The notes below the pieces were generated by a model, which saw nothing but the letters and a program-made list of their open reading frames with translations, searched no databases and had not been told where the DNA came from. DNA of 64,000 bases from Acidimicrobiia bacterium (GTDB lineage: Bacteria; Actinomycetota; Acidimicrobiia; Spongiisociales; ZC4RG35), in the NCBI GenBank assembly GCA_026002975.1, contig BPGJ01000002.1, forward strand, positions 62,001 through 126,000. The letters are read 5' to 3'. A program made the position numbers and the translations under genes. Below, piece after piece: positions 1 through 64,000 of this stretch (the stretch's first letter is position 1; every line of letters starts with the position of its first letter).

Positions 1-515
1 ACGAAGGCCTTCTTGCCGGCCGCCGCCGCCGACGGCCGGGTGAACCAGAAAGAGATCAGCAGATACGAGCAGAGACCGACCAGCTCCCAGCCGAGGAACA
101 GCATGGCGTAGTTGCCGGCCAACACCAGGGTGAGCATGGAGCCGGTGAACAGGTTGAGGTAGGTGAAGAATCGGTGGAACCGGGGGTCGCCGTGCATGTA
201 GCCGATCGCGAAGACGTGGATCAGGAAGCCCACCCCGGTGACGACCAGCGCCATGAGGGCCGACAGGGGGTCCCATCGGATCTCGAAGGAGGCGCCCACC
301 TCCGGCATCCACGAGAAGAGGAGATGCTGTTCTGGGTGTCCGTTCCCCTGGATGAATGGCCACGCCGCCCAGGCCGACAAGGCGAACGAGGCTCCCACGG
401 TCAGGGAGGCGAGCCATCCGGCCCGGGGTTCGCCCAGGAACCGTCCCAGGAAGTGGAGCAGCACCGCCCCGCCGAGGGGGAGGGCGATGATGAGCCAGGT
501 CAGTTCCCCGCTCAT
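1..515 (-). CDS. nuoL: NADH-quinone oxidoreductase subunit L, 5' part only
   Basis: This is the N-terminal 171 or so residues of the large antiporter-like proton-pumping subunit of complex I; the gene leaves the window on the left. It starts with ATG at 515, which overlaps the nuoK stop in an ATGA. The translation opens [14 protein letters not shown] and shows hydrophobic helices, with the family pattern [19 protein letters not shown] near the window edge, typical of NuoL. It is the last visible gene of the nuoHIJKL block; nuoM and nuoN presumably follow outside the window. Confidence 0.93.
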
Positions 516-817
516 CCCTTCAGCTCCGCGAGCTCGTCGACCGACGCCGAGGCCCTCTGCCTGAAGACGGCGACGATGATGGCCAGACCGACCACCACCT
601 CGGCGGCGGCCACCACCAGCACGAAGAAGACCGCCACCTGGCCTTCCAGGTCGCCGATGGCACGGCCCGCCGCCACGAAGGTGAGGTTGACGGCGTTGAG
701 CATCAGCTCGATGCACATGAACATGACCAGGGCGTTGCGTCTCAGGAAGATGCCGACCAGACCCACCCCGAACAGGAGCGCCGCCAACGTCATGTACCAA
801 CCTGCGGTGACGGTCAT
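512..817 (-). CDS. nuoK: NADH-quinone oxidoreductase subunit K
   Basis: Small membrane subunit of complex I (101 aa, the normal length). Three transmembrane helices are visible, with the family signature [18 protein letters not shown] around residues 28-45, which contains the conserved membrane glutamate. The start ATG at 817 overlaps the nuoJ stop by four bases and its own stop overlaps nuoL, so translation of the block is coupled. Confidence 0.96.
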
Positions 818-1350
818 CGGTCATCTCCTTCGGTCACCGGTTCCCGCCTGAAGTAGGCCAAGGCGATGGCGCCGGCGGCGGCGATGGTGAGCAGCAGGGC
901 GGTGACCTCGAAGGCCAGCACCCAGTCGGTGAACAGCCGCTCGGCCAGGGCTTGGACGGTTCCGTTGGGCGTCTCGGCTCCCTCCACCGCCGCCGGAACC
1001 CAGGAGAACCGCCCACCGGTCGCCGCCGCACCGGCCACCGCCAGCAGGCCCACCGCCAACACCGCCAGGTAGATCCGATGCCGGGGGATCGTCTCGGAGG
1101 TGTCTTCGGACCGGTCGACTCCGATCATCATGATGACGAACAGGAACAGGGTCATGACCGCCCCGGCGTACACGATGATCTGGACGGCCGCAACCATGTG
1201 GGCTAGATGCACCACGTAGAACACGCCCAGCGAGAAGAGCGTGGCGAGCAACCCGAGCGCCGAGTAGACCGGGTTGCGGGCCACCACCACCGCCACCGCC
1301 CCGCCGAGGGCCACCACCGCGCCCACCACGAACACGATCAGCTCCACCAT
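814..1350 (-). CDS. nuoJ: NADH-quinone oxidoreductase subunit J
   Basis: Membrane subunit of complex I, 178 aa with five predicted helices. The patterns [13 protein letters not shown] and [20 protein letters not shown] are typical of NuoJ. The reading frame stays open far upstream inside nuoI, but the ATG at 1350 shares its base with the nuoI stop (TGATG) and gives the usual N-terminus [10 protein letters not shown], so I place the start there. Confidence 0.95.
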
Positions 1351-1958
1351 CAGGCGTCCCTCGTCTCCTGGTCGGGTTCCGGATCCCACGACGCGGGTCC
1401 TTGGGTTCCTTGCCACATCTTCACCCCTTCGTAGGCCGCCACCCCGCCGGGGGCGGTGGCTCGCAACCATCCGTCGGCCGTGTTCAGTTCCTCGTAGTTG
1501 GCGTAGGGGTCGTCGTCGAACATGTGGGGAACCGTCCCGTCGGGTCGCATCAACAGTTCGTTCTTCGTGTAGATCGCGTCGTCCCGGTTGGTGACCGACA
1601 TCTCGAACAGGTGGGTCATGGTGATCGCCTCGGTGGGACAGGCCTCGACGCAGAGCCCGCAGAAGATGCAGCGCAGCATGTTGATCTCGTAGACGAATCC
1701 GTACCTCTCCCCGGGGCTGACGGGAGCGTCCACCGGGTTGTCCATCCCCCGGACGTAGATGCACCGGGCGGGACACGCCCCGGCGCAGAGCTCACATCCG
1801 ATGCACTTCTCCATCCCGTCGGGATACCGGTTGAGGACGTGGCGGCCGTGGAACCGCTGGGGTTTGGTGCGGAACTCCTTGGGGTACCGGGTGGTGACCC
1901 GAGGCCGGAACATCTGACGGAAGGTCACCGCCAATCCCTTGAGCAGTTCGGTCAGCAT
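1350..1958 (-). CDS. nuoI: NADH-quinone oxidoreductase subunit I
   Basis: Peripheral-arm subunit carrying two [4Fe-4S] clusters (N6a/N6b) that pass electrons towards quinone; 202 aa. Two ferredoxin motifs are seen: CIGCELCAGACP at about residues 52-63 and CIFCGLCVEACP at about 97-108. The N-terminal stretch GLAVTFRQMFRP is the amphipathic anchor usual in NuoI. It lies between nuoH and nuoJ in canonical order, four bases after nuoH. Confidence 0.96.
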   Translation of the reverse strand: MLTELLKGLAVTFRQMFRPRVTTRYPKEFRTKPQRFHGRHVLNRYPDGMEKCIGCELCAGACPARCIYVRGMDNPVDAPVSPGERYGFVYEINMLRCIFCGLCVEACPTEAITMTHLFEMSVTNRDDAIYTKNELLMRPDGTVPHMFDDDPYANYEELNTADGWLRATAPGGVAAYEGVKMWQGTQGPASWDPEPDQETRDA

Positions 1959-1962
1959 CCCA

Positions 1963-3042
1963 TCACCCCCACGGCAACCCGAACCGACGGAACCCGATGA
2001 AGAGCGCCGAGACCATCAGCCAGGCCAACGCCCCGGGGATGAGTCGCTTCCAGCCGAGCTGCATGAGCTGGTCGTAACGGAGTCGGGGCAGGGTGGCCCT
2101 GATCCAGAAGAACACGAACACGATGGCGTAGGTCTTCACCAGCAACCAGAAGACGGGAAGGATCGCCGAGATCCAAGCCGGGAGGATGCCGCTCCAGGTC
2201 GGTCCGTTCCATCCCCCAAGGAACAGAGTGGCGGCGATGGCCGACATCGAGAACACGTTGATGTACTCGGCCAGGAAGAACATGGCGAACCTCATCCCCG
2301 AGTACTCGGTGTGGAACCCGCCGACCAGCTCCTGCTCGGCTTCGACCAGGTCGAAGGGGGCCCGGTTGGTCTCCGCCACGATCGCCACCAGGAAGATGGC
2401 GAACGCCACGAACTGGGGGATGATGTTCCACCTTGGGATGAACCCCAGGAACGTGCCGGCCTGCCGCTCGACCAGCTCGGCGAGCGACAGGGTGCCGGTC
2501 CCGTCGCCGGTGGTGGCCGAATACATCACCACCGCCACCATGGCCAGCCCCATGGCCGCCTCGTAGGAGATGGCCTGGGCGGTGGCCCTCACCCCTCCCA
2601 GCAGCGGATACTTGGAACCCGAAGACCATCCGGCCAGCACCACGGCGTACACCGCCATCGACGACATGGCGAGGATGAACAGGAGCCCCACGTTGAGGTC
2701 GGCCACCTGGAGGGGCATCGTCCGGCCGAACACCTCTACCGGTGCCCCCCATGGAACCACCGAGAAGATCAGGAACGCCGGGACCACCGCCAGGAAGGGA
2801 GCCGCCAGGTACACGCCCCGCTCGACCTTCGATGGGGTGACCGACTCCTTGAAGAAGAGTTTCAACCCGTCGGCCACGGTCTGGAGGATGCCCCACGGGC
2901 CCGCCCGGTCGGGGCCGATGCGGTTCTGCATGTCGGCGACCACCTTGCGTTCGGCCCACACGTTGAGGATCGTCACCACCAGCAGCAGCGCGAAGGTGGC
3001 GACGACCCGTAGGCCGATCAGGAGGACGTCGACGATGTCCAT
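1963..3042 (-). CDS. nuoH: NADH-quinone oxidoreductase subunit H
   Basis: Membrane subunit that forms much of the quinone-binding chamber of complex I; 359 aa, normal length, about eight or nine helices. Seen signatures are NRIGPDRAGPWGILQ around residue 40 and the acidic loop ETNRAPFDLVEAEQELVGG around residue 225. It is the first gene of the nuoHIJKL block, cut off from nuoG by an opposite-strand antiporter gene, so it needs its own promoter; a good candidate lies at 3074-3103. Confidence 0.96.
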   Translation of the reverse strand: MDIVDVLLIGLRVVATFALLLVVTILNVWAERKVVADMQNRIGPDRAGPWGILQTVADGLKLFFKESVTPSKVERGVYLAAPFLAVVPAFLIFSVVPWGAPVEVFGRTMPLQVADLNVGLLFILAMSSMAVYAVVLAGWSSGSKYPLLGGVRATAQAISYEAAMGLAMVAVVMYSATTGDGTGTLSLAELVERQAGTFLGFIPRWNIIPQFVAFAIFLVAIVAETNRAPFDLVEAEQELVGGFHTEYSGMRFAMFFLAEYINVFSMSAIAATLFLGGWNGPTWSGILPAWISAILPVFWLLVKTYAIVFVFFWIRATLPRLRYDQLMQLGWKRLIPGALAWLMVSALFIGFRRFGLPWG

Positions 3043-3073
3043 CGGATGCTCGGTGGGGTCACGGCAGCCACCG

Positions 3074-3103
3074 AGATTAGGGACCGGGCCCGGAGGCCAA
3101 CAA
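3074..3103 (-). promoter_or_regulatory. probable promoter of nuoHIJKL
   Basis: Reading the minus strand, a -35 TTGTTG (3098-3103) and a -10 TAATCT (3074-3079) are separated by 18 bases, placing a start site about 25 bases before the nuoH ATG. Its existence is expected because nuoH is separated from nuoG by an oppositely oriented gene. Called from sequence match only. Confidence 0.45.
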
Positions 3104-3140
3104 ACCGGCCGGTCGGATGAGGCCTCTCCCGGATGGGCGA

Positions 3141-3146
3141 TACTAG
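3141..3146 (+). promoter_or_regulatory. -10 element of a leaderless promoter for the antiporter
   Basis: TACTAG ends six bases before the ATG at 3153, the TANNNT-N6-RTG spacing known for leaderless actinobacterial transcripts. No convincing separate ribosome binding site is needed or seen. Confidence 0.4.
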
Positions 3147-3152
3147 GGGGCC

Positions 3153-4088
3153 ATGTGGACCGACCTGCTGTTGGTGGGCGCCGGCCTGATCCTCCTGACG
3201 GTGGGGGCCGACCGGTTCGTGGAGTCGGCGGCCCGTCTCGGGCTGCGGCTCGGTGTCTCTTCGCTCCTCATCGGCCTGTTCGTGATAGGGATGGGGACTT
3301 CTCTGCCCGAGATGCTGGTGAGCGGAATCTCCGCCACCCGTCCGGGCGGGCTGGACCTGGCGATGGGCAACGTGGTGGGTTCCAACATCGCCAACCTGTC
3401 CCTGGTGCTGGGGGTGGCGGCTCTCATCACCCCGGTTCCGACTCCTCGTGGGATCCTCCATCGGGAAGGCCTGATCGCCACCCTGGCCTCCGCGCTGCTC
3501 GCCTGGTTCGCGTGGCAGGGTTCGCTGTACCTGCTGCAGGGGGTGCTGCTGCTGGCGGCCGGAGCCGTTGCCATCTTCCTGATCGCCCGGGGAGACGGGG
3601 GAGCCGAGCTCGAGGAGGAGGTGGCCGAGGGGTTGGGGTCGGGTTGGACCGACGTCGCCAAGGAGGCCCTGTGGGTGGTGGTGGGTCTGGCCGCCACCCT
3701 CCTCGGAGCGCAGCTGCTGGTCGACGGCGCCCGGGGTCTGGCGGCCTCCCTGGGGGTGAGCGAAGCCCTGATCGGGCTGACTGTGGTGGCGGTGGGGACC
3801 TCGCTTCCGGAGCTGGCAACCGCGGTGGCGGCAGCACGCCGACGGCACACCTCCCTGGTTTTGGGCAACGTGTTGGGGTCGAACCTGTTCAACGCCCTTG
3901 TGGTGGCCGGGGTGGCCGCCACGGTGGGCGCCGGCCGGATCGCGGCCGACATGCGAGCGGAGCTGGCCCTGATGGTTGCGGTGTCGTTCTTCGTAGGGGT
4001 GGTGGCGATGCGCGAGAACCGGCTCGACCGATGGGAGGGACTGGCCTTGTTGGCGGCGTTCCCCCTGGCGATCTACCTGGCCCGCTAG
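3153..4088 (+). CDS. calcium/sodium antiporter, CaCA family (YrbG-like)
   Basis: Inner-membrane cation exchanger, 311 aa with about ten helices in two inverted halves. Each half carries the alpha-repeat signature: GTSLPEM near residue 48 followed by GNVVGSNIAN near 72, and GTSLPEL near 214 followed by GNVLGSNLFN near 233. These residues form the ion-binding site in the family. The gene stands alone on the plus strand between nuoG and nuoH, and its TAG stop interlocks with the nuoG stop in the palindrome CTAG. Whether it exchanges Ca2+ for Na+ or H+ cannot be told from sequence; a link to the ion gradient made by complex I is speculation. Confidence 0.9.
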   Translation: MWTDLLLVGAGLILLTVGADRFVESAARLGLRLGVSSLLIGLFVIGMGTSLPEMLVSGISATRPGGLDLAMGNVVGSNIANLSLVLGVAALITPVPTPRGILHREGLIATLASALLAWFAWQGSLYLLQGVLLLAAGAVAIFLIARGDGGAELEEEVAEGLGSGWTDVAKEALWVVVGLAATLLGAQLLVDGARGLAASLGVSEALIGLTVVAVGTSLPELATAVAAARRRHTSLVLGNVLGSNLFNALVVAGVAATVGAGRIAADMRAELALMVAVSFFVGVVAMRENRLDRWEGLALLAAFPLAIYLAR

Positions 4089-6544
4089 GCGGGTTCGACG
4101 GTCACCCGGGGGTCGGAGCCGAGCGGGGGGCAGCCGGGCTGGTTGAACGGGACGTACACCACTCCCCGAGCCAGGCTCGGGTCGGTCACCACCGGCAGGG
4201 TGGCCGAACCCGACGAACCGACGACCCTCGCCCGAAACCCCAACCCCAGACGCGCGGCGTCGTCGGGATGCACGTGGAGGGCCGCTCCGGGAGCGAGACG
4301 GTGGAGATGCGGCGTGTGACGCATGGTCACCCCGTCGTCGTACATGGTCCTGGCAGAGTGGAGCACCAGATCGGCTTTGATGATCGGGCCGGGTGTGTCG
4401 GCCGGCAGGTACACCAACGGCTGGGTGCCCTCGCCGCCTGGGACCACCACCCCGTCCCTGGCTTCCCAGTCGAGGACGTCCCAGGTGACGCCCCGGTAGG
4501 CGGGGGCCACCTCGGCGATCTCCTTGGCGATCGCTTCAGCCGACCCGAACCCGAGACTCGACCCCATACGGCGAGCCAGGTCGTCGAGGATCGACCAGTC
4601 GGGTCGGCTCTGACCGGCTCCGGGGACGATGGCGTTCACCTTCTGGACCCGGCCCTCCAGATTGGTGACCGTCCCCTCCTTCTCGCCGAATCCGTCGGCG
4701 GGTAGCACCACATCGGCCCGGCCGGCCGAGTCGGTGAGGAAAAGGTCGACCGCCACCAGGAACGGGACCGCGTCGAGCGCCCGGTCCGCCAGGTCGCCGT
4801 CGGGTACGTCCCTGACCGGGTCGGCGCCGACCAGCAGCAGCGCCTGGATGTCGCCCGCCAGGGCACCTTCCAGGATCGATCGGCAGTCCCGCCCGGGTTT
4901 GCGGGGGATGTCCCCCCAGGCGGTGAAGGTCTCCTCGGAGATCGAGACTCGCCCGGGGAGGAGGGTCGGCGCCACCCCCATGTCCAAAGCCCCGTAGGTG
5001 TTGGCCCGCCGAGCGAGGGGAAGGATCTTGGCGTCGGGAAGGGTTCGCACGAACGCGGCGACCGCCTCGGCGAGTCTCGGGTCTTCGGTCGAGCCGGTCC
5101 GTCCCACCAGAGCCACCACCGGGCCTTCGGCCAACGCGGCCCGGACCTCGGCCAGGCGTCCCTCCCCGGCTCGGAGTTGGGCCAGGAGCTCGGCCCCCGA
5201 ACCGGGACGGTAGGTGAGTTTGAAGTCGGCCACCGGGTCGAGCCCGGTCGCCCGGGGGTGCACAACCACCAGGGTGGCGCCGGCCGCGGCGGCGAGGTGG
5301 GCATCCGAGTTGGACGACACCAGGCCGGGAACCGACCCTATGGCGGCTCTGCGCACCCTGAGGTAGAGGGTGGGATGTTCTTCCTTGAGGTCTGGGCCCC
5401 ACACCAGGATGGTCTTGGCCCGGTCGATGTCGGAGATGAGGGCCCGGTCGACGGTCGCGGCCAGGAACTCGGCGTCGAGGGTGTCGTCCATGCGGCAGTC
5501 CAGGTTGTTGGATCCGACCACGGTGCGCATGAACTTGGAAAGGGCGTAGGCGTCTTCGTTCGTGCCACGAGCTCCCCCCAGCGCCGCTACGGCGTCCGGT
5601 CCGGAGGTGCGGATGACGTCGCCCAGCCTCTGGGCGATCAGGTCGAGGGCTTCTCCCCAGGTGGCTTCCCGGAATCCGTCACCGTCTCTGATCAGAGGCA
5701 CGGTGAGTCGCTGGTCCGAGTTGATGTAGCCGAATCCGAAACGGCATTTGTCCGACAGCCATCCCTGGTTGGTGGCCTCCGCGTCGACTCCGAGGAAGCG
5801 GAGTATCTCGTTCTGGCTGGCTTGGATGACGATCCGGTCACCGGCGGTGCAGTGGGTGCAGGTCGACTCCACCGCCACCAGGTCCCAGGGGCGGGCCCGG
5901 AACCGGTAGAGGGTGGCGGTCAACGCCCCCACCGGGCAGATCTGGACGGTGTTGCCCGAGAAGTAGGACCTGAACGGGTGGTCGGGGAAGGTGTTCACCT
6001 CGGTGTGGTAGCCACGGTCGAGGAACTCGATCAGTGGGTCTCCCGACACCTCCTCGGAGAACCGGGTGCAGCGGGCACACAGGATGCAGCGTTCCCGGTC
6101 GAGCATCACCAGGTCGGAGATCGGGATCGGCTTCTCGAAGTGCCGTTTCTCCTCGACGAACCGGGACTCACCCGGTCCGTACGCCATGGTCTGGTCCTGC
6201 AGGGGGCATTCGCCACCCCGGTCGCACACCGGACAGTCGAGGGGATGGTTGATGAGGAGGAACTCGAGGATGCCCTCCTGGGCTTTCTTCACCGCCGGGT
6301 CGGTGGTGTCGACCTTCATCCCGTCGGCCACGGGCGTGGTGCACGCGGTGGTGAGCATCGGTCCCCGCCCGGAGTCGATGAAAACCAGGCACATGCGGCA
6401 CATGCCCACCGGTTTCATCCTGGGATGCCAGCAGAATCGGGGGATGTAGGTGCCGTTGTCCTGGGCGGCTTTGATCACCAGCTCGCCCTTGGGAACCTCC
6501 AGCTCCCGGCCGTCGACGACTATGCGCACTGTGTGTTCGCTCAT
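4085..6544 (-). CDS. nuoG: NADH-quinone oxidoreductase subunit G
   Basis: Large iron-sulfur subunit of complex I (819 aa). Domains in order: a [2Fe-2S] ferredoxin domain (cysteines in CWHPRMKPVGMCRMC, about residues 34-48), a His/Cys cluster segment ending GECPLQDQTMAYG, the ferredoxin pair beginning CILCARCTRF, and a long C-terminal molybdopterin-oxidoreductase-like domain without catalytic role in this family. The frame is open upstream inside nuoF, but the ATG at 6544 overlaps the nuoF stop (ATGA) and gives MSEHTVRIVVDGREL, the expected start. It is the last gene of the nuoABCD-gdh-nuoEFG run. Confidence 0.95.
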   Translation of the reverse strand: MSEHTVRIVVDGRELEVPKGELVIKAAQDNGTYIPRFCWHPRMKPVGMCRMCLVFIDSGRGPMLTTACTTPVADGMKVDTTDPAVKKAQEGILEFLLINHPLDCPVCDRGGECPLQDQTMAYGPGESRFVEEKRHFEKPIPISDLVMLDRERCILCARCTRFSEEVSGDPLIEFLDRGYHTEVNTFPDHPFRSYFSGNTVQICPVGALTATLYRFRARPWDLVAVESTCTHCTAGDRIVIQASQNEILRFLGVDAEATNQGWLSDKCRFGFGYINSDQRLTVPLIRDGDGFREATWGEALDLIAQRLGDVIRTSGPDAVAALGGARGTNEDAYALSKFMRTVVGSNNLDCRMDDTLDAEFLAATVDRALISDIDRAKTILVWGPDLKEEHPTLYLRVRRAAIGSVPGLVSSNSDAHLAAAAGATLVVVHPRATGLDPVADFKLTYRPGSGAELLAQLRAGEGRLAEVRAALAEGPVVALVGRTGSTEDPRLAEAVAAFVRTLPDAKILPLARRANTYGALDMGVAPTLLPGRVSISEETFTAWGDIPRKPGRDCRSILEGALAGDIQALLLVGADPVRDVPDGDLADRALDAVPFLVAVDLFLTDSAGRADVVLPADGFGEKEGTVTNLEGRVQKVNAIVPGAGQSRPDWSILDDLARRMGSSLGFGSAEAIAKEIAEVAPAYRGVTWDVLDWEARDGVVVPGGEGTQPLVYLPADTPGPIIKADLVLHSARTMYDDGVTMRHTPHLHRLAPGAALHVHPDDAARLGLGFRARVVGSSGSATLPVVTDPSLARGVVYVPFNQPGCPPLGSDPRVTVEPA

Positions 6545-7836
6545 CGGAGGGGGCACCCCGCCTGGTGGATGTGGGCCATGATCTCGTCCTTGAAGTAGCG
6601 GGTGATCGACGACACCGGGGAGACCGCCGAAGGGCCGAGGGGACAGATGGTGGTCATCCGGGGAGGCCATGCGAGCCCCACCGAGATGTTGTCGGCCACG
6701 TCCAGGAGGACGTCGACGTCGACCTCCCGCCCGGCGCCTTCCTCTATCCGGCCGAGGATCATCTCCAGCCAGCTCGTGCCCTCCCGACACGGGGTGCACT
6801 GCCCGCACGACTCGTGGGCGAAGAACCGGACGATCCTCTGGGCGGCCCGCACCACACAGGTCGTGTCGTCCATCACCACCACCGCACCGGATCCGAGCAT
6901 CGATCCGGCCCGTCCGGTGGCGTCCTTGGTGATCTCCAGGTCGAGGTGGTCGGCGGGCACGAACCAGGGGGCGGATGCACCGCCGGGTATCCAGCATTTG
7001 AGGGTGCGGCCCTCACGGAGACCGCCGGCCACCTCGAAGATCAACTCCCGCCAGGTGATGCCGTGGGGCAGCTCGTAGTTGCCGGGTTTCCTGACGTGTC
7101 CCGACACCGAGAACAGGAAGGTGCCGGTGTCTTCGGGATGGCCGAGCTTCCTGAACCCGTCGGCGCCCAGCTCGAGGATGTGGGGCAGGTTGGAGATCGT
7201 CTCCACGTTGTTGACGATGGTGGGTTTGCCGTACAGCCCGGTGGCGGCCGGGAAATACGGCGGTTTGAGCCGCGGCTCGCCCCGGTGCCCCTCCAGCGAG
7301 TTGAGGAGGGCGGTCTCCTCCCCGCATATGTAGGCGCCGGCCCCCAGGTGGACGACCACCTCCAGGTCGTAGTCGGAGCCGAAGATGTCTTTCCCCAGGT
7401 AACCCCGGCCGTAGGCTTCTTCGACCGCCCGCTGGAGTCTCCGGGCCGGCCGGGCGTATTCCCCCCGGACGTACACGAAGGCGTGGTGCACCTCGTTGGC
7501 CACCGCGGCGATGATGATCCCCTCGACCAGCTGGTGGGGGTCCCGCTCGAGGAGTTGACGGTCCTTGTAGGTGCCGGGTTCGGACTCGTCGGCGTTGACC
7601 ACCAGGTAGGCGGGGCGGGCCGGGGCGAGGAAGCTCCACTTCATACCCGCCGGGAACGCGGCACCACCTCGACCCAGGAGACCCGACTCCTTGACCAGCT
7701 CGACCAACCGCTCACGTCCCATCTGGAGGCTGCGGCGGGCCTGGCTGTAACCACCGGTGGCTTCGTAGCGTTCGATGGTGTGGGAGTCGGCCGGATGGTC
7801 GGCCATCCTCCGGGTGACGAGCCTCGTCTCGTTCAA
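6541..7836 (-). CDS. nuoF: NADH-quinone oxidoreductase subunit F, TTG start
   Basis: NADH- and FMN-binding catalytic subunit of complex I (431 aa). Seen are the FMN/NADH segment GLLGRGGAAFPAGMKW, the motif GAGAYICGEETALLNSLEG, and the [4Fe-4S] (N3) motif ESCGQCTPCREG near the C-terminus. I choose the TTG at 7836: it overlaps the nuoE TGA, follows a purine-rich ribosome site (GGGAGGGAGAG), and adds the residues NETRLVTRRMADHP that align with the usual actinobacterial N-terminus. The first in-frame ATG would remove that conserved part. Confidence 0.93.
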   Translation of the reverse strand: MNETRLVTRRMADHPADSHTIERYEATGGYSQARRSLQMGRERLVELVKESGLLGRGGAAFPAGMKWSFLAPARPAYLVVNADESEPGTYKDRQLLERDPHQLVEGIIIAAVANEVHHAFVYVRGEYARPARRLQRAVEEAYGRGYLGKDIFGSDYDLEVVVHLGAGAYICGEETALLNSLEGHRGEPRLKPPYFPAATGLYGKPTIVNNVETISNLPHILELGADGFRKLGHPEDTGTFLFSVSGHVRKPGNYELPHGITWRELIFEVAGGLREGRTLKCWIPGGASAPWFVPADHLDLEITKDATGRAGSMLGSGAVVVMDDTTCVVRAAQRIVRFFAHESCGQCTPCREGTSWLEMILGRIEEGAGREVDVDVLLDVADNISVGLAWPPRMTTICPLGPSAVSPVSSITRYFKDEIMAHIHQAGCPLR

Positions 7837-8459
7837 CTCTCCCTCCCGGCGGTTCCCAGCGGCCCGAACGCCGGATACGGACCCACGGCACCTTCGTCGT
7901 CGGGAATGGCCCAGTCGAAGCCGGTCCGCCCGCCGAACAGGGTCTGGAGTTCGTCGGCGACGATCACCTCCGGCCGGGCCTTGCGGAGCCACCTGACCAG
8001 CTCGCGGCCTGCCTCCGGGTCTACGCCCTCCACCGTCTCGTAGTTCACCTGGACGGCGGGCGCGCCGCCGCAGGCTCCGATGCATTCGACGCTCTCCACC
8101 GTGATGAGCCTGTCGGGATCGGTCTCACCTGCCGGTACTCCGGCTTCGTCCTCGATGGCGGCGAGGAGTTCGTCCGAGCCGAGTAGATGGCAGCTGATCG
8201 ACGTGCAGCACGAGATCAGGTACCGGCCGACCGGTTCCCGCTTGTACATCGTGTAGAAGGACGCCACCGAGAGGACCTGGGCAGGGGTGATCCCCAGGAG
8301 CTCGGCCACCGTCTCCATCCCGGCCTCGGTGAGGTGTCCTTCCTCTGCCATGGCCAGATACAGGAGGGGCATGAGAGCCGAGCGTCGCTCCGGGTAACGG
8401 GCGATCAGGTCCCGGGCTCGGGCCAACGTCTCCTCGGACCATCTGTGGGGGGCCGTCAC
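7833..8459 (-). CDS. nuoE: NADH-quinone oxidoreductase subunit E, GTG start
   Basis: [2Fe-2S] thioredoxin-like subunit (24 kDa family) of the NADH-oxidising module, 208 aa. The four ligand cysteines are seen in CCTSISC (about residues 84-90) and CIGACGG (about 126-132). The N-terminal helical region with ITPAQVLSVASFYTMY is typical. GTG start at 8459; the gene begins 46 bases after the glutamate dehydrogenase stop, close enough to share its transcript. The tail after the domain (rich in Gly/Pro) is slightly longer than in many homologues. Confidence 0.93.
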   Translation of the reverse strand: MTAPHRWSEETLARARDLIARYPERRSALMPLLYLAMAEEGHLTEAGMETVAELLGITPAQVLSVASFYTMYKREPVGRYLISCCTSISCHLLGSDELLAAIEDEAGVPAGETDPDRLITVESVECIGACGGAPAVQVNYETVEGVDPEAGRELVRWLRKARPEVIVADELQTLFGGRTGFDWAIPDDEGAVGPYPAFGPLGTAGRES

Positions 8460-8505
8460 GGGGACTTGAGCTTAGGGAGAGGGCCGCCCACCGGACAAAA
8501 CCCGT

Positions 8506-11500
8506 TCACCGGGCCAGCGACCGCACCTGCCGCACCGCGACCATCAAAGGCGCCAGGTCCTCGAGACGTTCGTGTTCGAGGTTCTTCGAGAAGCGGACCA
8601 GACGCTCTACCCGGTGGCTCCTCGTATGGAGAAACCGGTCGAGGGCCTCGTTCGGGCCGGTTTCCGGATTCTCGACGATTATCCGTTCGGCGAGTAGACG
8701 TCGGGCCCCCATCAGGTCGTCTTCCAGTGTCTGGACCGCCCAGCGTTGCCACGGCGTCTTGACGAGATGACCCCGGAGCAGCCGCTCCAGCCGGTCGAGT
8801 TCGAGCACCTCCCCCAGGTGGAACATGACCGTCGCGACGTCGGCGATCTCGCGTCCGTGGAGCCGGGCGAGGTCGATGACGTCGGGGCCGTACACCAGGT
8901 CCCGGCGGAAGGCGTGGCGACGTGCCACGTTCCGGGGGACCCCCACCGCAGCCAGCCGTTCCACCTCCCCGAGGCGCTGCTCCTTCCAGGAGGGGGGACC
9001 GAGCTGCTCGATCCGTTCCTCGAGGTGGGCGAACCCGGCCGCCCAGTCGTCCAGCCCCTCGTCGAGGGGAACCGCCGGCACTTTGGACAGGAACCACCGG
9101 GTCGCGGTGGCTATCACCCAGTCGGCGCCGTTCATCAGCTCGAACCAGGTTTCGTTGTCGATCCGACCGAACAGGCCTTCGATGGCCCGCCAGTGGGGGA
9201 CCGCGCCGGCCACGTCCCGGGCGGTGCGATGCGCCCTGACCACCTCGGCGGGGTCGGCTCCGGTTCGGGCCACCAGCCTCGACACGAATGTGGAGCCGTG
9301 GGCGTTGCAGATGTCGTTGGCTACCAGCGTGGCGATCAGCTCCCGCCGAAGCGGGTGTTCCCACAGGAGGGGCCGGAACCGGTCCGCCATCGGGAAGTAC
9401 GCCTCCAGGTCCCTCACCAGGTAGGGGAGATCGGGTATGTCGGAGCGCAGGAGCAGGTCGGTGACCGCCAGTTTGGCGTAGGCGAGGAGCACCGCCAGTT
9501 CGGGGCGGGTCATCCCCTCCCCGGCCTTGGCCCGTTCGGTCATCTCGTCGGTTCCGGGCAGGGCCTCCAGTCTCCGGTCGAGGAGGCCTGCTTTCTCCAA
9601 GGTGACCATGAGCTGTTCGTAGGCGTCGATCCTCGGACCGGAGGCCCTCTCCTCCTGGGAGAGGATCTGGGCCTGCTGGAAGTTGTCGTAGAGGATCCGT
9701 TCGACGATCCCGTCGGTGGCTTCTTCGATGAGACGGTCCCGTTCCTCCCGGTCGATCATGTTCGCCGCCATCGCCTGGGAGAGGAGGATCTTGAAGTTGA
9801 CCTCCCGGTCGGAGCAGTCGACTCCCGCCGAGTTGTCGATGAAGTCGGTGTTGATCCGGCCGCCCCGGCGGGCGTATTCGATCCTGGCCCGCTGGGTGAA
9901 ACCCAGGTTTCCTCCCTCCACCACCACCCGGCATCGGAGCTGGGAGGCGTCGACCCTGACCGGGTCGTTGGCCCGATCCCCCACCTGTTCGTGGGTTTCG
10001 TCTTCGGCTTTCACGTAGGTGCCGATCCCCCCGTTCCAGAGGAGGTCCACCGGGGCCGTCAAGATCGCTTTGATGGTCTCTGCCGGGGTGAGGGTGTCGC
10101 GGTCGACGCCGAGAACCCGACGGGCCTGGGGCGACAGCCGGATCTGCTTGGCGCTGCGGGGGTACACCCCTCCCCCCTCCGACAGCACCGCCGGGTCGTA
10201 GTCGGCCCACGACGACCCCGGCAGTTCGAACAGCCGACGCCGCTCCTGATACGACCGGAGCGGGTCGGGGTCGGGATCGACGAATACGTGTCGATGGTCG
10301 AAGGCGGCAACCAGTTTCATCCTGTCGGAGAGCAGCATCCCGTTGCCGAACACGTCACCGGACATGTCGCCGATTCCCACGACCGTGAAGGTGTCCCGGG
10401 CAGGGTCTATGCCCAGCTCGTAGAAGTGCCGCTCCAGCGACTTCCAGGCGCCCCGGGCGGTGATCCCCAGCTTCTTGTGGTCGTATCCGGTCGACCCTCC
10501 CGAGGCGAAGGCGTCGCCCAGCCAGAACCCGTATTCGGCTGCGATGCGGTTGGCGATGTCGGAGAAGCGGGCGGTGCCCTTGTCCGCGGCGACCACCAGG
10601 TAGGGGTCGGGTTCGTCGTGGACCCGCACCTGGGGAGGGTGCACCACCTTGCCGTCCACCAGGTTGTCGGTTAGGTCGAGGAGCCCTCTGATGAACGTCT
10701 CATAGGCCGCCTGGACCGCCTCGCCCAGACGCTCGGGGGGCGCCGCCCGGCGGAGCACGAACCCTCCCTTCGCTCCGGTGGGCACGATCACCGCGTTCTT
10801 GGTCATCTGGGCTTTCATCAGCCCCAGGACCTCCGTCCGGTAGTCCTCCCTACGGTCCGACCAGCGGATCCCGCCTCTGGCCACCGGTCCACCCCGCAGG
10901 TGGATCCCCTCGACGTCGGGGGCCAGCACGAAGATCTCCCGGAAGGGCACCGGCTGGGGGACGTCGGGGACTTCGGCCGACCGGAACTTGAAGGCCAGGG
11001 ACGAGGACCCGGTCCGGTAGGCGTTGGTCCTGACCGTGGCCTCCACCAGCCGCAGGAAGGTTCGAAGGATCCGGTCCTGGTCGAGGGAAGGCACCTGTTC
11101 GAGGGCGGCGAGGATCCGCCGGCGGATGGGATCGGGGTCTTCGACCCGGTCGGGGTCGAAGCGGGCTTCGAATAGCCGGACCAGGTCGGCCGCCACCTGG
11201 GGGTGGGCGGCCAGCGCCTCGTTTATGTACGCCAGGGTGTAGGCGGGTGTGACACGACGCCAGTAGGTGCGGTAGGCGCTGAGCAGGTGAACCTGGCGAT
11301 GGTCGAGGCCGGCTGACAGCACCAGCCGGTTGAGGTCATCCGACTCGGCGGCGCCGCCCCACACCGCGGTGAGGGTTTCGACTATCCGGTCACCGCACTC
11401 TTCGACGTCGAGGACCTTCCCGTCGGGTCCCCGCACCCCGAAGTCGTGGATGTAGAACCGGCCGCCGCCTCCTAGCCGAGTGGGGACTTCCTCCACCACC

Positions 11501-13272
11501 TCGACTCCGAGATCCTCGAGGGCGGGCAACAGTTCGGACAGGGGTCGCTTCCCGTCGGCCCGATACAGGGTGATGCGGGTGAGAGGCTCTTCGCCGGCGC
11601 CGGTTTCGTTCTGGACGCCCACCAGGAACGGCTTCCCCGAATCGGCCAGCTCCTCGAGGTGGAGGACGTCGCCGGCCGCGATGTCGATCGGCGTGGAGGT
11701 GCGGTAGTACTCGGGGAGACGGGCAGCCCACCGTTCGGCCAGGCGGCGGGCTTCGGTCTCGCCTACCCGAGCGGCGAGGGCTTCGACCAGACGCTCGACC
11801 CACGATCGGGTGAGGGCCCGGACTTCGGCGTCGAGCTCGTCGAAGGGAACGTCGGGGATCTCACCCGACTCCACCCACACCGTGAAGTGGATCTGCGCGG
11901 GGTCGGATTCGCCCAGCGACAGGTGGTAGTCGACGCTGGTCCCGTTGAAGCGCCGGCGGAACAGCTCCTGGAGCTGTTTGCGCAGCTCGGCGTTGAAACG
12001 GTCCCGGGGTAGGGCGACCAGGATCGACACGCTCCGTTCGAGCAGGTCCCGCCGGACGAACAGGCGAACCCGGTCCCGCTCCTGCAGGGCCAACAGCCCG
12101 ACGATGGTCCGCCGGAGCTCCTCCGTGGGGGCTGCGAACAGCTCGTCCTTGGGGAACCCGTCGAACAGTCCCACGACCGCCTTGTGGTCGTGGGATCCTT
12201 CGATGAGGTCCTCCATGTTGAGGATCTGCTGCAGTTTCCTCCTCAGCAGCGGGATCCGCGAGGCGGGCTCCATGTACGCCTTGGAGGTGAACAGGCCGAG
12301 GAGCCTCGCCTCGCCGACCGTCTCACCTTCGGGTGAGAGGATCCGCACCCCTATGTAGTCCATCTTGACCCGACGGTGCACGGTCGACAGCCGGTTCGAC
12401 TTGGTGACCACCAACAGGTCTCCTTTCCGCCACCGGGCCGCCAGGTCGGGCGGCAGGTCGACCAGCGGCACCGGCTCCCGCATCCGGGACTTCCCGACGT
12501 CGGACAGGATCCCCAGCCCGGAGCCGGGGACCGCCTGGACACCGGGCCCCCGGGATGTGTCGACCAGCCGGTACTCCCGGTAACCGAGGAAGATGAAGTT
12601 GTCGTCCTTCAGCCATTGGAGGAAGGCGACGGCTTCCTCCACTTCGGCCTCCGGGTAGTGGCGGTAGCCGGCCCGGACCAGGTCGATCATCCTCGACACC
12701 CGGTCGACCATCGGCCGGAAGTCGGACACCGCTGCCCGGACGTCGGCGAGGACCGACCGCACCGCCTTCTCCATTCCCGGGAGGTCCAGGTCGACCAGGC
12801 GACGGTCGAGCTGGTAGTGCTCGACCGACTCGCGGGTCACCGCCTGACGGGCAGGAACGATCTCCACCAACAGGCCGTCGGGGTCCCTCCGGGTTCCGAT
12901 CACCGGATGCATCACCCGGGTGACCTCCAGACCGTGGGCCCGGAGTTCGTTGGTCACCGAGTCGATCAGGAACGGGCTGTCCTCGACGTTGACGTCGACC
13001 ACCGTGCCGGGCGGTTGGTAGCCGTGCTGGTCCCGGGTCGGGTTGAGGGCCCTCACCGCCAGTTCGTCGGAACGCCGTTCGATGAACCGAAAGACGCTGA
13101 GCACTTCCCCGGCCATAGAGTCGGGATCGAGGTCGGCTCCGGGGGGGAGGCGCTTCAGATAGGCCCGGGTGAAGGCCTCCAGCACGTTCCAACGTTGGTC
13201 GGGAACCCTGCCCGACAGTCTGTTCAGGGTCTCCTCGACGAAGCCCGGCGTGCTGGGCTCACGGTCGCCCAC
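8506..13272 (-). CDS. NAD-dependent glutamate dehydrogenase, large (~180 kDa) type
   Basis: Converts glutamate to 2-oxoglutarate and ammonia with formation of NADH. At 1588 aa it has the size of the large GDH class first described in Streptomyces and Pseudomonas. The long N-terminal half includes ACT-like regulatory segments; the catalytic region starts near residue 750 and shows GGPVARGGIRWSDRREDY, KNAVIVPTGAKGGF and VVGIGDMSGDVFGNGMLLS, all hallmarks of the family. GTG start at 13272. It sits between nuoD and nuoE on the same strand with gaps of 39 and 46 bases, so it is probably co-transcribed with complex I, which would use the NADH it makes. That functional link is inference. Confidence 0.94.
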   Translation of the reverse strand: MGDREPSTPGFVEETLNRLSGRVPDQRWNVLEAFTRAYLKRLPPGADLDPDSMAGEVLSVFRFIERRSDELAVRALNPTRDQHGYQPPGTVVDVNVEDSPFLIDSVTNELRAHGLEVTRVMHPVIGTRRDPDGLLVEIVPARQAVTRESVEHYQLDRRLVDLDLPGMEKAVRSVLADVRAAVSDFRPMVDRVSRMIDLVRAGYRHYPEAEVEEAVAFLQWLKDDNFIFLGYREYRLVDTSRGPGVQAVPGSGLGILSDVGKSRMREPVPLVDLPPDLAARWRKGDLLVVTKSNRLSTVHRRVKMDYIGVRILSPEGETVGEARLLGLFTSKAYMEPASRIPLLRRKLQQILNMEDLIEGSHDHKAVVGLFDGFPKDELFAAPTEELRRTIVGLLALQERDRVRLFVRRDLLERSVSILVALPRDRFNAELRKQLQELFRRRFNGTSVDYHLSLGESDPAQIHFTVWVESGEIPDVPFDELDAEVRALTRSWVERLVEALAARVGETEARRLAERWAARLPEYYRTSTPIDIAAGDVLHLEELADSGKPFLVGVQNETGAGEEPLTRITLYRADGKRPLSELLPALEDLGVEVVEEVPTRLGGGGRFYIHDFGVRGPDGKVLDVEECGDRIVETLTAVWGGAAESDDLNRLVLSAGLDHRQVHLLSAYRTYWRRVTPAYTLAYINEALAAHPQVAADLVRLFEARFDPDRVEDPDPIRRRILAALEQVPSLDQDRILRTFLRLVEATVRTNAYRTGSSSLAFKFRSAEVPDVPQPVPFREIFVLAPDVEGIHLRGGPVARGGIRWSDRREDYRTEVLGLMKAQMTKNAVIVPTGAKGGFVLRRAAPPERLGEAVQAAYETFIRGLLDLTDNLVDGKVVHPPQVRVHDEPDPYLVVAADKGTARFSDIANRIAAEYGFWLGDAFASGGSTGYDHKKLGITARGAWKSLERHFYELGIDPARDTFTVVGIGDMSGDVFGNGMLLSDRMKLVAAFDHRHVFVDPDPDPLRSYQERRRLFELPGSSWADYDPAVLSEGGGVYPRSAKQIRLSPQARRVLGVDRDTLTPAETIKAILTAPVDLLWNGGIGTYVKAEDETHEQVGDRANDPVRVDASQLRCRVVVEGGNLGFTQRARIEYARRGGRINTDFIDNSAGVDCSDREVNFKILLSQAMAANMIDREERDRLIEEATDGIVERILYDNFQQAQILSQEERASGPRIDAYEQLMVTLEKAGLLDRRLEALPGTDEMTERAKAGEGMTRPELAVLLAYAKLAVTDLLLRSDIPDLPYLVRDLEAYFPMADRFRPLLWEHPLRRELIATLVANDICNAHGSTFVSRLVARTGADPAEVVRAHRTARDVAGAVPHWRAIEGLFGRIDNETWFELMNGADWVIATATRWFLSKVPAVPLDEGLDDWAAGFAHLEERIEQLGPPSWKEQRLGEVERLAAVGVPRNVARRHAFRRDLVYGPDVIDLARLHGREIADVATVMFHLGEVLELDRLERLLRGHLVKTPWQRWAVQTLEDDLMGARRLLAERIIVENPETGPNEALDRFLHTRSHRVERLVRFSKNLEHERLEDLAPLMVAVRQVRSLAR

Positions 13273-13311
13273 GACCCTTCACCCTACCTCTTGGAGGAGG
13301 TCGGGGTGGGG

Positions 13312-14643
13312 CTAACGGTCGACGTCTCCCATCACCGGGTCGAGAGCCGCGATGGTGGCGATGGTGTCTGCCACCAGGGAGTCGGCCATCATGATCGGAA
13401 GCCCCTGCAGGTTGTAGAAGCTGGGGGCCCGGATGTGGCACCGGTAGGGCTTGCCGGACCCGTCCGACACCAGATAGCAGCCCAACTCCCCGCGGGGGGA
13501 CTCCACCGCGACGTAGGTTTCGCCTTCCGGCACCCTGAAACCCTCGGTGTACAGCTTGAAGTGGTGGATGAGGGCTTCCATCGACTCGTCGATGCGGGCT
13601 CGGGGCGGTGGGCTGACCTTCCTGTCGTCGGTCCGGTAGTCGCCCTTGGGCATGGTCTCGGCCACCTGCTCGACGATACGCAGGGACTGGCGGATCTCCT
13701 CCACCCGGATCCGGTAGCGGTCGTACACATCGCCGTTGTGTCTCACCGGCACGTCGAACTCGTACTGTTCGATACCCGAGTAGGGGAACGCCTTCCGCAG
13801 GTCCCATTCGACGCCGGCGGACCGCAGGGTGGGGCCGGTTATCCCGTAGGCGAGGCACTCCTCGGCGGTGATCACCCCCACCCCCTTTGTCCGTTCCAGC
13901 CAGATCGGGTTGTTCTCCAACAGGTCGTCGTACTCCTCCAGCCGGGCCGGGATGGTGTCGAGGATCCGACGGACGTCCTGCCGCCAGCCGGGGGGCAGGT
14001 CGGCCGCCACCCCACCCGGTCTGATGTAGTTGTGGTTCATCCGCAGGCCGGTGGTCTTCTCGAAGAAGTCGAGGATCAGCTCCCGTTCCCGGAACCCGTA
14101 CAGCATCATCGACAGGGCGCCGATGTCCATCCCGTTGGTCGCCAGCGCCACCAGGTGGGAGGAGATCCGGTTGAGTTCGGTCATCAGCACCCTGATCGCC
14201 TGAGCCCGGGGCGGAACTTCGACCTCGAGCAACTTCTCCACGGCGAGGGAGAACACCAGCTCGTTGTGGAAGGGCGACAGGTAGTCCATCCGGGTGACGT
14301 TGGTGGGTCCCTGCAGGTAGGTGAGGGTCTCGGCGGTCTTCTCCATCCCGGTGTGCAGGTAGCCGATGATCGGTTTGCACCGGCGGATGATCTCGCCTTC
14401 GAGTTCGATCTGGAGCCTCAACACCCCGTGGGTCGAGGGGTGCTGGGGCCCCATGTTGACGATCATCCGTTCGTCGGGCGGGACCTCCTCTTCTTCGAGG
14501 TAGTCGTCGACCACCACCGCCCCGAGCTGCTCCCGGAGCCGGTAGTCGGCCTCCTCGATTTCCATCTCCTGCCGCCCTTCGTCGGTGGGGTGCACCGAGG
14601 GGAGCTCGGTTCCGGTCACCCAGACGTCTTTGGTGTCGGTCAC
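13312..14643 (-). CDS. nuoD: NADH-quinone oxidoreductase subunit D
   Basis: 49 kDa-type subunit lining the quinone site; 443 aa. Seen signatures: MGPQHPSTHGVLRL near residue 63, GYLHTGMEK, and the C-terminal APSFYNLQGLPIMM segment, all typical of NuoD. An N-terminal extension of about 55 residues precedes the domain. GTG start at 14643, one base after the nuoC stop. The next gene on the strand is not nuoE but glutamate dehydrogenase. Confidence 0.95.
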   Translation of the reverse strand: MTDTKDVWVTGTELPSVHPTDEGRQEMEIEEADYRLREQLGAVVVDDYLEEEEVPPDERMIVNMGPQHPSTHGVLRLQIELEGEIIRRCKPIIGYLHTGMEKTAETLTYLQGPTNVTRMDYLSPFHNELVFSLAVEKLLEVEVPPRAQAIRVLMTELNRISSHLVALATNGMDIGALSMMLYGFRERELILDFFEKTTGLRMNHNYIRPGGVAADLPPGWRQDVRRILDTIPARLEEYDDLLENNPIWLERTKGVGVITAEECLAYGITGPTLRSAGVEWDLRKAFPYSGIEQYEFDVPVRHNGDVYDRYRIRVEEIRQSLRIVEQVAETMPKGDYRTDDRKVSPPPRARIDESMEALIHHFKLYTEGFRVPEGETYVAVESPRGELGCYLVSDGSGKPYRCHIRAPSFYNLQGLPIMMADSLVADTIATIAALDPVMGDVDR

Positions 14644-14644
14644 G

Positions 14645-15250
14645 TCACACCACCTTGTGGGATTCCTTGAACTGGACGGGGACCGAACCCACCGGGTAGT
14701 CCTTCCTCAAGGGGTGGCCCTCCCAGTCTTCGGGCATGAGGATCCGGGTCATGTCGGGGTGGCCTTCGAAAACGATCCCGAACATGTCGTACACCTCCCG
14801 TTCGGGGAAGTTGGCTCCCGGCCAGACGGGCACCAGCGACGGGACGGTCGGGTCGTCACCCGGCACCGGCACCAGGATCCGCAGCCGCCGGCGGTGTCGG
14901 AGGGACACCAGGTTGACGCTCAGCTCGAATCGGGTCCTCCGTTTGCGGAACCAGTCGACCGCGGTCACGTCGGCCAGCATCTCGAAGCCGGCTTCTTTGG
15001 CGGCCTGGGCGAACTCCAGCAGGTCGCCCCGGTCCAACACCACCACGTCCTGGCCGTGGCTGGTGGTCCAACGGGCCGACTCGAACCGTTCGAGGAGCCC
15101 CTTCAGGAGCTCGTCTTCCGGAAGGACCCGCTCGGGAGTCGCCCCTTCTTCGGGGATCGCCTCGGGTGAAGGGGTCTCCTCCAGGGTGGGATGGGTCTTG
15201 GGCGCCGAGATCGACGCCGCCGAGGCGATGTCGGTCCGGTCGTCGCTCAT
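14645..15250 (-). CDS. nuoC: NADH-quinone oxidoreductase subunit C
   Basis: 30 kDa-type peripheral subunit, 201 aa. The core shows [10 protein letters not shown], then [17 protein letters not shown] and [10 protein letters not shown], the classic C-terminal signature. The first 50 or so residues are a low-complexity Ser/Glu/Pro extension. I start at the ATG at 15250, which overlaps the nuoB stop; the frame is open further upstream only because of high GC. Confidence 0.94.
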
Positions 15251-15720
15251 CGGTGGATCTCCCCTTCCATGATCTTGCGGTGCAGGGTGAGGATCCCGTG
15301 CATCAGGCTCTGCGGTCCGGGGGGGCAACCCGGCACGTACACGTCGACCGGCACCACCTCGTCGACCCCCTGGACGAGGGCGTAGTTGTTGAACATGCCG
15401 CCGGTCGAAGCGCAGGCTCCCATCGATATCACCCATTTCGGGTCGGGCATCTGGTCGTACACCTGCCGCAGGACTGGGGCCATCTTCTGGCTGACCCGCC
15501 CAGCCACGATCATCAGGTCGGCCTGCCGGGGGCTGGCCCGGAACACCTCCATCCCGAATCGGGCCAGGTCGTAGTGAGCGGCCCCGGTGGCCATCATCTC
15601 GATGGCGCAGCACGCCAGGCCGAAGGTGGCGGGGAACATCGACCGGGTGGCGGCCCACCGGGCCGCCTTCTCGATTGTGGTGGTGAGGATGTTGGGCGGA
15701 GCGGCGATCCCGACCCCCAT
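15247..15720 (-). CDS. nuoB: NADH-quinone oxidoreductase subunit B
   Basis: Carries cluster N2, the last [4Fe-4S] before quinone; 157 aa. Ligand cysteines are in [11 protein letters not shown] (about residues 34-44), GACASTGG and VPGCPPGPQ. Position between nuoA and nuoC is canonical, and the stop overlaps the nuoC ATG. Confidence 0.96.
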
Positions 15721-15735
15721 CAGGCGGCCTCCTCC

Positions 15736-16122
15736 TCACGCAGGTAACGGACCCGACGTCTTGACGTTCCAGTCGAGAGCCCCCCGTTTCCAAACGTACA
15801 CCAGGGTCTCCAACACGAACAGGGTGAACAGACCAGCCGCGGCGATCCCGTACCAGCCCAGCTCGAGCCAGCGGGTCGCCCAGGCGAAGAGGAACACTAT
15901 CTCCACGTCGAAGATGACGAACAGCATGGCCACCAGGTAGAACTTGACCGGGAACCTCTGGGTGGCTTCGGTCTCGGGGATGATGCCGCATTCGTAGGGA
16001 GCCAGCTTCTCGGGGGTGGGCCGGTTGGGGGAGAAGAGGCGGGAGGCGACGAGCGACACCGCCACGAACCCGGCGGCGAGTATCCCCATCAGCGCCAACG
16101 GCAGGTAGTCGGCGAGAGTCAT
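15736..16122 (-). CDS. nuoA: NADH-quinone oxidoreductase subunit A
   Basis: Small membrane subunit, 128 aa, three helices, with [20 protein letters not shown] and [15 protein letters not shown], the two family signatures. First gene of the cluster. I use the ATG at 16122 ([11 protein letters not shown]); the open frame upstream reads into unlikely Arg/Gly-rich sequence. A TATCCT lies nine bases before the ATG and may be the -10 of a nearly leaderless promoter. Confidence 0.95.
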
Positions 16123-16131
16123 TGCACCCCG

Positions 16132-16153
16132 AGGATAGAGCCGGGAGTCTCCC
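16132..16153 (-). promoter_or_regulatory. probable -10 and small palindrome upstream of nuoA
   Basis: On the minus strand TATCCT (16132-16137) lies nine bases from the nuoA ATG. Just upstream is the 11-base palindrome GGGAGTCTCCC (16143-16153). The palindrome could be an operator, but it does not resemble the Rex consensus. Weak evidence. Confidence 0.3.
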
Positions 16154-16166
16154 AGCCCTAAACCGG

Positions 16167-17407
16167 TCAGGCGACCGGCAGGCGCCTCACCACTGCGGCG
16201 AGGGCCTGATATGCCTGCTCGCCCAGATGGCGTTCGTCTTCGTCGAGGAGGTTGGCCATCACCTTGAGGGTCCACTCCATCAGCGGCCGGTTACGGAGCC
16301 CCACGTGGGCCAGGGTCCGCATCACCGACGGGTAGCCGATGAGGCGAACGAACACCCGGGCCATCTTGTAGTAGAGCCCGTACGTCTCTTCCAGTTCGGC
16401 CTGATACCGGGACAGCAGCCCGAGGTCGTCGGCCGCGAGGGCATCGAGGATGTGATGGGCGGCGATCCGCCCGGTCTCGTAGGCGTAGGAGATTCCCTCT
16501 CCGTTCCACGGGTTGATGGCGCCGACGGCGTCTCCCACCATCACCCAGTTGGCTCCCACCGCCGGCCCCCGGGAGAACGACATGGTGAGCTTGCCTCCCA
16601 TGGGGGTGGTGAGCCGGCTCTGGTCGGACAGACCCCAGTAGGAGGGGGCGGTCTCGACGTAGCGGTTCATCATCTTGGTGGTGTTGACCGTCTTCCATCG
16701 CCGGAAAGTGGACAGCAGCCCCACCCCGACGTTGACGGTGCCGTCGCCCAGCGGGAACACCCACCCGTATCCGGGGATGGTGGCTCCGTCTTCGTCCCGC
16801 AGATCGAGTTGGGATTCGAGGAACGGCTGGTGGGAGGCAGCCGACCGGAAATAGCCCCGGGCGGCCATCCCCATCGGGTAGTCCCGGCGTCGCTCGGCGC
16901 CGAGCTCCCTCCCGAACCGGTTGAGGGAGCCGTCGGCCACCACCACCACCCGGGGGACACCCGCCGGGTCTCCCCCCCGGTCACCAGCTCGACTTCGGTG
17001 ATCCTGCCCCCGGCCACCACCGGCCTGGCTTCGGTCTTCTCGGCGACCTCCACCCCCTGGGAGGCCGCCAGTCGGGCCACCTCGGCGTCGAGATCCCTAC
17101 GGCGGATCACCCCTCCCCAGTCGGGAAACCGGGAGTGTCGTGGCCATTCCAGCTCGATCATCAGCTCGTCGCCGGCGTAGGAGCGCAGGCCGGTGACCCG
17201 ATGGAACCCCGGATGGTCGAAATCGAACCCCATGTCGAGGAGCTGCAGGATGGCCCGGGGGGTGAGCCCATCCCCGCAGGTCTTCTCCCTCGGGTACTCC
17301 TTCTTCTCGACGAGGAGCACCCTCGCGCCGCGTCGGGCGAGCCAGTACGAGGCGGCGGTCCCCGCAGGCCCCCCTCCTACCACCACTACGTCGGGTTGGG
17401 TGGACAC
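16167..17407 (-). CDS. geranylgeranyl reductase family FAD-dependent oxidoreductase, frameshifted
   Basis: Flavin-dependent reductase of the GGR/FixC-like family, which reduces isoprenoid chains (for example of menaquinone) or related substrates. The N-terminal half shows the dinucleotide fold [21 protein letters not shown] and [15 protein letters not shown]; the C-terminal half shows [19 protein letters not shown]. The halves lie in different frames. The break is at a five-G run (16952-16956 on the plus strand): one extra base there would read continuously through [14 protein letters not shown] and give about 413 aa, normal for the family. I take this as one gene with a homopolymer indel, either real or a sequencing error. 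Start is probably GTG at 17407. It is divergent from rex. Confidence 0.85.
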
Positions 17408-17446
17408 AGGGGAGAGCACGGTACCAGCCCCGCCGGCCGGCCCCTC

Positions 17447-17452
17447 TATCGT
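17447..17452 (+). promoter_or_regulatory. -10 element of a leaderless rex promoter
   Basis: TATCGT is followed by seven bases and then the rex ATG at 17460, consistent with a transcript that starts at or next to the start codon. Confidence 0.4.
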
Positions 17453-17459
17453 GCCGGGG

Positions 17460-18074
17460 ATGCGACCCATTCCCCGCGCCACCGTCGCCCGGCTCCCCCG
17501 TTACCTCCGTTTCCTGGAGCAGCGGAAGGAAGGCACGGTGTCGTCGGAGGAGATCGCGGCCGCGACCGGCGTCACCGCCGCCCAGGTGCGGAAGGACCTG
17601 TCGTTCCTGGGGTCTTTGGGGACGCGGGGAGTCGGATACCAGGTCGAAGGCTTGCGGGATCTGATCATGCGTCAGCTCGGCCTGGCCGAGAGCCTGCCGG
17701 TGGTGATAGTGGGGGCCGGCAACCTCGGCACCGCCCTGGCCAACTATCGGGGTTTCGCCCAGCGGGGTTTCCGGTTCGTCGCGCTGTACGACGTGGATCC
17801 CGCCCGGATCGGCACCGTGATCAACGGGATCCCGGTGAGGCACGTCGACCGGCTCCCCGCCGACGTCCAGGCCGAGGAGGTCGCGATCGGCGTCATCACC
17901 ACCCCGGCCGAGGCGGCCCAGCAGGCCGCCGACCTGCTCACCTCGGCGGGGGTCAGGTCGATCCTCAACTTCGCCCCGGTCACCCTCAGAGTCCCCCGCG
18001 GCGTGACCGTCCGCTACGTCGACTTGGCGGTGGAGCTCCAGATCCTGGCGTACTACAGGACGCGGCCTGGGTGA
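17460..18074 (+). CDS. rex: redox-sensing transcriptional repressor Rex
   Basis: DNA-binding sensor of the NADH/NAD+ ratio (204 aa). The N-terminal winged helix includes VSSEEIAAATGVTAAQVRKD and LSFLGSLGTRGVGY; the Rossmann domain opens VVIVGAGNLGTALANY, and the C-terminal swapped helix holds VDLAVELQILAYY. In streptomycetes Rex controls respiratory genes including nuo and cyd, so its place between a complex I cluster and a bc complex fits. I did not find a clear Rex operator in the window. The frame is open upstream, but the ATG at 17460 gives the usual N-terminus. Confidence 0.95.
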   Translation: MRPIPRATVARLPRYLRFLEQRKEGTVSSEEIAAATGVTAAQVRKDLSFLGSLGTRGVGYQVEGLRDLIMRQLGLAESLPVVIVGAGNLGTALANYRGFAQRGFRFVALYDVDPARIGTVINGIPVRHVDRLPADVQAEEVAIGVITTPAEAAQQAADLLTSAGVRSILNFAPVTLRVPRGVTVRYVDLAVELQILAYYRTRPG

Positions 18075-18081
18075 TTCCGGC

Positions 18082-18441
18082 CTACAGGTCGGCCCGTTCC
18101 TGGGCGTCTTCGTACTGTTGGAGAGCCACCAGGAACATGGCGAACAGGATCGCCGACACAAGCATGTAGGTGAGGGGGATGATCCGGATCTCGAACGCGT
18201 TGAGCCCTTCGATGTCGGCGGGTCTGGGCCCCCGGGGGGCGTAGAGGACGAACAGGAGCGAGTTGATCGTCCACCACCCGGTCACTCCGGCGCCCACCAC
18301 CAGGAACGCCAGCTTCTTGCCCAGGTTGGTGTAGTTGAGGATGTACATGGTCCCGTAGAACACCAACACCGAGGCGATGGTGAGGACGATGCCGGTTACG
18401 AACAGGTTGGCGGAGAGAAGCTCCCTGAACAGTTCCCGCAT
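18082..18441 (-). CDS. small membrane protein of the bc-complex cluster
   Basis: 119 aa, about three transmembrane helices (roughly residues 13-35, 42-66 and 88-108). I do not recognise the family. Its start overlaps the stop of the diheme cytochrome c gene (TGATG), and it ends the seven-gene bc operon, so it may be an accessory or assembly subunit of that complex. No cysteine pairs or haem motif are present. Confidence 0.75.
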   Translation of the reverse strand: MRELFRELLSANLFVTGIVLTIASVLVFYGTMYILNYTNLGKKLAFLVVGAGVTGWWTINSLLFVLYAPRGPRPADIEGLNAFEIRIIPLTYMLVSAILFAMFLVALQQYEDAQERADL

Positions 18442-20162
18442 CAGGAATCACCTCCTTGGCCGGTCAGGTCGCCGGCCCGCAGCCAACGGGCCAGGTCGGT
18501 GAGGTCCTCCTCGGAGAGGATCATCCCGAAGCCGGGCATCCTTCCGCTGCCCACCCCGTTCACCCCGTAGGCCTGACCGTCCTCGGACCCCGAGACGAGG
18601 AAGTCGACCAGCTGCTGATCGGTGAGGAACTGGACTGCTTCCCGCCCCTCCCACAGCGCCGGCCCGAACGCACCCGAGCCGGCCTCCTGGGCGAACGGGA
18701 CACCTGCGGAGAACCCCGAGGTGTGGCATCGGGCGCAGAACGCCTGGAAGATGCCGACCACCCGCCGGGCCTTGTCGACGTCGCCGTCGAACACCTCGGC
18801 GGCGATCGCCTCGAAGTCGAACTCCCACCGCCGCTCCCGCTGGAGTCTGCGGAGCTCCTCCAAACCCTGCACCGCCGGCGGGTAGATCCGGTCGTAGTTC
18901 TCCACCTGGAGACCCAGGTTGAGGGCCCGGGTGCGCACGGCGGCCAGGGCCCGCATGGCGGTGGTGGCGTCGGGTTCGCCGCCCTGACTGGCGGGGTTGG
19001 TCGGGTCCAGGGAGGTGACGATGAGGTCGTCGGGGGTGACGGCGTCGATCGCCGCCTGGACCTGGCCGCTGATCTCGGTCTCCTGGGAGTCGGTGAGACC
19101 GTCGCCGTCGGTGTCGACGTCGTCCTCCGCCGGTTGCCGTTCGAGTATCGCCGTGATGGCGTTGATCTGCTCGGTCAGGATCGGCGCCACCTCCTGGTCG
19201 ACGAGCCGCTGCATCGTCGCCAGGATCTGCTCGACTGCCTCCAGGTCGGGTACCCCGGTGGTCTCGGGGTTCGACGGGTCGAGGCTGAGCGGCTCGAGGC
19301 CTTCCGGCCGATACACGGCCACCGCCTCGGCGGTGAGGCGGTTGGTCTCCTCCTCCACCACGTCGGCCACTCCGTCGCCGTCGGTGTCCAAACCCTCGGC
19401 GAGGTTGGCTTCCAGGTCGGCGGCCCTGGCGTCCAGTTCGGCGAAGATCGGGGCGAGCTCCTGGGATCTCTCCAGGTCGGCGATCAGCTGTCGCTGCTGC
19501 AGGATCAGCCGTTCCATCGCCGTGTCGGCGTTGGCGAGCCGGTCGAGCTCCGCCGAGATCTGCTGGTCGACCCGTGCCGCGGCCTCTTCCTGGGAGATCT
19601 GATGGGTCTCCAGGTAGTTGAGGATGTCCTCGACCTGGGCTTCGTTCATGGGTCCTCCGCCGGCCACCCCCCAGGCGGGCATCGGGGTGTTGGGCCGTCC
19701 GTAGGTGATCCAGTAGCGGACCTCGTCCCGGTCGTACCGGTAGAAGATGTCGTCCAGGGAGGGAGCCACCCAGGCGACCGTCACCCCGGTGCGCTTCTCG
19801 ACGTAGCTGGCCACGCCTCCGGATCCGCCCGGACCGTGGCAGTTGTAGCAGCCGAACTCCTCCACCAGGTGCTCGCCCCGGGTCACCGACTCCTCGTGGA
19901 ACTGCTCGACGAACCCCTCCTGGCGTTGCGGCTCCCCCAGGTAATACAGGGGCAGGCCGATGGCGAGGAACGCCGAGGCCAGCACCGCCGCCTGCTGGAG
20001 GCGCTCGAGCCGTCGGGTCTCGAGCTCCTCGTCGGTGTCGCCCGGCTTCAAGTTGGGGGGCACGTCCTCGGGACCTCGGCTCCGCAACGCCGACACCCCC
20101 AGGTAGGCCAACCAGACGACCGCCGCGATGAGGACCAGGGTGAGGACCAGGCTGGAGCTCAT
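18441..20162 (-). CDS. membrane-anchored diheme cytochrome c with calcium-type repeats
   Basis: 573 aa. Two N-terminal membrane segments (about residues 5-24 and 58-76) precede a haem-binding CYNCH near residue 103; a second CARCH lies near residue 475. Each is in a cytochrome c domain with a later Met-containing ligand segment (TPMPAWG; GRMPGFGM). Between them is a helical region with two acidic repeats, DTDGDGVADVVEEE and DTDGDGLTDSQE, each paired with SLDPSNP or SLDPTNP, resembling thrombospondin type 3 calcium-binding repeats. It follows the Rieske gene, so it is the likely electron acceptor in the complex. The Ca-binding insert is unusual for such a subunit. Confidence 0.9.
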   Translation of the reverse strand: MSSSLVLTLVLIAAVVWLAYLGVSALRSRGPEDVPPNLKPGDTDEELETRRLERLQQAAVLASAFLAIGLPLYYLGEPQRQEGFVEQFHEESVTRGEHLVEEFGCYNCHGPGGSGGVASYVEKRTGVTVAWVAPSLDDIFYRYDRDEVRYWITYGRPNTPMPAWGVAGGGPMNEAQVEDILNYLETHQISQEEAAARVDQQISAELDRLANADTAMERLILQQRQLIADLERSQELAPIFAELDARAADLEANLAEGLDTDGDGVADVVEEETNRLTAEAVAVYRPEGLEPLSLDPSNPETTGVPDLEAVEQILATMQRLVDQEVAPILTEQINAITAILERQPAEDDVDTDGDGLTDSQETEISGQVQAAIDAVTPDDLIVTSLDPTNPASQGGEPDATTAMRALAAVRTRALNLGLQVENYDRIYPPAVQGLEELRRLQRERRWEFDFEAIAAEVFDGDVDKARRVVGIFQAFCARCHTSGFSAGVPFAQEAGSGAFGPALWEGREAVQFLTDQQLVDFLVSGSEDGQAYGVNGVGSGRMPGFGMILSEEDLTDLARWLRAGDLTGQGGDS

Positions 20163-20166
20163 CTGG

Positions 20167-21021
20167 TCACGCCCCCACTTCCCCGATGCAGGAGGGACCC
20201 TGCGGGTACTTCACCGTGATCCGGGGCGCCCGGGGCGTCTCGATGATCGACCCGGTCTTGATGATCAGCTCTCCGCCCTCGGTCAGCTCCAACACGAACC
20301 GGTCCAGGTTTCGGGGCGCCGGTCCGAGGAAGTACTCCCCGATCGAGGTGTATTTACTGCCGTGGCAGGGGCATTCGAACCCCTGGGAGGGTTGACACCA
20401 GGGGACCCGGCAGCCCAGGTGGACGCAACGCTGGTAGAGGGCGAACACACCGCCGGCGACGACGCCCTTGTCCCGGAACTGCTCCGACACCGGTTCGGGG
20501 GCCGGTACGACGTAAGCCCTGGCTTCGGGGATGAACACCGGGGTGACGGTCCCGTCGTCGTTGACCGCCTGTTCCAGCAGGTCGGCGGCAGGCCCCGCGT
20601 TGACGTCGCTTCCGAACCCGCCGCTCAGTTTCGGCCACAGGAACGCCAGGAAGTCGAGGCTCAGCACACCCATGAAGGTGAAGAAGGTGGCGCCCAGCGC
20701 CCGGTTGAAGAACTGGCGTCGGGTGACGCCGGCCTCCTCGGGGCTGACCTCCACCACCTTGGGGGCGGTGACGACCGCCACCGGCACCGGTTCGTGCTCC
20801 TCTTCGGGTTCCGGCTCCTCGGCTTCCTCCGGGGCTTCGGGTTCGGGCGCGGGTTCGGCCGGCAGCTCGACAACCCGGGGCCGGTCGGCTTCCAGGGTCT
20901 CCCGGCTCACCGTCGGCGTCCCGCCGGTCTGGGCGCGACGCCAGGCGATGGCGAAAGCCCCAACCGCCGCCGCGATCGCCGCGGCGGCCACTCCGAGCAA
21001 GAGGATGGTCTGTCCGGTCAT
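20167..21021 (-). CDS. Rieske iron-sulfur subunit of the cytochrome bc complex
   Basis: 284 aa. One N-terminal membrane helix, then an acidic Pro/Glu-rich linker, a second hydrophobic segment preceded by TRRQFFNRALG (Tat-like), then the Rieske fold with CVHLGCRVPWC and CPCHGSKY supplying the two cysteine and two histidine ligands of the [2Fe-2S] cluster and the disulphide cysteines. Overlaps the end of the upstream cytochrome b C-terminal gene's frame (20167-21021 versus 21018). Role: quinol oxidation and transfer to cytochrome c. Confidence 0.93.
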   Translation of the reverse strand: MTGQTILLLGVAAAAIAAAVGAFAIAWRRAQTGGTPTVSRETLEADRPRVVELPAEPAPEPEAPEEAEEPEPEEEHEPVPVAVVTAPKVVEVSPEEAGVTRRQFFNRALGATFFTFMGVLSLDFLAFLWPKLSGGFGSDVNAGPAADLLEQAVNDDGTVTPVFIPEARAYVVPAPEPVSEQFRDKGVVAGGVFALYQRCVHLGCRVPWCQPSQGFECPCHGSKYTSIGEYFLGPAPRNLDRFVLELTEGGELIIKTGSIIETPRAPRITVKYPQGPSCIGEVGA

Positions 21022-21989
21022 TCGGTGAAGTGGATCCAGTCTTTCAGGTCGTCGAAGAACACGCCGTCACGCCATGGGTACGAGAAGTTGAAACCCTGGC
21101 CCCGGAACAGCACCCCGAGGATGGTGAGGGTCGCCGAACCGGCCAAGAAGAACGTGTAGAGCATGATGGCGAACTTGCGGTCCGACGGCTTGGTCGACGG
21201 GTTCCGGTCGACGTAGGGGATCATCATGAACCCGATCAAACCGATGACGGTGGGGACGGTGACCCCGGCGATCTGAGGATCGAAGTAGCTGAGCAGCTCC
21301 TGCAACCCGAGGAAGTACCAGGGGGCCTTCGACGGGTTGGGAGTGAGGTTGAAGTTGGCCGGTTCCAGCAGCGGAGCTTGGAGGATCACCGACAGGATCA
21401 GCAGGAACCCGGTCATCACCAGCAGCGCCACGAACTCGTTCAACATCAGGTGGGGCCAGGTGTTGACCTTGTCGGCCGGCTCGGCTTTGACCTGTTGGAT
21501 GGCCCTGGCCTTGACCACGGTGAGGAGCCGCTGGGTGCGGACCCCCTCGGGGGCGCCCTTGGGAGGAGCCACCGGGCGGGGTTCGACCAGGGTGGCCTTC
21601 CGGGCGCCGTTCCCGGCTGGCGGTGGGGTGGGTTCCTCCTCTTCGACGGCGGTCGCCACCGCCGCCCCGGCGGGCTCGGTCTCGGCTGCGGGCGCAGTCT
21701 GAGGTTCGGCCTCCTGGGACGGTGTCGGCGCGGACGGTGTCGGCGTTGCCGGTTGGGGCGCCTCCGGCTGGGGCTCCTCCTCGGGGGCCGACATGATCGC
21801 CTCGACCTGTTCGGAGGGGTCGCGCCCGGGCACCGGCACGGTACCGGGAGGCGCCTCGGCGGGGCGTTCCGCCTCGGCGGGCGGCTTCTCCCCCTTCATC
21901 TCGGCCAGGACCTGCTCGACGGGCAGGCCCAGCGCCTTGGCCTTCGCCTCGGCTGACCGGCGGAGCAGCTCTTCGGGAATCTCAACCAT
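21018..21989 (-). CDS. cytochrome b C-terminal subunit (subunit IV type) with N-terminal module
   Basis: 323 aa. The last 165 residues are the C-terminal part of cytochrome b (three or four helices) with NPSKAPWYFLGLQELLSYFD and IPYVDRNPS, very like the menaquinol-type subunit of Bacillus. The first 35 residues (IPEELLRRSAEAKAKALG, then VEQVLAEMKG) form a compact helical module, followed by about 110 residues of Pro/Ala/Glu linker. The same module starts two cytochrome c proteins at 25470 and 26240. A role in docking subunits together is my inference. Confidence 0.92.
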   Translation of the reverse strand: MVEIPEELLRRSAEAKAKALGLPVEQVLAEMKGEKPPAEAERPAEAPPGTVPVPGRDPSEQVEAIMSAPEEEPQPEAPQPATPTPSAPTPSQEAEPQTAPAAETEPAGAAVATAVEEEEPTPPPAGNGARKATLVEPRPVAPPKGAPEGVRTQRLLTVVKARAIQQVKAEPADKVNTWPHLMLNEFVALLVMTGFLLILSVILQAPLLEPANFNLTPNPSKAPWYFLGLQELLSYFDPQIAGVTVPTVIGLIGFMMIPYVDRNPSTKPSDRKFAIMLYTFFLAGSATLTILGVLFRGQGFNFSYPWRDGVFFDDLKDWIHFTE

Positions 21990-21998
21990 GGTCCAACC

Positions 21999-22787
21999 TC
22001 ATAGCGGCCCCGAGATCCCTCCGTCCTTGCGGACCCTCCAGAAGTGCACCGCCATGAAGATGACGATGATGAACGGCAGGAACAGCACGTGCAGGACGTA
22101 GAACCGGAGAAGGGTGGCCGCGGTCACCTCCACCCCGGCGAGCAGGGCGAACTTGACCTGGGTTCCGAACACGGGGACGAAACCCGCCATGTTGGTACCC
22201 ACCGTCACCGCCCACAGGGCGAGCTGATCCCAGGGGAGCAGGTAGCCCGAGAAGGAGAGCAGCAGGGTGAGCAGGAGCAGTATCACCCCGACCACCCAGT
22301 TGAACTCGCGGGGCGGCTTGTAGGCGCCGTGGTAGAAGACCCGGCTCATGTGGAGGAACACGGTGAGCACCATGAGGTGGGCTCCCCACCGGTGCATGTT
22401 CCGCACCAACGACCCGAACGCGACGTCGGTCGACAGGGCCTGGACGTCGGCGTAGGCCCGGTCGGCGGTGGGCGCGAAGTAGAACATGAGGAAGATGCCG
22501 GTGATGGTCAGCAGGATGAACAGGAAGAAGGAGAGACCGCCCAAACACAGGGTGTAGCTGAGCTTGACCCCGTGCCGCTTCACCTTCACAGGGTGGAGGT
22601 GATAGAGGACGTTGTTCATGATCACGTAGGAGCGGTTGCGGGGGCTGTCGGTGTAGCCCTTCTTGAATGGAGAGCCGGGCCGTAGCACCGACTCGACGAA
22701 CTGGGATCCCCGCACCCGGTCCATCAGCTCGGTGGTCTTCTCCTGGACCCGCTCGAGGAGTCCGGTCCTTCCGTCACCGTTGGCCAC
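21999..22787 (-). CDS. cytochrome b N-terminal subunit, b6 type
   Basis: 262 aa, four haem-bearing helices. Haem b histidines lie in [15 protein letters not shown] and [17 protein letters not shown], with 13 and 14 residues between the ligand pairs, the b6 pattern rather than mitochondrial b. The segment [12 protein letters not shown] places a cysteine where cytochrome b6 covalently binds the extra haem c(i), so that haem is probably present. The C-terminus [10 protein letters not shown] is also b6-like. It is split from subunit IV as in b6f and Bacillus complexes. Confidence 0.94.
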
Positions 22788-22799
22788 TTCTCTCCTCTC

Positions 22800-23249
22800 C
22801 TACCATCTCATCCCGTAGGCGTAACCCAGCTTGAAGTCCCGCTGGCCGGTGTCGACCTCCCAGGGACGCCGGTTGAGACCGAGCTCCTCGGCCTGTTGGG
22901 CCAGCGACCCCTCGAACTTCCCGAGGGAGATCACCCCCGTAGGGCACCGGTCGATGCACAGGGCGCACCGGGTGCATTCGTCCTCGTCGACGACGAAGAT
23001 CCCGAAGTTGGTCTGGTCGGCCCGGGGATCATCGACGTTGACCGCCTCGCCGATGGCCTCCACCGAAAGATAGTGGATGCACTTCCAGGGGCAGATGTCG
23101 ACGCATCCCTCGCAGAGGATGCATTCGGACTGGTCGATGTGGAGGAACTGCTTGGGACGGACCTTGTCCTTGAAGTAGTCCTCCTCGACCAGCACCAGCT
23201 GGTAGTCGTCCCGGAAGGGAGGAGTCTCGTCTACGACACCGCGAGGCAT
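22800..23249 (-). CDS. 2x[4Fe-4S] ferredoxin of the bc-complex cluster
   Basis: 149 aa with two cluster motifs: CILCEGCVDICPWKC (about residues 43-57) and CTRCALCIDRCP (about 92-103). It begins one base after the stop of the upstream membrane-protein gene and is followed by cytochrome b. Being locked in the bc operon, it may be a subunit that feeds or drains electrons at the complex. Such a ferredoxin is not part of canonical bc1 or b6f. Confidence 0.88.
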   Translation of the reverse strand: MPRGVVDETPPFRDDYQLVLVEEDYFKDKVRPKQFLHIDQSECILCEGCVDICPWKCIHYLSVEAIGEAVNVDDPRADQTNFGIFVVDEDECTRCALCIDRCPTGVISLGKFEGSLAQQAEELGLNRRPWEVDTGQRDFKLGYAYGMRW

Positions 23250-23250
23250 G

Positions 23251-23883
23251 TCAGCCCTCCCCTCTCACCAACGGACGTCCGTACGGCGACTTGGGCGGCT
23301 CGGCGGCGGCGGGCCTGGCGGGCTGCTTGGAGATGTCCTGCAGCTTGTAGGCGAACACCGCGGCGCCGAACAGGGCCACCAGGTTGTAGGTGCCGCTGAT
23401 CGCGTCCTTGATCGCTCCCAGGCTCACCGTCACTTCGTTGCCGAGCAGCAGCCACGACGGGATCTCGAACGCCTCCCGCTGGTAGCTCCAGTCGAGGTCG
23501 GTCTGGGACAGGTTCAACCACTCCGACGGCACGATCCCGAAGATCAGCACGAACTCGATCCAGGCCAGGAACGCCGCGAACGCGGCCCGCGCCCATGTCA
23601 TCTTCTGGTTGAGAACCCAGAGGATGGCCGCGCCGGCCAGCAACGCCTGGGAGGCGGCGAATGCGATCAGGTAGCCGACCGCCTTGGGCAGCCAACCCCG
23701 GGGGATCCAGTTGAAGTAGTCCACCACCACCGGCACTTCCCGGCCGTCGACGAGCTGGGTCTGGGGGAACTGGGCGTAATGGACCAGGATCACACCTACC
23801 GCCATCAGCACCGCCCCGACGGCGAGCAGGGCGGTCCCGATCCTGAACCTCTGTGCTTCGTCGAGCTGTCCCAACCGGTACAT
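23251..23883 (-). CDS. four-helix membrane protein heading the bc-complex operon
   Basis: 210 aa with four hydrophobic segments (about residues 15-35, 62-83, 95-117 and 160-178) and a Pro/Ala-rich tail. I do not recognise the family and see no haem or metal motif. I start at the ATG at 23883 (MYRLGQLDEAQRF). It is the first gene of the operon, so a subunit or assembly role in the bc complex is likely by context only. Confidence 0.75.
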   Translation of the reverse strand: MYRLGQLDEAQRFRIGTALLAVGAVLMAVGVILVHYAQFPQTQLVDGREVPVVVDYFNWIPRGWLPKAVGYLIAFAASQALLAGAAILWVLNQKMTWARAAFAAFLAWIEFVLIFGIVPSEWLNLSQTDLDWSYQREAFEIPSWLLLGNEVTVSLGAIKDAISGTYNLVALFGAAVFAYKLQDISKQPARPAAAEPPKSPYGRPLVRGEG

Positions 23884-24037
23884 GTCGTCTCCAGGTGACC
23901 GCTCCCGTCGGCCGCGACCGACGCCGACCGCGGCGATTTGTAGCACGTTCCCGGCCGGGGCCGAAACGCGCCGTCGAATCCAGGCTACCGCCTTCGGCCC
24001 GGCTGTCGGGACGGCCGGGCGGGTTCCCCGGTGTCGC

Positions 24038-24043
24038 TATGCT
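24038..24043 (+). promoter_or_regulatory. possible -10 element before the CcoN-like gene
   Basis: TATGCT lies 14 bases before the ATG at 24058, giving a very short leader of about eight bases. No clear -35 is seen. The 174-base gap to 23883 separates two divergent respiratory operons and otherwise holds nothing I can name. Confidence 0.3.
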
Positions 24044-24057
24044 GCCGCCCGTTCCCG

Positions 24058-25473
24058 ATGACCGATCACACCGGCCACGAGCAGCACGACCCCCGCCGCG
24101 GCGACGAGGTCGCCCTGGCCCACCTTCTCGTCGCCGCCTCGTTCTTCGCTTTCGGGGCGGTGCTGGTTCTCCTGACCCAGGTCGGTGCCGTTTTCGGCGA
24201 TCTGCTGGCCGGAGCGGTCTCCTATGGGCGTCTCCGGCCGGCGGCGTGGGCCGCGGTGATGCTGGGCGGGCTGGTGCCCGGCTTCGTGGGCGCCGCCTAC
24301 TACCTGCTGCCCCGTTTGACCGGGGTGGGTCTGTGGGGTGTCCGGATCGCCTACCTGGGCCTGTTCGGAACGGTCGGCTCGACACTGGTGGGCATGGTGT
24401 GGGTGATGGCGGGGCGGGGCGACGGGGTGGAGCCGTTCGGGTTCCCTCTCTGGCTGGACGTCCTGGTGCTGGCCGCGTTGCTCGTTCCGTCCCTGGTGAC
24501 CCTCCAGACGGTCAGAGCCCGCACCCTGCGGTCGGGATACGTGGCTCTGTGGTACCTGGCGGCCGGTGTGCTGTGGCTGCCTCTCCTCTACCTGGTCGGG
24601 AACCTCCCCGGGTTGGCGTCGCTCGGACGGGAACTGGGTGCGGCCCATTTCACCGCCGGGTTCTCCACCCTGTGGGTGGCGACCATGGGGGTCGGGGTGG
24701 CCCTGTACGTCGTAGCCAAAGCCGGGGACCGTCCGCTGTCGGGCCGGGTCCTCGCCCAGGCGGGTTTCTGGTCGCTGGCCTTCGCCGGGTCGTGGGCCGG
24801 TGTGTCCCAGCTCTCTTTGGGTCCCACACCCGACTGGGTGGATCCGGTGGCAGCCGTGTTCGGGTTGGCTTTCCCGGTGGCGGCGCTGGCCATCGCCGGC
24901 GTGTTGGCGTCGACCACCGAACGGTCGTGGGCGGAGGTGTCGGACGACCCGCCGGTGTTGGCGGCGCTGGCAGGCGGCGGGTTGCTGGTGGTGGCCTCCC
25001 TGGCGTGGGCAGCGGCCGGTTTCCGGGCGCCTGCCGCTCTGGTCGGGCTGACCGAGTACTGGGACGGCGTCGTCTACCTGGTCGTGTTGGGTGTGGGAGG
25101 TCTCCTGTTGGGTTCCGGGATGTATCTGATGGTCCCGGCTCTCACCGGCCGCCGACTCGAATCGGCCTCGACGGCCGTCTACCAGATCCGGTTGGTCGCC
25201 CTGGGCGCGGGGGCCACCGCTCTGCTCCTGATGGCGGCCGGGATGGTCAGGGGTTTCGCCTGGACGGGAGGGTCGTACACCGGCGCGTTCGCCGACGTGG
25301 GTGAAGGCTGGATGTTCTCGGCCGGGCAGGCCGACCTGCTGTCGGGCCTGGCGATCCTCACCGGGCTGCTGGCCACGGTGGGCCAGGTCCTGCTCGTCCT
25401 CACCGTGTTCCGCACCCTCACGTCGGGGCGGGCGGACGTCGCCGAGGTGCTGGTCGAGGAGGGGGTGGCATGA
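24058..25473 (+). CDS. cbb3-oxidase subunit I (CcoN) homologue lacking haem/copper ligands
   Basis: 471 aa, about 12 helices. Landmarks of CcoN are kept: YGRLRP at 57-61, KAGDRPLSG near 221-229, and YWDGVVY...GMYLMVPALTGRR near 334-365. Yet every ligand position I can align is changed: the low-spin haem His after GRLRP is replaced (PAAWAAV), the CuB His pair region reads GVSQLSL, and the HxH of helix X reads V-V-Y. So this is probably not an oxygen reductase but a structural or quinol-side relative. It is translationally coupled (ATGA) to a CcoO-like cytochrome c. An oxidase annotation would be misleading. Confidence 0.8.
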   Translation: MTDHTGHEQHDPRRGDEVALAHLLVAASFFAFGAVLVLLTQVGAVFGDLLAGAVSYGRLRPAAWAAVMLGGLVPGFVGAAYYLLPRLTGVGLWGVRIAYLGLFGTVGSTLVGMVWVMAGRGDGVEPFGFPLWLDVLVLAALLVPSLVTLQTVRARTLRSGYVALWYLAAGVLWLPLLYLVGNLPGLASLGRELGAAHFTAGFSTLWVATMGVGVALYVVAKAGDRPLSGRVLAQAGFWSLAFAGSWAGVSQLSLGPTPDWVDPVAAVFGLAFPVAALAIAGVLASTTERSWAEVSDDPPVLAALAGGGLLVVASLAWAAAGFRAPAALVGLTEYWDGVVYLVVLGVGGLLLGSGMYLMVPALTGRRLESASTAVYQIRLVALGAGATALLLMAAGMVRGFAWTGGSYTGAFADVGEGWMFSAGQADLLSGLAILTGLLATVGQVLLVLTVFRTLTSGRADVAEVLVEEGVA

Positions 25474-25620
25474 GCCAGGAGCTGGTGGCAGCTGCCGCGG
25501 CCAAGCTGGGGATCCCCGAGCCGTTGGTGAAACGGTCGGCCGAGGCCCGGGCCAAAGCCGCCGGGGTGTCCGTCGAGGAGATACTCACCGCCTGGGCGGG
25601 CGGGGAGGCCGCCCCTTCGG
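25470..25620 (+). repeat. direct repeat, copy 1 (module-coding)
   Basis: About 150 bases encoding the N-terminal module of the CcoO-like protein. It is nearly identical in DNA to 26240-26390, including most third codon positions, indicating a recent duplication or gene conversion. Confidence 0.9.
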
Positions 25621-26240
25621 GAACCCAGGCTGCGACCCAGGCTGCGACCCAGGCGGAGGCCACCGCCGAGGAGACCACCCCGGCCGCACCCGAACCCGAA
25701 CCCGCACCGGCGCCTGCAGCCGCACCGCCCCAACCGGCTCCCACACCCCCGCCTGCGGCCCCGGCTGCTCCCGGGATCGCGACCCGACCAGCCGCGGTGC
25801 CGGTGTTGGAGGGCAGACCGGACCGTCCCCTGGCGATCGCGGCGGGGGCGGTGGCGGTGTTCCTCCTCACCGTGTTCGCCGGGTTCGCGGCGGTTGCGGC
25901 GCCGGTGAACGACAACCCGGTCTATTCGTCCCGGGTTCCGTACACCTCCTCTGCGCTGGCCGGCCAAGAGGTGTACCTGGCCGAGGGATGCGTCGCCTGC
26001 CACACCCAGATGGTCCGTCCCATAGTGGCCGACGCCGACCTCGGTCCGGTGACCCTGGCCGACACCAACCAGGTGCTGGGCCGGCGGCGGATCGGACCCG
26101 ACCTGGCCCATGTGGGAAGCCGGGTAGAGTCGGCGGACGACCTCCGGGCCGTGCTCGGCGGTGCGGGAGGTCATCCCCGGTACGCTCTCGACGACCAAAC
26201 CCTCGACGACTTGATCGCCTACCTGATGGAGTCGACCTGA
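25470..26240 (+). CDS. CcoO/FixO-like monohaem cytochrome c with N-terminal module
   Basis: 256 aa. Residues 1-45 are the module (LGIPEPLVKRSAEARAKAAG, VEEIL), then about 60 residues of Ala/Pro linker, a membrane helix near 118-138, and a cytochrome c domain with EGCVACHTQMVRP and RRRIGPDLAHVGSR, the signature of CcoO. The usual Met ligand segment of CcoO is not obvious. The first 150 bases are nearly identical to the start of the next gene. Starts ATG overlapping the previous stop. Confidence 0.88.
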   Translation: MSQELVAAAAAKLGIPEPLVKRSAEARAKAAGVSVEEILTAWAGGEAAPSGTQAATQAATQAEATAEETTPAAPEPEPAPAPAAAPPQPAPTPPPAAPAAPGIATRPAAVPVLEGRPDRPLAIAAGAVAVFLLTVFAGFAAVAAPVNDNPVYSSRVPYTSSALAGQEVYLAEGCVACHTQMVRPIVADADLGPVTLADTNQVLGRRRIGPDLAHVGSRVESADDLRAVLGGAGGHPRYALDDQTLDDLIAYLMEST

Positions 26241-26390
26241 TGAGCCAGGATCTGGTGGCAGCCGCCGCGGCCAAGCTGGGGATCCCCGAGCCGCTGGTGA
26301 AACGGTCGGCCGAGGCCCGAGCCAAAGCCGCCGGGGTGTCCGTCGAGGAGATCCTCGCCGCCTGGGCGGGCGGGGAGGCCGCACCCTCCG
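26240..26390 (+). repeat. direct repeat, copy 2 (module-coding)
   Basis: Second copy of the module-coding repeat, 770 bases after the first and at the very start of the next cytochrome gene. Confidence 0.9.
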
Positions 26391-27283
26391 GCGGACCTGC
26401 CGCCGAGAGCCCTTCGGCTGCCGAAACGCCGGCCGCCGAAGCCCCGGCCGCCGGGGCGCCCCCCGTCGAAGCCCCCCAGCCCGAGCCCGCTGCACCGCAA
26501 CCGGCTCCCACACCCCCACCCGCGGCACCTCCGGCTCCGCCACCGGTTCCCGAGAGAGTCGGACCCGACGAGGCAGCCGACTACCCGGTGGTGGTGACGG
26601 TGCCGACCGTCGGTCTGAAAGAACGCACCTCCTGGGAGGTGCCGAACTGGATGAAGGTGGCGTTCCTCCTCATCCCCGCCTTCGGGCTCCTCTATCTGGC
26701 GGGGACGGTGAACACCGCTTCTGCCTGTGACGAAGGCGGACTGCGACTCGCGGTGGACCGCTTCAGCGGGGAGGTGCGCAACTGCGACGGCAGCCCCTTC
26801 GAGGGGCGGGGAGCCGGTGGAGGCGACGTGGGTCGGTTCCTGACGATGGGCGAAGAGCTGTACACCTCGGCGGGATGCGCCGGATGCCACGGAGCGTCCG
26901 GCCAGGGCGGGGTGGGCCCTGCCCTGGGTGCGGTGGTCTCGGTCTTCGGCAGCTGCGTCGACCACGTAGAATGGGTGAGCCTGGGCACCAACGGGTTCCA
27001 GGCGGCGGGCCGCTCTACCTACGGCGACGTGGGCAAGCCGGTCGGTGGGGTGGGGATCATGCCCGGGTTCGAGGGTCAGCTCACCGCCGAACAGATCGCA
27101 GCCGTCAGCGCCTTCGAGCGGATCCGGTTCGGTAACGCCGACCCGGACCAGACGATGATCGACTGCGGTCTGGTGCAACCTCCCGAAGGTGAGACCCCTG
27201 CCGAAGGTGAGGCCCCCGCTGAAGGTGAGGCCCCCGCCGAGGGACAGATGCCCACCGAAGGCGAAGGTTCAACCACCCCCTGA
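26240..27283 (+). CDS. membrane-anchored cytochrome c with N-terminal module
   Basis: 347 aa. Same N-terminal module as the previous protein, a Pro/Ala linker, one membrane helix (about residues 137-155), then a cytochrome c domain with AGCAGCHGASGQGGVGPAL and a possible Met ligand in GIMPGFEGQL. The extreme C-terminus repeats a PAEGE unit four times. ATG shares a base with the previous stop (TGATG). Third gene of the cbb3-like operon; it may shuttle electrons between the bc complex and a terminal oxidase elsewhere. Confidence 0.87.
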   Translation: MSQDLVAAAAAKLGIPEPLVKRSAEARAKAAGVSVEEILAAWAGGEAAPSGGPAAESPSAAETPAAEAPAAGAPPVEAPQPEPAAPQPAPTPPPAAPPAPPPVPERVGPDEAADYPVVVTVPTVGLKERTSWEVPNWMKVAFLLIPAFGLLYLAGTVNTASACDEGGLRLAVDRFSGEVRNCDGSPFEGRGAGGGDVGRFLTMGEELYTSAGCAGCHGASGQGGVGPALGAVVSVFGSCVDHVEWVSLGTNGFQAAGRSTYGDVGKPVGGVGIMPGFEGQLTAEQIAAVSAFERIRFGNADPDQTMIDCGLVQPPEGETPAEGEAPAEGEAPAEGQMPTEGEGSTTP

Positions 27284-27535
27284 GATCCGGACCCGCAGCA
27301 GACCGATCAGCAGCGGCAGCTCCGAGACGCGACCTTCGGCGAGCACCCGCCCTCCGGCGGTTCGCACCACCGGGATCCGCAGTCCCCACTCCACCGCCAT
27401 CCGCGGATCCGACTCGACGTTCACCTCCACCACTTGGACGCCCACCAGCCTCGCCAACCGGCGCACCACAGGCAGGGCGTCCTCGCAGAGGTGACATCCC
27501 GGCCGGGTGAGGAACTCCACGGATTTTCGGCTCAA
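27269..27535 (-). CDS. glutaredoxin-like (DUF836-type) protein
   Basis: 88 aa thioredoxin-fold protein with the redox motif CHLCED near residue 14 and the cis-proline region GLRIPVVR. The start is uncertain: TTG at 27535 or GTG at 27520, the latter giving MEFLTRPGCHLC. It converges on the cytochrome c gene and overlaps its end by 15 bases. Likely a small thiol-disulphide oxidoreductase; substrate unknown. Confidence 0.8.
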   Translation of the reverse strand: MSRKSVEFLTRPGCHLCEDALPVVRRLARLVGVQVVEVNVESDPRMAVEWGLRIPVVRTAGGRVLAEGRVSELPLLIGLLRVRISGGG

Positions 27536-27537
27536 CC

Positions 27538-27564
27538 TTGAACTCTCCGGTGTCGATGTAAACT
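27538..27564 (+). promoter_or_regulatory. possible promoter of an intergenic RNA
   Basis: TTGAAC (27538-27543) and TAAACT (27559-27564) are separated by 15 bases. No good open reading frame follows for 200 bases, but two hairpins do, so a small RNA or leader may start near 27571. Confidence 0.25.
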
Positions 27565-27570
27565 GACGTG

Positions 27571-27723
27571 CGAGGGTGGATCGGCTCCCCTCCCTGTCAC
27601 GCCGAGGGCACGTTCAAGCCCTGCCAAGGGCTCGTCCAAGGTGTGATCGGATAGCCTCCCAGCCCGCCCCAACGGAGCCGGCCACCCTCCACCTGTTGGG
27701 ACCCCCGGCAACGGGGGTCCCAA
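27571..27723 (+). ncRNA. candidate structured RNA
   Basis: Intergenic stretch between a promoter-like pair and a strong hairpin. It holds a 6 bp stem AGCCCT/AGGGCT with a GCCA loop (27617-27632) and ends in the 12 bp hairpin at 27696-27723. I could not match it to 6S, tmRNA, RNase P, SRP RNA or a known riboswitch by eye. Low confidence; strand inferred from the promoter. Confidence 0.2.
27696..27723 (+). terminator. 12 bp hairpin with GCAA tetraloop
   Basis: TTGGGACCCCCG and its exact complement flank the loop GCAA. The stem is perfect and the loop is of the stable GNRA type. There is no U-tract after it, so it may be a factor-assisted terminator or the 3' end of a structured RNA. Confidence 0.5.
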
Positions 27724-27769
27724 CGCGTCGGTTTGGCGGACACGCCCCGAACGGGTTGACTCCTCTCCG

Positions 27770-27886
27770 ATGCGTCCAGCCACCGCCGTGGTGATCCTCG
27801 TGCTCCTGGTGCTCATCGCCGTGGCCGGCATCATCCAGGGTTGGGAGCTGCTGAACCCACCAGCGTCAGTCCCGCCCCCTCCCTGA
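27770..27886 (+). CDS. possible 38-residue single-helix membrane protein
   Basis: Short frame starting MRPATAVVILVLLVLIAV and ending in a Pro-rich tail (ASVPPPP). One clear membrane helix. There is no good ribosome site, and its 3' part overlaps the end of the convergent SAM adenosyltransferase gene, so it may be chance. Confidence 0.3.
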   Translation: MRPATAVVILVLLVLIAVAGIIQGWELLNPPASVPPPP

Positions 27887-28654
27887 GCCCGAACGACTCG
27901 TCGGCCCGCCCATCCCTGACCGCCAGGGCGATCAAACCCGCCGAGTCGACGTGGAGGAGCGCGCCCGGACGGCTCCGCCTCCCCGTACGCCGTCATCCAC
28001 CGGACCGGTCGGGTGGTCGCCCCCACAACCACCTCGACGGTCCCACCCGGATCGGAACCCGGCGGCAGCCATGTCTTCGGGCGACACGTTCAGTTGCACG
28101 TTGCCGAAACCGTCCACCCAGAGCACCTCCGCCCTGATCCGACCGGGTTCGACCTCGGGCAGAGGAAGCAGCAGCGGCACCACCTCGTCGGGGTCGACCT
28201 CCGGCCCCAGATCGTCGACGGAGGCTTCACCCGAGGCCAGCACGGCGGCCGCCGGGGCGAAGACGTCCCTACCGTGGAAGGTCTCACCCCTGCTCGGGAG
28301 CCGGAACTCAGGATTCTCGATCGACACGATCTTGGACGCACCCCCCAACATGGCGACGGCCGGCGACAGCAGCCCGTTGTCGGGCCCCACGAAGAAGCCG
28401 ACTCCGGTTTCCGCCGCGATCGCCCGCCTCCTGGTGCCCACCCCGGGATCCACCACCGCCAGCACCACCCCTTCGGGCAGGTACTGGACCGCCCGGGTGA
28501 GGGCCAGGGCCCCGGCTCGCACGTCACCCCTGCGGATGCCGTGGGTGACGTCGATCACCCGAGAGTCCGGGGCCAACCTGGCGAGAACCCCGTGCACCAC
28601 CCCGACGAACTCGTCGGCCAGACCGAAGTCGGACAGGAAAGAGATCGGTTTCAT
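27831..28654 (-). CDS. SAM hydroxide adenosyltransferase (DUF62 family), two frameshifts
   Basis: Family cleaves S-adenosylmethionine to adenosine and methionine using water/hydroxide. Start ATG at 28654 gives MKPISFLSDFGLADEFVG; further motifs are AVVDPGVGT, FFVGPDNGLLSP and VLWVDGFGNVQLN. After FRSG (near 28047) the frame must move by one base to read TVEVVVGATTRPVRWMTAYG, and again near 27965-27975 to read ALLHVDSAGLIALAVRDGRA and end at 27833. With both shifts the length (about 274 aa) and C-terminus fit the family. Either the C-terminal domain is decaying or the sequence has two single-base errors; the first shift lies at a short G-run. Confidence 0.82.
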
Positions 28655-28714
28655 CCCACCAAGTCTCGGCGCTCGAAGCCTGGCGCTCAAGTCCACCTAC
28701 CATCGCCCACAGCC

Positions 28715-29590
28715 ATGGAACCGCCCCGACACCTCGCCTCCAGGCTCGCCGAAGCCGGTTCGGTGATGTTCATCGGGGGCTTGGACACCGGCAAGACCAC
28801 CCTGGCACGGCGGGTGGCCGCCGAGGCGCTCGCCAAGGGCCGAACGGTTGCCTATGTGGACGCCGACGTCGGCAACACCACGGTCGGCCCACCCACCTGC
28901 GTCGGGTTGAAGCTGATGCGGACCAGAGCAGATCTCGAATCGTTGGCGGTGGCCGACGACCTCCGGTTCGTGGGAGGTATCACCTCGGCCCGGCTGGTTC
29001 TCCAGGCTGTGACCGCCACCGCGGTGCTCTGCGAGGAAGCCCGACTGGTCGCCGAGCTGGTGTTGATCGACACCGACTCCACCGTGTCGGGAGTGGCGGG
29101 GGAAACCCTCAAGTACCACATGACCGAGCTGGCCCGACCGGAACTGGTGGTGGCTCTGCAGCGGGGCGCCGAACTCGAGCCCATCATCGGGATGCTCCGC
29201 CGATTCTTCTCGGTGGAGGTGATCGCGGTACCAGCCGATCCGGATGTGATCCCGGCGTCGCCCGAGGAGCGGGCCATGCGCAGGGCGGTGCGGCTGAAAG
29301 AGGCGTTCGCCCCTCCCCTCGAACGATGGAGGGTCAGACCGACGGTGTTCGCCCCGACCCTGCCGGTAGGTCTCGACCTCGCCCGGCTGGACGGAATGCT
29401 GGTGGGGGTCCACGACGAACGGGGCCGCTGCAGGGGACTCGGCCGGCTCGAATACTCCGACGGCCACCTTCGGGTGCTGACCAACGCCGGAGAGGGAATG
29501 AGAGGTCTCAGGTTGGGTTCGGCTCGGATCGACCTCGACACCCTAGAACTCAAACCGGTGAACCTGCGGGAGGTCATGTTCGGGGTCTGA
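28715..29590 (+). CDS. Clp1/Grc3-like P-loop polynucleotide kinase domain protein
   Basis: 291 aa. The Walker A motif GGLDTGKTTLARR lies near residues 20-32 and a Walker B-like segment VLIDTDSTVSG near 111-121, with VDADVGNTTVGPP near 45-57, the pattern of the CLP1 P-loop family (5'-hydroxyl polynucleotide kinases). The C-terminal third is a small beta-rich domain. The frame is open far upstream, but ATG at 28715 matches the family start. Its bacterial substrate is not known to me. Confidence 0.82.
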   Translation: MEPPRHLASRLAEAGSVMFIGGLDTGKTTLARRVAAEALAKGRTVAYVDADVGNTTVGPPTCVGLKLMRTRADLESLAVADDLRFVGGITSARLVLQAVTATAVLCEEARLVAELVLIDTDSTVSGVAGETLKYHMTELARPELVVALQRGAELEPIIGMLRRFFSVEVIAVPADPDVIPASPEERAMRRAVRLKEAFAPPLERWRVRPTVFAPTLPVGLDLARLDGMLVGVHDERGRCRGLGRLEYSDGHLRVLTNAGEGMRGLRLGSARIDLDTLELKPVNLREVMFGV

Positions 29591-29665
29591 TCCGGCGGTG
29601 ACTAGTCAGGTCGTGAGCCGCTAGGCCGATCCCCCCTCAAGCATCCGAGGCGAAGCGCCGATGGG

Positions 29666-30400
29666 ATGGACATGCCGTCCCGTCGTCTGCTCGGTGTGGT
29701 GCTGACAGCTCTGATGGTGTTCGCCACCTTCGGGGTGGCGGCGGCCGACAGCGGAGCCGAGTCGCAGTTCGTGTCCCTGATCAACCAGAGCCGGAAAGCT
29801 GCCGGCCTCCAACCACTGGAGGTGCACTCCGATCTCGTGTCCTACGCCCGTAGACACACCGACCGGATGATCGCCGAGGGGAAGATCTTCCACTCGACCA
29901 GCTCTCAGCTCTCCTCGGCTACCAGCGGCTGGTCCCTGCTCGGCGAGAACGTCGGCATGGGACCCGACCCGGCGGTGCTCCACGACGCCTTCATGAACTC
30001 GCCCAGCCACCGGGAGAACATCCTCGGTCCCTTCGACGCGGTGGGCGTGGGTGCCGCCCGGGACGAAAACGGGACCTTGTTCGTCACCGTGATCTTCAAA
30101 CAGTCGACGGCTCCCGCCCCGACCACGACCACGACCACCACCGCGCCTACGACCACCACCACCGTGCCCACCGCGGTGCTCGCCGAGTCCACCACCCCGA
30201 AACCGGCACCGGCGGCCGAAACGAAGCCTCCCGCCAAGGATTCGGCACCCAAGGCCCGACCGGCGGCCGTTCCAACTGCAGAGCCGGTGGGAGCCCCCGA
30301 GGTGAAACCGGCCGACCCTCAGTACCGACTGGTGGAGCTCGAGCCGGGGCCCGGCTACCTGGTCACCCGCCCTGGGGGCCCACCGCTCCGGATCGACTGA
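29666..30400 (+). CDS. secreted CAP-domain (SCP/PR1) protein
   Basis: 244 aa. Signal peptide with hydrophobic core LLGVVLTALMVFATFGVAAA, then a CAP domain: FVSLINQSRKAAGLQPL, HTDRMIAEGKIFHS, GENVGMG and NSPSHRENILGPF carry the conserved His/Glu/His positions. After residue 150 comes a Thr/Pro-rich linker (TTTTTTTAPTTTTT) and a tail without a known domain. Acts outside the cell; CAP proteins in bacteria are of mostly unknown function. Probable start ATG at 29666 or 29672. Confidence 0.88.
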   Translation: MDMPSRRLLGVVLTALMVFATFGVAAADSGAESQFVSLINQSRKAAGLQPLEVHSDLVSYARRHTDRMIAEGKIFHSTSSQLSSATSGWSLLGENVGMGPDPAVLHDAFMNSPSHRENILGPFDAVGVGAARDENGTLFVTVIFKQSTAPAPTTTTTTTAPTTTTTVPTAVLAESTTPKPAPAAETKPPAKDSAPKARPAAVPTAEPVGAPEVKPADPQYRLVELEPGPGYLVTRPGGPPLRID

Positions 30401-30574
30401 ATCGAAGGTTCCCGAATCGGCTGGATGGTCCTCGTGGCGAACGCCCGAGGAACCTGACCGGTCTACCTCCCCGCACTTCCCCGAAACGGGGGCGGTGCGC
30501 CGGCTCGGCACCTCGGGCGTCGCCTGGATCCTCGAACGTAGATACCTCGGTCGCGGCCGTCAAGGGGTTTCCGG

Positions 30575-30618
30575 TTCTCCACAGGCCGATCCACATATCC
30601 ACAGGTGGGTTGTCCACA
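30575..30618. promoter_or_regulatory. cluster of four DnaA-box-like 9-mers
   Basis: TTCTCCACA (30575-30583), CGATCCACA (30587-30595), ATATCCACA (30595-30603) and TTGTCCACA (30610-30618) all lie in the same direction within 44 bases. TTGTCCACA is the preferred DnaA box of high-GC actinobacteria. The cluster directly abuts the end of the YbjN gene; the rest of the 218-base gap after the CAP gene holds nothing I can name. It could be a DnaA-titrating or DnaA-regulated site. No replication-initiation genes are nearby. Confidence 0.45.
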
Positions 30619-31026
30619 TCATCGGAAACCCACCGTTACCAGCAGGCGAAAGGTGGTCTCCACCTGCTCGTAGATCTCGCCGAGCAGCTCGTCGAGTAGT
30701 CCCCAGTTCGCTTCCTCTACTCCGACCCGGCTTCTCAGGACCACCGAACCGTCCGGGTCGAGGGCCCACCACACCCTGCGGCGTCCGTGGTTCCTCATCA
30801 GGCAGATCCGGTATACGTCTCCTGCCCGTCGGGGAGGAGCCGGAATGACGTAGGCCTCCACCTGGAGGGTCCGTTGGCCCGGAACGAACCAGACGGTGGT
30901 GGCGTCTCTCACTCCCTGAACCATCCGCACCGCCCAGGCGTCTCCCACCTGCTCGGCGTAGACGACGTCGGAGTCGGGATCGGCGACCCAGTCGCCGATC
31001 CGGCGGGCGAGGAGCTCATCCAGCAC
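30619..31026 (-). CDS. YbjN-domain protein
   Basis: 135 aa, YbjN/type III chaperone-like fold judged from the WALDPDGSVVLRSRVG segment and the amphipathic C-terminal helix. GTG start at 31026, overlapping the 3' end of mshA. In Mycobacterium a YbjN gene (Rv0487) also follows mshA (Rv0486), which supports both calls. Function unknown. Confidence 0.8.
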   Translation of the reverse strand: MLDELLARRIGDWVADPDSDVVYAEQVGDAWAVRMVQGVRDATTVWFVPGQRTLQVEAYVIPAPPRRAGDVYRICLMRNHGRRRVWWALDPDGSVVLRSRVGVEEANWGLLDELLGEIYEQVETTFRLLVTVGFR

Positions 31027-32242
31027 GACGAAGCACGCCCCGGTAGAGCTCGAGGAGCCGATCGACTGCGGCGTCCCACGAGAACCGGGCCGACCATTCC
31101 ACCCCGGCCCGGCCCATCTCGGCTGCCAGTTCGGGAGCGGTGAGCAGCTTCCGCAACGCGACGGCGTAGTCGGCCGGGTCCCATCCGTCGACCAGGATCC
31201 CGGTGACACCGTCGGACACGACGTGGCCCAACCCTCCTACCCGGGATGCAATCACCGGAACCCCGCAGGCTTGCGCCTCGGCCGCGACCAGGCCGAAGGA
31301 TTCGCTGCGGGAAGGCACGATCACCACGTCGGCTGTCCGGTAATACCAGACCAGCTCCCGGTGGGGTACCGGCGATCTGAACTCCACCCGGTCGGCGATC
31401 CCCGCCTCGGTGACGTAGGCCTGGAGTCTCGCCAACTCCCTGGCTCCGCCCCTACCCGACGGGCCCCCCAGGATCAGCATTCGGGCGTCCGCCACGTCGC
31501 GGCGCACCTCGGCGAACGCCGCCAGGGCAACATCGACCGCCTTCAGAGGCTGGATGCGACCTGCGTACAGCACCAGTCGTCCGGACGGGTCGACACCGAT
31601 GCGACGCCGGGCTTGGACACGGTCGCCGGGACGAAACACCGTGTGGTCGACGCCCGGAGGCGAGGTGCAGATCCGTGCCGGGTCGGCTCCGTAGTGCAAC
31701 ATCAGGTCTTCCGCCTCCAGTGGGGTGGCCGCCACCAGGCAGTCCGCACCCCGGACCACTTCCAGCTCGGCGGCTATCCGGAGCAGGGGTTCTGGATGAT
31801 CGTCTCCCCGTCTGGTCAGGTTCTTGACCCGACCGAGGGTGTGGAAAGAGTGGGCTAGCGGGAGGCTCGTCGCCCGTTTGATCGCCAGTCCGGCCCAGCC
31901 GGACAGCCAATAGTGGCTGTGCAGCAGGTCGGGAGGCGAACCGTCGAATCGAGCGAGGACTCCGTCGACGAACTCGGGGACGTGCCTGGCGCAGTCGGAG
32001 GGGCCGGCCGACCCCAGGGGGCCGGACACGACGTGGTGAACCCGGTAGCCGCCGTCGGCCTCCACCACGGGGTCGAGACCCCTCCGATGACTCCGGGTGA
32101 AGACCTCCACTTCTACGCCCCGGGCGGCCATGGCTCTGGCCAGTTCGTCGAGGTAGACGTTCATCCCCCCGGCGGTGCCCCGGCCCGGCTGCAGCAGCGG
32201 GGAGGTATGGAGGGAGAGGAACGCCACCCGGCGGACGGTCAT
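31016..32242 (-). CDS. mshA: D-inositol-3-phosphate glycosyltransferase MshA
   Basis: First step of mycothiol synthesis: transfers GlcNAc from UDP-GlcNAc to inositol 3-phosphate. 408 aa GT-B/GT4 fold. Seen: GGMNVYLDELARAMAARGVEV near residue 26, LLHSHYWLSGWAGL, GRIQPLKAVDVAL and the C-terminal EX7E region in PSRSESFGLVAAEAQACG. I start at the ATG at 32242, which overlaps the end of the upstream GNAT gene; the frame runs on upstream only by chance. Confidence 0.92.
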   Translation of the reverse strand: MTVRRVAFLSLHTSPLLQPGRGTAGGMNVYLDELARAMAARGVEVEVFTRSHRRGLDPVVEADGGYRVHHVVSGPLGSAGPSDCARHVPEFVDGVLARFDGSPPDLLHSHYWLSGWAGLAIKRATSLPLAHSFHTLGRVKNLTRRGDDHPEPLLRIAAELEVVRGADCLVAATPLEAEDLMLHYGADPARICTSPPGVDHTVFRPGDRVQARRRIGVDPSGRLVLYAGRIQPLKAVDVALAAFAEVRRDVADARMLILGGPSGRGGARELARLQAYVTEAGIADRVEFRSPVPHRELVWYYRTADVVIVPSRSESFGLVAAEAQACGVPVIASRVGGLGHVVSDGVTGILVDGWDPADYAVALRKLLTAPELAAEMGRAGVEWSARFSWDAAVDRLLELYRGVLRRAG

Positions 32243-33141
32243 TTGACCGCCCTCACCCTGTACAACCCCCGAGGCTCCGCCCCCAGCCGGAACTTGTACT
32301 CCTCGTCTCCCTTCAAGAAGTCGAAGCGGCGCAGCCCTTCGGCGATCGACTGTTCGATGAGCGAGGTGAGCAAGACCACACCGGGCGACGCCTCCGCCCA
32401 GTCGGGGTCGTAGGACCCGTTGTACAGGTAGATCCCCTCCTGGTCGGAGAAGGCGAAGGAGCAGGCCAGGGCACGATCCCCCCTGCGGAGGAGATCGATC
32501 CGCCATCCCGGGGTGGCGGCCAGGGAACGGAAGAACTCCTCCCGGTCGGGGGTCATGAACCCGCCTTTGGCCCCCGGCGCCAACCGGTGCAGCCGGATGA
32601 ACTCGTCGAACGCCCAGCCCGGCCCGTGATGAGTCTCCAGCCGGACCGGTCCTACCGTTTCCTCGAAGCGGCGCTTCTTCCTCCGTACCTCGTGGCGCTG
32701 CTTCTTTCCGATCTTTCGGAGGTACTCCCCGAAGTCGTCGGGCAGCTCCAACACCGCGGTCACCCCGTCGTCGACGGTCTCCACCGCCAGTCCTGCCGCC
32801 TCGAGGCCCGCCACGACGGGTTTGGCGGCCTCCAGGGGAAGCGAATCCAGCTCGAACACGGTGCCCGACGGCACCTCGGTCGCCAGGGCCTCCACCAGGT
32901 CGGCGACGCCGGTCCCCAGAGGTGAGTGGTAGTCGGTGAGGTCGGGCGAACCGACGAACCTGAGACGATCCTCGGAGCGACACAGGGCGAGGAGAGCCGT
33001 GCCCGATTCGACGAACTCGAGCTTGCACGACTCCAGTCGATGCACTGCCGACAGGAAGGGTCGACGTGGGAACGGACCGACCGCAGGGGCGGTCGGTTCC
33101 AGATCGAAACTCGGAGTGGACCAGTCGTCGTGTCGTCTCAC
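32239..33141 (-). CDS. GNAT-fold acyltransferase, BioF2/CelD-like (Acetyltransf_6)
   Basis: 300 aa with GTG start. The centre reads YLRKIGKKQRHEVRRKKRRF and the C-terminal half has GEEYKFRLG-like sequence (KGDEEYKFRLG), the pattern of the Acetyltransf_6 group, related to FemAB-type transferases. Substrate unknown. It overlaps both mshA downstream and the asparaginase gene upstream, so all four genes (asparaginase to YbjN) are probably one transcript. Confidence 0.82.
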   Translation of the reverse strand: MRRHDDWSTPSFDLEPTAPAVGPFPRRPFLSAVHRLESCKLEFVESGTALLALCRSEDRLRFVGSPDLTDYHSPLGTGVADLVEALATEVPSGTVFELDSLPLEAAKPVVAGLEAAGLAVETVDDGVTAVLELPDDFGEYLRKIGKKQRHEVRRKKRRFEETVGPVRLETHHGPGWAFDEFIRLHRLAPGAKGGFMTPDREEFFRSLAATPGWRIDLLRRGDRALACSFAFSDQEGIYLYNGSYDPDWAEASPGVVLLTSLIEQSIAEGLRRFDFLKGDEEYKFRLGAEPRGLYRVRAVK

Positions 33142-34070
33142 GGGGGATCGAAGATCACTCGCACGCTACCCACCTCGGCGTCGCCCCCCACAATCCGGGG
33201 GGTCAGCTCGGCGCCCAGCCGGTCACCGATCCCGGTCGGAATCCAGGAGAGGCGGTTCAACACCTCCAAGACGGCCGGTCCCACCGCCGTTCCGTCGCCG
33301 TCCCACACCTTGACCGCGACCGAACCCAGCTCGAACAGACCCAACCCGAGACAGCCGGCCGCTCCACGCTTCGCCACCGCATGGAGCCAACAAGCCACGA
33401 CTGCATCTGCATTCCCGACCCCCGACACCAGGGCAGGAAACCGACTCATCGCCCGGGTGACCGAACCACGGCGAGGGTCGGTCACCAGCTCCCGGTAGGC
33501 CCGGGCCAGATCCAGACAGTCGCCACCGAAGACCGGCACTCCGCATCCGTCGACCCCGCCCCGTAACGGCGCGACGTTCTCCATCTCCTGGGCGATAAGG
33601 CGCTGCAGCGGATGCTCCGGGTGCAGATACGTTTCGGTGTCCCAGCCCGAAGCAACACAGGCGCGCAACATGGCGGCGTGTTTCCCGGAGCAGTTGTGCC
33701 ATACCCGCCGGGGCCGATCCGCTCCCGAGGAGTGCGCCAAACGTCGAGCGGTATCACCCTTCGGCCAGGCCGCCGGGCAGCGAAGATCCTCCTCGGTCAA
33801 TCCGACCTCGTGCAGCATCGACTCCACCAGCGCTACGTGCACCGGATCTGCGTCGTGGCTGGAGGCAGCGACCGCTAGGCGTTCATCGTCGAGGTCGGCG
33901 CCCGAATCCTGGGCCACCGCCGCCTGGAAGGGTTTCGACGCCGAGCGGTACCAGAACGGACGGTCCGTCGGTCCGGTTTGGAGGAGGACCCGGCCTTCCA
34001 CGTCGAGGGCGACGGCGGCGACCAGGTGTACGGCCTCGACCACCCCTCCCCTCAGGAACCGGACTTCCAT
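33138..34070 (-). CDS. asparaginase II family protein
   Basis: 310 aa, of the AnsA/asparaginase II (PF06089-type) family, which hydrolyses asparagine to aspartate and ammonia. Signatures: WYRSASKPFQAAVAQ near residue 40, HNCSGKHAAMLRAC near 124 and GVDGCGVPVFGG near 173. Starts ATG at 34070; stop overlaps the next GTG. Confidence 0.9.
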   Translation of the reverse strand: MEVRFLRGGVVEAVHLVAAVALDVEGRVLLQTGPTDRPFWYRSASKPFQAAVAQDSGADLDDERLAVAASSHDADPVHVALVESMLHEVGLTEEDLRCPAAWPKGDTARRLAHSSGADRPRRVWHNCSGKHAAMLRACVASGWDTETYLHPEHPLQRLIAQEMENVAPLRGGVDGCGVPVFGGDCLDLARAYRELVTDPRRGSVTRAMSRFPALVSGVGNADAVVACWLHAVAKRGAAGCLGLGLFELGSVAVKVWDGDGTAVGPAVLEVLNRLSWIPTGIGDRLGAELTPRIVGGDAEVGSVRVIFDPP

Positions 34071-34079
34071 AGGTCCGGT

Positions 34080-34601
34080 TCAGGCGCCGACGGAGCGATA
34101 ACGTTCGGCCAGCGCCTCGCCGAGGCGGTCCTCCACCTGTTGCACCCGCCTGCGGCTCTCGGACACCTCCCGTTCCATGGCGAGGAGGGCGTCGAGGGAG
34201 ACCTGGAGCCGCTCGTCGGACATCTCGTCCAACCGGAGCAGAACCTCGTCGGAGAGGATGTGGTCGATGTCGCGCCTTCCCGTGTCCGGAAGGGGTGGGA
34301 GGTCGGTGACGAAGGTCCTGGGCATCTCCGACCCGCCCCGTCCGAGCTGCTCCGACAGGATCTCGGGGAGGGCGTCGATCAGTCGCCGTGTCTCTTCGCC
34401 CCTGCGTCTACGTTGCTCGAAGCGGATCAAGTCGATCCGGCCGTGGAGGACCCGCCGGTAGTAGCTCAGCTCGTTCTCGACCTCTGAGGCGAGCGCCTTC
34501 CTCGCCCGGAGTTGTTCCAGGGGTGCCTCGTCGAGATCGGCGAGGAACTCGGGATCGAGGACCTGGTCGATGCGGCGGCGTCTTCGGTCTGACACGAACA
34601 C
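34080..34601 (-). CDS. rsiG: RsiG-type c-di-GMP-dependent anti-sigma factor
   Basis: About 171-173 aa, an antiparallel coiled-coil protein. In Streptomyces, RsiG with c-di-GMP holds the sigma factor WhiG. The known nucleotide motif E(X)3S(X)2R(X)3Q(X)3D occurs exactly in the second helix (EREVSESRRRVQQVED) and with Q changed to H in the first (ENELSYYRRVLHGRID). Start is GTG at 34601 or 34595. No whiG-like sigma gene is visible in the window. The c-di-GMP link is from the family; the effect of the Q-to-H change is not known. Confidence 0.85.
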   Translation of the reverse strand: MFVSDRRRRRIDQVLDPEFLADLDEAPLEQLRARKALASEVENELSYYRRVLHGRIDLIRFEQRRRRGEETRRLIDALPEILSEQLGRGGSEMPRTFVTDLPPLPDTGRRDIDHILSDEVLLRLDEMSDERLQVSLDALLAMEREVSESRRRVQQVEDRLGEALAERYRSVGA

Positions 34602-34606
34602 CCAGG

Positions 34607-35695
34607 TTACCGGCAGGCGGCGACCAGCGTCGGATAGGGGTTGACCGCCGGGGCGCCGCGGCCGCCGGGGTGGATCTCGAAGTGCAGATGCGGGGCGCCT
34701 CCTCTGGCGTTGCCGCTGTCCCCGTTGTAGCCCACCACTTGGCCGGCGGAGACCCGCTGCCCACTCGACACCGCCCAGTCGGACAGGTGGGCGTAGTAGT
34801 AGGCGTAGCCGTTGTCGGCGATCAGCCAGATGGTGCGTCCTCCCAACCCGCCGTTGCCTACCCAGACGGTTCCCGAAGAAGCCGCCACCAGGGGCGCGCC
34901 GTACGGTCCCATCATGTCGGTGCCCTTGTGGGTGCGACCGCCCGACCGTGGGAATCCCCACGAGTCGATGAACGACGAACCGGGGAACGGGCAGACGAAC
35001 CCGGATATCGCCCCGACTCCTGAAGCCGCGCTCCCGGACCGGGCGGCCCGCCGGGCTCGCTCGGCGGCGAGCTGAGCCTCGTACTGGGCTCGGAGCTGTT
35101 TGCACCGGGCCGACAGCTTCTCCCAGGCGGCCCGTTCCGCCTGGGCTGCCTCCTGCTGCTGCTGCATGATGGTGAGGCGTTCGGCCTCCACCTGGCGAAG
35201 CTCGGCGTCGAGTTGCGCCAACTCACCTTGGAACCGCTCGAGGTCCGCCCGGAGAGCGACCAGGTCGTCCAGGGTCTCCACCGCGTCCCCCGTCGCGGCG
35301 GTGAGGAACTCGGAGCCGGTGAGGAGCTGGTCGAGGGAGTCGGCCATCAGGACCAGCCCGGGTTGGCCGGCTCCTCCCTGCATGTACAGTTCGACCGCCA
35401 GCCGCTGGATCTCCCCTTCGGTGGCCTCCATGTCCGCCTCACGCCGCTGGGCGATGGACGCCACCCTCTCCCGTTTCGCCCGGAGGGCTTCTTGTTCCTG
35501 GAGGACCTCCTCGTAGGCGAGGGACGCCTCCACGAAGGCGTCGTAGGCTCGCTGGTATTCCTCGTACTGGCCGGCGGACGATGCGCAAGCCTCGTCTACC
35601 TGGCTCTTGGTCACCCCCGCGGCGGGCTGCGCAGCGCCGAACGTCGCCGCGAACACGATGAGGAGGATCCCTCCGACGACCGTACGGAGGTTCAT
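34607..35695 (-). CDS. secreted coiled-coil M23 peptidase (EnvC/NlpD type)
   Basis: 362 aa. Signal peptide (core VVGGILLIVFAATFGAA), about 190 residues of coiled coil, then a C-terminal LytM/M23 domain with zinc ligands in THKGTDMMG and APHLHFEIHPGG; the catalytic HxH is HLH. Likely peptidoglycan endopeptidase or amidase activator at the cell wall. The gene ends five bases before the rsiG start region, so they may be co-transcribed. Confidence 0.92.
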   Translation of the reverse strand: MNLRTVVGGILLIVFAATFGAAQPAAGVTKSQVDEACASSAGQYEEYQRAYDAFVEASLAYEEVLQEQEALRAKRERVASIAQRREADMEATEGEIQRLAVELYMQGGAGQPGLVLMADSLDQLLTGSEFLTAATGDAVETLDDLVALRADLERFQGELAQLDAELRQVEAERLTIMQQQQEAAQAERAAWEKLSARCKQLRAQYEAQLAAERARRAARSGSAASGVGAISGFVCPFPGSSFIDSWGFPRSGGRTHKGTDMMGPYGAPLVAASSGTVWVGNGGLGGRTIWLIADNGYAYYYAHLSDWAVSSGQRVSAGQVVGYNGDSGNARGGAPHLHFEIHPGGRGAPAVNPYPTLVAACR

Positions 35696-35732
35696 GCCCG
35701 CCCAGGCTAGCCGGGCCGCCCCGGGGGAGGGT

Positions 35733-36732
35733 TCAGCCCCCCGCCACGAGCCGCAACATCGGGTAGAGGACGCAGGCGGCCAGCACCACCCCGTCCAACG
35801 CCGAGACCATCCCGGGTGGAAGGTCGATGAGCTGGACCCGTCGCGTCCGGAGCATGGATCCCAGACCCCGGCCGGCCACCAAAGACACCGCCATGGCCAA
35901 ACCGACGATGAGGAACCCGACCAGGTCCAGCTCCCACACCGCCGCGCCGATCAGCACCCCGGCGACCGCGGCCGAGGCCGACACCGAGAAGGGGTCGACG
36001 AAGGGGACGGTCGGCAGCCGCTCCACCGCCAAACCCAACACCACGGCGGCTCCCACCCCGAGGAGGAAAGCGGCGGTGGCCCTGGCCGGTGGTGACGAGA
36101 CCCCGTGGGCCAGTAGCAGAGAACCGACCATGGTCGCCGCCACCAGGGCGACCACCAGGGCGGGAGCGAGGATGGTGAGCATCCGGGAGGAATCGGAGGC
36201 GACACCCCACCCCCAACACCGCTACCACGGCCAGCGCGGGCCCCCAGTAGAAGCCGGCGGGACCGAGCAGATGCGCCGACACCATCGATCCCAACACGGC
36301 GATCAACGCAGGGACCAGAGGTATGTCGTGTCCCCGGTCCTCCAACGCCGAGACGACGTCCCACGCCCAGAGACCTGCCACGCCGACCACCGCGGCCGCC
36401 CACCAGGCGACCCCGTCGACCAGGTTGGCTGCCGCCAGCGAGACGAGCACCAGGATGGGAACCATCACTTCGGGGCTCATCGGGAGTTCGCGGGTCGATC
36501 CGCCCGATACAGGAGGGAGCAGGGCGACTTCGTCGTCCTCCCCTACCGGCCTGTCCAACCCGGCTTCCTCCCCGTTGACCCAGATCCGCACCCGGTCGAG
36601 CCGGGACCGGAGGTCGACTCCGAGTCGTTTCTCGGCGGCTTCGACCACTTCCGCCACCGAGTCTCCGTCCACATCGAGCATCCCGGTGCCGGCCAGGTCC
36701 TTCAAACCGGCGAACAGCCGTAGTCTCGCCAT
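35733..36732 (-). CDS. MoaD-like domain fused to CdsA-like membrane protein, frameshifted
   Basis: Residues 1-82 are a MoaD/ThiS beta-grasp domain ending LLPPVSGG, but no stop follows the Gly-Gly; the frame continues into a membrane protein (PMSPEVMVPILVLVSLAAA). About 175 residues in, near the four-C run at 36205-36208, removal of one base restores a reading frame through VASDSSRMLTILAPALVV to the stop at 35733. The C-terminus (GRGLGSMLRTR, LPPGMVSALDGVVLAA) resembles the end of CdsA, the CDP-diglyceride synthase. A real fusion would need cleavage after Gly-Gly for sulphur transfer, as known for the MoaD-MoaE fusion MoaX. A lost stop or a sequence error is equally possible. Confidence 0.65.
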
Positions 36733-36793
36733 CGGGCCCCACGTTAGAGCCCCGGTGATCGGGCCGCTTCCCGATCCCCTAGTCTCGTGGCCC

Positions 36794-37219
36794 ATGGACT
36801 CCCCGCTGGTTGCGGTCGACGTCCCTCTGGTCGGGGACGAGAGAGGCAAGAACTGGGCGAAGGTGGTCCGACGGGTCGACCCGGAGCGCCGTTCGGGCTG
36901 GGCGTTCGAAGGAGACTTCATCGCCGCCGGGGGGATCCAAGACGTGCCGGTGGGAGCGGTGCTGCTCGTCTACGGGGAGAAGGGGTCGAGGTCGAACCCC
37001 AGGATGGAAGCCCGGGTCTACGTGGTGAACCCCGACGGCACCCTGACCCACCACGGCACCGCCACCGGCCGGGCCTGGGCCCGCACACTCAGGGACACGG
37101 TGGGGATGCTCCTCGGACAGGACCAGCCGATACCCGACCTGACCGGCTATCCGGACCAGGTGCTGGCCGACGAGCTGGCGAGGAGAGGATGGAAGGTGGA
37201 ACCGGGAGGTGACAGATGA
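36794..37219 (+). CDS. protein of unknown function upstream of quinone oxidoreductase
   Basis: 141 aa. No domain recognised. It is soluble, with two beta-rich stretches (GAVLLVYGEKGSR; MEARVYVVNPDG) and a helical end (QVLADELARRGWKVEPG). A TAGTCT lies eight bases before its ATG, suggesting a nearly leaderless transcript. Its stop overlaps the qor ATG, so the two are coupled. Confidence 0.75.
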   Translation: MDSPLVAVDVPLVGDERGKNWAKVVRRVDPERRSGWAFEGDFIAAGGIQDVPVGAVLLVYGEKGSRSNPRMEARVYVVNPDGTLTHHGTATGRAWARTLRDTVGMLLGQDQPIPDLTGYPDQVLADELARRGWKVEPGGDR

Positions 37220-38187
37220 AGGCGATCCGCGTCGACCGGCACGGCGGACCGGAAGTGTTGGAGTTGGTCGAGATGCCAGACCCGACCCCCGGAGAGGGTG
37301 AGCTGGTGGTGAGGCTGGCGGCGGCGGGCCTCAACTTCATCGACGTCTACAACCGGATGGGCCTGTACCCCACCGAGACTCCGTTCGTTCCCGGACAGGA
37401 GGGGGCCGGCACGGTGGTGGAGGTGGGACCTGGGGTGGAGGGCTGGTCGCCGGGAGACCGGGTGGCGTGGACCTCGGTGTTGGGTTCCTACGCCGAGTTG
37501 GTGCGGGTACCGGCCCGCATGGCGGTGCGGGTACCGGACGGGGTGGACCTGGAGACCGCGGCGGCGGTGATGCTCCAAGGCATGACCGCCCATTACCTGG
37601 TGACCGACACCTTTCCGCTCGGCTCGGGGCATCGCTGTCTGATCCACGCCGCAGCGGGCGGCGTGGGACTCCTGTTGGTGCAGTTGGCCAAACGGAAGGG
37701 AGCCGAGGTGGTAGCCACGGCGGGCGGACCCGAGAAGGTGGAGCTGGCCCGCGACGCCGGAGCAGACCACGTGATCGACTACCGGTCCGACGACTTCGCC
37801 GAGGCCTCCCGGCGGCTCACCGGGTCCGACAAGCCGTTCGACGTGGTCTACGACGGGGTGGGGAAGGCGGTGTTCATGGCGAGCCTCGACCTGATCCGGA
37901 TGCGGGGGATGATGGTCCAGTTCGGGAACGCCTCGGGGCCGGTGGATCCGATCGCTCCTCTGGAACTGGGGCGCCGTGGTTCTCTGTTCTTGACCCGTCC
38001 GAGCCTGCAGCACTACATCGCCACCCGGGAGGAGTTGGAGCGACGTGCCTCCGACCTGTTCTCCTGGATCGAATCCGGCGAGCTGGCCGTCCGGATCGGG
38101 CACAGGCTCCCGCTGGCAGAAGCCGCCACTGCCCACCGCATGTTGGAGGGCCGGGAGACCACCGGGAAGGTGCTGCTCCTCCCCTGA
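37216..38187 (+). CDS. qor: zinc-free NADPH:quinone oxidoreductase (MDR family)
   Basis: 323 aa, medium-chain dehydrogenase/reductase fold. Seen: GLNFIDVYNRMGLYP, GQEGAGTVVEVGPGV, and the nucleotide-binding HAAAGGVGLLLVQLAKRKG. No zinc-ligand cysteines, as in QOR. Likely two-electron reduction of quinones. Its last 100 or so coding bases are repeated intact at 40994-41096. Confidence 0.92.
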   Translation: MKAIRVDRHGGPEVLELVEMPDPTPGEGELVVRLAAAGLNFIDVYNRMGLYPTETPFVPGQEGAGTVVEVGPGVEGWSPGDRVAWTSVLGSYAELVRVPARMAVRVPDGVDLETAAAVMLQGMTAHYLVTDTFPLGSGHRCLIHAAAGGVGLLLVQLAKRKGAEVVATAGGPEKVELARDAGADHVIDYRSDDFAEASRRLTGSDKPFDVVYDGVGKAVFMASLDLIRMRGMMVQFGNASGPVDPIAPLELGRRGSLFLTRPSLQHYIATREELERRASDLFSWIESGELAVRIGHRLPLAEAATAHRMLEGRETTGKVLLLP

Positions 38188-38198
38188 GGTCAGGCGCC
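38085..38198 (+). repeat. 114 bp direct repeat, left copy (qor 3' end)
   Basis: Covers the last 34 codons of qor with its TGA, plus 11 bases after the stop. Identical to 40994-41107. This copy belongs to the intact gene. Confidence 0.95.
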
Positions 38199-38394
38199 GA
38201 TCGGCGATCCCCTGCCAGGGCAGTCGAGGCCCTGGTATTGGCCATCTCGGGAACTACCCACATGTGTTCGGCGAGGCGTACCGCACCATGCCGGGCTCGT
38301 CAGGTGAGCCCGTCATGGAGTCCGCCGGCCACTGCCACAGTTGGCCGATCTTGGGGCGGTTGGGTGGGATTCGGGGCTGCTATCCAGCTCCTGA

Positions 38395-39558
38395 TTAGCC
38401 ACCTGTCACGCCTCCGTCGAGAACGTTCTGCATGTCGAGGACCAACTGGAAGTATTGATCTTCCAACAGGGACTCGACCGTGGGAGTATCACCCCGAACA
38501 TCTATCACCAGATAGAGTCCGTCCGGCTGACGCTCCTGCGCAACTACGCGGGCGATCGTACGGTTCCATGTCCGAAGGCCATCCTCTGCGACTGTAGGCG
38601 GGAATGCGACGATCTCGAACCCTTTTCCTTTCGGTACCAAGGAGCTGACGATCGTGACTCCTGTGTCTGAGTCGATGAAGAACTCGGCAGTGCGACCGAC
38701 ACCGGGAAACCACAACGCCAAAGACGGTGAATCGCCGATCGTCCCGTCATGAAGAATCATCGCCTCCAGGGGCACCCATGTGATCCCGAAGGCCTGCTCG
38801 GCTCGAGCAAGCATTTCTGGCGCATCCGAAAAGTCGCTAGGGAAGACCCTCTGCTCAGGTGGAAGATCAACGAAGTCAAGAGGCTGGCCAGGACCATCCT
38901 GGCTTCCGTCGGGGATCATCCCTGCTTCCGTGAACATCGCCCTGAGCAGGGGTCCCAAAGGTCGAGCCGCGACAGGAACCCCTCGGTCGCGGGCGTTGAG
39001 CCACGCCTCCCACTCGGCAGCCAATTCCGCAAGGAACTCGCCCGGAGGGTCTATGTCACCGTCCGACGCGTCCATCGTCGAGAACAGCGCCTGGACTGCC
39101 TCCGGATCGTCTTCGCTGGTCACGACGCGGCCATCGACAGCAATCCCTTCTGCAAGCCACCAGGAGACCGTCGAGTACGATCCGTGATAGCTGAACGAGG
39201 CCGCGTAAGTTTCCCCGACCCGGTAGTCGTACCCGGGCGGTGAGAGAGCCTCGAATCGGTCTCCGGGAGCTACCTCCGGCGTCTCGACCAAGGAAGGTTC
39301 GGGCTGGCCCACCCAATGGACCTCCTGCACCTCCACCTCGAGAACCGAAGCCCTGGTCCCCCCCGCGTAGTCGACTTCTGCCGTCTTCGCTAGGACTTTC
39401 ACGGTAGCCACCAAGTTGCGACCTACGAAGACGACACCTGGCCACTGGCTCGAGCGGGCTCCCCTACCGACAGGACTCAGGGCGACGATCATGACGAGAA
39501 TGCCTAACCCCACCACCCCACCGACCACCGTCCACCCGAAGCGTCGCTTATGACTCAT
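38395..39558 (-). CDS. membrane-anchored protein of unknown function, partner of metalloprotease
   Basis: 387 aa. One N-terminal membrane helix (about residues 9-29) after a basic start MSHKRRFG, then an extracellular part with no domain I recognise: a beta-rich region (ASVLEVEVQEVHWVG; YRVGETYAASFSYHG) and a second half with FFIDSDTGVTIVSSLVPKG. Its ATG shares a base with the metalloprotease stop (TGATG). A protein of the same length and similar layout (385 aa) follows a metalloprotease remnant at 59369-60526. Confidence 0.75.
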   Translation of the reverse strand: MSHKRRFGWTVVGGVVGLGILVMIVALSPVGRGARSSQWPGVVFVGRNLVATVKVLAKTAEVDYAGGTRASVLEVEVQEVHWVGQPEPSLVETPEVAPGDRFEALSPPGYDYRVGETYAASFSYHGSYSTVSWWLAEGIAVDGRVVTSEDDPEAVQALFSTMDASDGDIDPPGEFLAELAAEWEAWLNARDRGVPVAARPLGPLLRAMFTEAGMIPDGSQDGPGQPLDFVDLPPEQRVFPSDFSDAPEMLARAEQAFGITWVPLEAMILHDGTIGDSPSLALWFPGVGRTAEFFIDSDTGVTIVSSLVPKGKGFEIVAFPPTVAEDGLRTWNRTIARVVAQERQPDGLYLVIDVRGDTPTVESLLEDQYFQLVLDMQNVLDGGVTGG

Positions 39559-40711
39559 CAGCTCGGCTGCACCAGAATCCTGACCCGGTCTACATCCACA
39601 TTCACATAGCCCAACCCTGGGATCTGCATCCGGTTGTAGACCACGATACGCATATCCACTCCCTCGGGCTTCCGCCCTCCACTATCGCTAGACGCTACCT
39701 CACCGACAGATGTCGTGCAGTAGCCCCACGAGTCAGCGGGATAGCAGTATTTCACCACCTGAAACTCAAAGGAACCGATCGACGGAGTCTCATTGAGACT
39801 GGCCGGAGCGAGTTGACAGACGGGATCAGCTCCCGACCCTGGGTAGTCAACGTGACGCCACTTCGCGACGACCTTTAGGTGACCCGAAGAAGAAGAGACT
39901 GCCTTCTTGTAGTTAGCGCGACCCTTGATGTCAGCGCCGATCTGGTCTCCATCGTACCAGGAGTCTGTAAGGCGAGCCGTAGAAAAGATCGCCGTCGACG
40001 ACGACGGTCCGCCAAAACGGAGGTAATTGGGAGAGCCATCTTGACCACCTGAGTAGTACACTTTGCTGTAAGTGACATTCTGAAATCCCCACCACCTGGT
40101 TCCCTCTTCAAACGATGGATTGGCAGTTGCAGCCCCGTAGGATCCCGACTTGTTGGTCTGAAATTGGATGCCTGCGCTGTCGTCTTGGGCGATGAAGCGC
40201 TGTTCGTCCATGTTGTTCCAGCAGGTACTCATCGTCGGAGGTCCGCCACCGTGCGAATCGTACCGACCCGCGTGCCCTAACCCCCATACGTGTCCCCACT
40301 CGTGGGCTGCCAGGCCAGACATGACGATACGGCCGTCGAGCATCTTATCGACGCTGTCTGGGTCGAACCATACGTGGTCGCTCGCGCAATCAGTCAAGAC
40401 CCACGCTGTAATCTCCAGCGAAACGACATCACCATTGTAGGCGAACCTCCACCCAGAGCTGGCCCCCCCTGCCATCGTTCGATCTCGCCGCCTACCCACA
40501 TATTTCGGCCATGCTCCACAGCTGACTTCAGGGTTTTCCCCTGATCCGATCCGGCCGTAATCAACGCATCCCACCTGGTATCGTCACTGAATCCGATGCT
40601 CACGGTGGAATCGTCACCGCACCCGATCGAAAAGTCGTCAAATGCCTTACCTGTTGGGATGGGCGCCACCAAGAAAAGGATGACCGCCAGTGAGACGCAT
40701 ACCCCCCGCAT
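39558..40711 (-). CDS. secreted matrixin-like zinc metalloprotease, frameshifted
   Basis: About 384 aa once the frame is restored. Signal peptide MRGVCVSLAVILFLVAPIP, then a catalytic domain with the metzincin motif HEWGHVWGLGH (HEXXHXXGXXH) and Met-turn PTMSTC, then a beta-rich C-terminal domain ending DMRIVVYNRMQIPGLG and DVDRVRIL. The N-terminal and catalytic parts are in different frames; the break is at a run of seven C (plus strand, near 40463-40469), where one added base reads ERWQGG-ASSGWRFAYNG. Start is ATG at 40711 (AGGAG seven bases upstream) or 40717. Codon and base use differ from neighbours, pointing to transfer. Confidence 0.82.
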
Positions 40712-40723
40712 GATCATGCTCCT

Positions 40724-40750
40724 AACATACCCCCCCTTGAACAATGTCAA
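40724..40750 (-). promoter_or_regulatory. promoter of the metalloprotease gene
   Basis: Minus strand: perfect -35 TTGACA (40745-40750), 15-base spacer containing seven G, -10 TATGTT (40724-40729), then six bases to an ATG at 40717. The transcript could be leaderless from 40717 or use the AGGAG for the ATG at 40711. Confidence 0.5.
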
Positions 40751-40766
40751 GAGGTTGCACGGAAGT

Positions 40767-40985
40767 TCAATTCTCAGCTGCCTCGATTTGAGCCACTTCG
40801 AGCTGTCCGGCCATATGTGGAGCCAAGACGGGCACCCCCACGAGTATGTACCCGCTTCCTACGTCGAATGGCTCAGGGACCTGCTGGGCGGTGTGTATGT
40901 GCAAACTCGAATCGGGAGGCCCGACGGCCATCCACGTGTCCAACTTAGGACGGCGACCCTGCCGAATCCTCCAGGACGACCTGGG
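40767..40985 (-). pseudogene. possible C-terminal remnant of an unknown gene
   Basis: A minus-strand frame ending at 40767 reads like protein (DVGSGYILVGVPVLAPHMAG, then QLEVAQIEAAEN) but runs into the right 114 bp repeat without a start. It may be a gene cut by the event that made the repeats. No family recognised. Confidence 0.25.
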
Positions 40986-40993
40986 GATGAGCC

Positions 40994-41107
40994 GGCCGTC
41001 CGGATCGGGCACAGGCTCCCGCTGGCAGAAGCCGCCACTGCCCACCGCATGTTGGAGGGCCGGGAGACCACCGGGAAGGTGCTGCTCCTCCCCTGAGGTC
41101 AGGCGCC
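40994..41107 (+). repeat. 114 bp direct repeat, right copy
   Basis: Exact second copy of 38085-38198, lying 2909 bases to the right. Its end overlaps the convergent lutC stop at 41099. The qor frame is open in it but has no gene start. Confidence 0.95.
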
Positions 41108-41704
41108 CACGAGGACGACGTGCACCTCCCGGGGGCCGTGGACCCCCAGGTTGAGTTGCTGCTCGATGTCGGCGGTTCGGGAGGGGCCGGTGATCATGAT
41201 CAGCCCCGACCCCTCCGACAAGGCCTGGGGGTGTTCCAACATCCAGTGGGTGAGGGACCGGTGCAGCAGGTCGACCCGCAACAGGGCGACGTGGACCTCG
41301 GGGAGCAAGGAGGGGTGGCGGGGACGGCCGGGCCCGGCGATCAGAACAACGGTGCCGGACTCGGCGAGACCGGCGTCGGCTCCAGTCACCCCGAGAGGAA
41401 CCTCCTCCCGACCCGGCCCCGTGTGGCGTTCGATCCCCAGCGTCTCGAGCTCGGCGACCAGCCCGGGCACGGGAAGTCGGTCGGGATCCCAGCTCAGGTA
41501 CCGGTCGGTTCCCAACCTGCGGGCGAGCCCGGCGACGACCTCCACCGGGTCGGTGCGGTGGACCACGCCGTCGACCTCTTCCAGCCTCCGGATGAACAGG
41601 CTGACCAGGTCGGTGGCGTCGAGCTGGGGGGCTCGCACCTCGGGCCGTGCCGAAGGAAGCCGGGCGGTTCCGATCCTCGCCAAGAACTCGGAGAGGCGGC
41701 TCAT
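41099..41704 (-). CDS. lutC: lactate utilization protein C (LUD domain)
   Basis: 201 aa. LUD-fold subunit of the LutABC L-lactate oxidation complex. Seen: GVTGADAGLAESGTVVL and LIMITGPSRTADIEQQLNLGVHGP, the family signature. ATG at 41704 overlaps the lutB stop. The frame extends upstream inside lutB only by chance. Confidence 0.9.
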   Translation of the reverse strand: MSRLSEFLARIGTARLPSARPEVRAPQLDATDLVSLFIRRLEEVDGVVHRTDPVEVVAGLARRLGTDRYLSWDPDRLPVPGLVAELETLGIERHTGPGREEVPLGVTGADAGLAESGTVVLIAGPGRPRHPSLLPEVHVALLRVDLLHRSLTHWMLEHPQALSEGSGLIMITGPSRTADIEQQLNLGVHGPREVHVVLVGA

Positions 41705-43074
41705 CGGTTGCGGTTCCTCCACCACACCCGGAAGGGCGGGGCGCCGGGCCCGGGCAGGTCCCTGTGGGCGGTCCAAGCCGAGGCGTGGAACGGGAGGCGG
41801 CCGATCCAGCCGTCGCGGGCGGCGGTTCGCAAGCCAAACGAGCCGAGCGACAGGAACAGCCTCCAGGCGGTGGGGTTGGAAGCCACCCGGGAGTACGCCT
41901 CGAGACCGAGGCCCAGCCACGAGAACGAGCTGCGGTCGACCAACCTGTGCCGCAGCCCGACCAGCAAGCGGGGGATGTCGATCCTCACCGGGCAAGCCTC
42001 ACGGCAGGCTCCGCACAGAGAGGAAGCGAAGGGGAGGTCGGCGGATCCGACGCCCAGCGCGGGTTGCAGCACCGCGCCGACGGGACCGGGATACACCCCT
42101 CCGTAGGCGTGGCCGCCCACCTCCCGGTAGACGGGGCACACGTTCAGGCAGGCTCCGCATCGGATACAGGCCAGGATCTCGGCGTCCTCCGAGGCGAGCA
42201 CCCGACTACGGCCGTTGTCGACCAGCACCACGTGGGTTTCGACAGGCCCGTCTTCCTCGTCGGGCCGGCGGGGACCGGTGACCACGGTGGTGTAGACGCT
42301 GAGTCTCTGCCCGGTGGCGGAGCGGGCCAGGACTTCGAGCAGCACGGCCAGCTCGGCCGGGGAGGGGACCAGCCGTTCTATCCCGACCAGGGCGATGTGC
42401 ACCGGGGGAAGGGACGTGCACATCCGGCCGTTGCCCTCGTTGGTGACCAGCACGACCGATCCCGTGGAAGCCACCGCGAAGTTGGCGCCGGTGATGCCGG
42501 CGTCGGCTTCGAGGAAACGCCGACGCAGATGGGACCGGGCGATGTCGTTCAGCTGCGGGGGATCGTCGGTGTAGGCCACCCCGAGGACGTCGGCGAAGAG
42601 ACGGCCGATCTCTTGCCGTGTCCGGTGCATGACCGGGGCGATGATGTGGGAGGGCCGGTCCCCGGCGATCTGGACTATGAACTCCCCAAGGTCGGTTTCG
42701 GTGACCCGGAAGCCGTCCAGCGCGTGGTTGAGGCCGATCTCCTCGGTCAGCATCGACTTGGACTTGACCACGGTGCGGGCTCCCGCCGCCCTGAGGATGG
42801 ACTCGACGATGGAGTTGGCCTCGGCGGCGTCGGCTGCCAGGTGCACCCGGGTGCCGGCCCGTTGAGCCGACTCGCAGAACTCCGAGAGGTAGCGGTGGAG
42901 GTTGGCGAGGGTGTGGAGCCGGATCGCACGTGCCAGGTCGCGCATCTCGCCCATGGGGGGGTAGTCGGTCTCCGCTCTGCGTCTCAGCTCGGCGAGGCGT
43001 TCCGCTCCCCGCCGGGTCGCCTCGACCGGTGCCGTTCCGATGGCGGCCGACATCCGGGTCCTCAGTTCGCTCAC
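41701..43074 (-). CDS. lutB: lactate utilization iron-sulfur protein LutB
   Basis: 457 aa. N-terminal LUD domain (KSKSMLTEEIGLNHAL; GITGANFAVASTGSVVLVTN) and C-terminal [4Fe-4S] ferredoxin motifs CIRCGACLNVCPVYR and CGACREACPVRID. Part of the non-flavin L-lactate dehydrogenase LutABC. GTG start at 43074 overlaps the lutA stop (GTGA). Confidence 0.92.
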   Translation of the reverse strand: MSELRTRMSAAIGTAPVEATRRGAERLAELRRRAETDYPPMGEMRDLARAIRLHTLANLHRYLSEFCESAQRAGTRVHLAADAAEANSIVESILRAAGARTVVKSKSMLTEEIGLNHALDGFRVTETDLGEFIVQIAGDRPSHIIAPVMHRTRQEIGRLFADVLGVAYTDDPPQLNDIARSHLRRRFLEADAGITGANFAVASTGSVVLVTNEGNGRMCTSLPPVHIALVGIERLVPSPAELAVLLEVLARSATGQRLSVYTTVVTGPRRPDEEDGPVETHVVLVDNGRSRVLASEDAEILACIRCGACLNVCPVYREVGGHAYGGVYPGPVGAVLQPALGVGSADLPFASSLCGACREACPVRIDIPRLLVGLRHRLVDRSSFSWLGLGLEAYSRVASNPTAWRLFLSLGSFGLRTAARDGWIGRLPFHASAWTAHRDLPGPGAPPFRVWWRNRNR

Positions 43075-43793
43075 CTGGTCGACTCCCGGAGGAGTTGGGC
43101 GATGTGGAGCACCCGGATGGGCGACCCGGCCCGGTGGAGACCTCCGGCCAGGTGGAGCAGGCAGCCCAGGTCGGTCCCGACCAGGATCTCGGCGCCCGAT
43201 TCCTCGACCGCCCGGATCTTGCGTCGCATCGACGCCGCCGACACCTCGGGTAGCTCCAGGGAGAACAGCCCCCCGAACCCGCAGCACTCCTCGGCGTCGC
43301 GAACGGGAACCCGGTCGGCCACCGACTCCACCAGGCGACCCGGCTGGTCTCGGATCCCCAAGCCCCGCAGCCCGTGGCAGGAGACGTGGCACGCCACCCG
43401 CCGGCCGTCGGCTGTGCCTGCGGGAACCGCTCCCAGGTCGTCGACCAGAAACTGGGTGAGCTCCCTCACCCGGGCCGCCACCCGGCGGGCTGGTCCGGCG
43501 TGTGGACCGTCGGCGAGGAGGGCCGGAACGTGGTGGGCCAGCATGTCGGCACACGACCCCGACGGAACCACGATGGGTCCTTCGGTCCGGTCCAGGGCGG
43601 AGACCGTCTGGGCGGCGACCCGACGTGCCTGGTCCCGGTATCCGGCGTTGTATGCAGGTTGGCCGCAGCAGGTCTGGTCCTCGGAGAACTGGACCTCGAG
43701 GCCCGCCCCCTCGAGCAGCTCGACGCAGGCTCGACCCACCTCGGGGGCCAGCGCGTCCACCAGGCAGGTGACGAACAGCTGGCACACACCCAT
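43071..43793 (-). CDS. lutA: lactate utilization protein LutA (CCG domains)
   Basis: 240 aa with two cysteine-rich CCG domains: DQTCCGQPAYNAG near residue 39 and DAEECCGFGGLFS near 166, as in glycolate oxidase subunit F and heterodisulfide reductase B. Begins 26 bases after livM, which suggests a joint transcript with the transporter. Confidence 0.92.
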   Translation of the reverse strand: MGVCQLFVTCLVDALAPEVGRACVELLEGAGLEVQFSEDQTCCGQPAYNAGYRDQARRVAAQTVSALDRTEGPIVVPSGSCADMLAHHVPALLADGPHAGPARRVAARVRELTQFLVDDLGAVPAGTADGRRVACHVSCHGLRGLGIRDQPGRLVESVADRVPVRDAEECCGFGGLFSLELPEVSAASMRRKIRAVEESGAEILVGTDLGCLLHLAGGLHRAGSPIRVLHIAQLLRESTR

Positions 43794-43819
43794 CCGTTCC
43801 CCGAAGTTACCCCGGGGAG

Positions 43820-44824
43820 TCAGTCCCAGTCGAGGATGGCGGGCAGCTTTCCGTGCTCTCTCAGGGTGCCGACGATACCGAGGGGGAAGAACAGCAGCAC
43901 CCCCAGCAGGATCACACCGGTCACCACGATGTTGAGTTCGCTAGCTCCGAACAAGACGACCGACAGCTCGTTTACGGCGATCAGGACGATCGCCCCCACC
44001 ACCGGACCGGCGACGGTGCCCCGACCGCCGATGATCGCCATCAAGACCATGTTGGCGGCGACACCGATGATGAAGAAGATGGTGGGCCGAAGATAGGAGA
44101 GCGAGTAGGCCCACACCGCTCCCACCACCCCCACGAAGAAGGCGCTGAGGGCGAAGGCTGCGATCTTGAACCGGCGGGTGTCGATCCCCGCGACCTCCGC
44201 CTTCGTCTCGTCTTGGGCCAGCGCCCGCAGACCCAAACCGAACTTCGAATGGGCGATCCGGTAGGCCAGGTAGACGGATCCCACCGCCGAAACCAGCATG
44301 GCGTAGTAGAAGGGGACTTTGATCCACTCGACCGGGAAAGGCGGCAGCGGCATGCTGATTCCGTTCGAGCCGCCCACGAACTCCCAGTTGTCGAAGAAGA
44401 TCGTCACCATAAGCAGCAGGGCGATGGTCGAGATGATGAAGGCCGGGCCGTGGGCCCGAAAGGTGACCAGCCCGAAACCCACCCCCAGGGCCAGGCAGAA
44501 CAGGCCGGCCAGCACGGCGGTGGCGAAGGGCGACCATCCGGCGTACACCAGCAGCAGCCCGGATAGATAGCCCCCGATGCCGTAGAACACGTTGTGGCCA
44601 AGGGAGATGTAGCCGGCGAAGCCACCCACGATGTTCCAACTCGAGGTCATGGCGATCCACATGAACAACACGATCCCGAGCTGCAGGACGTAGTTGTAGG
44701 CGGGCAGACCCCGGAAGAAAGGCAGAGCGATCGCGACCAACAGCACCACCCCGAGCACCACACCCCTGCTGCTCCGCCGCCGAGGCCGGGCGGGGACGCC
44801 GGTGGTGTCGGTGGGAGCGGTCAT
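43820..44824 (-). CDS. livM: branched-chain amino acid-type ABC transporter permease LivM
   Basis: 334 aa, about eight helices, with GYISLGHNVFYGIGGY and the permease loop LRALAQDETKAEVAGID. Inner-membrane channel subunit of the HAAT family. Start overlaps livH stop. Confidence 0.9.
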   Translation of the reverse strand: MTAPTDTTGVPARPRRRSSRGVVLGVVLLVAIALPFFRGLPAYNYVLQLGIVLFMWIAMTSSWNIVGGFAGYISLGHNVFYGIGGYLSGLLLVYAGWSPFATAVLAGLFCLALGVGFGLVTFRAHGPAFIISTIALLLMVTIFFDNWEFVGGSNGISMPLPPFPVEWIKVPFYYAMLVSAVGSVYLAYRIAHSKFGLGLRALAQDETKAEVAGIDTRRFKIAAFALSAFFVGVVGAVWAYSLSYLRPTIFFIIGVAANMVLMAIIGGRGTVAGPVVGAIVLIAVNELSVVLFGASELNIVVTGVILLGVLLFFPLGIVGTLREHGKLPAILDWD

Positions 44825-45693
44825 CGGTCGATCTCCTTTCCGAACAAACCTCGGGGTCGCACCATGAGGGTGACGAACAGAGCGGCGAAGAAAGTCATCG
44901 GTGCCCAGGTCGGGCCGATGCGGTCGGACACGAAGGAGCTAGCCACCGCCAACACCACCGCCCCGACTACCGCTCCCTTGAGGCTGCCCATGCCGCCCAG
45001 GACGATGAGAGCCAGGAGTATGGCGATCCACTGCCAGTGTCGGGCCGGGAAGAAGGTGAAGATGAAGCTGACCAGGGTTCCTGCCGCCCCGGCCAGGGCC
45101 ATTCCGATTCCAAAGGAGACCGTCGAGATACGGCGGACGTTGACGCCCACCACCTGGGCGGCCACCCGGTTCTGCATGGTGGCCCGGATGGCGTAGCCGG
45201 TGCGTGTCATCCGGAGGAAAGCCCACAGGCCCATCAGCAGGACCACGCTGGTCAACGACGCGTAGAGCTGGGCACGGGGCACGAACACCGGACCGAGGAT
45301 GAACGCCTGGGTGGCATAGGGAGGGTCGACGCTGCGGAAGATGCCGGTGAAGTAGAAGGCCAACAGGCCTTCGATGATGAGGGCGAGACCGAAGGTCATG
45401 AGCACGGTCATCTCCCCGAAGCGGGGCGAGCCTTCGATCCGAGGGAACAGAAGGCGGTACAGCCCCATCCCCAGCAGGAAGAAGGCGGGCATGATCAGCC
45501 CGAGCGCCACGAAGGGGTCGAGCCCGAGAAGTTCGAAGGCGAAGTAGGCCCCGTAGGCCCCCACCACGATGAACGCGGCGTGGGCCAGGTTGACGACCCG
45601 CATGACTCCGAACAGGAGGGTGAGACCCGACGCCATCAACGCGTAGACACCCCCCAGCAGGAGTCCCAGGATGAGGACCTGCAGCTCGTTCAC
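44821..45693 (-). CDS. livH: branched-chain amino acid-type ABC transporter permease LivH
   Basis: 290 aa, about eight helices, with LFGVMRVVNLAHAAF near the start and YAIRATMQNRVAAQVVGVN as the loop that contacts the ATPases. GTG start at 45693. Pairs with LivM. Confidence 0.9.
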   Translation of the reverse strand: MNELQVLILGLLLGGVYALMASGLTLLFGVMRVVNLAHAAFIVVGAYGAYFAFELLGLDPFVALGLIMPAFFLLGMGLYRLLFPRIEGSPRFGEMTVLMTFGLALIIEGLLAFYFTGIFRSVDPPYATQAFILGPVFVPRAQLYASLTSVVLLMGLWAFLRMTRTGYAIRATMQNRVAAQVVGVNVRRISTVSFGIGMALAGAAGTLVSFIFTFFPARHWQWIAILLALIVLGGMGSLKGAVVGAVVLAVASSFVSDRIGPTWAPMTFFAALFVTLMVRPRGLFGKEIDR

Positions 45694-45697
45694 TCGA

Positions 45698-46429
45698 TCA
45701 CTCCTCTCCTCGGGCGGCGAGACGTCCCAGGTAGAGCTCCCGGATCTGGGGGTTCTCGAGGATCCCGTCTGCCGGGCCTTCGAACCGGAGGGCTCCCAGG
45801 TCGAGGACGAAGCCCCAGTCGGCCCAGCTGAGCCCCCTGACGGCGTTCTGCTCGACCAGGAGCACCGTCATCCCCTGCTTCCGGAACTCGGTGAGGGTTT
45901 CGAACACCTGGTCGACGATCCCCGGGGCCAAACCCAGGCTCGGCTCGTCGACGCACAGCAGTTTCGGTTCGATCATCAAGGTGCGGGCCAAGGCCAGCAT
46001 CTGCTGTTGCCCACCCGACAGGGTGCCGGCGACCTGGTTGGTTCGGTCCCGCAGGATGGGAAACAGCTCGTATACCCGGTCGAGTCGCTCCCGGAGCAAC
46101 CGACGGTCCCTTATCAGGAAGCCGCCCATGCGCAGGTTCTCCTGGACGGTCATCTCCGGGAAGAGGCTGCGATCCTGCGGAACGAAGCAGATCCCCTTCT
46201 GGAGTATCTCGTCGGGGCGGAGACCCTCGATCGACTCGCCTTGGAACCGGATGGTGCCCCGCCGCGGCCGGAGGATCCCCACGATCGTCTTGAGCAGGGT
46301 CGACTTGCCGGCACCGTTGGGACCGATCACGCAGTAGCTCCGGTTGTCCTCCACCTGGAGGCTCAGCCCCCGGAGGACGGGGGGAGCCGAGCCGTAGCCG
46401 GCTTCGACGTTCTGTATGTCGAGCAGCAT
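45698..46429 (-). CDS. livF: ABC transporter ATPase LivF
   Basis: 243 aa (244 if GTG at 46432 is used). Walker A GPNGAGKSTLLKTI, signature LSGGQQQMLALARTLM, Walker B LLCVDEPSLGLAP. ATG at 46429 overlaps the livG stop in TGATG. Powers uptake with LivG. Confidence 0.92.
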   Translation of the reverse strand: MLLDIQNVEAGYGSAPPVLRGLSLQVEDNRSYCVIGPNGAGKSTLLKTIVGILRPRRGTIRFQGESIEGLRPDEILQKGICFVPQDRSLFPEMTVQENLRMGGFLIRDRRLLRERLDRVYELFPILRDRTNQVAGTLSGGQQQMLALARTLMIEPKLLCVDEPSLGLAPGIVDQVFETLTEFRKQGMTVLLVEQNAVRGLSWADWGFVLDLGALRFEGPADGILENPQIRELYLGRLAARGEE

Positions 46430-47160
46430 CACACCCTCCCCAGGTAGGCGTCCAGCACCCGATCGTCGGACCGGATCCGGGTCGGGGGGCCTTGGGTAAT
46501 CACCTCACCGTGCGCCATCACCACCACCTCGTCGGAGAGGTTCATGACCATGTCCATGTTGTGTTCGACGATCAGGAACGTGATCCCGGTCTGGTTGAGG
46601 GTGCGGATCCGGTCGACGATCCGGTCGAGGAGCGCAGGGTTCACCCCTCCCGCCGGTTCGTCGAGGAGCACGAGACGGGGTCGGCTCATCAGCACCGAGG
46701 CGAACTCGAGGAGCTTGCGTTGGCCGTAGGAGAGCGTCTTGGCCTTTTGGTCGGCCAGCCGCGCGATCCCTACGAAGTCCAGCAGCTCCATTGCTTGCTG
46801 CTCCTCCCGGGCCAGGACTCGTCTGCCGAGTAGCTCGCGGAACGTGCCGCGGGCCGTTCCGACCACCATGTTCTCGAGGACGGTCAGGTCGCCCAGCTCA
46901 CGGGTGATCTGAAAGGTCCGTCCCACTCCGAGGCGGGCGATCTTGTGGGGTCGAAGACCGGTGATGTCGTTACCGGCGAACTTGATCCGGCCCGAATCGG
47001 GGGTGAGGATCCCCGAGATCAGGTTGAAGGCCGTGGTCTTGCCCGCGCCGTTGGGGCCGATCAGGGCTGTGATCGTGCCCTCCTGAACCGCGAAGCTGCA
47101 ATCCGCCACGGCCCGTACCCCTCCGAACGCCTTGGATACGTGGTCGACCTCAAGAAGCAC
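46429..47160 (-). CDS. livG: ABC transporter ATPase LivG
   Basis: 243 aa. Walker A GPNGAGKTTAFNLI, signature LSYGQRKLLEFASVLM, Walker B LVLLDEPAGGVNP. GTG start at 47160. The LSYGQ form of the signature is usual for LivG. Confidence 0.92.
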   Translation of the reverse strand: MLLEVDHVSKAFGGVRAVADCSFAVQEGTITALIGPNGAGKTTAFNLISGILTPDSGRIKFAGNDITGLRPHKIARLGVGRTFQITRELGDLTVLENMVVGTARGTFRELLGRRVLAREEQQAMELLDFVGIARLADQKAKTLSYGQRKLLEFASVLMSRPRLVLLDEPAGGVNPALLDRIVDRIRTLNQTGITFLIVEHNMDMVMNLSDEVVVMAHGEVITQGPPTRIRSDDRVLDAYLGRV

Positions 47161-47181
47161 CCGAAAGCCTCCTGTGGGTTC

Positions 47182-47208
47182 GGGTGGGGGGCCCGAAGCC
47201 CCCCACCC
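47182..47208 (-). terminator. hairpin between the binding-protein gene and livG
   Basis: Perfect 11 bp stem GGGTGGGGGGC / GCCCCCCACCC with a five-base loop and no U-tract. Placed after the solute-binding protein gene, it probably stops or stabilises most transcripts there, leaving less message for the membrane genes, a common arrangement. Confidence 0.6.
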
Positions 47209-47220
47209 ACTCGATCGAGA

Positions 47221-48588
47221 TCACCAAGCCGGCTTGGGAAACACCAAGTCGACCGTACCCGGGAACTCCCCGACGGGGAAGACGAACTCCAGGTTTCCGT
47301 TCTGCCACTGGGTCATGAGCTGGAACCGATCGAATGGCAGTCCTCGCTCGTCCCAGTAGAAATCGCCGAGGATGGTCTTGACCGGATCCTCGGGGGTGCG
47401 GTCGTGGAGCCACTGGCGCATGGCCGCGTTGTCGGTCGAGCCGACGCCACGGACCGCCTGTTCCATGCCCTGGCAGACCGCGAATGGGATGGCCTCGTCT
47501 TCGTCGGGAGCCCGTCCGAAGGCCGCGGTGAATCCTTCGATGAAGTCCGAGTTTGAGAACGGCTCACCCGCGAGGAGCCCCTCCCAGTCGGCTCTGGGAT
47601 GCCACGAGCTCTGGATCACGATTCCCTCGGCAGCCTCGCCCAGGGCGTCGTAGAACTCGGACTGGGTTCCCTGCGAGGTGTACATCACCGAGGGCTGCAC
47701 TCCCACGGTGCGCAGCGCGTTGACCAGGGAGACAGCCTCGTCGGGGGAGGCGGTGGTGGCCATGACCATTTCGGCTCCGCTGTTACGGATCGAGTTGGCC
47801 AGGGTGAGCCAGTCGGTGAAACCGATAGGCCACTGCTCCACGAACACGGCCTCGATGCCGGCCTCGGCGAGGTAGCCGGGAGCCAGCGAGATCACCTTGT
47901 CGGAGTCGGGGATGGTCACCTCGCCTCCCAGCAGGCCGTTGGCGATGGCTGCGGCGAAGAAGTCGTCGGCGTAGACGACCGCTGCGGTGGTGGGGAACTG
48001 ATCCTCCGGGATCACGCCCTGGTCCCGGTAGTACTCCAACATCCCCACCGGAGCGACGCCGGTCTCTTCGACCGCGGTCTGCTGGAAGTAGAAGATGTTC
48101 TGGAAGCCCCGCTCCCAGATCCGGAGGGCACCCCCGGAGGGAACCGGGTACACCATTCCCGCCTGCTCGGCCACCGCCGACACCGGGAAGGTGAGCAAGC
48201 TGGAGAAGGTCCCGAACAGCAAGTCGACCTGTTGGGCGCTTATGAAGCGCTCGTACTGGGAGACCGCCACCTCGGTGTCGGACCGGTTGTCCTCCACCAG
48301 CAGCTCCACCTGCCGCCCGAGAAGCCCTCCCCGGGCGTTGATCTCGTCGATGCAGTACTGATAGCCATCCCGATGCTTGCTACCCGGGATGGAGAACTCA
48401 CCGGTCAACGGGAGAGACACACCGATACGGATGGGCGCCTCCCCGCCGGTCGGTGTGGGTGCGGTGGTGCCGGGAGCGGCGGTGGTCGTCGTCACCCCGC
48501 CGGCAGCAGTGGTGGTTGCTCCCCCTCCGCCACCCGCGCAGGCGGCGAAGATCAGGGACACCGCCAGCGTCCATGCGAGTCGTCTCAT
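47221..48588 (-). CDS. ABC transporter substrate-binding lipoprotein (LivK-like)
   Basis: 455 aa. Lipobox IFAAC, a low-complexity Thr/Ala linker, then a type I periplasmic-binding fold (IRIGVSLPLTGEFSIPGSKH; DEINARGGLLGRQVELLVED). First gene of the liv-lut run, preceded by AGGAGG and a strong promoter. Substrate not readable from sequence; the downstream lutABC suggests lactate or another small acid rather than amino acids. Confidence 0.9.
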   Translation of the reverse strand: MRRLAWTLAVSLIFAACAGGGGGATTTAAGGVTTTTAAPGTTAPTPTGGEAPIRIGVSLPLTGEFSIPGSKHRDGYQYCIDEINARGGLLGRQVELLVEDNRSDTEVAVSQYERFISAQQVDLLFGTFSSLLTFPVSAVAEQAGMVYPVPSGGALRIWERGFQNIFYFQQTAVEETGVAPVGMLEYYRDQGVIPEDQFPTTAAVVYADDFFAAAIANGLLGGEVTIPDSDKVISLAPGYLAEAGIEAVFVEQWPIGFTDWLTLANSIRNSGAEMVMATTASPDEAVSLVNALRTVGVQPSVMYTSQGTQSEFYDALGEAAEGIVIQSSWHPRADWEGLLAGEPFSNSDFIEGFTAAFGRAPDEDEAIPFAVCQGMEQAVRGVGSTDNAAMRQWLHDRTPEDPVKTILGDFYWDERGLPFDRFQLMTQWQNGNLEFVFPVGEFPGTVDLVFPKPAW

Positions 48589-48608
48589 GTCTGCCTCCTA
48601 TCGGATCT

Positions 48609-48633
48609 CGACCCCCGGGGACCCCGGGGGTCG
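48609..48633. repeat. 25-base palindrome in the livK leader
   Basis: CGACCCCCGGGG, one A, then the exact complement. It lies right at the predicted start of transcription, so the message would begin with a very stable hairpin. It might instead terminate the upstream selenoprotein gene. Confidence 0.5.
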
Positions 48634-48634
48634 C

Positions 48635-48674
48635 AAACGATTGTAGGTTCAGTGATCCGTCCTTGCAAACGGTT
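48635..48674. promoter_or_regulatory. two LacI-type operator-like sites
   Basis: AAACGATT (48635-48642) and AAACGGTT (48667-48674), each preceded by GC, both fit the AAnCGnTT core of LacI-family operators. They are 32 bases apart (about three helix turns) and overlap the -10 and -35. No LacI-family regulator is seen in the window. Confidence 0.35.
48640..48668 (-). promoter_or_regulatory. promoter of the liv-lut run
   Basis: Minus strand -35 TTGCAA (48663-48668), exactly 17 bases, -10 TACAAT (48640-48645). Predicted start near 48633, giving a leader of about 45 bases with AGGAGG at 48596-48601 before the ATG at 48588. Confidence 0.6.
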
Positions 48675-48686
48675 GTGAAGATCGGG

Positions 48687-49361
48687 TCAGTCGGTCTCCA
48701 GCAGCCGCTGGATTGCCTCGGTGAACCGGTCCATCTCTTCCACGTAGGCCTTGGAATCCTCGGCTATCTCCTCTGAGAACCGGCGGTGGCGCAGTCCCAT
48801 GGCGAGGGCCGCGAAGCGGGCCCCTCGGAAATAGGGGATCAGGGCTTCCAGCGACATGGCCCTCGGGCCCGGCTGTGGTGGGCCGATCTCCGGAGGGGGC
48901 TGGGTGGTGGGTTCGAGTCCCAGCTCGCGGACCCGGTCGAGTGCATCTGCTTCGGGGAGCCGGTCGGCGTAGTCGCGAGACTCGAACCGCCACGCCTCCT
49001 CGCCTCCCGGACGGAGCAGCACCATCGCCGGGCGGGCGATGTTGCGAGGGTCCTGGGGGTCGGCCACCCCGAACGGCTCTATCAGCGCTCGCCGGTCCGG
49101 GTCGGACAGGAGCGGGAAGGGAAGCCGCAGCTTCTCGATCATCGCCGAGTTCCGTCCCGGGTCGTCGACCGAGACACCGAACAGCCTCGCACCCGCAGCG
49201 AGGAACTCGGCGTGTCTCTCAGCCAGGCTGACCAGCTGGCCGTTGCAATACGGTCACCAGTCGCCCCGCAGGAAGACGAGGAGGACACCAGCATCCAAGT
49301 GGTCGGAGAGCCGCCATGGCCTCCCGGCGGGATCGGTCGCCGGTGGAAGCGTTTCGTACAT
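48687..49361 (-). CDS. peroxiredoxin-like selenoprotein with in-frame UGA (Sec)
   Basis: 224 aa if the UGA at 49254-49256 is read as selenocysteine. The frame is otherwise continuous from ATG 49361 (AGGAG nine bases upstream) to the stop at 48687. The UGA falls exactly in the redox motif: GDW-U-PYCNGQLVSLAERH, where homologues have GDWCPYC. Downstream sequence is a normal AhpC/TSA-like fold (RLFGVSVDDPGRNS; LPFPLLSDPDRRALIEPFGV). A 7 bp hairpin with GGUC in its loop begins 14 bases after the UGA start. Likely a thiol/selenol peroxidase or oxidoreductase. A naive gene caller would give a 151-residue fragment at 48687-49142 and lose the active site. Confidence 0.85.
49220..49242 (-). promoter_or_regulatory. 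putative bacterial SECIS element
   Basis: In the mRNA, counting U of UGA as 1, bases 15-21 (CGGCCAG) pair with 31-37 (CUGGCUG, one G-U), leaving the nine-base loop CUGGUCAGC. Position, stem size and the GGUC in the loop resemble the E. coli fdhF SECIS bound by SelB. Confidence 0.6.
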
Positions 49362-49448
49362 GGGTTTTTCTCCTGTATCGAGCAGCCTTACGGGCGACGG
49401 GCTCAACCCGTAATCGAACCTTAGCCCAGCCCCTGGCCCCACCCGTGT

Positions 49449-50513
49449 TCAGTCGCTCACGACTACTTGGGCGAGGAGAGTGCCCGACCGCTCCAGCTCC
49501 AACTCGAAGACGCCTGGTACGTCGGCGGTGAAAACCAGCCTGGCCGGCTCCTCGGGGGAAATGGGGACGAGCACCTCGTAGCCGTGAAGGTGCACCTGGT
49601 CGCTGACGTCCCCGGCGACGATCAGCTCCACCACCGTGCCCAGGGCGATCTCCACCCGCTCGGGTGTCTCGACGTCGGCACGGAGCTCGATCGTCTGATC
49701 GATCTGGGTGGGTGTTCCCTCCACCTCGACGGTGGCAATGGCGTCGACCGGGGTGCCGTCGACCACATAGGGAAGGTGGTCGTTCCCGTAGAGCGCCACT
49801 CGGATCTCCCGGCTTCCAGGCTCCAGGCTCTCCAAGTGGTACGCAGCACCGTAGAGCCGGGCGACCTTCTGGCCGTCCACGTACAGGTGGCCGTGGCCTT
49901 CCCCGGGCACGTGCGCCCCTGAGGCCCGCTCCGGGGCGAAGACGAACCCGGCAGTGTCGACGAACACATTCCAACCACCCACCGGATCCTCCACGACCAT
50001 GAGGGACACCTCCATTCCGGTCCCGTCGTGCGCGGCATCGCCCCCGTGAGAGTGATCACCGTGGCCCTCCCCCGGCTCCGGCACCTCGACCAAGACGGTG
50101 TCCGCGACCGGCTCACCATCGGCCGCGTAGACGGCGTGATCGTTGGCGGTCAGATCCACCCTCAGCTCGTGGCTCCCCAGCTGGAGTCCGTCGAGGTGAA
50201 ACCATGGGGTGTACACACGCGCCACCTTTCGACCATCGACGTAGACGTGGGCGTGACCCTCCCCGGGCACGTGAGGGCCTGAGGCCGACTCCGGCGCCCA
50301 CGTGAACCGCTCAGTGACCAAGTGCAAGTTCACCCCGCTCACCGGGTCGGGGCTCACCTCTACTTCCAGGGTGGGAGCCTCACTGGCAGGAAGATCGTGT
50401 ACGTCATCATGGGTGTGTCCGGCTTCGGAGACGGGGTCGGACTGGGCAGCAGGGGAACAGGCGCTGGCCAACGCGGCCAACACGGCGGCCACCGCCAACA
50501 AGCGAACAGACAT
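49449..50513 (-). CDS. lipoprotein with two His-rich repeats and cupredoxin-like end
   Basis: 354 aa. Lipobox ASAC. Two tandem repeats of about 110 residues share HVPGEGHxHxYVDGxKVARxY, then HL-x-x-L and NDHxxY (residues about 80-145 and 190-255); between them is GHGDHSHGGDAAHDG. The last 80 residues look cupredoxin-like (GTVVELIVAGDVSDQVHLHG). Many histidines suggest copper or other metal binding at the cell surface. Follows a His-containing membrane protein gene on the same strand. I do not know a named family for the whole protein. Confidence 0.8.
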   Translation of the reverse strand: MSVRLLAVAAVLAALASACSPAAQSDPVSEAGHTHDDVHDLPASEAPTLEVEVSPDPVSGVNLHLVTERFTWAPESASGPHVPGEGHAHVYVDGRKVARVYTPWFHLDGLQLGSHELRVDLTANDHAVYAADGEPVADTVLVEVPEPGEGHGDHSHGGDAAHDGTGMEVSLMVVEDPVGGWNVFVDTAGFVFAPERASGAHVPGEGHGHLYVDGQKVARLYGAAYHLESLEPGSREIRVALYGNDHLPYVVDGTPVDAIATVEVEGTPTQIDQTIELRADVETPERVEIALGTVVELIVAGDVSDQVHLHGYEVLVPISPEEPARLVFTADVPGVFELELERSGTLLAQVVVSD

Positions 50514-50544
50514 CGGGATGCTCCTTTCGGATCGGGGAACGGTG

Positions 50545-50569
50545 CGACGCGGGCGTCACGCCCGCGTCG
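50545..50569 (-). terminator. intercistronic hairpin with the stop codon in its loop
   Basis: Perfect 11 bp stem CGACGCGGGCG / CGCCCGCGTCG with a three-base loop; that loop (50556-50558) is the TGA stop of the upstream membrane-protein gene. It may act as an attenuator or mRNA stabiliser between the two genes. Confidence 0.45.
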
Positions 50570-51110
50570 GGGGACCCCGAAGGCGAAGCGTCACCATCGG
50601 CACCGCAGCTGGCCGAAGGGACGCAACAGGAGCTACCAAACCGAGGTCGGGAACGGCTAGGCCGACAAAGGAGAGCGAAGGAATCCGACGGAGGACCCGT
50701 CCGCCCACCCGCACGGTCAGCGACAGCGCCGCCGCTACTACCGCCTGCACACCGAGGCCCGCCCACAGCGCAGGGTCGGCGAACAACGCAAAGAGTGAGC
50801 TGCCGATAGCGAGCCGCTCCCCAGCCTCCTGGACCAAGAACAACGTCGCTTGCAGAGCGAGCAGACCGGGTAGTCGGAGGCGACCAGGTCGTCTGGCCTC
50901 GGCTGCGGTGAGCCGCACGATCGCCACCAAGGCGAACGGCGCCAACAGCAGCGCCAGCAAGTGGAGATAGCCGTGAACGGCGTCGTGGGCATGCCCGTCC
51001 GTGTGCGGGAGGGCGTACACCACTGCGTGACCCAGGAGCACACCGGAGGCGGCTGCCAGTAGGCGGGCGGTGGTCAGCTTCCCCACGATGAGCGACAGGG
51101 TATCCACCAC
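50556..51110 (-). CDS. multi-helix membrane protein with His-rich loop
   Basis: About 184 aa from GTG 51110 (start uncertain; GTG at 51107 or 51140 also possible). Five hydrophobic segments; the first loop is LPHTDGHAHDAVHGYLH, a likely metal-binding site. Not a family I can name. Paired with the downstream His-rich lipoprotein, which suggests a joint role in copper or other metal handling. Confidence 0.7.
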   Translation of the reverse strand: MVDTLSLIVGKLTTARLLAAASGVLLGHAVVYALPHTDGHAHDAVHGYLHLLALLLAPFALVAIVRLTAAEARRPGRLRLPGLLALQATLFLVQEAGERLAIGSSLFALFADPALWAGLGVQAVVAAALSLTVRVGGRVLRRIPSLSFVGLAVPDLGLVAPVASLRPAAVPMVTLRLRGPPTRA

Positions 51111-51311
51111 CTCGATCGAGCGAAATGCGCACCTCCGCACCCGGCTCCCGCGATTTCCTCTCAGTGACGAACCCCCGTCGGCGAATCGGCACCACCGCCG
51201 TGTCCCGCATCCCTTCCCCGTCAGCCAAGGGACGACCAGGGCCCTCCGGTCGGACCTATGAGAGCCCGACAGTGGACCGGGAAACCCGCGCGCTGTGAGG
51301 GGTTTGTGTCG

Positions 51312-51317
51312 TACACT
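51312..51317 (+). promoter_or_regulatory. -10 element of a leaderless promoter
   Basis: TACACT is followed by six bases and the GTG at 51324, the TANNNT-N6-RTG pattern. Confidence 0.45.
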
Positions 51318-51323
51318 CCGCGG

Positions 51324-51962
51324 GTGGGAGTGAGGACGGCGTTTCTAGACACGGCCCGGCTGGTGCGGTCCCTCATGGGACAGCCCGAGGTGGCAGCCTC
51401 CTGGGACCGCCCGAGCGCCCTGGCCGAGATGGACGTCGCTTCGCTGACCGGACACCTGGCCCGATCGGTCACCTCCACCCTCACCTACCTCAACCGGCCG
51501 GAGCCGACCGAAGGAAGGCCCGTCGACGCAGCCGGCTACTACCTGGGCATCGAAGGTCTCGACGGACCAATCGACTCTCCCCTCCATCAGGCGATCCGGG
51601 CTCGAGGAGCGGAGGAGGCGGCCGGAGGCCTCCGGACGCTGCTGTCCCGCTGGGACGACGCCTTCGCCGAGCTGCAAACCCGCCTGGCGGAGGAGCCAGC
51701 CGACCGGCTGATCGAAGCTCTCAGGGGTGCGGTGCTGAGACTCGACGACTACCTGGTCACCCGACTGGTGGAGATGGTGATCCACGCCGACGATCTGGCG
51801 GTCAGCGTGGGTGTCGAACATCCCCCGTTCTCGCCGGAAGCGACCGACCTGGTCATCGGGTGCCTGCTGGAGATGGTGAGACGGCGCCGGGACGACATCG
51901 AGGTGATCAGAGGACTCGCCCGGCGGGAACGGGCCTCCGGCGAGGCCCTAAAGGCGTTCTGA
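51324..51962 (+). CDS. DinB-like/maleylpyruvate isomerase family protein
   Basis: 212 aa four-helix-bundle protein of the DinB/MDMPI superfamily, many of which are mycothiol-dependent in actinobacteria. Likely metal ligands are the His in SLTGHLARS near residue 46 and the Glu/His pair in VEMVIHADDLAVSVG near residues 150-154. GTG start at 51324 chosen from the leaderless promoter. Presence of mshA in the window fits a mycothiol-using enzyme; the substrate is unknown. Confidence 0.82.
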   Translation: MGVRTAFLDTARLVRSLMGQPEVAASWDRPSALAEMDVASLTGHLARSVTSTLTYLNRPEPTEGRPVDAAGYYLGIEGLDGPIDSPLHQAIRARGAEEAAGGLRTLLSRWDDAFAELQTRLAEEPADRLIEALRGAVLRLDDYLVTRLVEMVIHADDLAVSVGVEHPPFSPEATDLVIGCLLEMVRRRRDDIEVIRGLARRERASGEALKAF

Positions 51963-52036
51963 CATTCGGTCGATTGGACATTGGTGTCTCGTGTACCTGA
52001 GGTAGGCTGACCGGCGGGCGGAGGAGAGGAGCGAAC

Positions 52037-52756
52037 CTGAGGAGAGGACGTCACCGCCGCCCCTTCCGCCCCTTCCGGCTTTCGGGTTTCGCCGTCCTGG
52101 CCGCTGCGGCGCTGTTGCCCGTGATGGCCCAGGCGGGGTTCGATCCGGGTTCGGCGTCGACCGAACCCGCCGAGCCGCCTCCCCGACCTGCCCAAGGCCT
52201 GGAGGTACTGGCTCCCGCGCTGCCCCGGACGCCCAGTCCACCGGCAGTCGCACCGATACCACCTCCCGACCCGGTCGACGAAGCCTGGCGCACCTACCCC
52301 CACACCGTCGACCTGAGGTTCGCGGTCTCGCCCCCCCGGCCCGACGCCTTCCCCCCGCTTCCCCCTGATTCCGGCGAGGGGCGGCGCATCGTCTACGCCA
52401 ACTCCGCCCAGCGGGTGTGGCTGGTGGACGACCTGAACCGGGTGGTCGACAGCTATCCCGTGTCGGGGCGAAGGGGAGTTCCCAGGCCGGGCACCTATCG
52501 GGTGTACTCGAAGTCGGAGCTCGCCTGGGCGGGTCACGACGGGATCACCATGAAGCACATGGTCCGTTTCGCCCGGGGCCGCAGCCTGGCGATCGGGTTC
52601 CACTCCATCCCGGTGACGGCGTCTGGCCGCCCGATCCAAACCGAGGAGGACCTGGGGAGCTTCCGCTCGGCGGGATGTGTCAGGCAAGCGCCCGACAAGG
52701 CCCTTCAGCTCTACCTCTTCGCCGACGTGGGCACCACGGTCGTGGTGCTCCCTTGA
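52037..52756 (+). CDS. secreted L,D-transpeptidase (YkuD), probable CTG start
   Basis: 239 aa. A basic, hydrophobic signal segment (RLSGFAVLAAAALLPVMAQA) is followed by a Pro-rich linker and a YkuD domain with the catalytic HSIPVTASG and SAGCVRQ motifs. It forms 3-3 peptidoglycan cross-links or attaches proteins to the wall. There is no ATG/GTG/TTG between an in-frame stop at 51998 and the end of the signal peptide; the only good start is CTG at 52037 after GGAGGAGAGGAG. The ATG at 52115 would delete the signal peptide. Confidence 0.85.
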   Translation: MRRGRHRRPFRPFRLSGFAVLAAAALLPVMAQAGFDPGSASTEPAEPPPRPAQGLEVLAPALPRTPSPPAVAPIPPPDPVDEAWRTYPHTVDLRFAVSPPRPDAFPPLPPDSGEGRRIVYANSAQRVWLVDDLNRVVDSYPVSGRRGVPRPGTYRVYSKSELAWAGHDGITMKHMVRFARGRSLAIGFHSIPVTASGRPIQTEEDLGSFRSAGCVRQAPDKALQLYLFADVGTTVVVLP

Positions 52757-52817
52757 TCCCGTTTCCGCGACCCCCCATCCCACGGTTAGGGTCGGGTCAC
52801 CTTCCCCCCGAAGACCC

Positions 52818-52846
52818 TTGACGGGTTTCAATCTTGTAATTACAGT
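52818..52846 (+). promoter_or_regulatory. promoter of nrdJ
   Basis: TTGACG (52818-52823), 17 bases, TACAGT (52841-52846). Predicted start near 52853, leaving a purine-rich leader of about 260 bases with no open reading frame of interest and no B12-box that I could find. Confidence 0.6.
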
Positions 52847-52857
52847 CGTGTGTCCCA

Positions 52858-52904
52858 CCCCAAGATGTGGTGTCTCGGGCACACCGGACCACAACATCTT
52901 GTGG
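52858..52904 (+). promoter_or_regulatory. tandem NrdR boxes
   Basis: Two 16-base sites: CCCCAAGATGTGGTGT (52858-52873) and CCACAACATCTTGTGG (52889-52904), the second with perfect arms. Their starts are 31 bases apart, the classical spacing for paired NrdR boxes. They lie just after the predicted start of transcription. Confidence 0.7.
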
Positions 52905-53113
52905 TGAAGGAGCACATTACGGGTTCGAGCATTCCGGGTTCGGGACTGCGGTCGTAGTCGCAGGTCCACGGGTCGGGAGACCGGGTTCCGGTCGTCGCTG
53001 TCCCGTTCGTGGAGAGCAACCGGGGAAAGCCGAAGGCGAACGGGAGGAGACGAACGGTCGAGGGGAACCCGGGGAAGGGAATCCGGAGAGAAGACGAGGG
53101 AGGGATTCGTCAG

Positions 53114-56100
53114 ATGTCAGCCGAACACACCACCAGCCACACCCCCCAAGAAGCCCAGGGCTTGCGGATCGAACGCCGCTACACCCGAGCGGGACACGAC
53201 CCGTACGCGGGAATCGAGTGGGCCCGCCGGGATTCCCGCATCACCAACCCGGACGGCTCGGTGGTGTTCGAGATGACCGGCGCGGAGGTGCCCGCCAACT
53301 GGTCGCAGGTCGCGGTCGACATCATGGTCTCCAAGTACTTCAGAAAGGCCGGAGTCCCCCAGTACGACGACGCCGGCAACCCCATCCTCGACGAGGAGGG
53401 TCGCCAGGTGACCGGTCCGGAGCGTTCGGCCCGCCAGGTATTCGACCGTCTGGCCGGCACCTGGCGTTTCTGGGGCGAGAAGTACGGATATTTCGCCTCT
53501 CCCGAGGACGCCCAGGCCTTCGAAGACGAGATCAAGTACATGCTCGCCACCCAGATGGCGGCGCCCAACTCGCCGCAGTGGTTCAACACCGGGCTGAACT
53601 GGGCGTACGGGCTGACCGGGCCGGCCCAGGGATTCTGGTACGTCGACCAGGACACCGGGGAGCTGTGCTCCTCCCCCGACTCCTACAGCCGTCCGGCACC
53701 ACACGCCTGCTTCATACTCGGCGTCAAGGACGACCTGGTCAACCCGGGCGGGATCATGGACCTGTGGGTTCGTGAGGCCCGCATCTTCAAGTTCGGTTCC
53801 GGGGCGGGCTCCAACTTCTCGGCCATCCGAGCCGAGAACGAACCCCTGTCGGGTGGCGGCAAGTCGTCTGGAGTGATGAGCTTCCTCAAGATCGGCGACC
53901 GGGCCGCAGGAGCGATCAAGAGCGGGGGAACCACACGGCGGGCCGCCAAGATGGTGATCCTCGATGTGGACCACCCCGACATCGAGGCGTTCATCGACTG
54001 GAAGAAGGTCGAGGAGGAGAAGGCGAAGATCCTCATCCGATACGGGGGCTACCCGGCCGACTTCAACGGCGAGGCGTACGCCACCGTCTCCGGTCAGAAC
54101 TCCAACAACTCCGTGCGGGTCACCAACGACTTCATCAGGGCGGTGCTCGAGGACGGGGACTGGGAGCTGATCAACCGGACCGACGGGAAGGTCCGCAAGA
54201 CGGTGAAGGCCCGTGACCTGTGGAGACGAATCGCCGAGGCGGCCTGGGCCTGTGCCGATCCCGGACTGCAGTTCGACACCACCATCAACGAGTGGCACAC
54301 CTGCCCGGCGGATGGCCGCATCAAGGCGTCCAACCCGTGCAGCGAGTACATGTTCCTCGACGACACCGCCTGCAACCTGGCGTCGATCAACCTGACCCGC
54401 TTCTACGACGACCAGACCGGCCGGTTCGACATCGAGGGTTACCAGCACGCCATCCGGCTGTGGACCATCGTCCTGGAGATCTCGGTGGCGATGGCCCACT
54501 TCCCGTCCCGGGAGATCGCCCTGGGGTCGTACAACTACCGGACCCTGGGTCTGGGTTACGCCAACCTGGGTTCGCTCCTGATGAGACAAGGCATCGCCTA
54601 CGACTCCGACCGGGGTCGGGCGATCGCCGGTGCGTTGTCGGCGATCCTCACCGGTTACGCCTACGCCACGTCGGCCGAGTTGGCCAAGGCGGTCGGGCCG
54701 TTCCCTCGCTTCGAGGTCAACCGCGACCACATGCTGAGGGTGATCCGGAACCACCGGCGGGCCGCCTACGACGCGCCTCCCGAGGACTACGAGGGGATCA
54801 GCCACCAGGTGGTCGGCCTGGACCCGGGTCTCTGCCCGCCGGACCTCCTCCGGGCCGCCCGTGAGTCGTGGGACCTGGCTCTGGCCCTGGGCGAACGCTA
54901 CGGGTTCCGGAACGCCCAGGCCACCTGCATCGCCCCGACCGGCACGATCGGGCTGCTGATGGACTGCGACACCACCGGGGTGGAACCCGACTTCGCGCTG
55001 GTCAAGTTCAAGAAGCTGGCGGGCGGGGGCTACTTCAAGATCGTCAACCAGTCGGTGACCCCGGCGCTGAGGAGGCTGGGTTACGACGAGACCCAGATCG
55101 CCGACATCGTCCGCTACATCGTGGGTACCTCCAGCCTCGCCGGAGCACCCCACGTGAACCCGGAGACTTTGAAGACCAAGGGTCTGACCGACGACGACCT
55201 GGCCAAGGTGGAGAAGGCCCTACCCGGGGTCTTCGAGCTGCGGCACGCCTTCAACCCGTTCGTGCTGGGAGAGGACACCCTTCGACGTCTCGGGTTCGAA
55301 CCGGAGACCTACTCGGCTCCCGACTTCGACCTGCTCCGCGAGTTGGGGTTCACGTCTGCCCAGATCAGGGAAGCCACGGACCACATCTGCGGTCGCCAGA
55401 CCATCGAGGGCGCTCCACACCTGAGGGAGGAGCACCTCCCGGTGTTCGACACGGCCAACAAGAACGGCAGGTACGGGAAACGGTTCATCCACCACACCGG
55501 ACACATCCGCATGATGGCGGCGGTGCAGCCGTTCATCTCGGGAGCCATATCCAAGACGATCAACATGCCCAACGAGGTGACTCCGGAGGACATCGAGGAG
55601 GCCTACCGGATGTCCTGGGAGCTGGGCTTGAAGGCGATGGCCCTCTACCGGGACGGCTCCAAGGCCTCCCAGCCGCTGTCGGCCAGTTCCGACGACGCAC
55701 AGTCCGAGGAGGAGACCGACGAGATCACCCGGCATCACGAAACCGAGAAGCGGGTGTTGTGGGGAAGGATCCCGGCGGGGATGTCGCCCACCCAGGCCTA
55801 CGCCCAGGGGATGCACCCGCCCCGTTTCCTGCTGCCTCCCCGCCGGCGGGGGTTCAACCAGGAAGCTCGGGTGGGTGGCCACAAGGTGTTCCTCCGCACC
55901 GGCGAGTACGACGACGGCACCCTCGGGGAGATCTTCATCGACCTGGCCAAGGAAGGCGCCACCCTGAAGGGCATACTCTCGTGCTTCGCCATCGCCGTTT
56001 CGAAGGGGCTCCAGTACGGGGTTCCGCTGGAGGAGTTCGTGGACACCTTCACCTTCCAGACCTTCGAACCCCGCGGGCTGGTGGAGGGTCACCCTCACAT

Positions 56101-56527
56101 CAAGATGGCCAACTCGATCATCGACTACATCTTCAGGGCTCTGGCGGTGGAGTACCTGCATCGAGACGACCTGGCTCAGGTGCCGCCCAACCGGGACGGC
56201 GACCTGCCGGAACCCCCCAAGGGTTTGGCGGTGGAGGCCGGTGTGCAGCTCCAGATCGAGGACGCAGTGGCCGAGGACGACCTGGAAGCCGTGAAACAGG
56301 CCGCGGCCTTCGTCGACGGGGAGCTCCCCGAACCCGAGTTCGAGCCGGTGACGGTCACCGCCCTCAACGGTGGACGAGCCGCAGCGGCCGAAACTGCGTC
56401 GGTTCAGTCGGCCCTGGCCGACCTGATGGGTGACGCTCCCCTATGCGACACGTGCGGCCACATAACGGTGAGGAACGGCTCCTGCTACCGGTGCCTCAAC
56501 TGCGGCAACTCGCTGGGGTGCAGCTGA
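53114..56527 (+). CDS. nrdJ: class II (adenosylcobalamin-dependent) ribonucleoside-diphosphate reductase
   Basis: 1137 aa. Reduces ribonucleotides to deoxyribonucleotides with a B12-generated radical. Seen: MAAPNSPQWFNTGLNW, PHACFILGVKDDL, GSGAGSNFSAIR, the active-site NPCSEYMFLDDTACNLASIN with the radical Cys, and TCIAPTGTIGLLMDC. The C-terminus has a Zn-finger-like CDTCGHITVRNGSCYRCLNC and an ending NSLGCS with the redox cysteine. I start at ATG 53114 (MSAEHTTSH); the frame is open further up. NrdR control is likely from the paired boxes. Confidence 0.95.
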   Translation: MSAEHTTSHTPQEAQGLRIERRYTRAGHDPYAGIEWARRDSRITNPDGSVVFEMTGAEVPANWSQVAVDIMVSKYFRKAGVPQYDDAGNPILDEEGRQVTGPERSARQVFDRLAGTWRFWGEKYGYFASPEDAQAFEDEIKYMLATQMAAPNSPQWFNTGLNWAYGLTGPAQGFWYVDQDTGELCSSPDSYSRPAPHACFILGVKDDLVNPGGIMDLWVREARIFKFGSGAGSNFSAIRAENEPLSGGGKSSGVMSFLKIGDRAAGAIKSGGTTRRAAKMVILDVDHPDIEAFIDWKKVEEEKAKILIRYGGYPADFNGEAYATVSGQNSNNSVRVTNDFIRAVLEDGDWELINRTDGKVRKTVKARDLWRRIAEAAWACADPGLQFDTTINEWHTCPADGRIKASNPCSEYMFLDDTACNLASINLTRFYDDQTGRFDIEGYQHAIRLWTIVLEISVAMAHFPSREIALGSYNYRTLGLGYANLGSLLMRQGIAYDSDRGRAIAGALSAILTGYAYATSAELAKAVGPFPRFEVNRDHMLRVIRNHRRAAYDAPPEDYEGISHQVVGLDPGLCPPDLLRAARESWDLALALGERYGFRNAQATCIAPTGTIGLLMDCDTTGVEPDFALVKFKKLAGGGYFKIVNQSVTPALRRLGYDETQIADIVRYIVGTSSLAGAPHVNPETLKTKGLTDDDLAKVEKALPGVFELRHAFNPFVLGEDTLRRLGFEPETYSAPDFDLLRELGFTSAQIREATDHICGRQTIEGAPHLREEHLPVFDTANKNGRYGKRFIHHTGHIRMMAAVQPFISGAISKTINMPNEVTPEDIEEAYRMSWELGLKAMALYRDGSKASQPLSASSDDAQSEEETDEITRHHETEKRVLWGRIPAGMSPTQAYAQGMHPPRFLLPPRRRGFNQEARVGGHKVFLRTGEYDDGTLGEIFIDLAKEGATLKGILSCFAIAVSKGLQYGVPLEEFVDTFTFQTFEPRGLVEGHPHIKMANSIIDYIFRALAVEYLHRDDLAQVPPNRDGDLPEPPKGLAVEAGVQLQIEDAVAEDDLEAVKQAAAFVDGELPEPEFEPVTVTALNGGRAAAAETASVQSALADLMGDAPLCDTCGHITVRNGSCYRCLNCGNSLGCS

Positions 56528-56629
56528 TGAACACGCTCGCATCGAGGCGAAGGTCGCAACCTGCGAGTGAGTGCGCCCCGGCGTGAGCGGGAACGTCCCC
56601 ACTTCCATTTCGAGTAGCCCTGACCACTC

Positions 56630-56663
56630 GAGAGGGGGGAGGGCGGAGACCCTCCCCCCTCTC
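56630..56663 (+). terminator. terminator after nrdJ
   Basis: Perfect 14 bp stem GAGAGGGGGGAGGG / CCCTCCCCCCTCTC with a six-base loop, about 100 bases after the nrdJ stop. Few U follow. The rest of 56528-56896 holds no gene I can support. Confidence 0.7.
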
Positions 56664-56896
56664 CGGTCGTTCCTGGAGGGAGATCGATGGGGGGGTGAAG
56701 GTGACGCAGGCTCCTCTTCATAGATCATCGGTGATGATGACGCTCGAGGAGGTGGTAGCGCTAGCCGATGTTGCGGGAGTAGGGGTGCTGCCGATGGTCC
56801 AGGGCCGTGACGACCTGTTCCCTCCCCACGCCGCGCACTCGTAAGGGTCACGTCCAGGCGACTGGTAGACATTGAGGTTCGCCATTCCCACCACTC

Positions 56897-57155
56897 CTAC
56901 GGGATCGCCTTAACGAGTTCCTGGTGGGCCTCACCTCCTTCCTCGGGGGCGTAGAAGCGGTCCATCGACTCCTGGGAGAAGTACCGGCGGTCGGCGACCG
57001 CCCACTCGTCGTCTTGTTCGGCCAGCACCATCCCCACGATGCGGAGCAGAGCATCCCGGTTGGGGTGGATCCCGATCACATAGGTCCTCTGTTTGATCTC
57101 CTTGTGGAGCCGCTCGAGCGGGTTGGTTGACGCCAGGCGTCTTCGGTGGGGTTCG
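56897..57155 (-). pseudogene. IS256/mutator-type transposase C-terminal remnant
   Basis: The frame ending at 56897 carries STNPLERLHKEIKQRTYV, PNRDALLRIVGMVLAEQ and DEWAVADRRYFSQESM, the conserved end of IS256-family transposases. The N-terminal two thirds, including the catalytic aspartates, are missing; upstream it joins directly to an ISL3-type fragment in the same frame. Confidence 0.8.
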
Positions 57156-57159
57156 GGGA

Positions 57160-57485
57160 AGTGGACGGCGCCAGGAGGCTCATGCAAGCGGTCGACCACG
57201 TGGGTGCCGTGGCCCGAGATTTGACGAGCGCCGGTCTGATAGGCCTCCGAGCGTTCGGTGACCACCACCGTAGCCTGTCGGCACCATCGTTGACCTTCGG
57301 GAAGCCAGAAACCCCGCCAACGCGTGGATCGCCCAAGGTTCAACCACTCCCAGGCCTTCTCTGATCTCCCCGTCGATGAGCACCACGACGTAGCGGTGCC
57401 GGCGACCGAGGCTGTTCTCGCCCATTCGGATCCGACAGTGTCTCGCTATCGATCCTCGACGACGACAGTCGACCGCGGCGCCACC
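57160..57485 (-). pseudogene. ISL3-type transposase fragment, degenerate
   Basis: Pieces in two frames match the middle of the intact transposase at 57673-58848: SLGRRHRYVVVLIDGEIREG matches SLRRRHRYVTVLINGETGEG, and RWCRQATVVVTERSEAYQTG matches RWCRQVKVVVTDGSEAYRTA. The first catalytic Asp (VDETS in the intact copy) is Gly here (MGENS). Remnant of an older copy on the opposite strand. Confidence 0.8.
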
Positions 57486-57574
57486 ACCGCCACGATGAAA
57501 GGTAACCGAGACTGCGCGCTGACGTGGGGAGCGGGTGACCTGCCGGGTGTGTGAAATGCCTGCTGGGTGATCGA

Positions 57575-57622
57575 AGCCCCTCGATACTCGGTGATCAGAA
57601 GTCGCCGAGACAAGGAGGGGCT
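57575..57622. repeat. nested hairpin upstream of the transposase
   Basis: AGCCCCTC (57575-57582) pairs with GAGGGGCT (57615-57622), and inside it CTCGG pairs with CCGAG. It sits about 50 bases before the transposase frame and may shield it from outside transcription. I could not identify terminal inverted repeats for the element. Confidence 0.4.
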
Positions 57623-57672
57623 CCGATGAGTCTGGATGCTATGACCGTGCGCCTGCATCTCCCAGGATTCGT

Positions 57673-58848
57673 GTGGTGGAGGTGCTGGTGGATCTGCCCG
57701 AACGCCTGGAGGTGGTAGTGGAGGACACTCGCCGGGTGGTCCGCTGCCCTCACTGCGGGTTTCGAACCGCCCGGGTGCACGACCGGCGTCGGGTGAGGGT
57801 GCGTGACCTCACCTTCGGAGGCAGGACTACCACCTTGGTGTGGCTGCGCCGCCGGCTGGCCTGCGACAGCTGTGGGCCCCGGTTCTTGGAGGACCACCCG
57901 GAGTTCTTGATCGGCCGGGTCACTCATATCACCCGCCGTCTGGGCAGAACCCTGGTCCGTGATGTGAACCGGCTTTCGATCAGGGAGCTGTCCCGCCACT
58001 GGGATCTGGGCTGGCATCCCATCATGGGACTGGTCGCTTCCTGGTCGAGCTTGGTGGTGGGCGACCGTCGCCGTCGCCGCTGCCGGGTTCTCATGGTTGA
58101 CGAGACCAGCCTCCGACGGAGACACCGTTATGTGACAGTGTTGATCAACGGGGAAACCGGGGAGGGTCTGGGGGTGATCAAACACCGGAACAGCCAGGCG
58201 TTGTCGGGGTTTCTGGCTTCCCAAGGCCACCGCTGGTGCCGTCAAGTGAAGGTAGTGGTGACCGACGGCTCCGAAGCCTACCGGACAGCAATCCGCCAGC
58301 ATCTGGGTCACGCCACCCACGTGGTCGACCGTTTCCACGTGGCCCGGTGGTTCGCCTCCGCCCTCATCGAGGTGCGGCGACAGATCCAGCGGATCGGACC
58401 CCACGGCTCCCGGCCCGCCTACAACCCCGACATCTTCCGGAGCCGATACCTGCAGCTGAGACGAGCCGACCGGCTCGACCCGGAGGGGAGGGAAAGGCTG
58501 GAACGGGTGCTCTCTGAGCATCCTGAGCTGGCCCACGCCTGGACCCTCTACCAGCATCTCCACCGCATCTACATCGCGGCAGGAGACGACGACGCCAACC
58601 AGGCCCTCGGAGAGTTCATCGCCGCCTACCAGGACCGGTCCCTCCCCGAGTTCGAACAGGTCATCGGAGCCCTCATCGACTGGGGAGACGAGATCTTCGC
58701 CTTCCACGATGCGGACCGGGTCACCAACGGACGGCTCGAAGGCACCAACGCCAAGCTCGGAGTCCTCAAAAGGGCCGCCTACGGGTTCGTCTCCGCCACC
58801 AACTTCGGTCACCGAGCCCTGCTCCTCTGTCCCGGTGTGGCAACATGA
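57673..58848 (+). CDS. ISL3-family transposase
   Basis: 391 aa from GTG 57673. An N-terminal zinc finger (CPHCG ... CDSCG), then the DDE catalytic core: Asp in LMVDETSL, Asp in HVVDRFHVARWF, Glu in GRLEGTNAKLGVLKR. Upstream, ATG 57626 or 57641 begins a frame (MTVRLHLPGF) that would continue into this one as expected for ISL3 if one base were inserted near 57670, so the true N-terminus may be about 10-15 residues longer. Core looks intact. The ends of the element are not defined. Confidence 0.88.
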   Translation: MVEVLVDLPERLEVVVEDTRRVVRCPHCGFRTARVHDRRRVRVRDLTFGGRTTTLVWLRRRLACDSCGPRFLEDHPEFLIGRVTHITRRLGRTLVRDVNRLSIRELSRHWDLGWHPIMGLVASWSSLVVGDRRRRRCRVLMVDETSLRRRHRYVTVLINGETGEGLGVIKHRNSQALSGFLASQGHRWCRQVKVVVTDGSEAYRTAIRQHLGHATHVVDRFHVARWFASALIEVRRQIQRIGPHGSRPAYNPDIFRSRYLQLRRADRLDPEGRERLERVLSEHPELAHAWTLYQHLHRIYIAAGDDDANQALGEFIAAYQDRSLPEFEQVIGALIDWGDEIFAFHDADRVTNGRLEGTNAKLGVLKRAAYGFVSATNFGHRALLLCPGVAT

Positions 58849-59036
58849 GCCAGCCGAGTGACGAGGAGCTCATCCCACGTCACCGCGCGGAACCAGGTAA
58901 CCTCAGTCAGCGGCGGCACAGGTCCTGGGGCGACAGCAGGTTTTCCATCCCGCACCAAGGGTGTAAGCCAGATGGCAGTTGGTCCGGGTCCCCCGGTTAC
59001 GAACCAGGTCCGAATGGGTCTCCTCGATGATCCCCC

Positions 59037-59063
59037 TTGACAACCTGTGTGTGTATATAGAGT
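59037..59063 (+). promoter_or_regulatory. possible promoter of the chimeric SCP2 gene
   Basis: Perfect -35 TTGACA (59037-59042) with TAGAGT (59058-59063) after 15 bases, in an AT-rich patch. The 248-base gap at 58849-59096 holds nothing else I can name. Confidence 0.4.
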
Positions 59064-59096
59064 TCTACTCTGCGAGATCTAGTGGGAGTGGGGCCC

Positions 59097-59309
59097 ATGG
59101 CCGTCAAGTTCCTGTCAGAAGACTGGGCCCAGGCGGTAGAAACCGCCCTCAACGCCCATCCCGGTTTCGACGGTCAAAATCCCGCAACTAAGCCGGCTGA
59201 GAACGGTGGCGTTGAAGTGCGCGTTTACGTGTACAACGACATGCGGAATGCCCAGGGGGTTCGGACATGGATAGGGCTGGATCGGGTCCGGGTGCTCGCC
59301 GACTACTGA
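59097..59309 (+). CDS. chimeric small ORF: SCP2-like start joined to metalloprotease-like end
   Basis: 70 aa. Residues 1-27 (MAVKFLSEDWAQAVETALNA) look like the start of actinobacterial SCP2 sterol-carrier-like proteins. The remainder, GVEVRVYVYNDMRNAQGVRT followed by IGLDRVRVL, matches the C-terminal end of the metalloprotease at 39558 (GVDMRIVVYNRMQIPGLG, DVDRVRIL). It therefore looks like a gene truncated at its 5' end by a deletion or insertion and fused to a foreign start. GGGAG precedes the ATG. Function unlikely. Confidence 0.6.
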   Translation: MAVKFLSEDWAQAVETALNAHPGFDGQNPATKPAENGGVEVRVYVYNDMRNAQGVRTWIGLDRVRVLADY

Positions 59310-59368
59310 CGAGGAACAAGGTTTTGAGCGGATTGATAGGGCTCGACAGCGAAGAAGGGGGTTTGCAG

Positions 59369-60526
59369 ATGCGGTCGTGTGGGAGTTGGTTCGCAAGGTC
59401 GACGGGGTGGTGGTTGGTGTTGTTGTTGTTGGTGTCGGGTTGTTCCGGGTCGGTTGGCGGTGAGGACAACGTCGGGGATCCGTCGGGTTGGATCGGAGCG
59501 GTGAGTTGGGTCATCGAGGCCGATGTCGTGTCGCATTCTGGTGGGGGTGGGGTCGACGAGTTGGAGGTGGTGGTCAGGGATGTGGTGTTCGCCCGGGACG
59601 ACTACTACTGGCTGGGGCGCTACCCACTTCCGGCCCTGGAGGCGGGAGGGACGTTGAAGGTGGAGCTGTCTGGTCCCACCCAGGGGATCGACTTCACCGG
59701 CGAGACGGTGATTCTCGCTGTCCAGGCTGCCGGGACCCCTGACGAGTTGGCGGCCGGGGTGCGGCGTGATGGCGGTTTGTCGCACTCGGTGGTCATGGTG
59801 TTCGATAACACCTGGAGTCTGGTGGAGGCGGGCGGCGGCCACTACCAGGTGTACCGGGAGATCTGGTCCCGCTATGTGCCGCACGACGGGGGTTCGCTGA
59901 TCCGGCTGCTCGACGACGCCAGGGTCCAGCTCGCGTACGACAACGAGCAGGTACTGGCCGCCGAGGAGACAGACGGTGGCCGCCCCGACAGGGACCGGTT
60001 CGAAAACCGGCCCTCCACCCCCGGCCCGCTGGGCGAGTGGCGGCGGGAGCGGGGATTCGAACCCCCCACCGGTGGGGCGGATGGGGCCGGGGAAGACGGT
60101 TTGGGCGACTGGTTGGCGGTGGACCCCGCCCGCCGTCAACTACCCCTGATCGTCGAGGACCTGCCTCCTGGTGCGGAGCAGGCGATAGGCGGGGACGTGC
60201 TCGTTCCCAGAGAGGCGGTCGTCACCCTCGACGACCGTGCCGCGGCGACATATCCGTGGGTAGGGTTGCGGTTCGTTGGTGTCGGCGTGTTGGGACCCTT
60301 CAGGACCCACAGCGACGGTCCGGTTCCCATAGACGGAATAGGCGGGACGGTCAGCCCTGTCCAAGTCGTGGTGTGGAACTCGGAAACGATCGAGGACCTG
60401 GCTGACGCGATCGTCATCGCCGAGATCCCGGCGGGAACCTGGAAGCCGGGCACTCGCCTCCTCCTCCAGATATCCACCAACCCCGACGACTCCACCACAG
60501 TTGCTCAGCAGATGGTCGACCAATGA
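59369..60526 (+). CDS. lipoprotein of unknown function, relative of the island partner protein
   Basis: 385 aa with lipobox LLVSGC after a hydrophobic segment. No domain recognised. Layout resembles the 387 aa protein at 38395-39558: an N-terminal anchor, a beta-rich region (ELEVVVRDVVFARDDYYWLG; GETVILAVQAAG) and an uncharacterised second half. Like that gene, it directly follows a metalloprotease (here only its end). ATG at 59369 chosen for the GGGGG seven bases upstream. Relationship between the two is suggested by layout and context, not by strong identity. Confidence 0.75.
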   Translation: MRSCGSWFARSTGWWLVLLLLVSGCSGSVGGEDNVGDPSGWIGAVSWVIEADVVSHSGGGGVDELEVVVRDVVFARDDYYWLGRYPLPALEAGGTLKVELSGPTQGIDFTGETVILAVQAAGTPDELAAGVRRDGGLSHSVVMVFDNTWSLVEAGGGHYQVYREIWSRYVPHDGGSLIRLLDDARVQLAYDNEQVLAAEETDGGRPDRDRFENRPSTPGPLGEWRRERGFEPPTGGADGAGEDGLGDWLAVDPARRQLPLIVEDLPPGAEQAIGGDVLVPREAVVTLDDRAAATYPWVGLRFVGVGVLGPFRTHSDGPVPIDGIGGTVSPVQVVVWNSETIEDLADAIVIAEIPAGTWKPGTRLLLQISTNPDDSTTVAQQMVDQ

Positions 60527-60547
60527 ACACCCACACTCCCGCCGGCT

Positions 60548-60970
60548 ATGTCCCAGCCCGCCGAAGGTGACTGGGGTCAGGGAAGAGTGACCCGACGTTC
60601 GGGTGGGGATTCGTCTGGATGGGGGATGGTCTTGTTGCTGATCTCGGTTCTGTTCGGCGGCGCAGCGGTGTGGAGCTTCGTGTCGCCCGGCTACTACTAC
60701 GTCGCTCGAAGCCTGCTGATCGCCGGTCTCGGCGCCTACCTCATGTACAGGTCCCTATCGGTCGTCGCACCGAAGTACCGCCGGCTGGGCACCTGGGTGT
60801 TCGTCTGGCTCGTCCTCACCGGGTTCCTGGTTGGTGCGATTCAGGTGGGGGGTTCGGGAGGCACCGGCGTTTTGGGACTGGCGCTGGTAGTCGCGTTTAT
60901 CTGGGTGAGCGCCATCACGATCGCGGTCGCCCTGTCCACGTGGAGGCGCACCGATCGAGCCGAGAAGTGA
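60548..60970 (+). CDS. small membrane protein, unknown
   Basis: 140 aa with four hydrophobic segments (about residues 25-45, 52-70, 80-98 and 104-128). No motif recognised. It begins 21 bases after the lipoprotein stop and may belong to the same transcript. Confidence 0.65.
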   Translation: MSQPAEGDWGQGRVTRRSGGDSSGWGMVLLLISVLFGGAAVWSFVSPGYYYVARSLLIAGLGAYLMYRSLSVVAPKYRRLGTWVFVWLVLTGFLVGAIQVGGSGGTGVLGLALVVAFIWVSAITIAVALSTWRRTDRAEK

Positions 60971-61022
60971 GGTTGTTGGGGTCGTCTCTGTGGCGCTTCA
61001 CGGCTGAACGGGACGGCTGCGG

Positions 61023-61739
61023 ATGAGCTCCGGGCCGCTGGTGGTGTTGGCTGCCCTCCCCCAGGAGCTTGCGGCGCTGGAACCGCAGGTCGAGGACCGG
61101 AGGGACGGGCCGGTGATCCTGGCCGCCACCGGGATCGGCAAGGTGAACGCCGCGGTGACCACCACCCAGGTGGTCACCGCACACCGTCCCCGGGCGCTGG
61201 TGGTGGTGGGTGTGGCCGGTGCCGTCGACCCGGCGTTGCGGGTCGGTGATCTGGTGGTGGCCGACCGGTCGATACAGCACGACGCCGGCCTGGTGGAAGA
61301 CGGGGAGCTCACCGTCTACCAGGCGGGCCACGTTCCCTTCTTCAATCCCACCGACCGTCTCGGCTGGGAGACCACCCCCACACTGCGCGAGGCGGCATTG
61401 GAGGCCGCGCGGGAGGCTCGACTCGAGTCGATTCCCTCCGAGCTCGGCGGCCGTGACCACCGCCCGTCGGTGTTGGTGGGTCCCGTTGCTACCGGCGACC
61501 AGTTCGTAGCCTGCCGCACGACGCGGGAGCGTATTCGTCGCAGCGTCGGCGCGCTGGTGGTGGAGATGGAAGGAGCCGCCATCGCCCAGACCGCCGAGCG
61601 GCTCGGGGTCGACCACGTTCTGGTGAGGTCGGTCTCGGACATGGCCGACCCCGACTCACCGGGGGACTTCGCCCGCACTCTCCCGCTCCTCGCTCACAAC
61701 CTGGCTCAGGTCGTGCTCGAACTCCTCCCCAGGGTCTGA
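61023..61739 (+). CDS. mtnN: 5'-methylthioadenosine/S-adenosylhomocysteine nucleosidase family
   Basis: 238 aa, PNP/UDP phosphorylase fold. Seen: TGIGKVNAAVTTT, VVGVAGAVDPALRVGDLV, ATGDQFVACR and the ribose-binding VEMEGAAIAQTAE, with the catalytic Asp in VRSVSDMADPD. Hydrolyses the N-glycosidic bond of MTA/SAH; futalosine hydrolase (MqnB) is a close relative that I cannot exclude. Confidence 0.85.
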   Translation: MSSGPLVVLAALPQELAALEPQVEDRRDGPVILAATGIGKVNAAVTTTQVVTAHRPRALVVVGVAGAVDPALRVGDLVVADRSIQHDAGLVEDGELTVYQAGHVPFFNPTDRLGWETTPTLREAALEAAREARLESIPSELGGRDHRPSVLVGPVATGDQFVACRTTRERIRRSVGALVVEMEGAAIAQTAERLGVDHVLVRSVSDMADPDSPGDFARTLPLLAHNLAQVVLELLPRV

Positions 61740-61800
61740 CCCGGGAACCGCGACCGGGTCGCACGGCGTCGAAACCTCGAAGCCGAAACGGAGCGACCCG

Positions 61801-63057
61801 ATGAGACGACTGTTCGTAGCTCTCCTCCTCCTGCTGTCGGCCTGCGCCTTCGCGGGCGTAGGCGAAACCGCTCTCGAGGGAGCGACTTCCCAACCGCCCG
61901 GTTTCGCCCGGGAAAGCGGAGCCCCCGCCGCCGAACAGGGGCAGGTGACCGGCGAACCCCAGGCGGCAACCGACACCGCCGCGGCCGTCGAGGTGGCGTT
62001 CCTCCAGGCCGATCGGCAGATCGTGTATGTCGCCGACATGACGGTGGCCACCGAAGACGTCCGGGAGGCGGCCCGGAGGGCGGTGGCGTTGGTGGAGGCG
62101 GAGGGCGGGTTCCTGTTCGCCGAGGACACCCACAACGAACCCCGCCCCGAGGCTGTGCTCACCTTCAAGGTTCCACCCGACCGGTTCAGGGCGGTGATCG
62201 ACCGGCTGGGCGAGCTCGGAGAGTTGAGGTCGGTCCAGATATCGGCCGACGACGTGACCGAGCGTGTCGTGGATCTGGAGTCCCGGATCCGCACGACCGA
62301 GGCCAGCATCGCCCGCCTCCGGTCGCTCCTGGCCGAAGCCACCGACATCGAAGGGATAGTCGAGCTGGAGCGCGAACTGGCCGAACGGGAAGCCAACCTG
62401 GAGGTCCTGCGGGGCGAGCTCCGCACCCTTTCGGAGCGGGTAGCCATGGCCACCCTCACCCTCCGCCTCGTCCAGGCTCGAGCCGACGCCTCCCTGGCTG
62501 GGGCGATCACCGCCTATGCGGGTCACGACGGCGGAGTCGCATGCCCGGGTCGGGAACAGGCACTGTCGCTGGAACGTCGCGAACCGGTCACAGTGTGTTG
62601 GGAGATCACCAACACCGGCGACACCTACCTGACAGATCTTCGCCTCACCGACCCGGCCCTCGAAGTCGAGCTGGGAGACCTCATCGTGGTCGCCGGCGAC
62701 CCCGACCGTCCGTTGGCGCCGGGCGACACCCTGATCCTGGCCTACGAGACCACCGGCGAACGAAGGATCCGTTTGAGAACGGCGGTGGAGGCGGCCCCCG
62801 CCACCGAGGACGGAAGCCCGATCCAGGGCATGACCCCAGCCGAGCTTCAGATGACCTACACCCTCGACTTCTTCGACCCACCGGGCCCTCCGACGTTCAT
62901 CGACGGGCTCGAAGCGAGCTGGGAGCTGCTGTTGGATCTGGGCGGGTTCGGGCTGGCCGCGCTCGGCGCCGCCCTCCCCTTCCTGTGGGTGGTCCCCCTT
63001 CTCTGGTGGGGAATCCGGACGGTTCGACGCCGCCCGGGCAAAGCCGAAAGCACGTGA
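61801..63057 (+). CDS. DUF4349 lipoprotein
   Basis: 418 aa. Lipobox LLSAC; then the DUF4349 region (RQIVYVADMTVATEDVREAA; FKVPPDRFRAVIDRLGELGE), a coiled-coil stretch (TTEASIARLRSLLAEATDIE) and a C-terminal membrane helix (LPFLWVVPLLWWGI). Compared with usual DUF4349 proteins it has an inserted beta-rich domain with CPG and CWEITNTGDTYLTDLRL, resembling a conserved-repeat (DUF11/CARDB-like) fold. Envelope protein of unknown role. Confidence 0.85.
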   Translation: MRRLFVALLLLLSACAFAGVGETALEGATSQPPGFARESGAPAAEQGQVTGEPQAATDTAAAVEVAFLQADRQIVYVADMTVATEDVREAARRAVALVEAEGGFLFAEDTHNEPRPEAVLTFKVPPDRFRAVIDRLGELGELRSVQISADDVTERVVDLESRIRTTEASIARLRSLLAEATDIEGIVELERELAEREANLEVLRGELRTLSERVAMATLTLRLVQARADASLAGAITAYAGHDGGVACPGREQALSLERREPVTVCWEITNTGDTYLTDLRLTDPALEVELGDLIVVAGDPDRPLAPGDTLILAYETTGERRIRLRTAVEAAPATEDGSPIQGMTPAELQMTYTLDFFDPPGPPTFIDGLEASWELLLDLGGFGLAALGAALPFLWVVPLLWWGIRTVRRRPGKAEST

Positions 63058-63124
63058 CGGGAAGAACCCGGCCCACCTCCCGCGTTTAGAAGGGCAAAAC
63101 GATGGGAGACGGAGGTGAGGAACG

Positions 63125-63655
63125 ATGTTGGACGTTGCTCTGCTCGTCCTGCGTCTGGTCCTGGCCGTCGTCTTCATCGGGCACGGAGCCCAGAAGCTGT
63201 TCGGCTGGTTCGGCGGTCACGGAATCTCGGGTACCGCCGCGTTCTTCGAACAGATCGGTTACCGGCCCGGTAGGGCGCTGGCGGTGATCGGTGGGGTGGC
63301 GGAGCTCGGCGCCGGGATCCTGATGGGTCTCGGTCTTCTCACCCCGCTGGCGGCGGCGATCATCATCGCCATGATGGTGGCCACCCTCGCCGTCCATGCG
63401 CCCCACGGCTTCTGGGCCGCCAACGGCGGCTTCGAGCTGCCGTTCGTGTTGGCCGGTGTCGCTGCCGCCCTGGCGATCGCCGGGAGCGGGACCTATGGGC
63501 TGGACGGCTACCTGGGTTTGATCCAGCCCGACTGGGTCCTGGGCGTGGCCAGCATCGCTCTCGGTGTGGTTCTCGGGCTGTATGCCCTGGCCCGCCGGCA
63601 GCGGATGCTGGAGGAAGCTCCGACGGTCGGGACCGAGCTGCAGCAGGTGGCGTGA
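63125..63655 (+). CDS. DoxX family membrane protein
   Basis: 176 aa, four helices, with the family signature VLRLVLAVVFIGHGAQKLFGW at the N-terminus (the first 20 residues are decisive) and GVAELGAGILMGLGLLTP. A strong GGAGGTGAGG site precedes the ATG. DoxX proteins are linked to thiol or quinone redox at the membrane. Confidence 0.9.
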   Translation: MLDVALLVLRLVLAVVFIGHGAQKLFGWFGGHGISGTAAFFEQIGYRPGRALAVIGGVAELGAGILMGLGLLTPLAAAIIIAMMVATLAVHAPHGFWAANGGFELPFVLAGVAAALAIAGSGTYGLDGYLGLIQPDWVLGVASIALGVVLGLYALARRQRMLEEAPTVGTELQQVA

Positions 63656-63672
63656 CGAGCGCCTCGACCGAC

Positions 63673-63706
63673 GGGGGACCGCGGCCGGGCGGTCCCCCCT
63701 TCTTCG
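63673..63706 (+). terminator. terminator after the DoxX gene
   Basis: 10 bp stem GGGGGACCGC / GCGGTCCCCC with a six-base loop, followed by the T-containing tract CCTTCTTC. Good intrinsic-type terminator. Confidence 0.7.
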
Positions 63707-63708
63707 GC

Positions 63709-63714
63709 TAGCTT
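63709..63714 (+). promoter_or_regulatory. -10 element of a leaderless mgtC promoter
   Basis: TAGCTT is followed by seven bases and the ATG at 63722. Confidence 0.35.
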
Positions 63715-63721
63715 TCGAGTC

Positions 63722-64000
63722 ATGCCCGCCGAGATCTCCCTGGTCGACTGGACCACCCGCCTCGTCCTGGCCGCGGTCCTGTCGGGCATGGTCGGGTTCG
63801 AGCGGGAACACCGCCAGAAGGCGGCCGGTCTCAGGACCCACATGTTGGTGGGTCTGGGCGCGGCTCTGTTCACCCTCCTTTCGGGGACGGCCTTCGGAAC
63901 CGGAGACCCGAGCCGCATCGCCGCCCAGGTGGTGAGCGGCATCGGGTTCCTGGGAGCCGGTGCCATCTTTCGGTGGGGCGCCACGATCCGGGGGCTGACC
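63722..64000 (+). CDS. mgtC: MgtC/SapB family protein, 5' part only
   Basis: First 93 residues; the gene leaves the window on the right. Signatures: RLVLAAVLSGMVGFEREHRQ, KAAGLRTHMLVGLGAALFTL and VVSGIGFLGAGAIFR, all typical of MgtC membrane proteins linked to Mg2+ limitation or to P-type ATPase control. Confidence 0.92.
   Translation, partial: MPAEISLVDWTTRLVLAAVLSGMVGFEREHRQKAAGLRTHMLVGLGAALFTLLSGTAFGTGDPSRIAAQVVSGIGFLGAGAIFRWGATIRGLT

Follow-up and report, generated by a model that had tools for sequence, protein, structure and literature searches.

A predicted selenoprotein gene for a peroxiredoxin-like UxxC protein in Acidimicrobiia, with a conserved in-frame UGA and a putative SECIS hairpin

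The minus strand of the window (the whole 64,000-nucleotide stretch of Acidimicrobiia DNA analysed here) carries a reading frame of 224 codons whose sole interruption is a UGA at codon 36 and whose ATG is preceded by a Shine-Dalgarno-like AGGAG (Table 1). The original prediction held that two apparently separate ORFs are one frame broken only by this UGA, lying within GDW-U-PYC, and this proved correct in every coordinate, read-through giving a 224-residue product. Standard ORF calling truncates the gene, as had been anticipated, yielding just a 151-residue piece (48687-49142) that starts at a downstream ATG and lacks the redox motif. In DNA this rich in GC, open frames across a UGA are common: at 261 TGAs in the window the frame stays open for 30 codons or more upstream and for at least 45 downstream. 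The frame alone thus proves little and was dropped as evidence for selenocysteine (Sec); it is comparison with homologues that carries the case. A composition scan of the window for further UGA-containing genes gave no other candidate that we judged convincing.

Table 1. Features of the peroxiredoxin-like gene and its putative RNA signal, in window coordinates.
Feature	Position	Strand	Details or supporting evidence
Predicted Sec-containing peroxiredoxin-like (UxxC) gene	48687..49361	-	224 aa; ATG 49361; ordinary UGA stop 48687-48689
In-frame UGA, predicted to be read as Sec (residue 36, RGDW-U-PYC)	49254..49256	-	UGA conservation in homologues
UxxC redox motif, Sec36-Pro-Tyr-Cys39	49245..49256	-	Invariant residues in alignment
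Putative bacterial SECIS hairpin	49220..49242	-	Synonymous freeze, pair counts, relaxation in non-Sec orthologues
Hairpin, 5' arm	49234-49242	-	
Hairpin, apical loop	49230-49233	-	GGUC
Hairpin, 3' arm	49220-49229	-	One bulged base
C-terminal extension beyond thioredoxin-fold domain	48690..48851	-	Predicted long helices, residues 171-191 and 197-223 (AlphaFold)

No conserved neighbour of the gene was found across its homologous loci. In the window it is followed by a branched-chain amino-acid-type ABC transporter and preceded by a putative lipoprotein and a putative membrane protein. The former (49452-50513, minus strand) is His-rich with a repeated GHxHLYVDGxKVARxY segment, the latter (50559-51140, minus strand) adjoins it, and neither has a Pfam match. 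A thiamine-pyrophosphate enzyme lies beside nine loci and was considered as a partner, but was rejected because the enzymes belong to different families (pyruvate-oxidase-like and benzoylformate-decarboxylase-like). At locus L053 the gene directly downstream (4714-6675) encodes a pyruvate-oxidase-like thiamine-pyrophosphate enzyme to which a Rieske [2Fe-2S] domain is fused, and L058 (4581-6515) has a protein comparable to it in length and match.

Homologous loci were obtained by searching relatives at the protein level and by scanning 84,980 species. The UGA is present at codon 36 in all of the first 75, which are partly the same genes (57 are distinct around the UGA), with the frame conserved on both sides. 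These loci are spread over Acidimicrobiia, Rubrobacteraceae, Chloroflexota, Euzebyaceae and Actinomycetospora (one Pseudonocardiaceae). Cultured carriers of the gene include Rubrobacter marinus and Actinomycetospora cinnamomea. A wider set came from a profile search over 397 genomes of the phylum, and most of its members likewise have U at position 36. Among 35 aligned sequences, R32, G33, D34, U36, Y38 and C39 are invariant. It is very improbable, then, that the UGA is a real stop separating a 35-residue peptide from a 151-residue protein: the ATG at 49142 exists and mechanical ORF calling splits the gene in just this way, but the division would sever the active site of a single thioredoxin-fold domain from the domain core, would part invariant residues that flank the UGA on both sides, and would leave C39-S45 in no product. 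For Acidimicrobiia our literature search found no relevant paper that names a selenoprotein; a 2006 paper (PMC1794560) credits Rubrobacter xylanophilus with five. A second, distant peroxiredoxin-like subfamily with the signature RGDWUPYCC(A/G)Q and a UGA at the same position was also seen (L101, L102, L154 and L155), two of its members, L101 and L102, having a C-terminal YFRG-type segment.

The original prediction would have fallen if selA, selB or tRNA-Sec were absent from the genome; these genes, and selD as well, were all found in the source assembly, a fragmented draft of 2.33 Mb and 84.6% completeness. The tRNA-Sec is on contig 1 (Rfam score 74.7 bits; called by ARAGORN as SeC with anticodon TCA), while selB (329 bits) and selA (445 bits) adjoin on contig 7, both above curated cut-offs. 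Contig 1 also bears selD, whose own active site, N-terminal HGAG-U-ACK, carries a UGA; this is the usual Sec site of SelD, so that the assembly contains at least one other selenoprotein gene. The selD gene lies on the minus strand of L018, between about 1991 and 1070 (239504-240413 of contig 1), and its frame appears to shift near L018:1510, probably through an error of sequencing or assembly. Selenoproteins had been supposed uncommon in actinobacteria; in this group they are not, selA being present in 118 of 149 relatives. The peroxiredoxin-like gene is carried by 42 of these, 38 of them with selA. Two of the four remaining carriers have tRNA-Sec and selB (G114 and G135) and a third has selB (G069); in the fourth, G029, which is 75% complete, searches for selA, selB and tRNA-Sec found none of them. 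Among relatives at least 90% complete, selA is present in 21/21 carriers, compared with 74/89 overall (p = 0.012).

Downstream of the UGA the mRNA can form the 7-bp stem with a nine-base, GGUC-containing loop that had been proposed, but the form that is conserved is tighter: GCU-GGUC-AGC, with GGUC as the loop, a one-base bulge, and the loop 20 nt after the UGA. Codons 41-45 thereby give GGCCAGCU-GGUC-AGC-n-UGGCn. The GGUC loop sequence resembles that of the E. coli fdhF SECIS. The bacterial SECIS model has a loop of 3-9 nt, a stem of 4-16 bp, a G in the first two loop positions and a loop 16-37 nt from the UGA (PMC13188914); the hairpin agrees with it, having a GGUC loop 20 nt from the UGA and a stem of 8-9 bp with one bulge. 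Rfam gave nothing above gathering scores at the locus, and the predicted folding energy was no better than that of shuffled sequences (z = -0.45), so that folding energy was dropped as evidence for the hairpin. As with the read-through frame, only conservation makes the hairpin significant.

That conservation is evident at the RNA level. Synonymous codons are frozen at positions 41-45, whereas the rest of the gene varies much more freely: Gln42 is CAG in 57/57 sequences, Val44 is GUC in 46/49 and Ser45 is AGC in 54/54, in contrast to Ser86, for which six codons are in use. The freeze persists in 30 genes obtained from the protein search alone and is therefore not an artefact of the DNA patterns used in the species scan. 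Over 34 sequences, helix pairing was found in 91.9% of cells, compared with at most 45.6% when the helix was slid along the alignment, and the pairing percentage and covariation score exceeded all 500 shuffles as well as every slid version. Changes compensated on both sides are confined to one stem pair, in which the C at the Gly wobble position and the G of the Ala codon are replaced by A-U or G-U in five of the sequences counted. The structure is not uniform: in Rubrobacteraceae and Chloroflexota the loop is the same, the bulge has two bases and the lower stem is shifted, and for some Sec-containing members (L042, L046, L049 and a GUUGGCC group) a different or wobble-containing hairpin is needed.

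Both the UGA conservation and the synonymous constraint bear on whether the UGA is simply a nonsense mutation in a pseudogene or a misread Cys codon. The fragmented state of the draft and the apparent frameshift in its selD could be cited for such an error, but in 75 loci a UGA stands at this codon, in a frame conserved to either side, and synonymous positions are constrained downstream. This refutes the idea in practice, and we give it a negligible chance.

The profile search of 397 genomes also yielded ten non-Sec orthologues, of which eight have Cys (full-length or near-full-length), one Ser and one Asp at the Sec position. All belong to a single family (f34) grouping with Rubrobacteraceae. 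The assumption that homologues have GDWCPYC holds for this derived Rubrobacteraceae group only; nearly all orthologues have U. In a maximum-likelihood tree the ten nest inside the Sec forms of Rubrobacteraceae, with one or two changes needed. This suggests that Sec is the older form here, and it is apparently the ancestral state in the subfamily. Two genomes (G434 and G522) keep a Sec copy alongside a non-Sec copy, some of the latter thus being paralogues, and selB is still present in several genomes with non-Sec copies. At the two loci where Ser or Asp replaces Sec (L147 and L148) the substitution would probably abolish UxxC redox chemistry, and these are possibly repurposed or decaying copies. 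More distant Rubrobacteraceae copies (L150 and L151) have RGDWCAYD and GGDWSAYD, in which neither Sec nor the second Cys remains.

Where Sec is replaced, the hairpin codons tend to go too. GUC at the Val44 codon is found in 51/66 Sec sequences and 1/10 non-Sec sequences, and AGC at codon 45 in 60/66 and 4/10, respectively, all four counts ignoring relatedness. Some Cys copies (L131 and L137) still keep a hairpin, as expected if their loss of Sec was recent. This relaxation bears on the idea that the UGA is read as tryptophan or cysteine, or by general read-through, with no selenium involved. A full-length protein would result in that case too, but the same gene also terminates at UGA, the genome holds a full Sec system, and replacement of the UGA goes with a preferential loss of the hairpin codons; moreover, W35 already precedes the UGA and the non-UGA orthologues are mostly Cys and never Trp. 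We consider selenium-free decoding very unlikely. The odds seem even to us that part of the protein is dictated by the RNA signal, with Val44-Ser45 being kept because GUC-AGC build the SECIS and drifting once Sec is replaced (position 44 then being mostly Ala, and 45 Ala, Ser, Thr or Gly), with Sec ancestral and the Rubrobacteraceae copies reverting.

The protein matches the Pfam AhpC-TSA family (PF00578) at 75.3 bits, against a cut-off of 26. Its AlphaFold model has a mean pLDDT of 95.3, and Foldseek matches over the first 150 or so residues include Bcp4, PrxQ, AhpE and ResA (3c71). The model points to a peroxiredoxin/ResA-like fold with two extra C-terminal helices, in which Y177, R179, G180 and R191 are conserved. 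In sequence alignment Sec36 corresponds to the first Cys of the ResA WCxxC and to the Thr in the TxxC motif of peroxiredoxins, and Cys39 to the peroxidatic Cys. The UGA had been predicted to replace the active-site Cys of a peroxiredoxin-like protein; it does take the place of a Cys, the N-terminal one in a CxxC of thioredoxin type, but not that of the peroxidatic Cys.

This placement affects the predicted chemistry. The canonical peroxiredoxin motif PxxxT/SxxC is replaced by RxxxUxxC, with the invariant Arg32 at the position of the peroxiredoxin Pro; Arg110, aligned with the peroxiredoxin active-site Arg, is kept in only 19/35 sequences, while 34/35 keep Pro111, whose position resembles that of the thioredoxin cis-Pro. 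Taken together, these residues lead us to prefer a peroxiredoxin scaffold working by UxxC chemistry of the thioredoxin type. The alternative of a true peroxiredoxin, in which Cys39 would be peroxidatic and Sec36 would have a supporting role, fits the closeness of the fold to Bcp/PrxQ/AhpE and the alignment of C39, but sits poorly with the altered motif and with the frequent absence of R110 beside a P111 that is nearly always retained; we view it as an unlikely variant of the selenoprotein reading, one concerning the chemistry only. With Sec at the thioredoxin-type position, we expect the protein to be of the 'Prx-like UxxC' selenoprotein kind and to act as a thiol:disulfide oxidoreductase or a thiol peroxidase.

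UxxC peroxiredoxin-like selenoproteins have been described before (PMC1088965, PMC2398784, PMC13188914), the peroxiredoxin-like thiol:disulfide oxidoreductases appearing as 'Prx-like 1' in PMC2398784 and in the table of PMC13188914. The protein described here shares with that class (PF00578) the AhpC/TSA domain, UxxC, Sec at the thioredoxin-type position and a SECIS inside the coding region. It differs in its C-terminal helical extension, its signature RGDWUPYCNGQLVS and the commonness and apparent ancestry of Sec, although it is set apart from the class representative WP_010940744.1 by description rather than sequence and the subfamily may already be counted there. No NCBIfam model scored above its cut-off. 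The best match, the SelL-related redox protein NF040769, reached 40.3 bits over residues 9-92, far under its cut-off of 120 and leaving the C-terminal part uncovered. PrxU (NF040737) and the TxxU Sec peroxiredoxins share the peroxiredoxin fold, some with Sec, but theirs is at the peroxidatic position, three residues later than here, and NF040737 scored 25.6 against a cut-off of 270. The ResA/TlpA thiol-disulfide oxidoreductases resemble the protein in having WCxxC aligned with WUxxC and, for ResA, in the Foldseek match; ResA, however, is membrane-anchored and extracytoplasmic with Cys, whereas inspection by eye revealed no obvious signal sequence here. As far as these tools show, this is a new subfamily of a known kind, lacking its own family model, and not a new kind of system.

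On the genomic evidence, then, we consider the gene a genuine selenoprotein gene, its UGA decoded as Sec in a peroxiredoxin-fold UxxC redox protein, with a probability of about 0.95. Decoding at codon 36 would be carried out by the genome's own SelA, SelB, tRNA-Sec and SelD, directed by the downstream hairpin within the coding region. In the sequence of events that we infer, Sec36, at the N-terminal end of the active-site helix, would attack an oxidised substrate (a disulfide or peroxide), Cys39 would form a Se-S bond in resolving the intermediate, and thioredoxin or mycothiol, or a like cellular thiol system, would recharge the enzyme, the location being probably cytosolic.

The finding adds a Sec-rich subfamily that extends across Acidimicrobiia, Rubrobacteraceae and Chloroflexota. 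Because Pfam and NCBIfam have no specific model of it, gene callers are likely to lose the active site of its members. The Sec, Cys, Ser and Asp orthologues of Rubrobacteraceae, with their graded decay of the SECIS, offer a useful system for testing the contribution of selenium and the course of Sec loss and, if the RNA signal does set part of the protein, the Rubrobacteraceae copies would be a natural series on how a selenoprotein gene is un-made.
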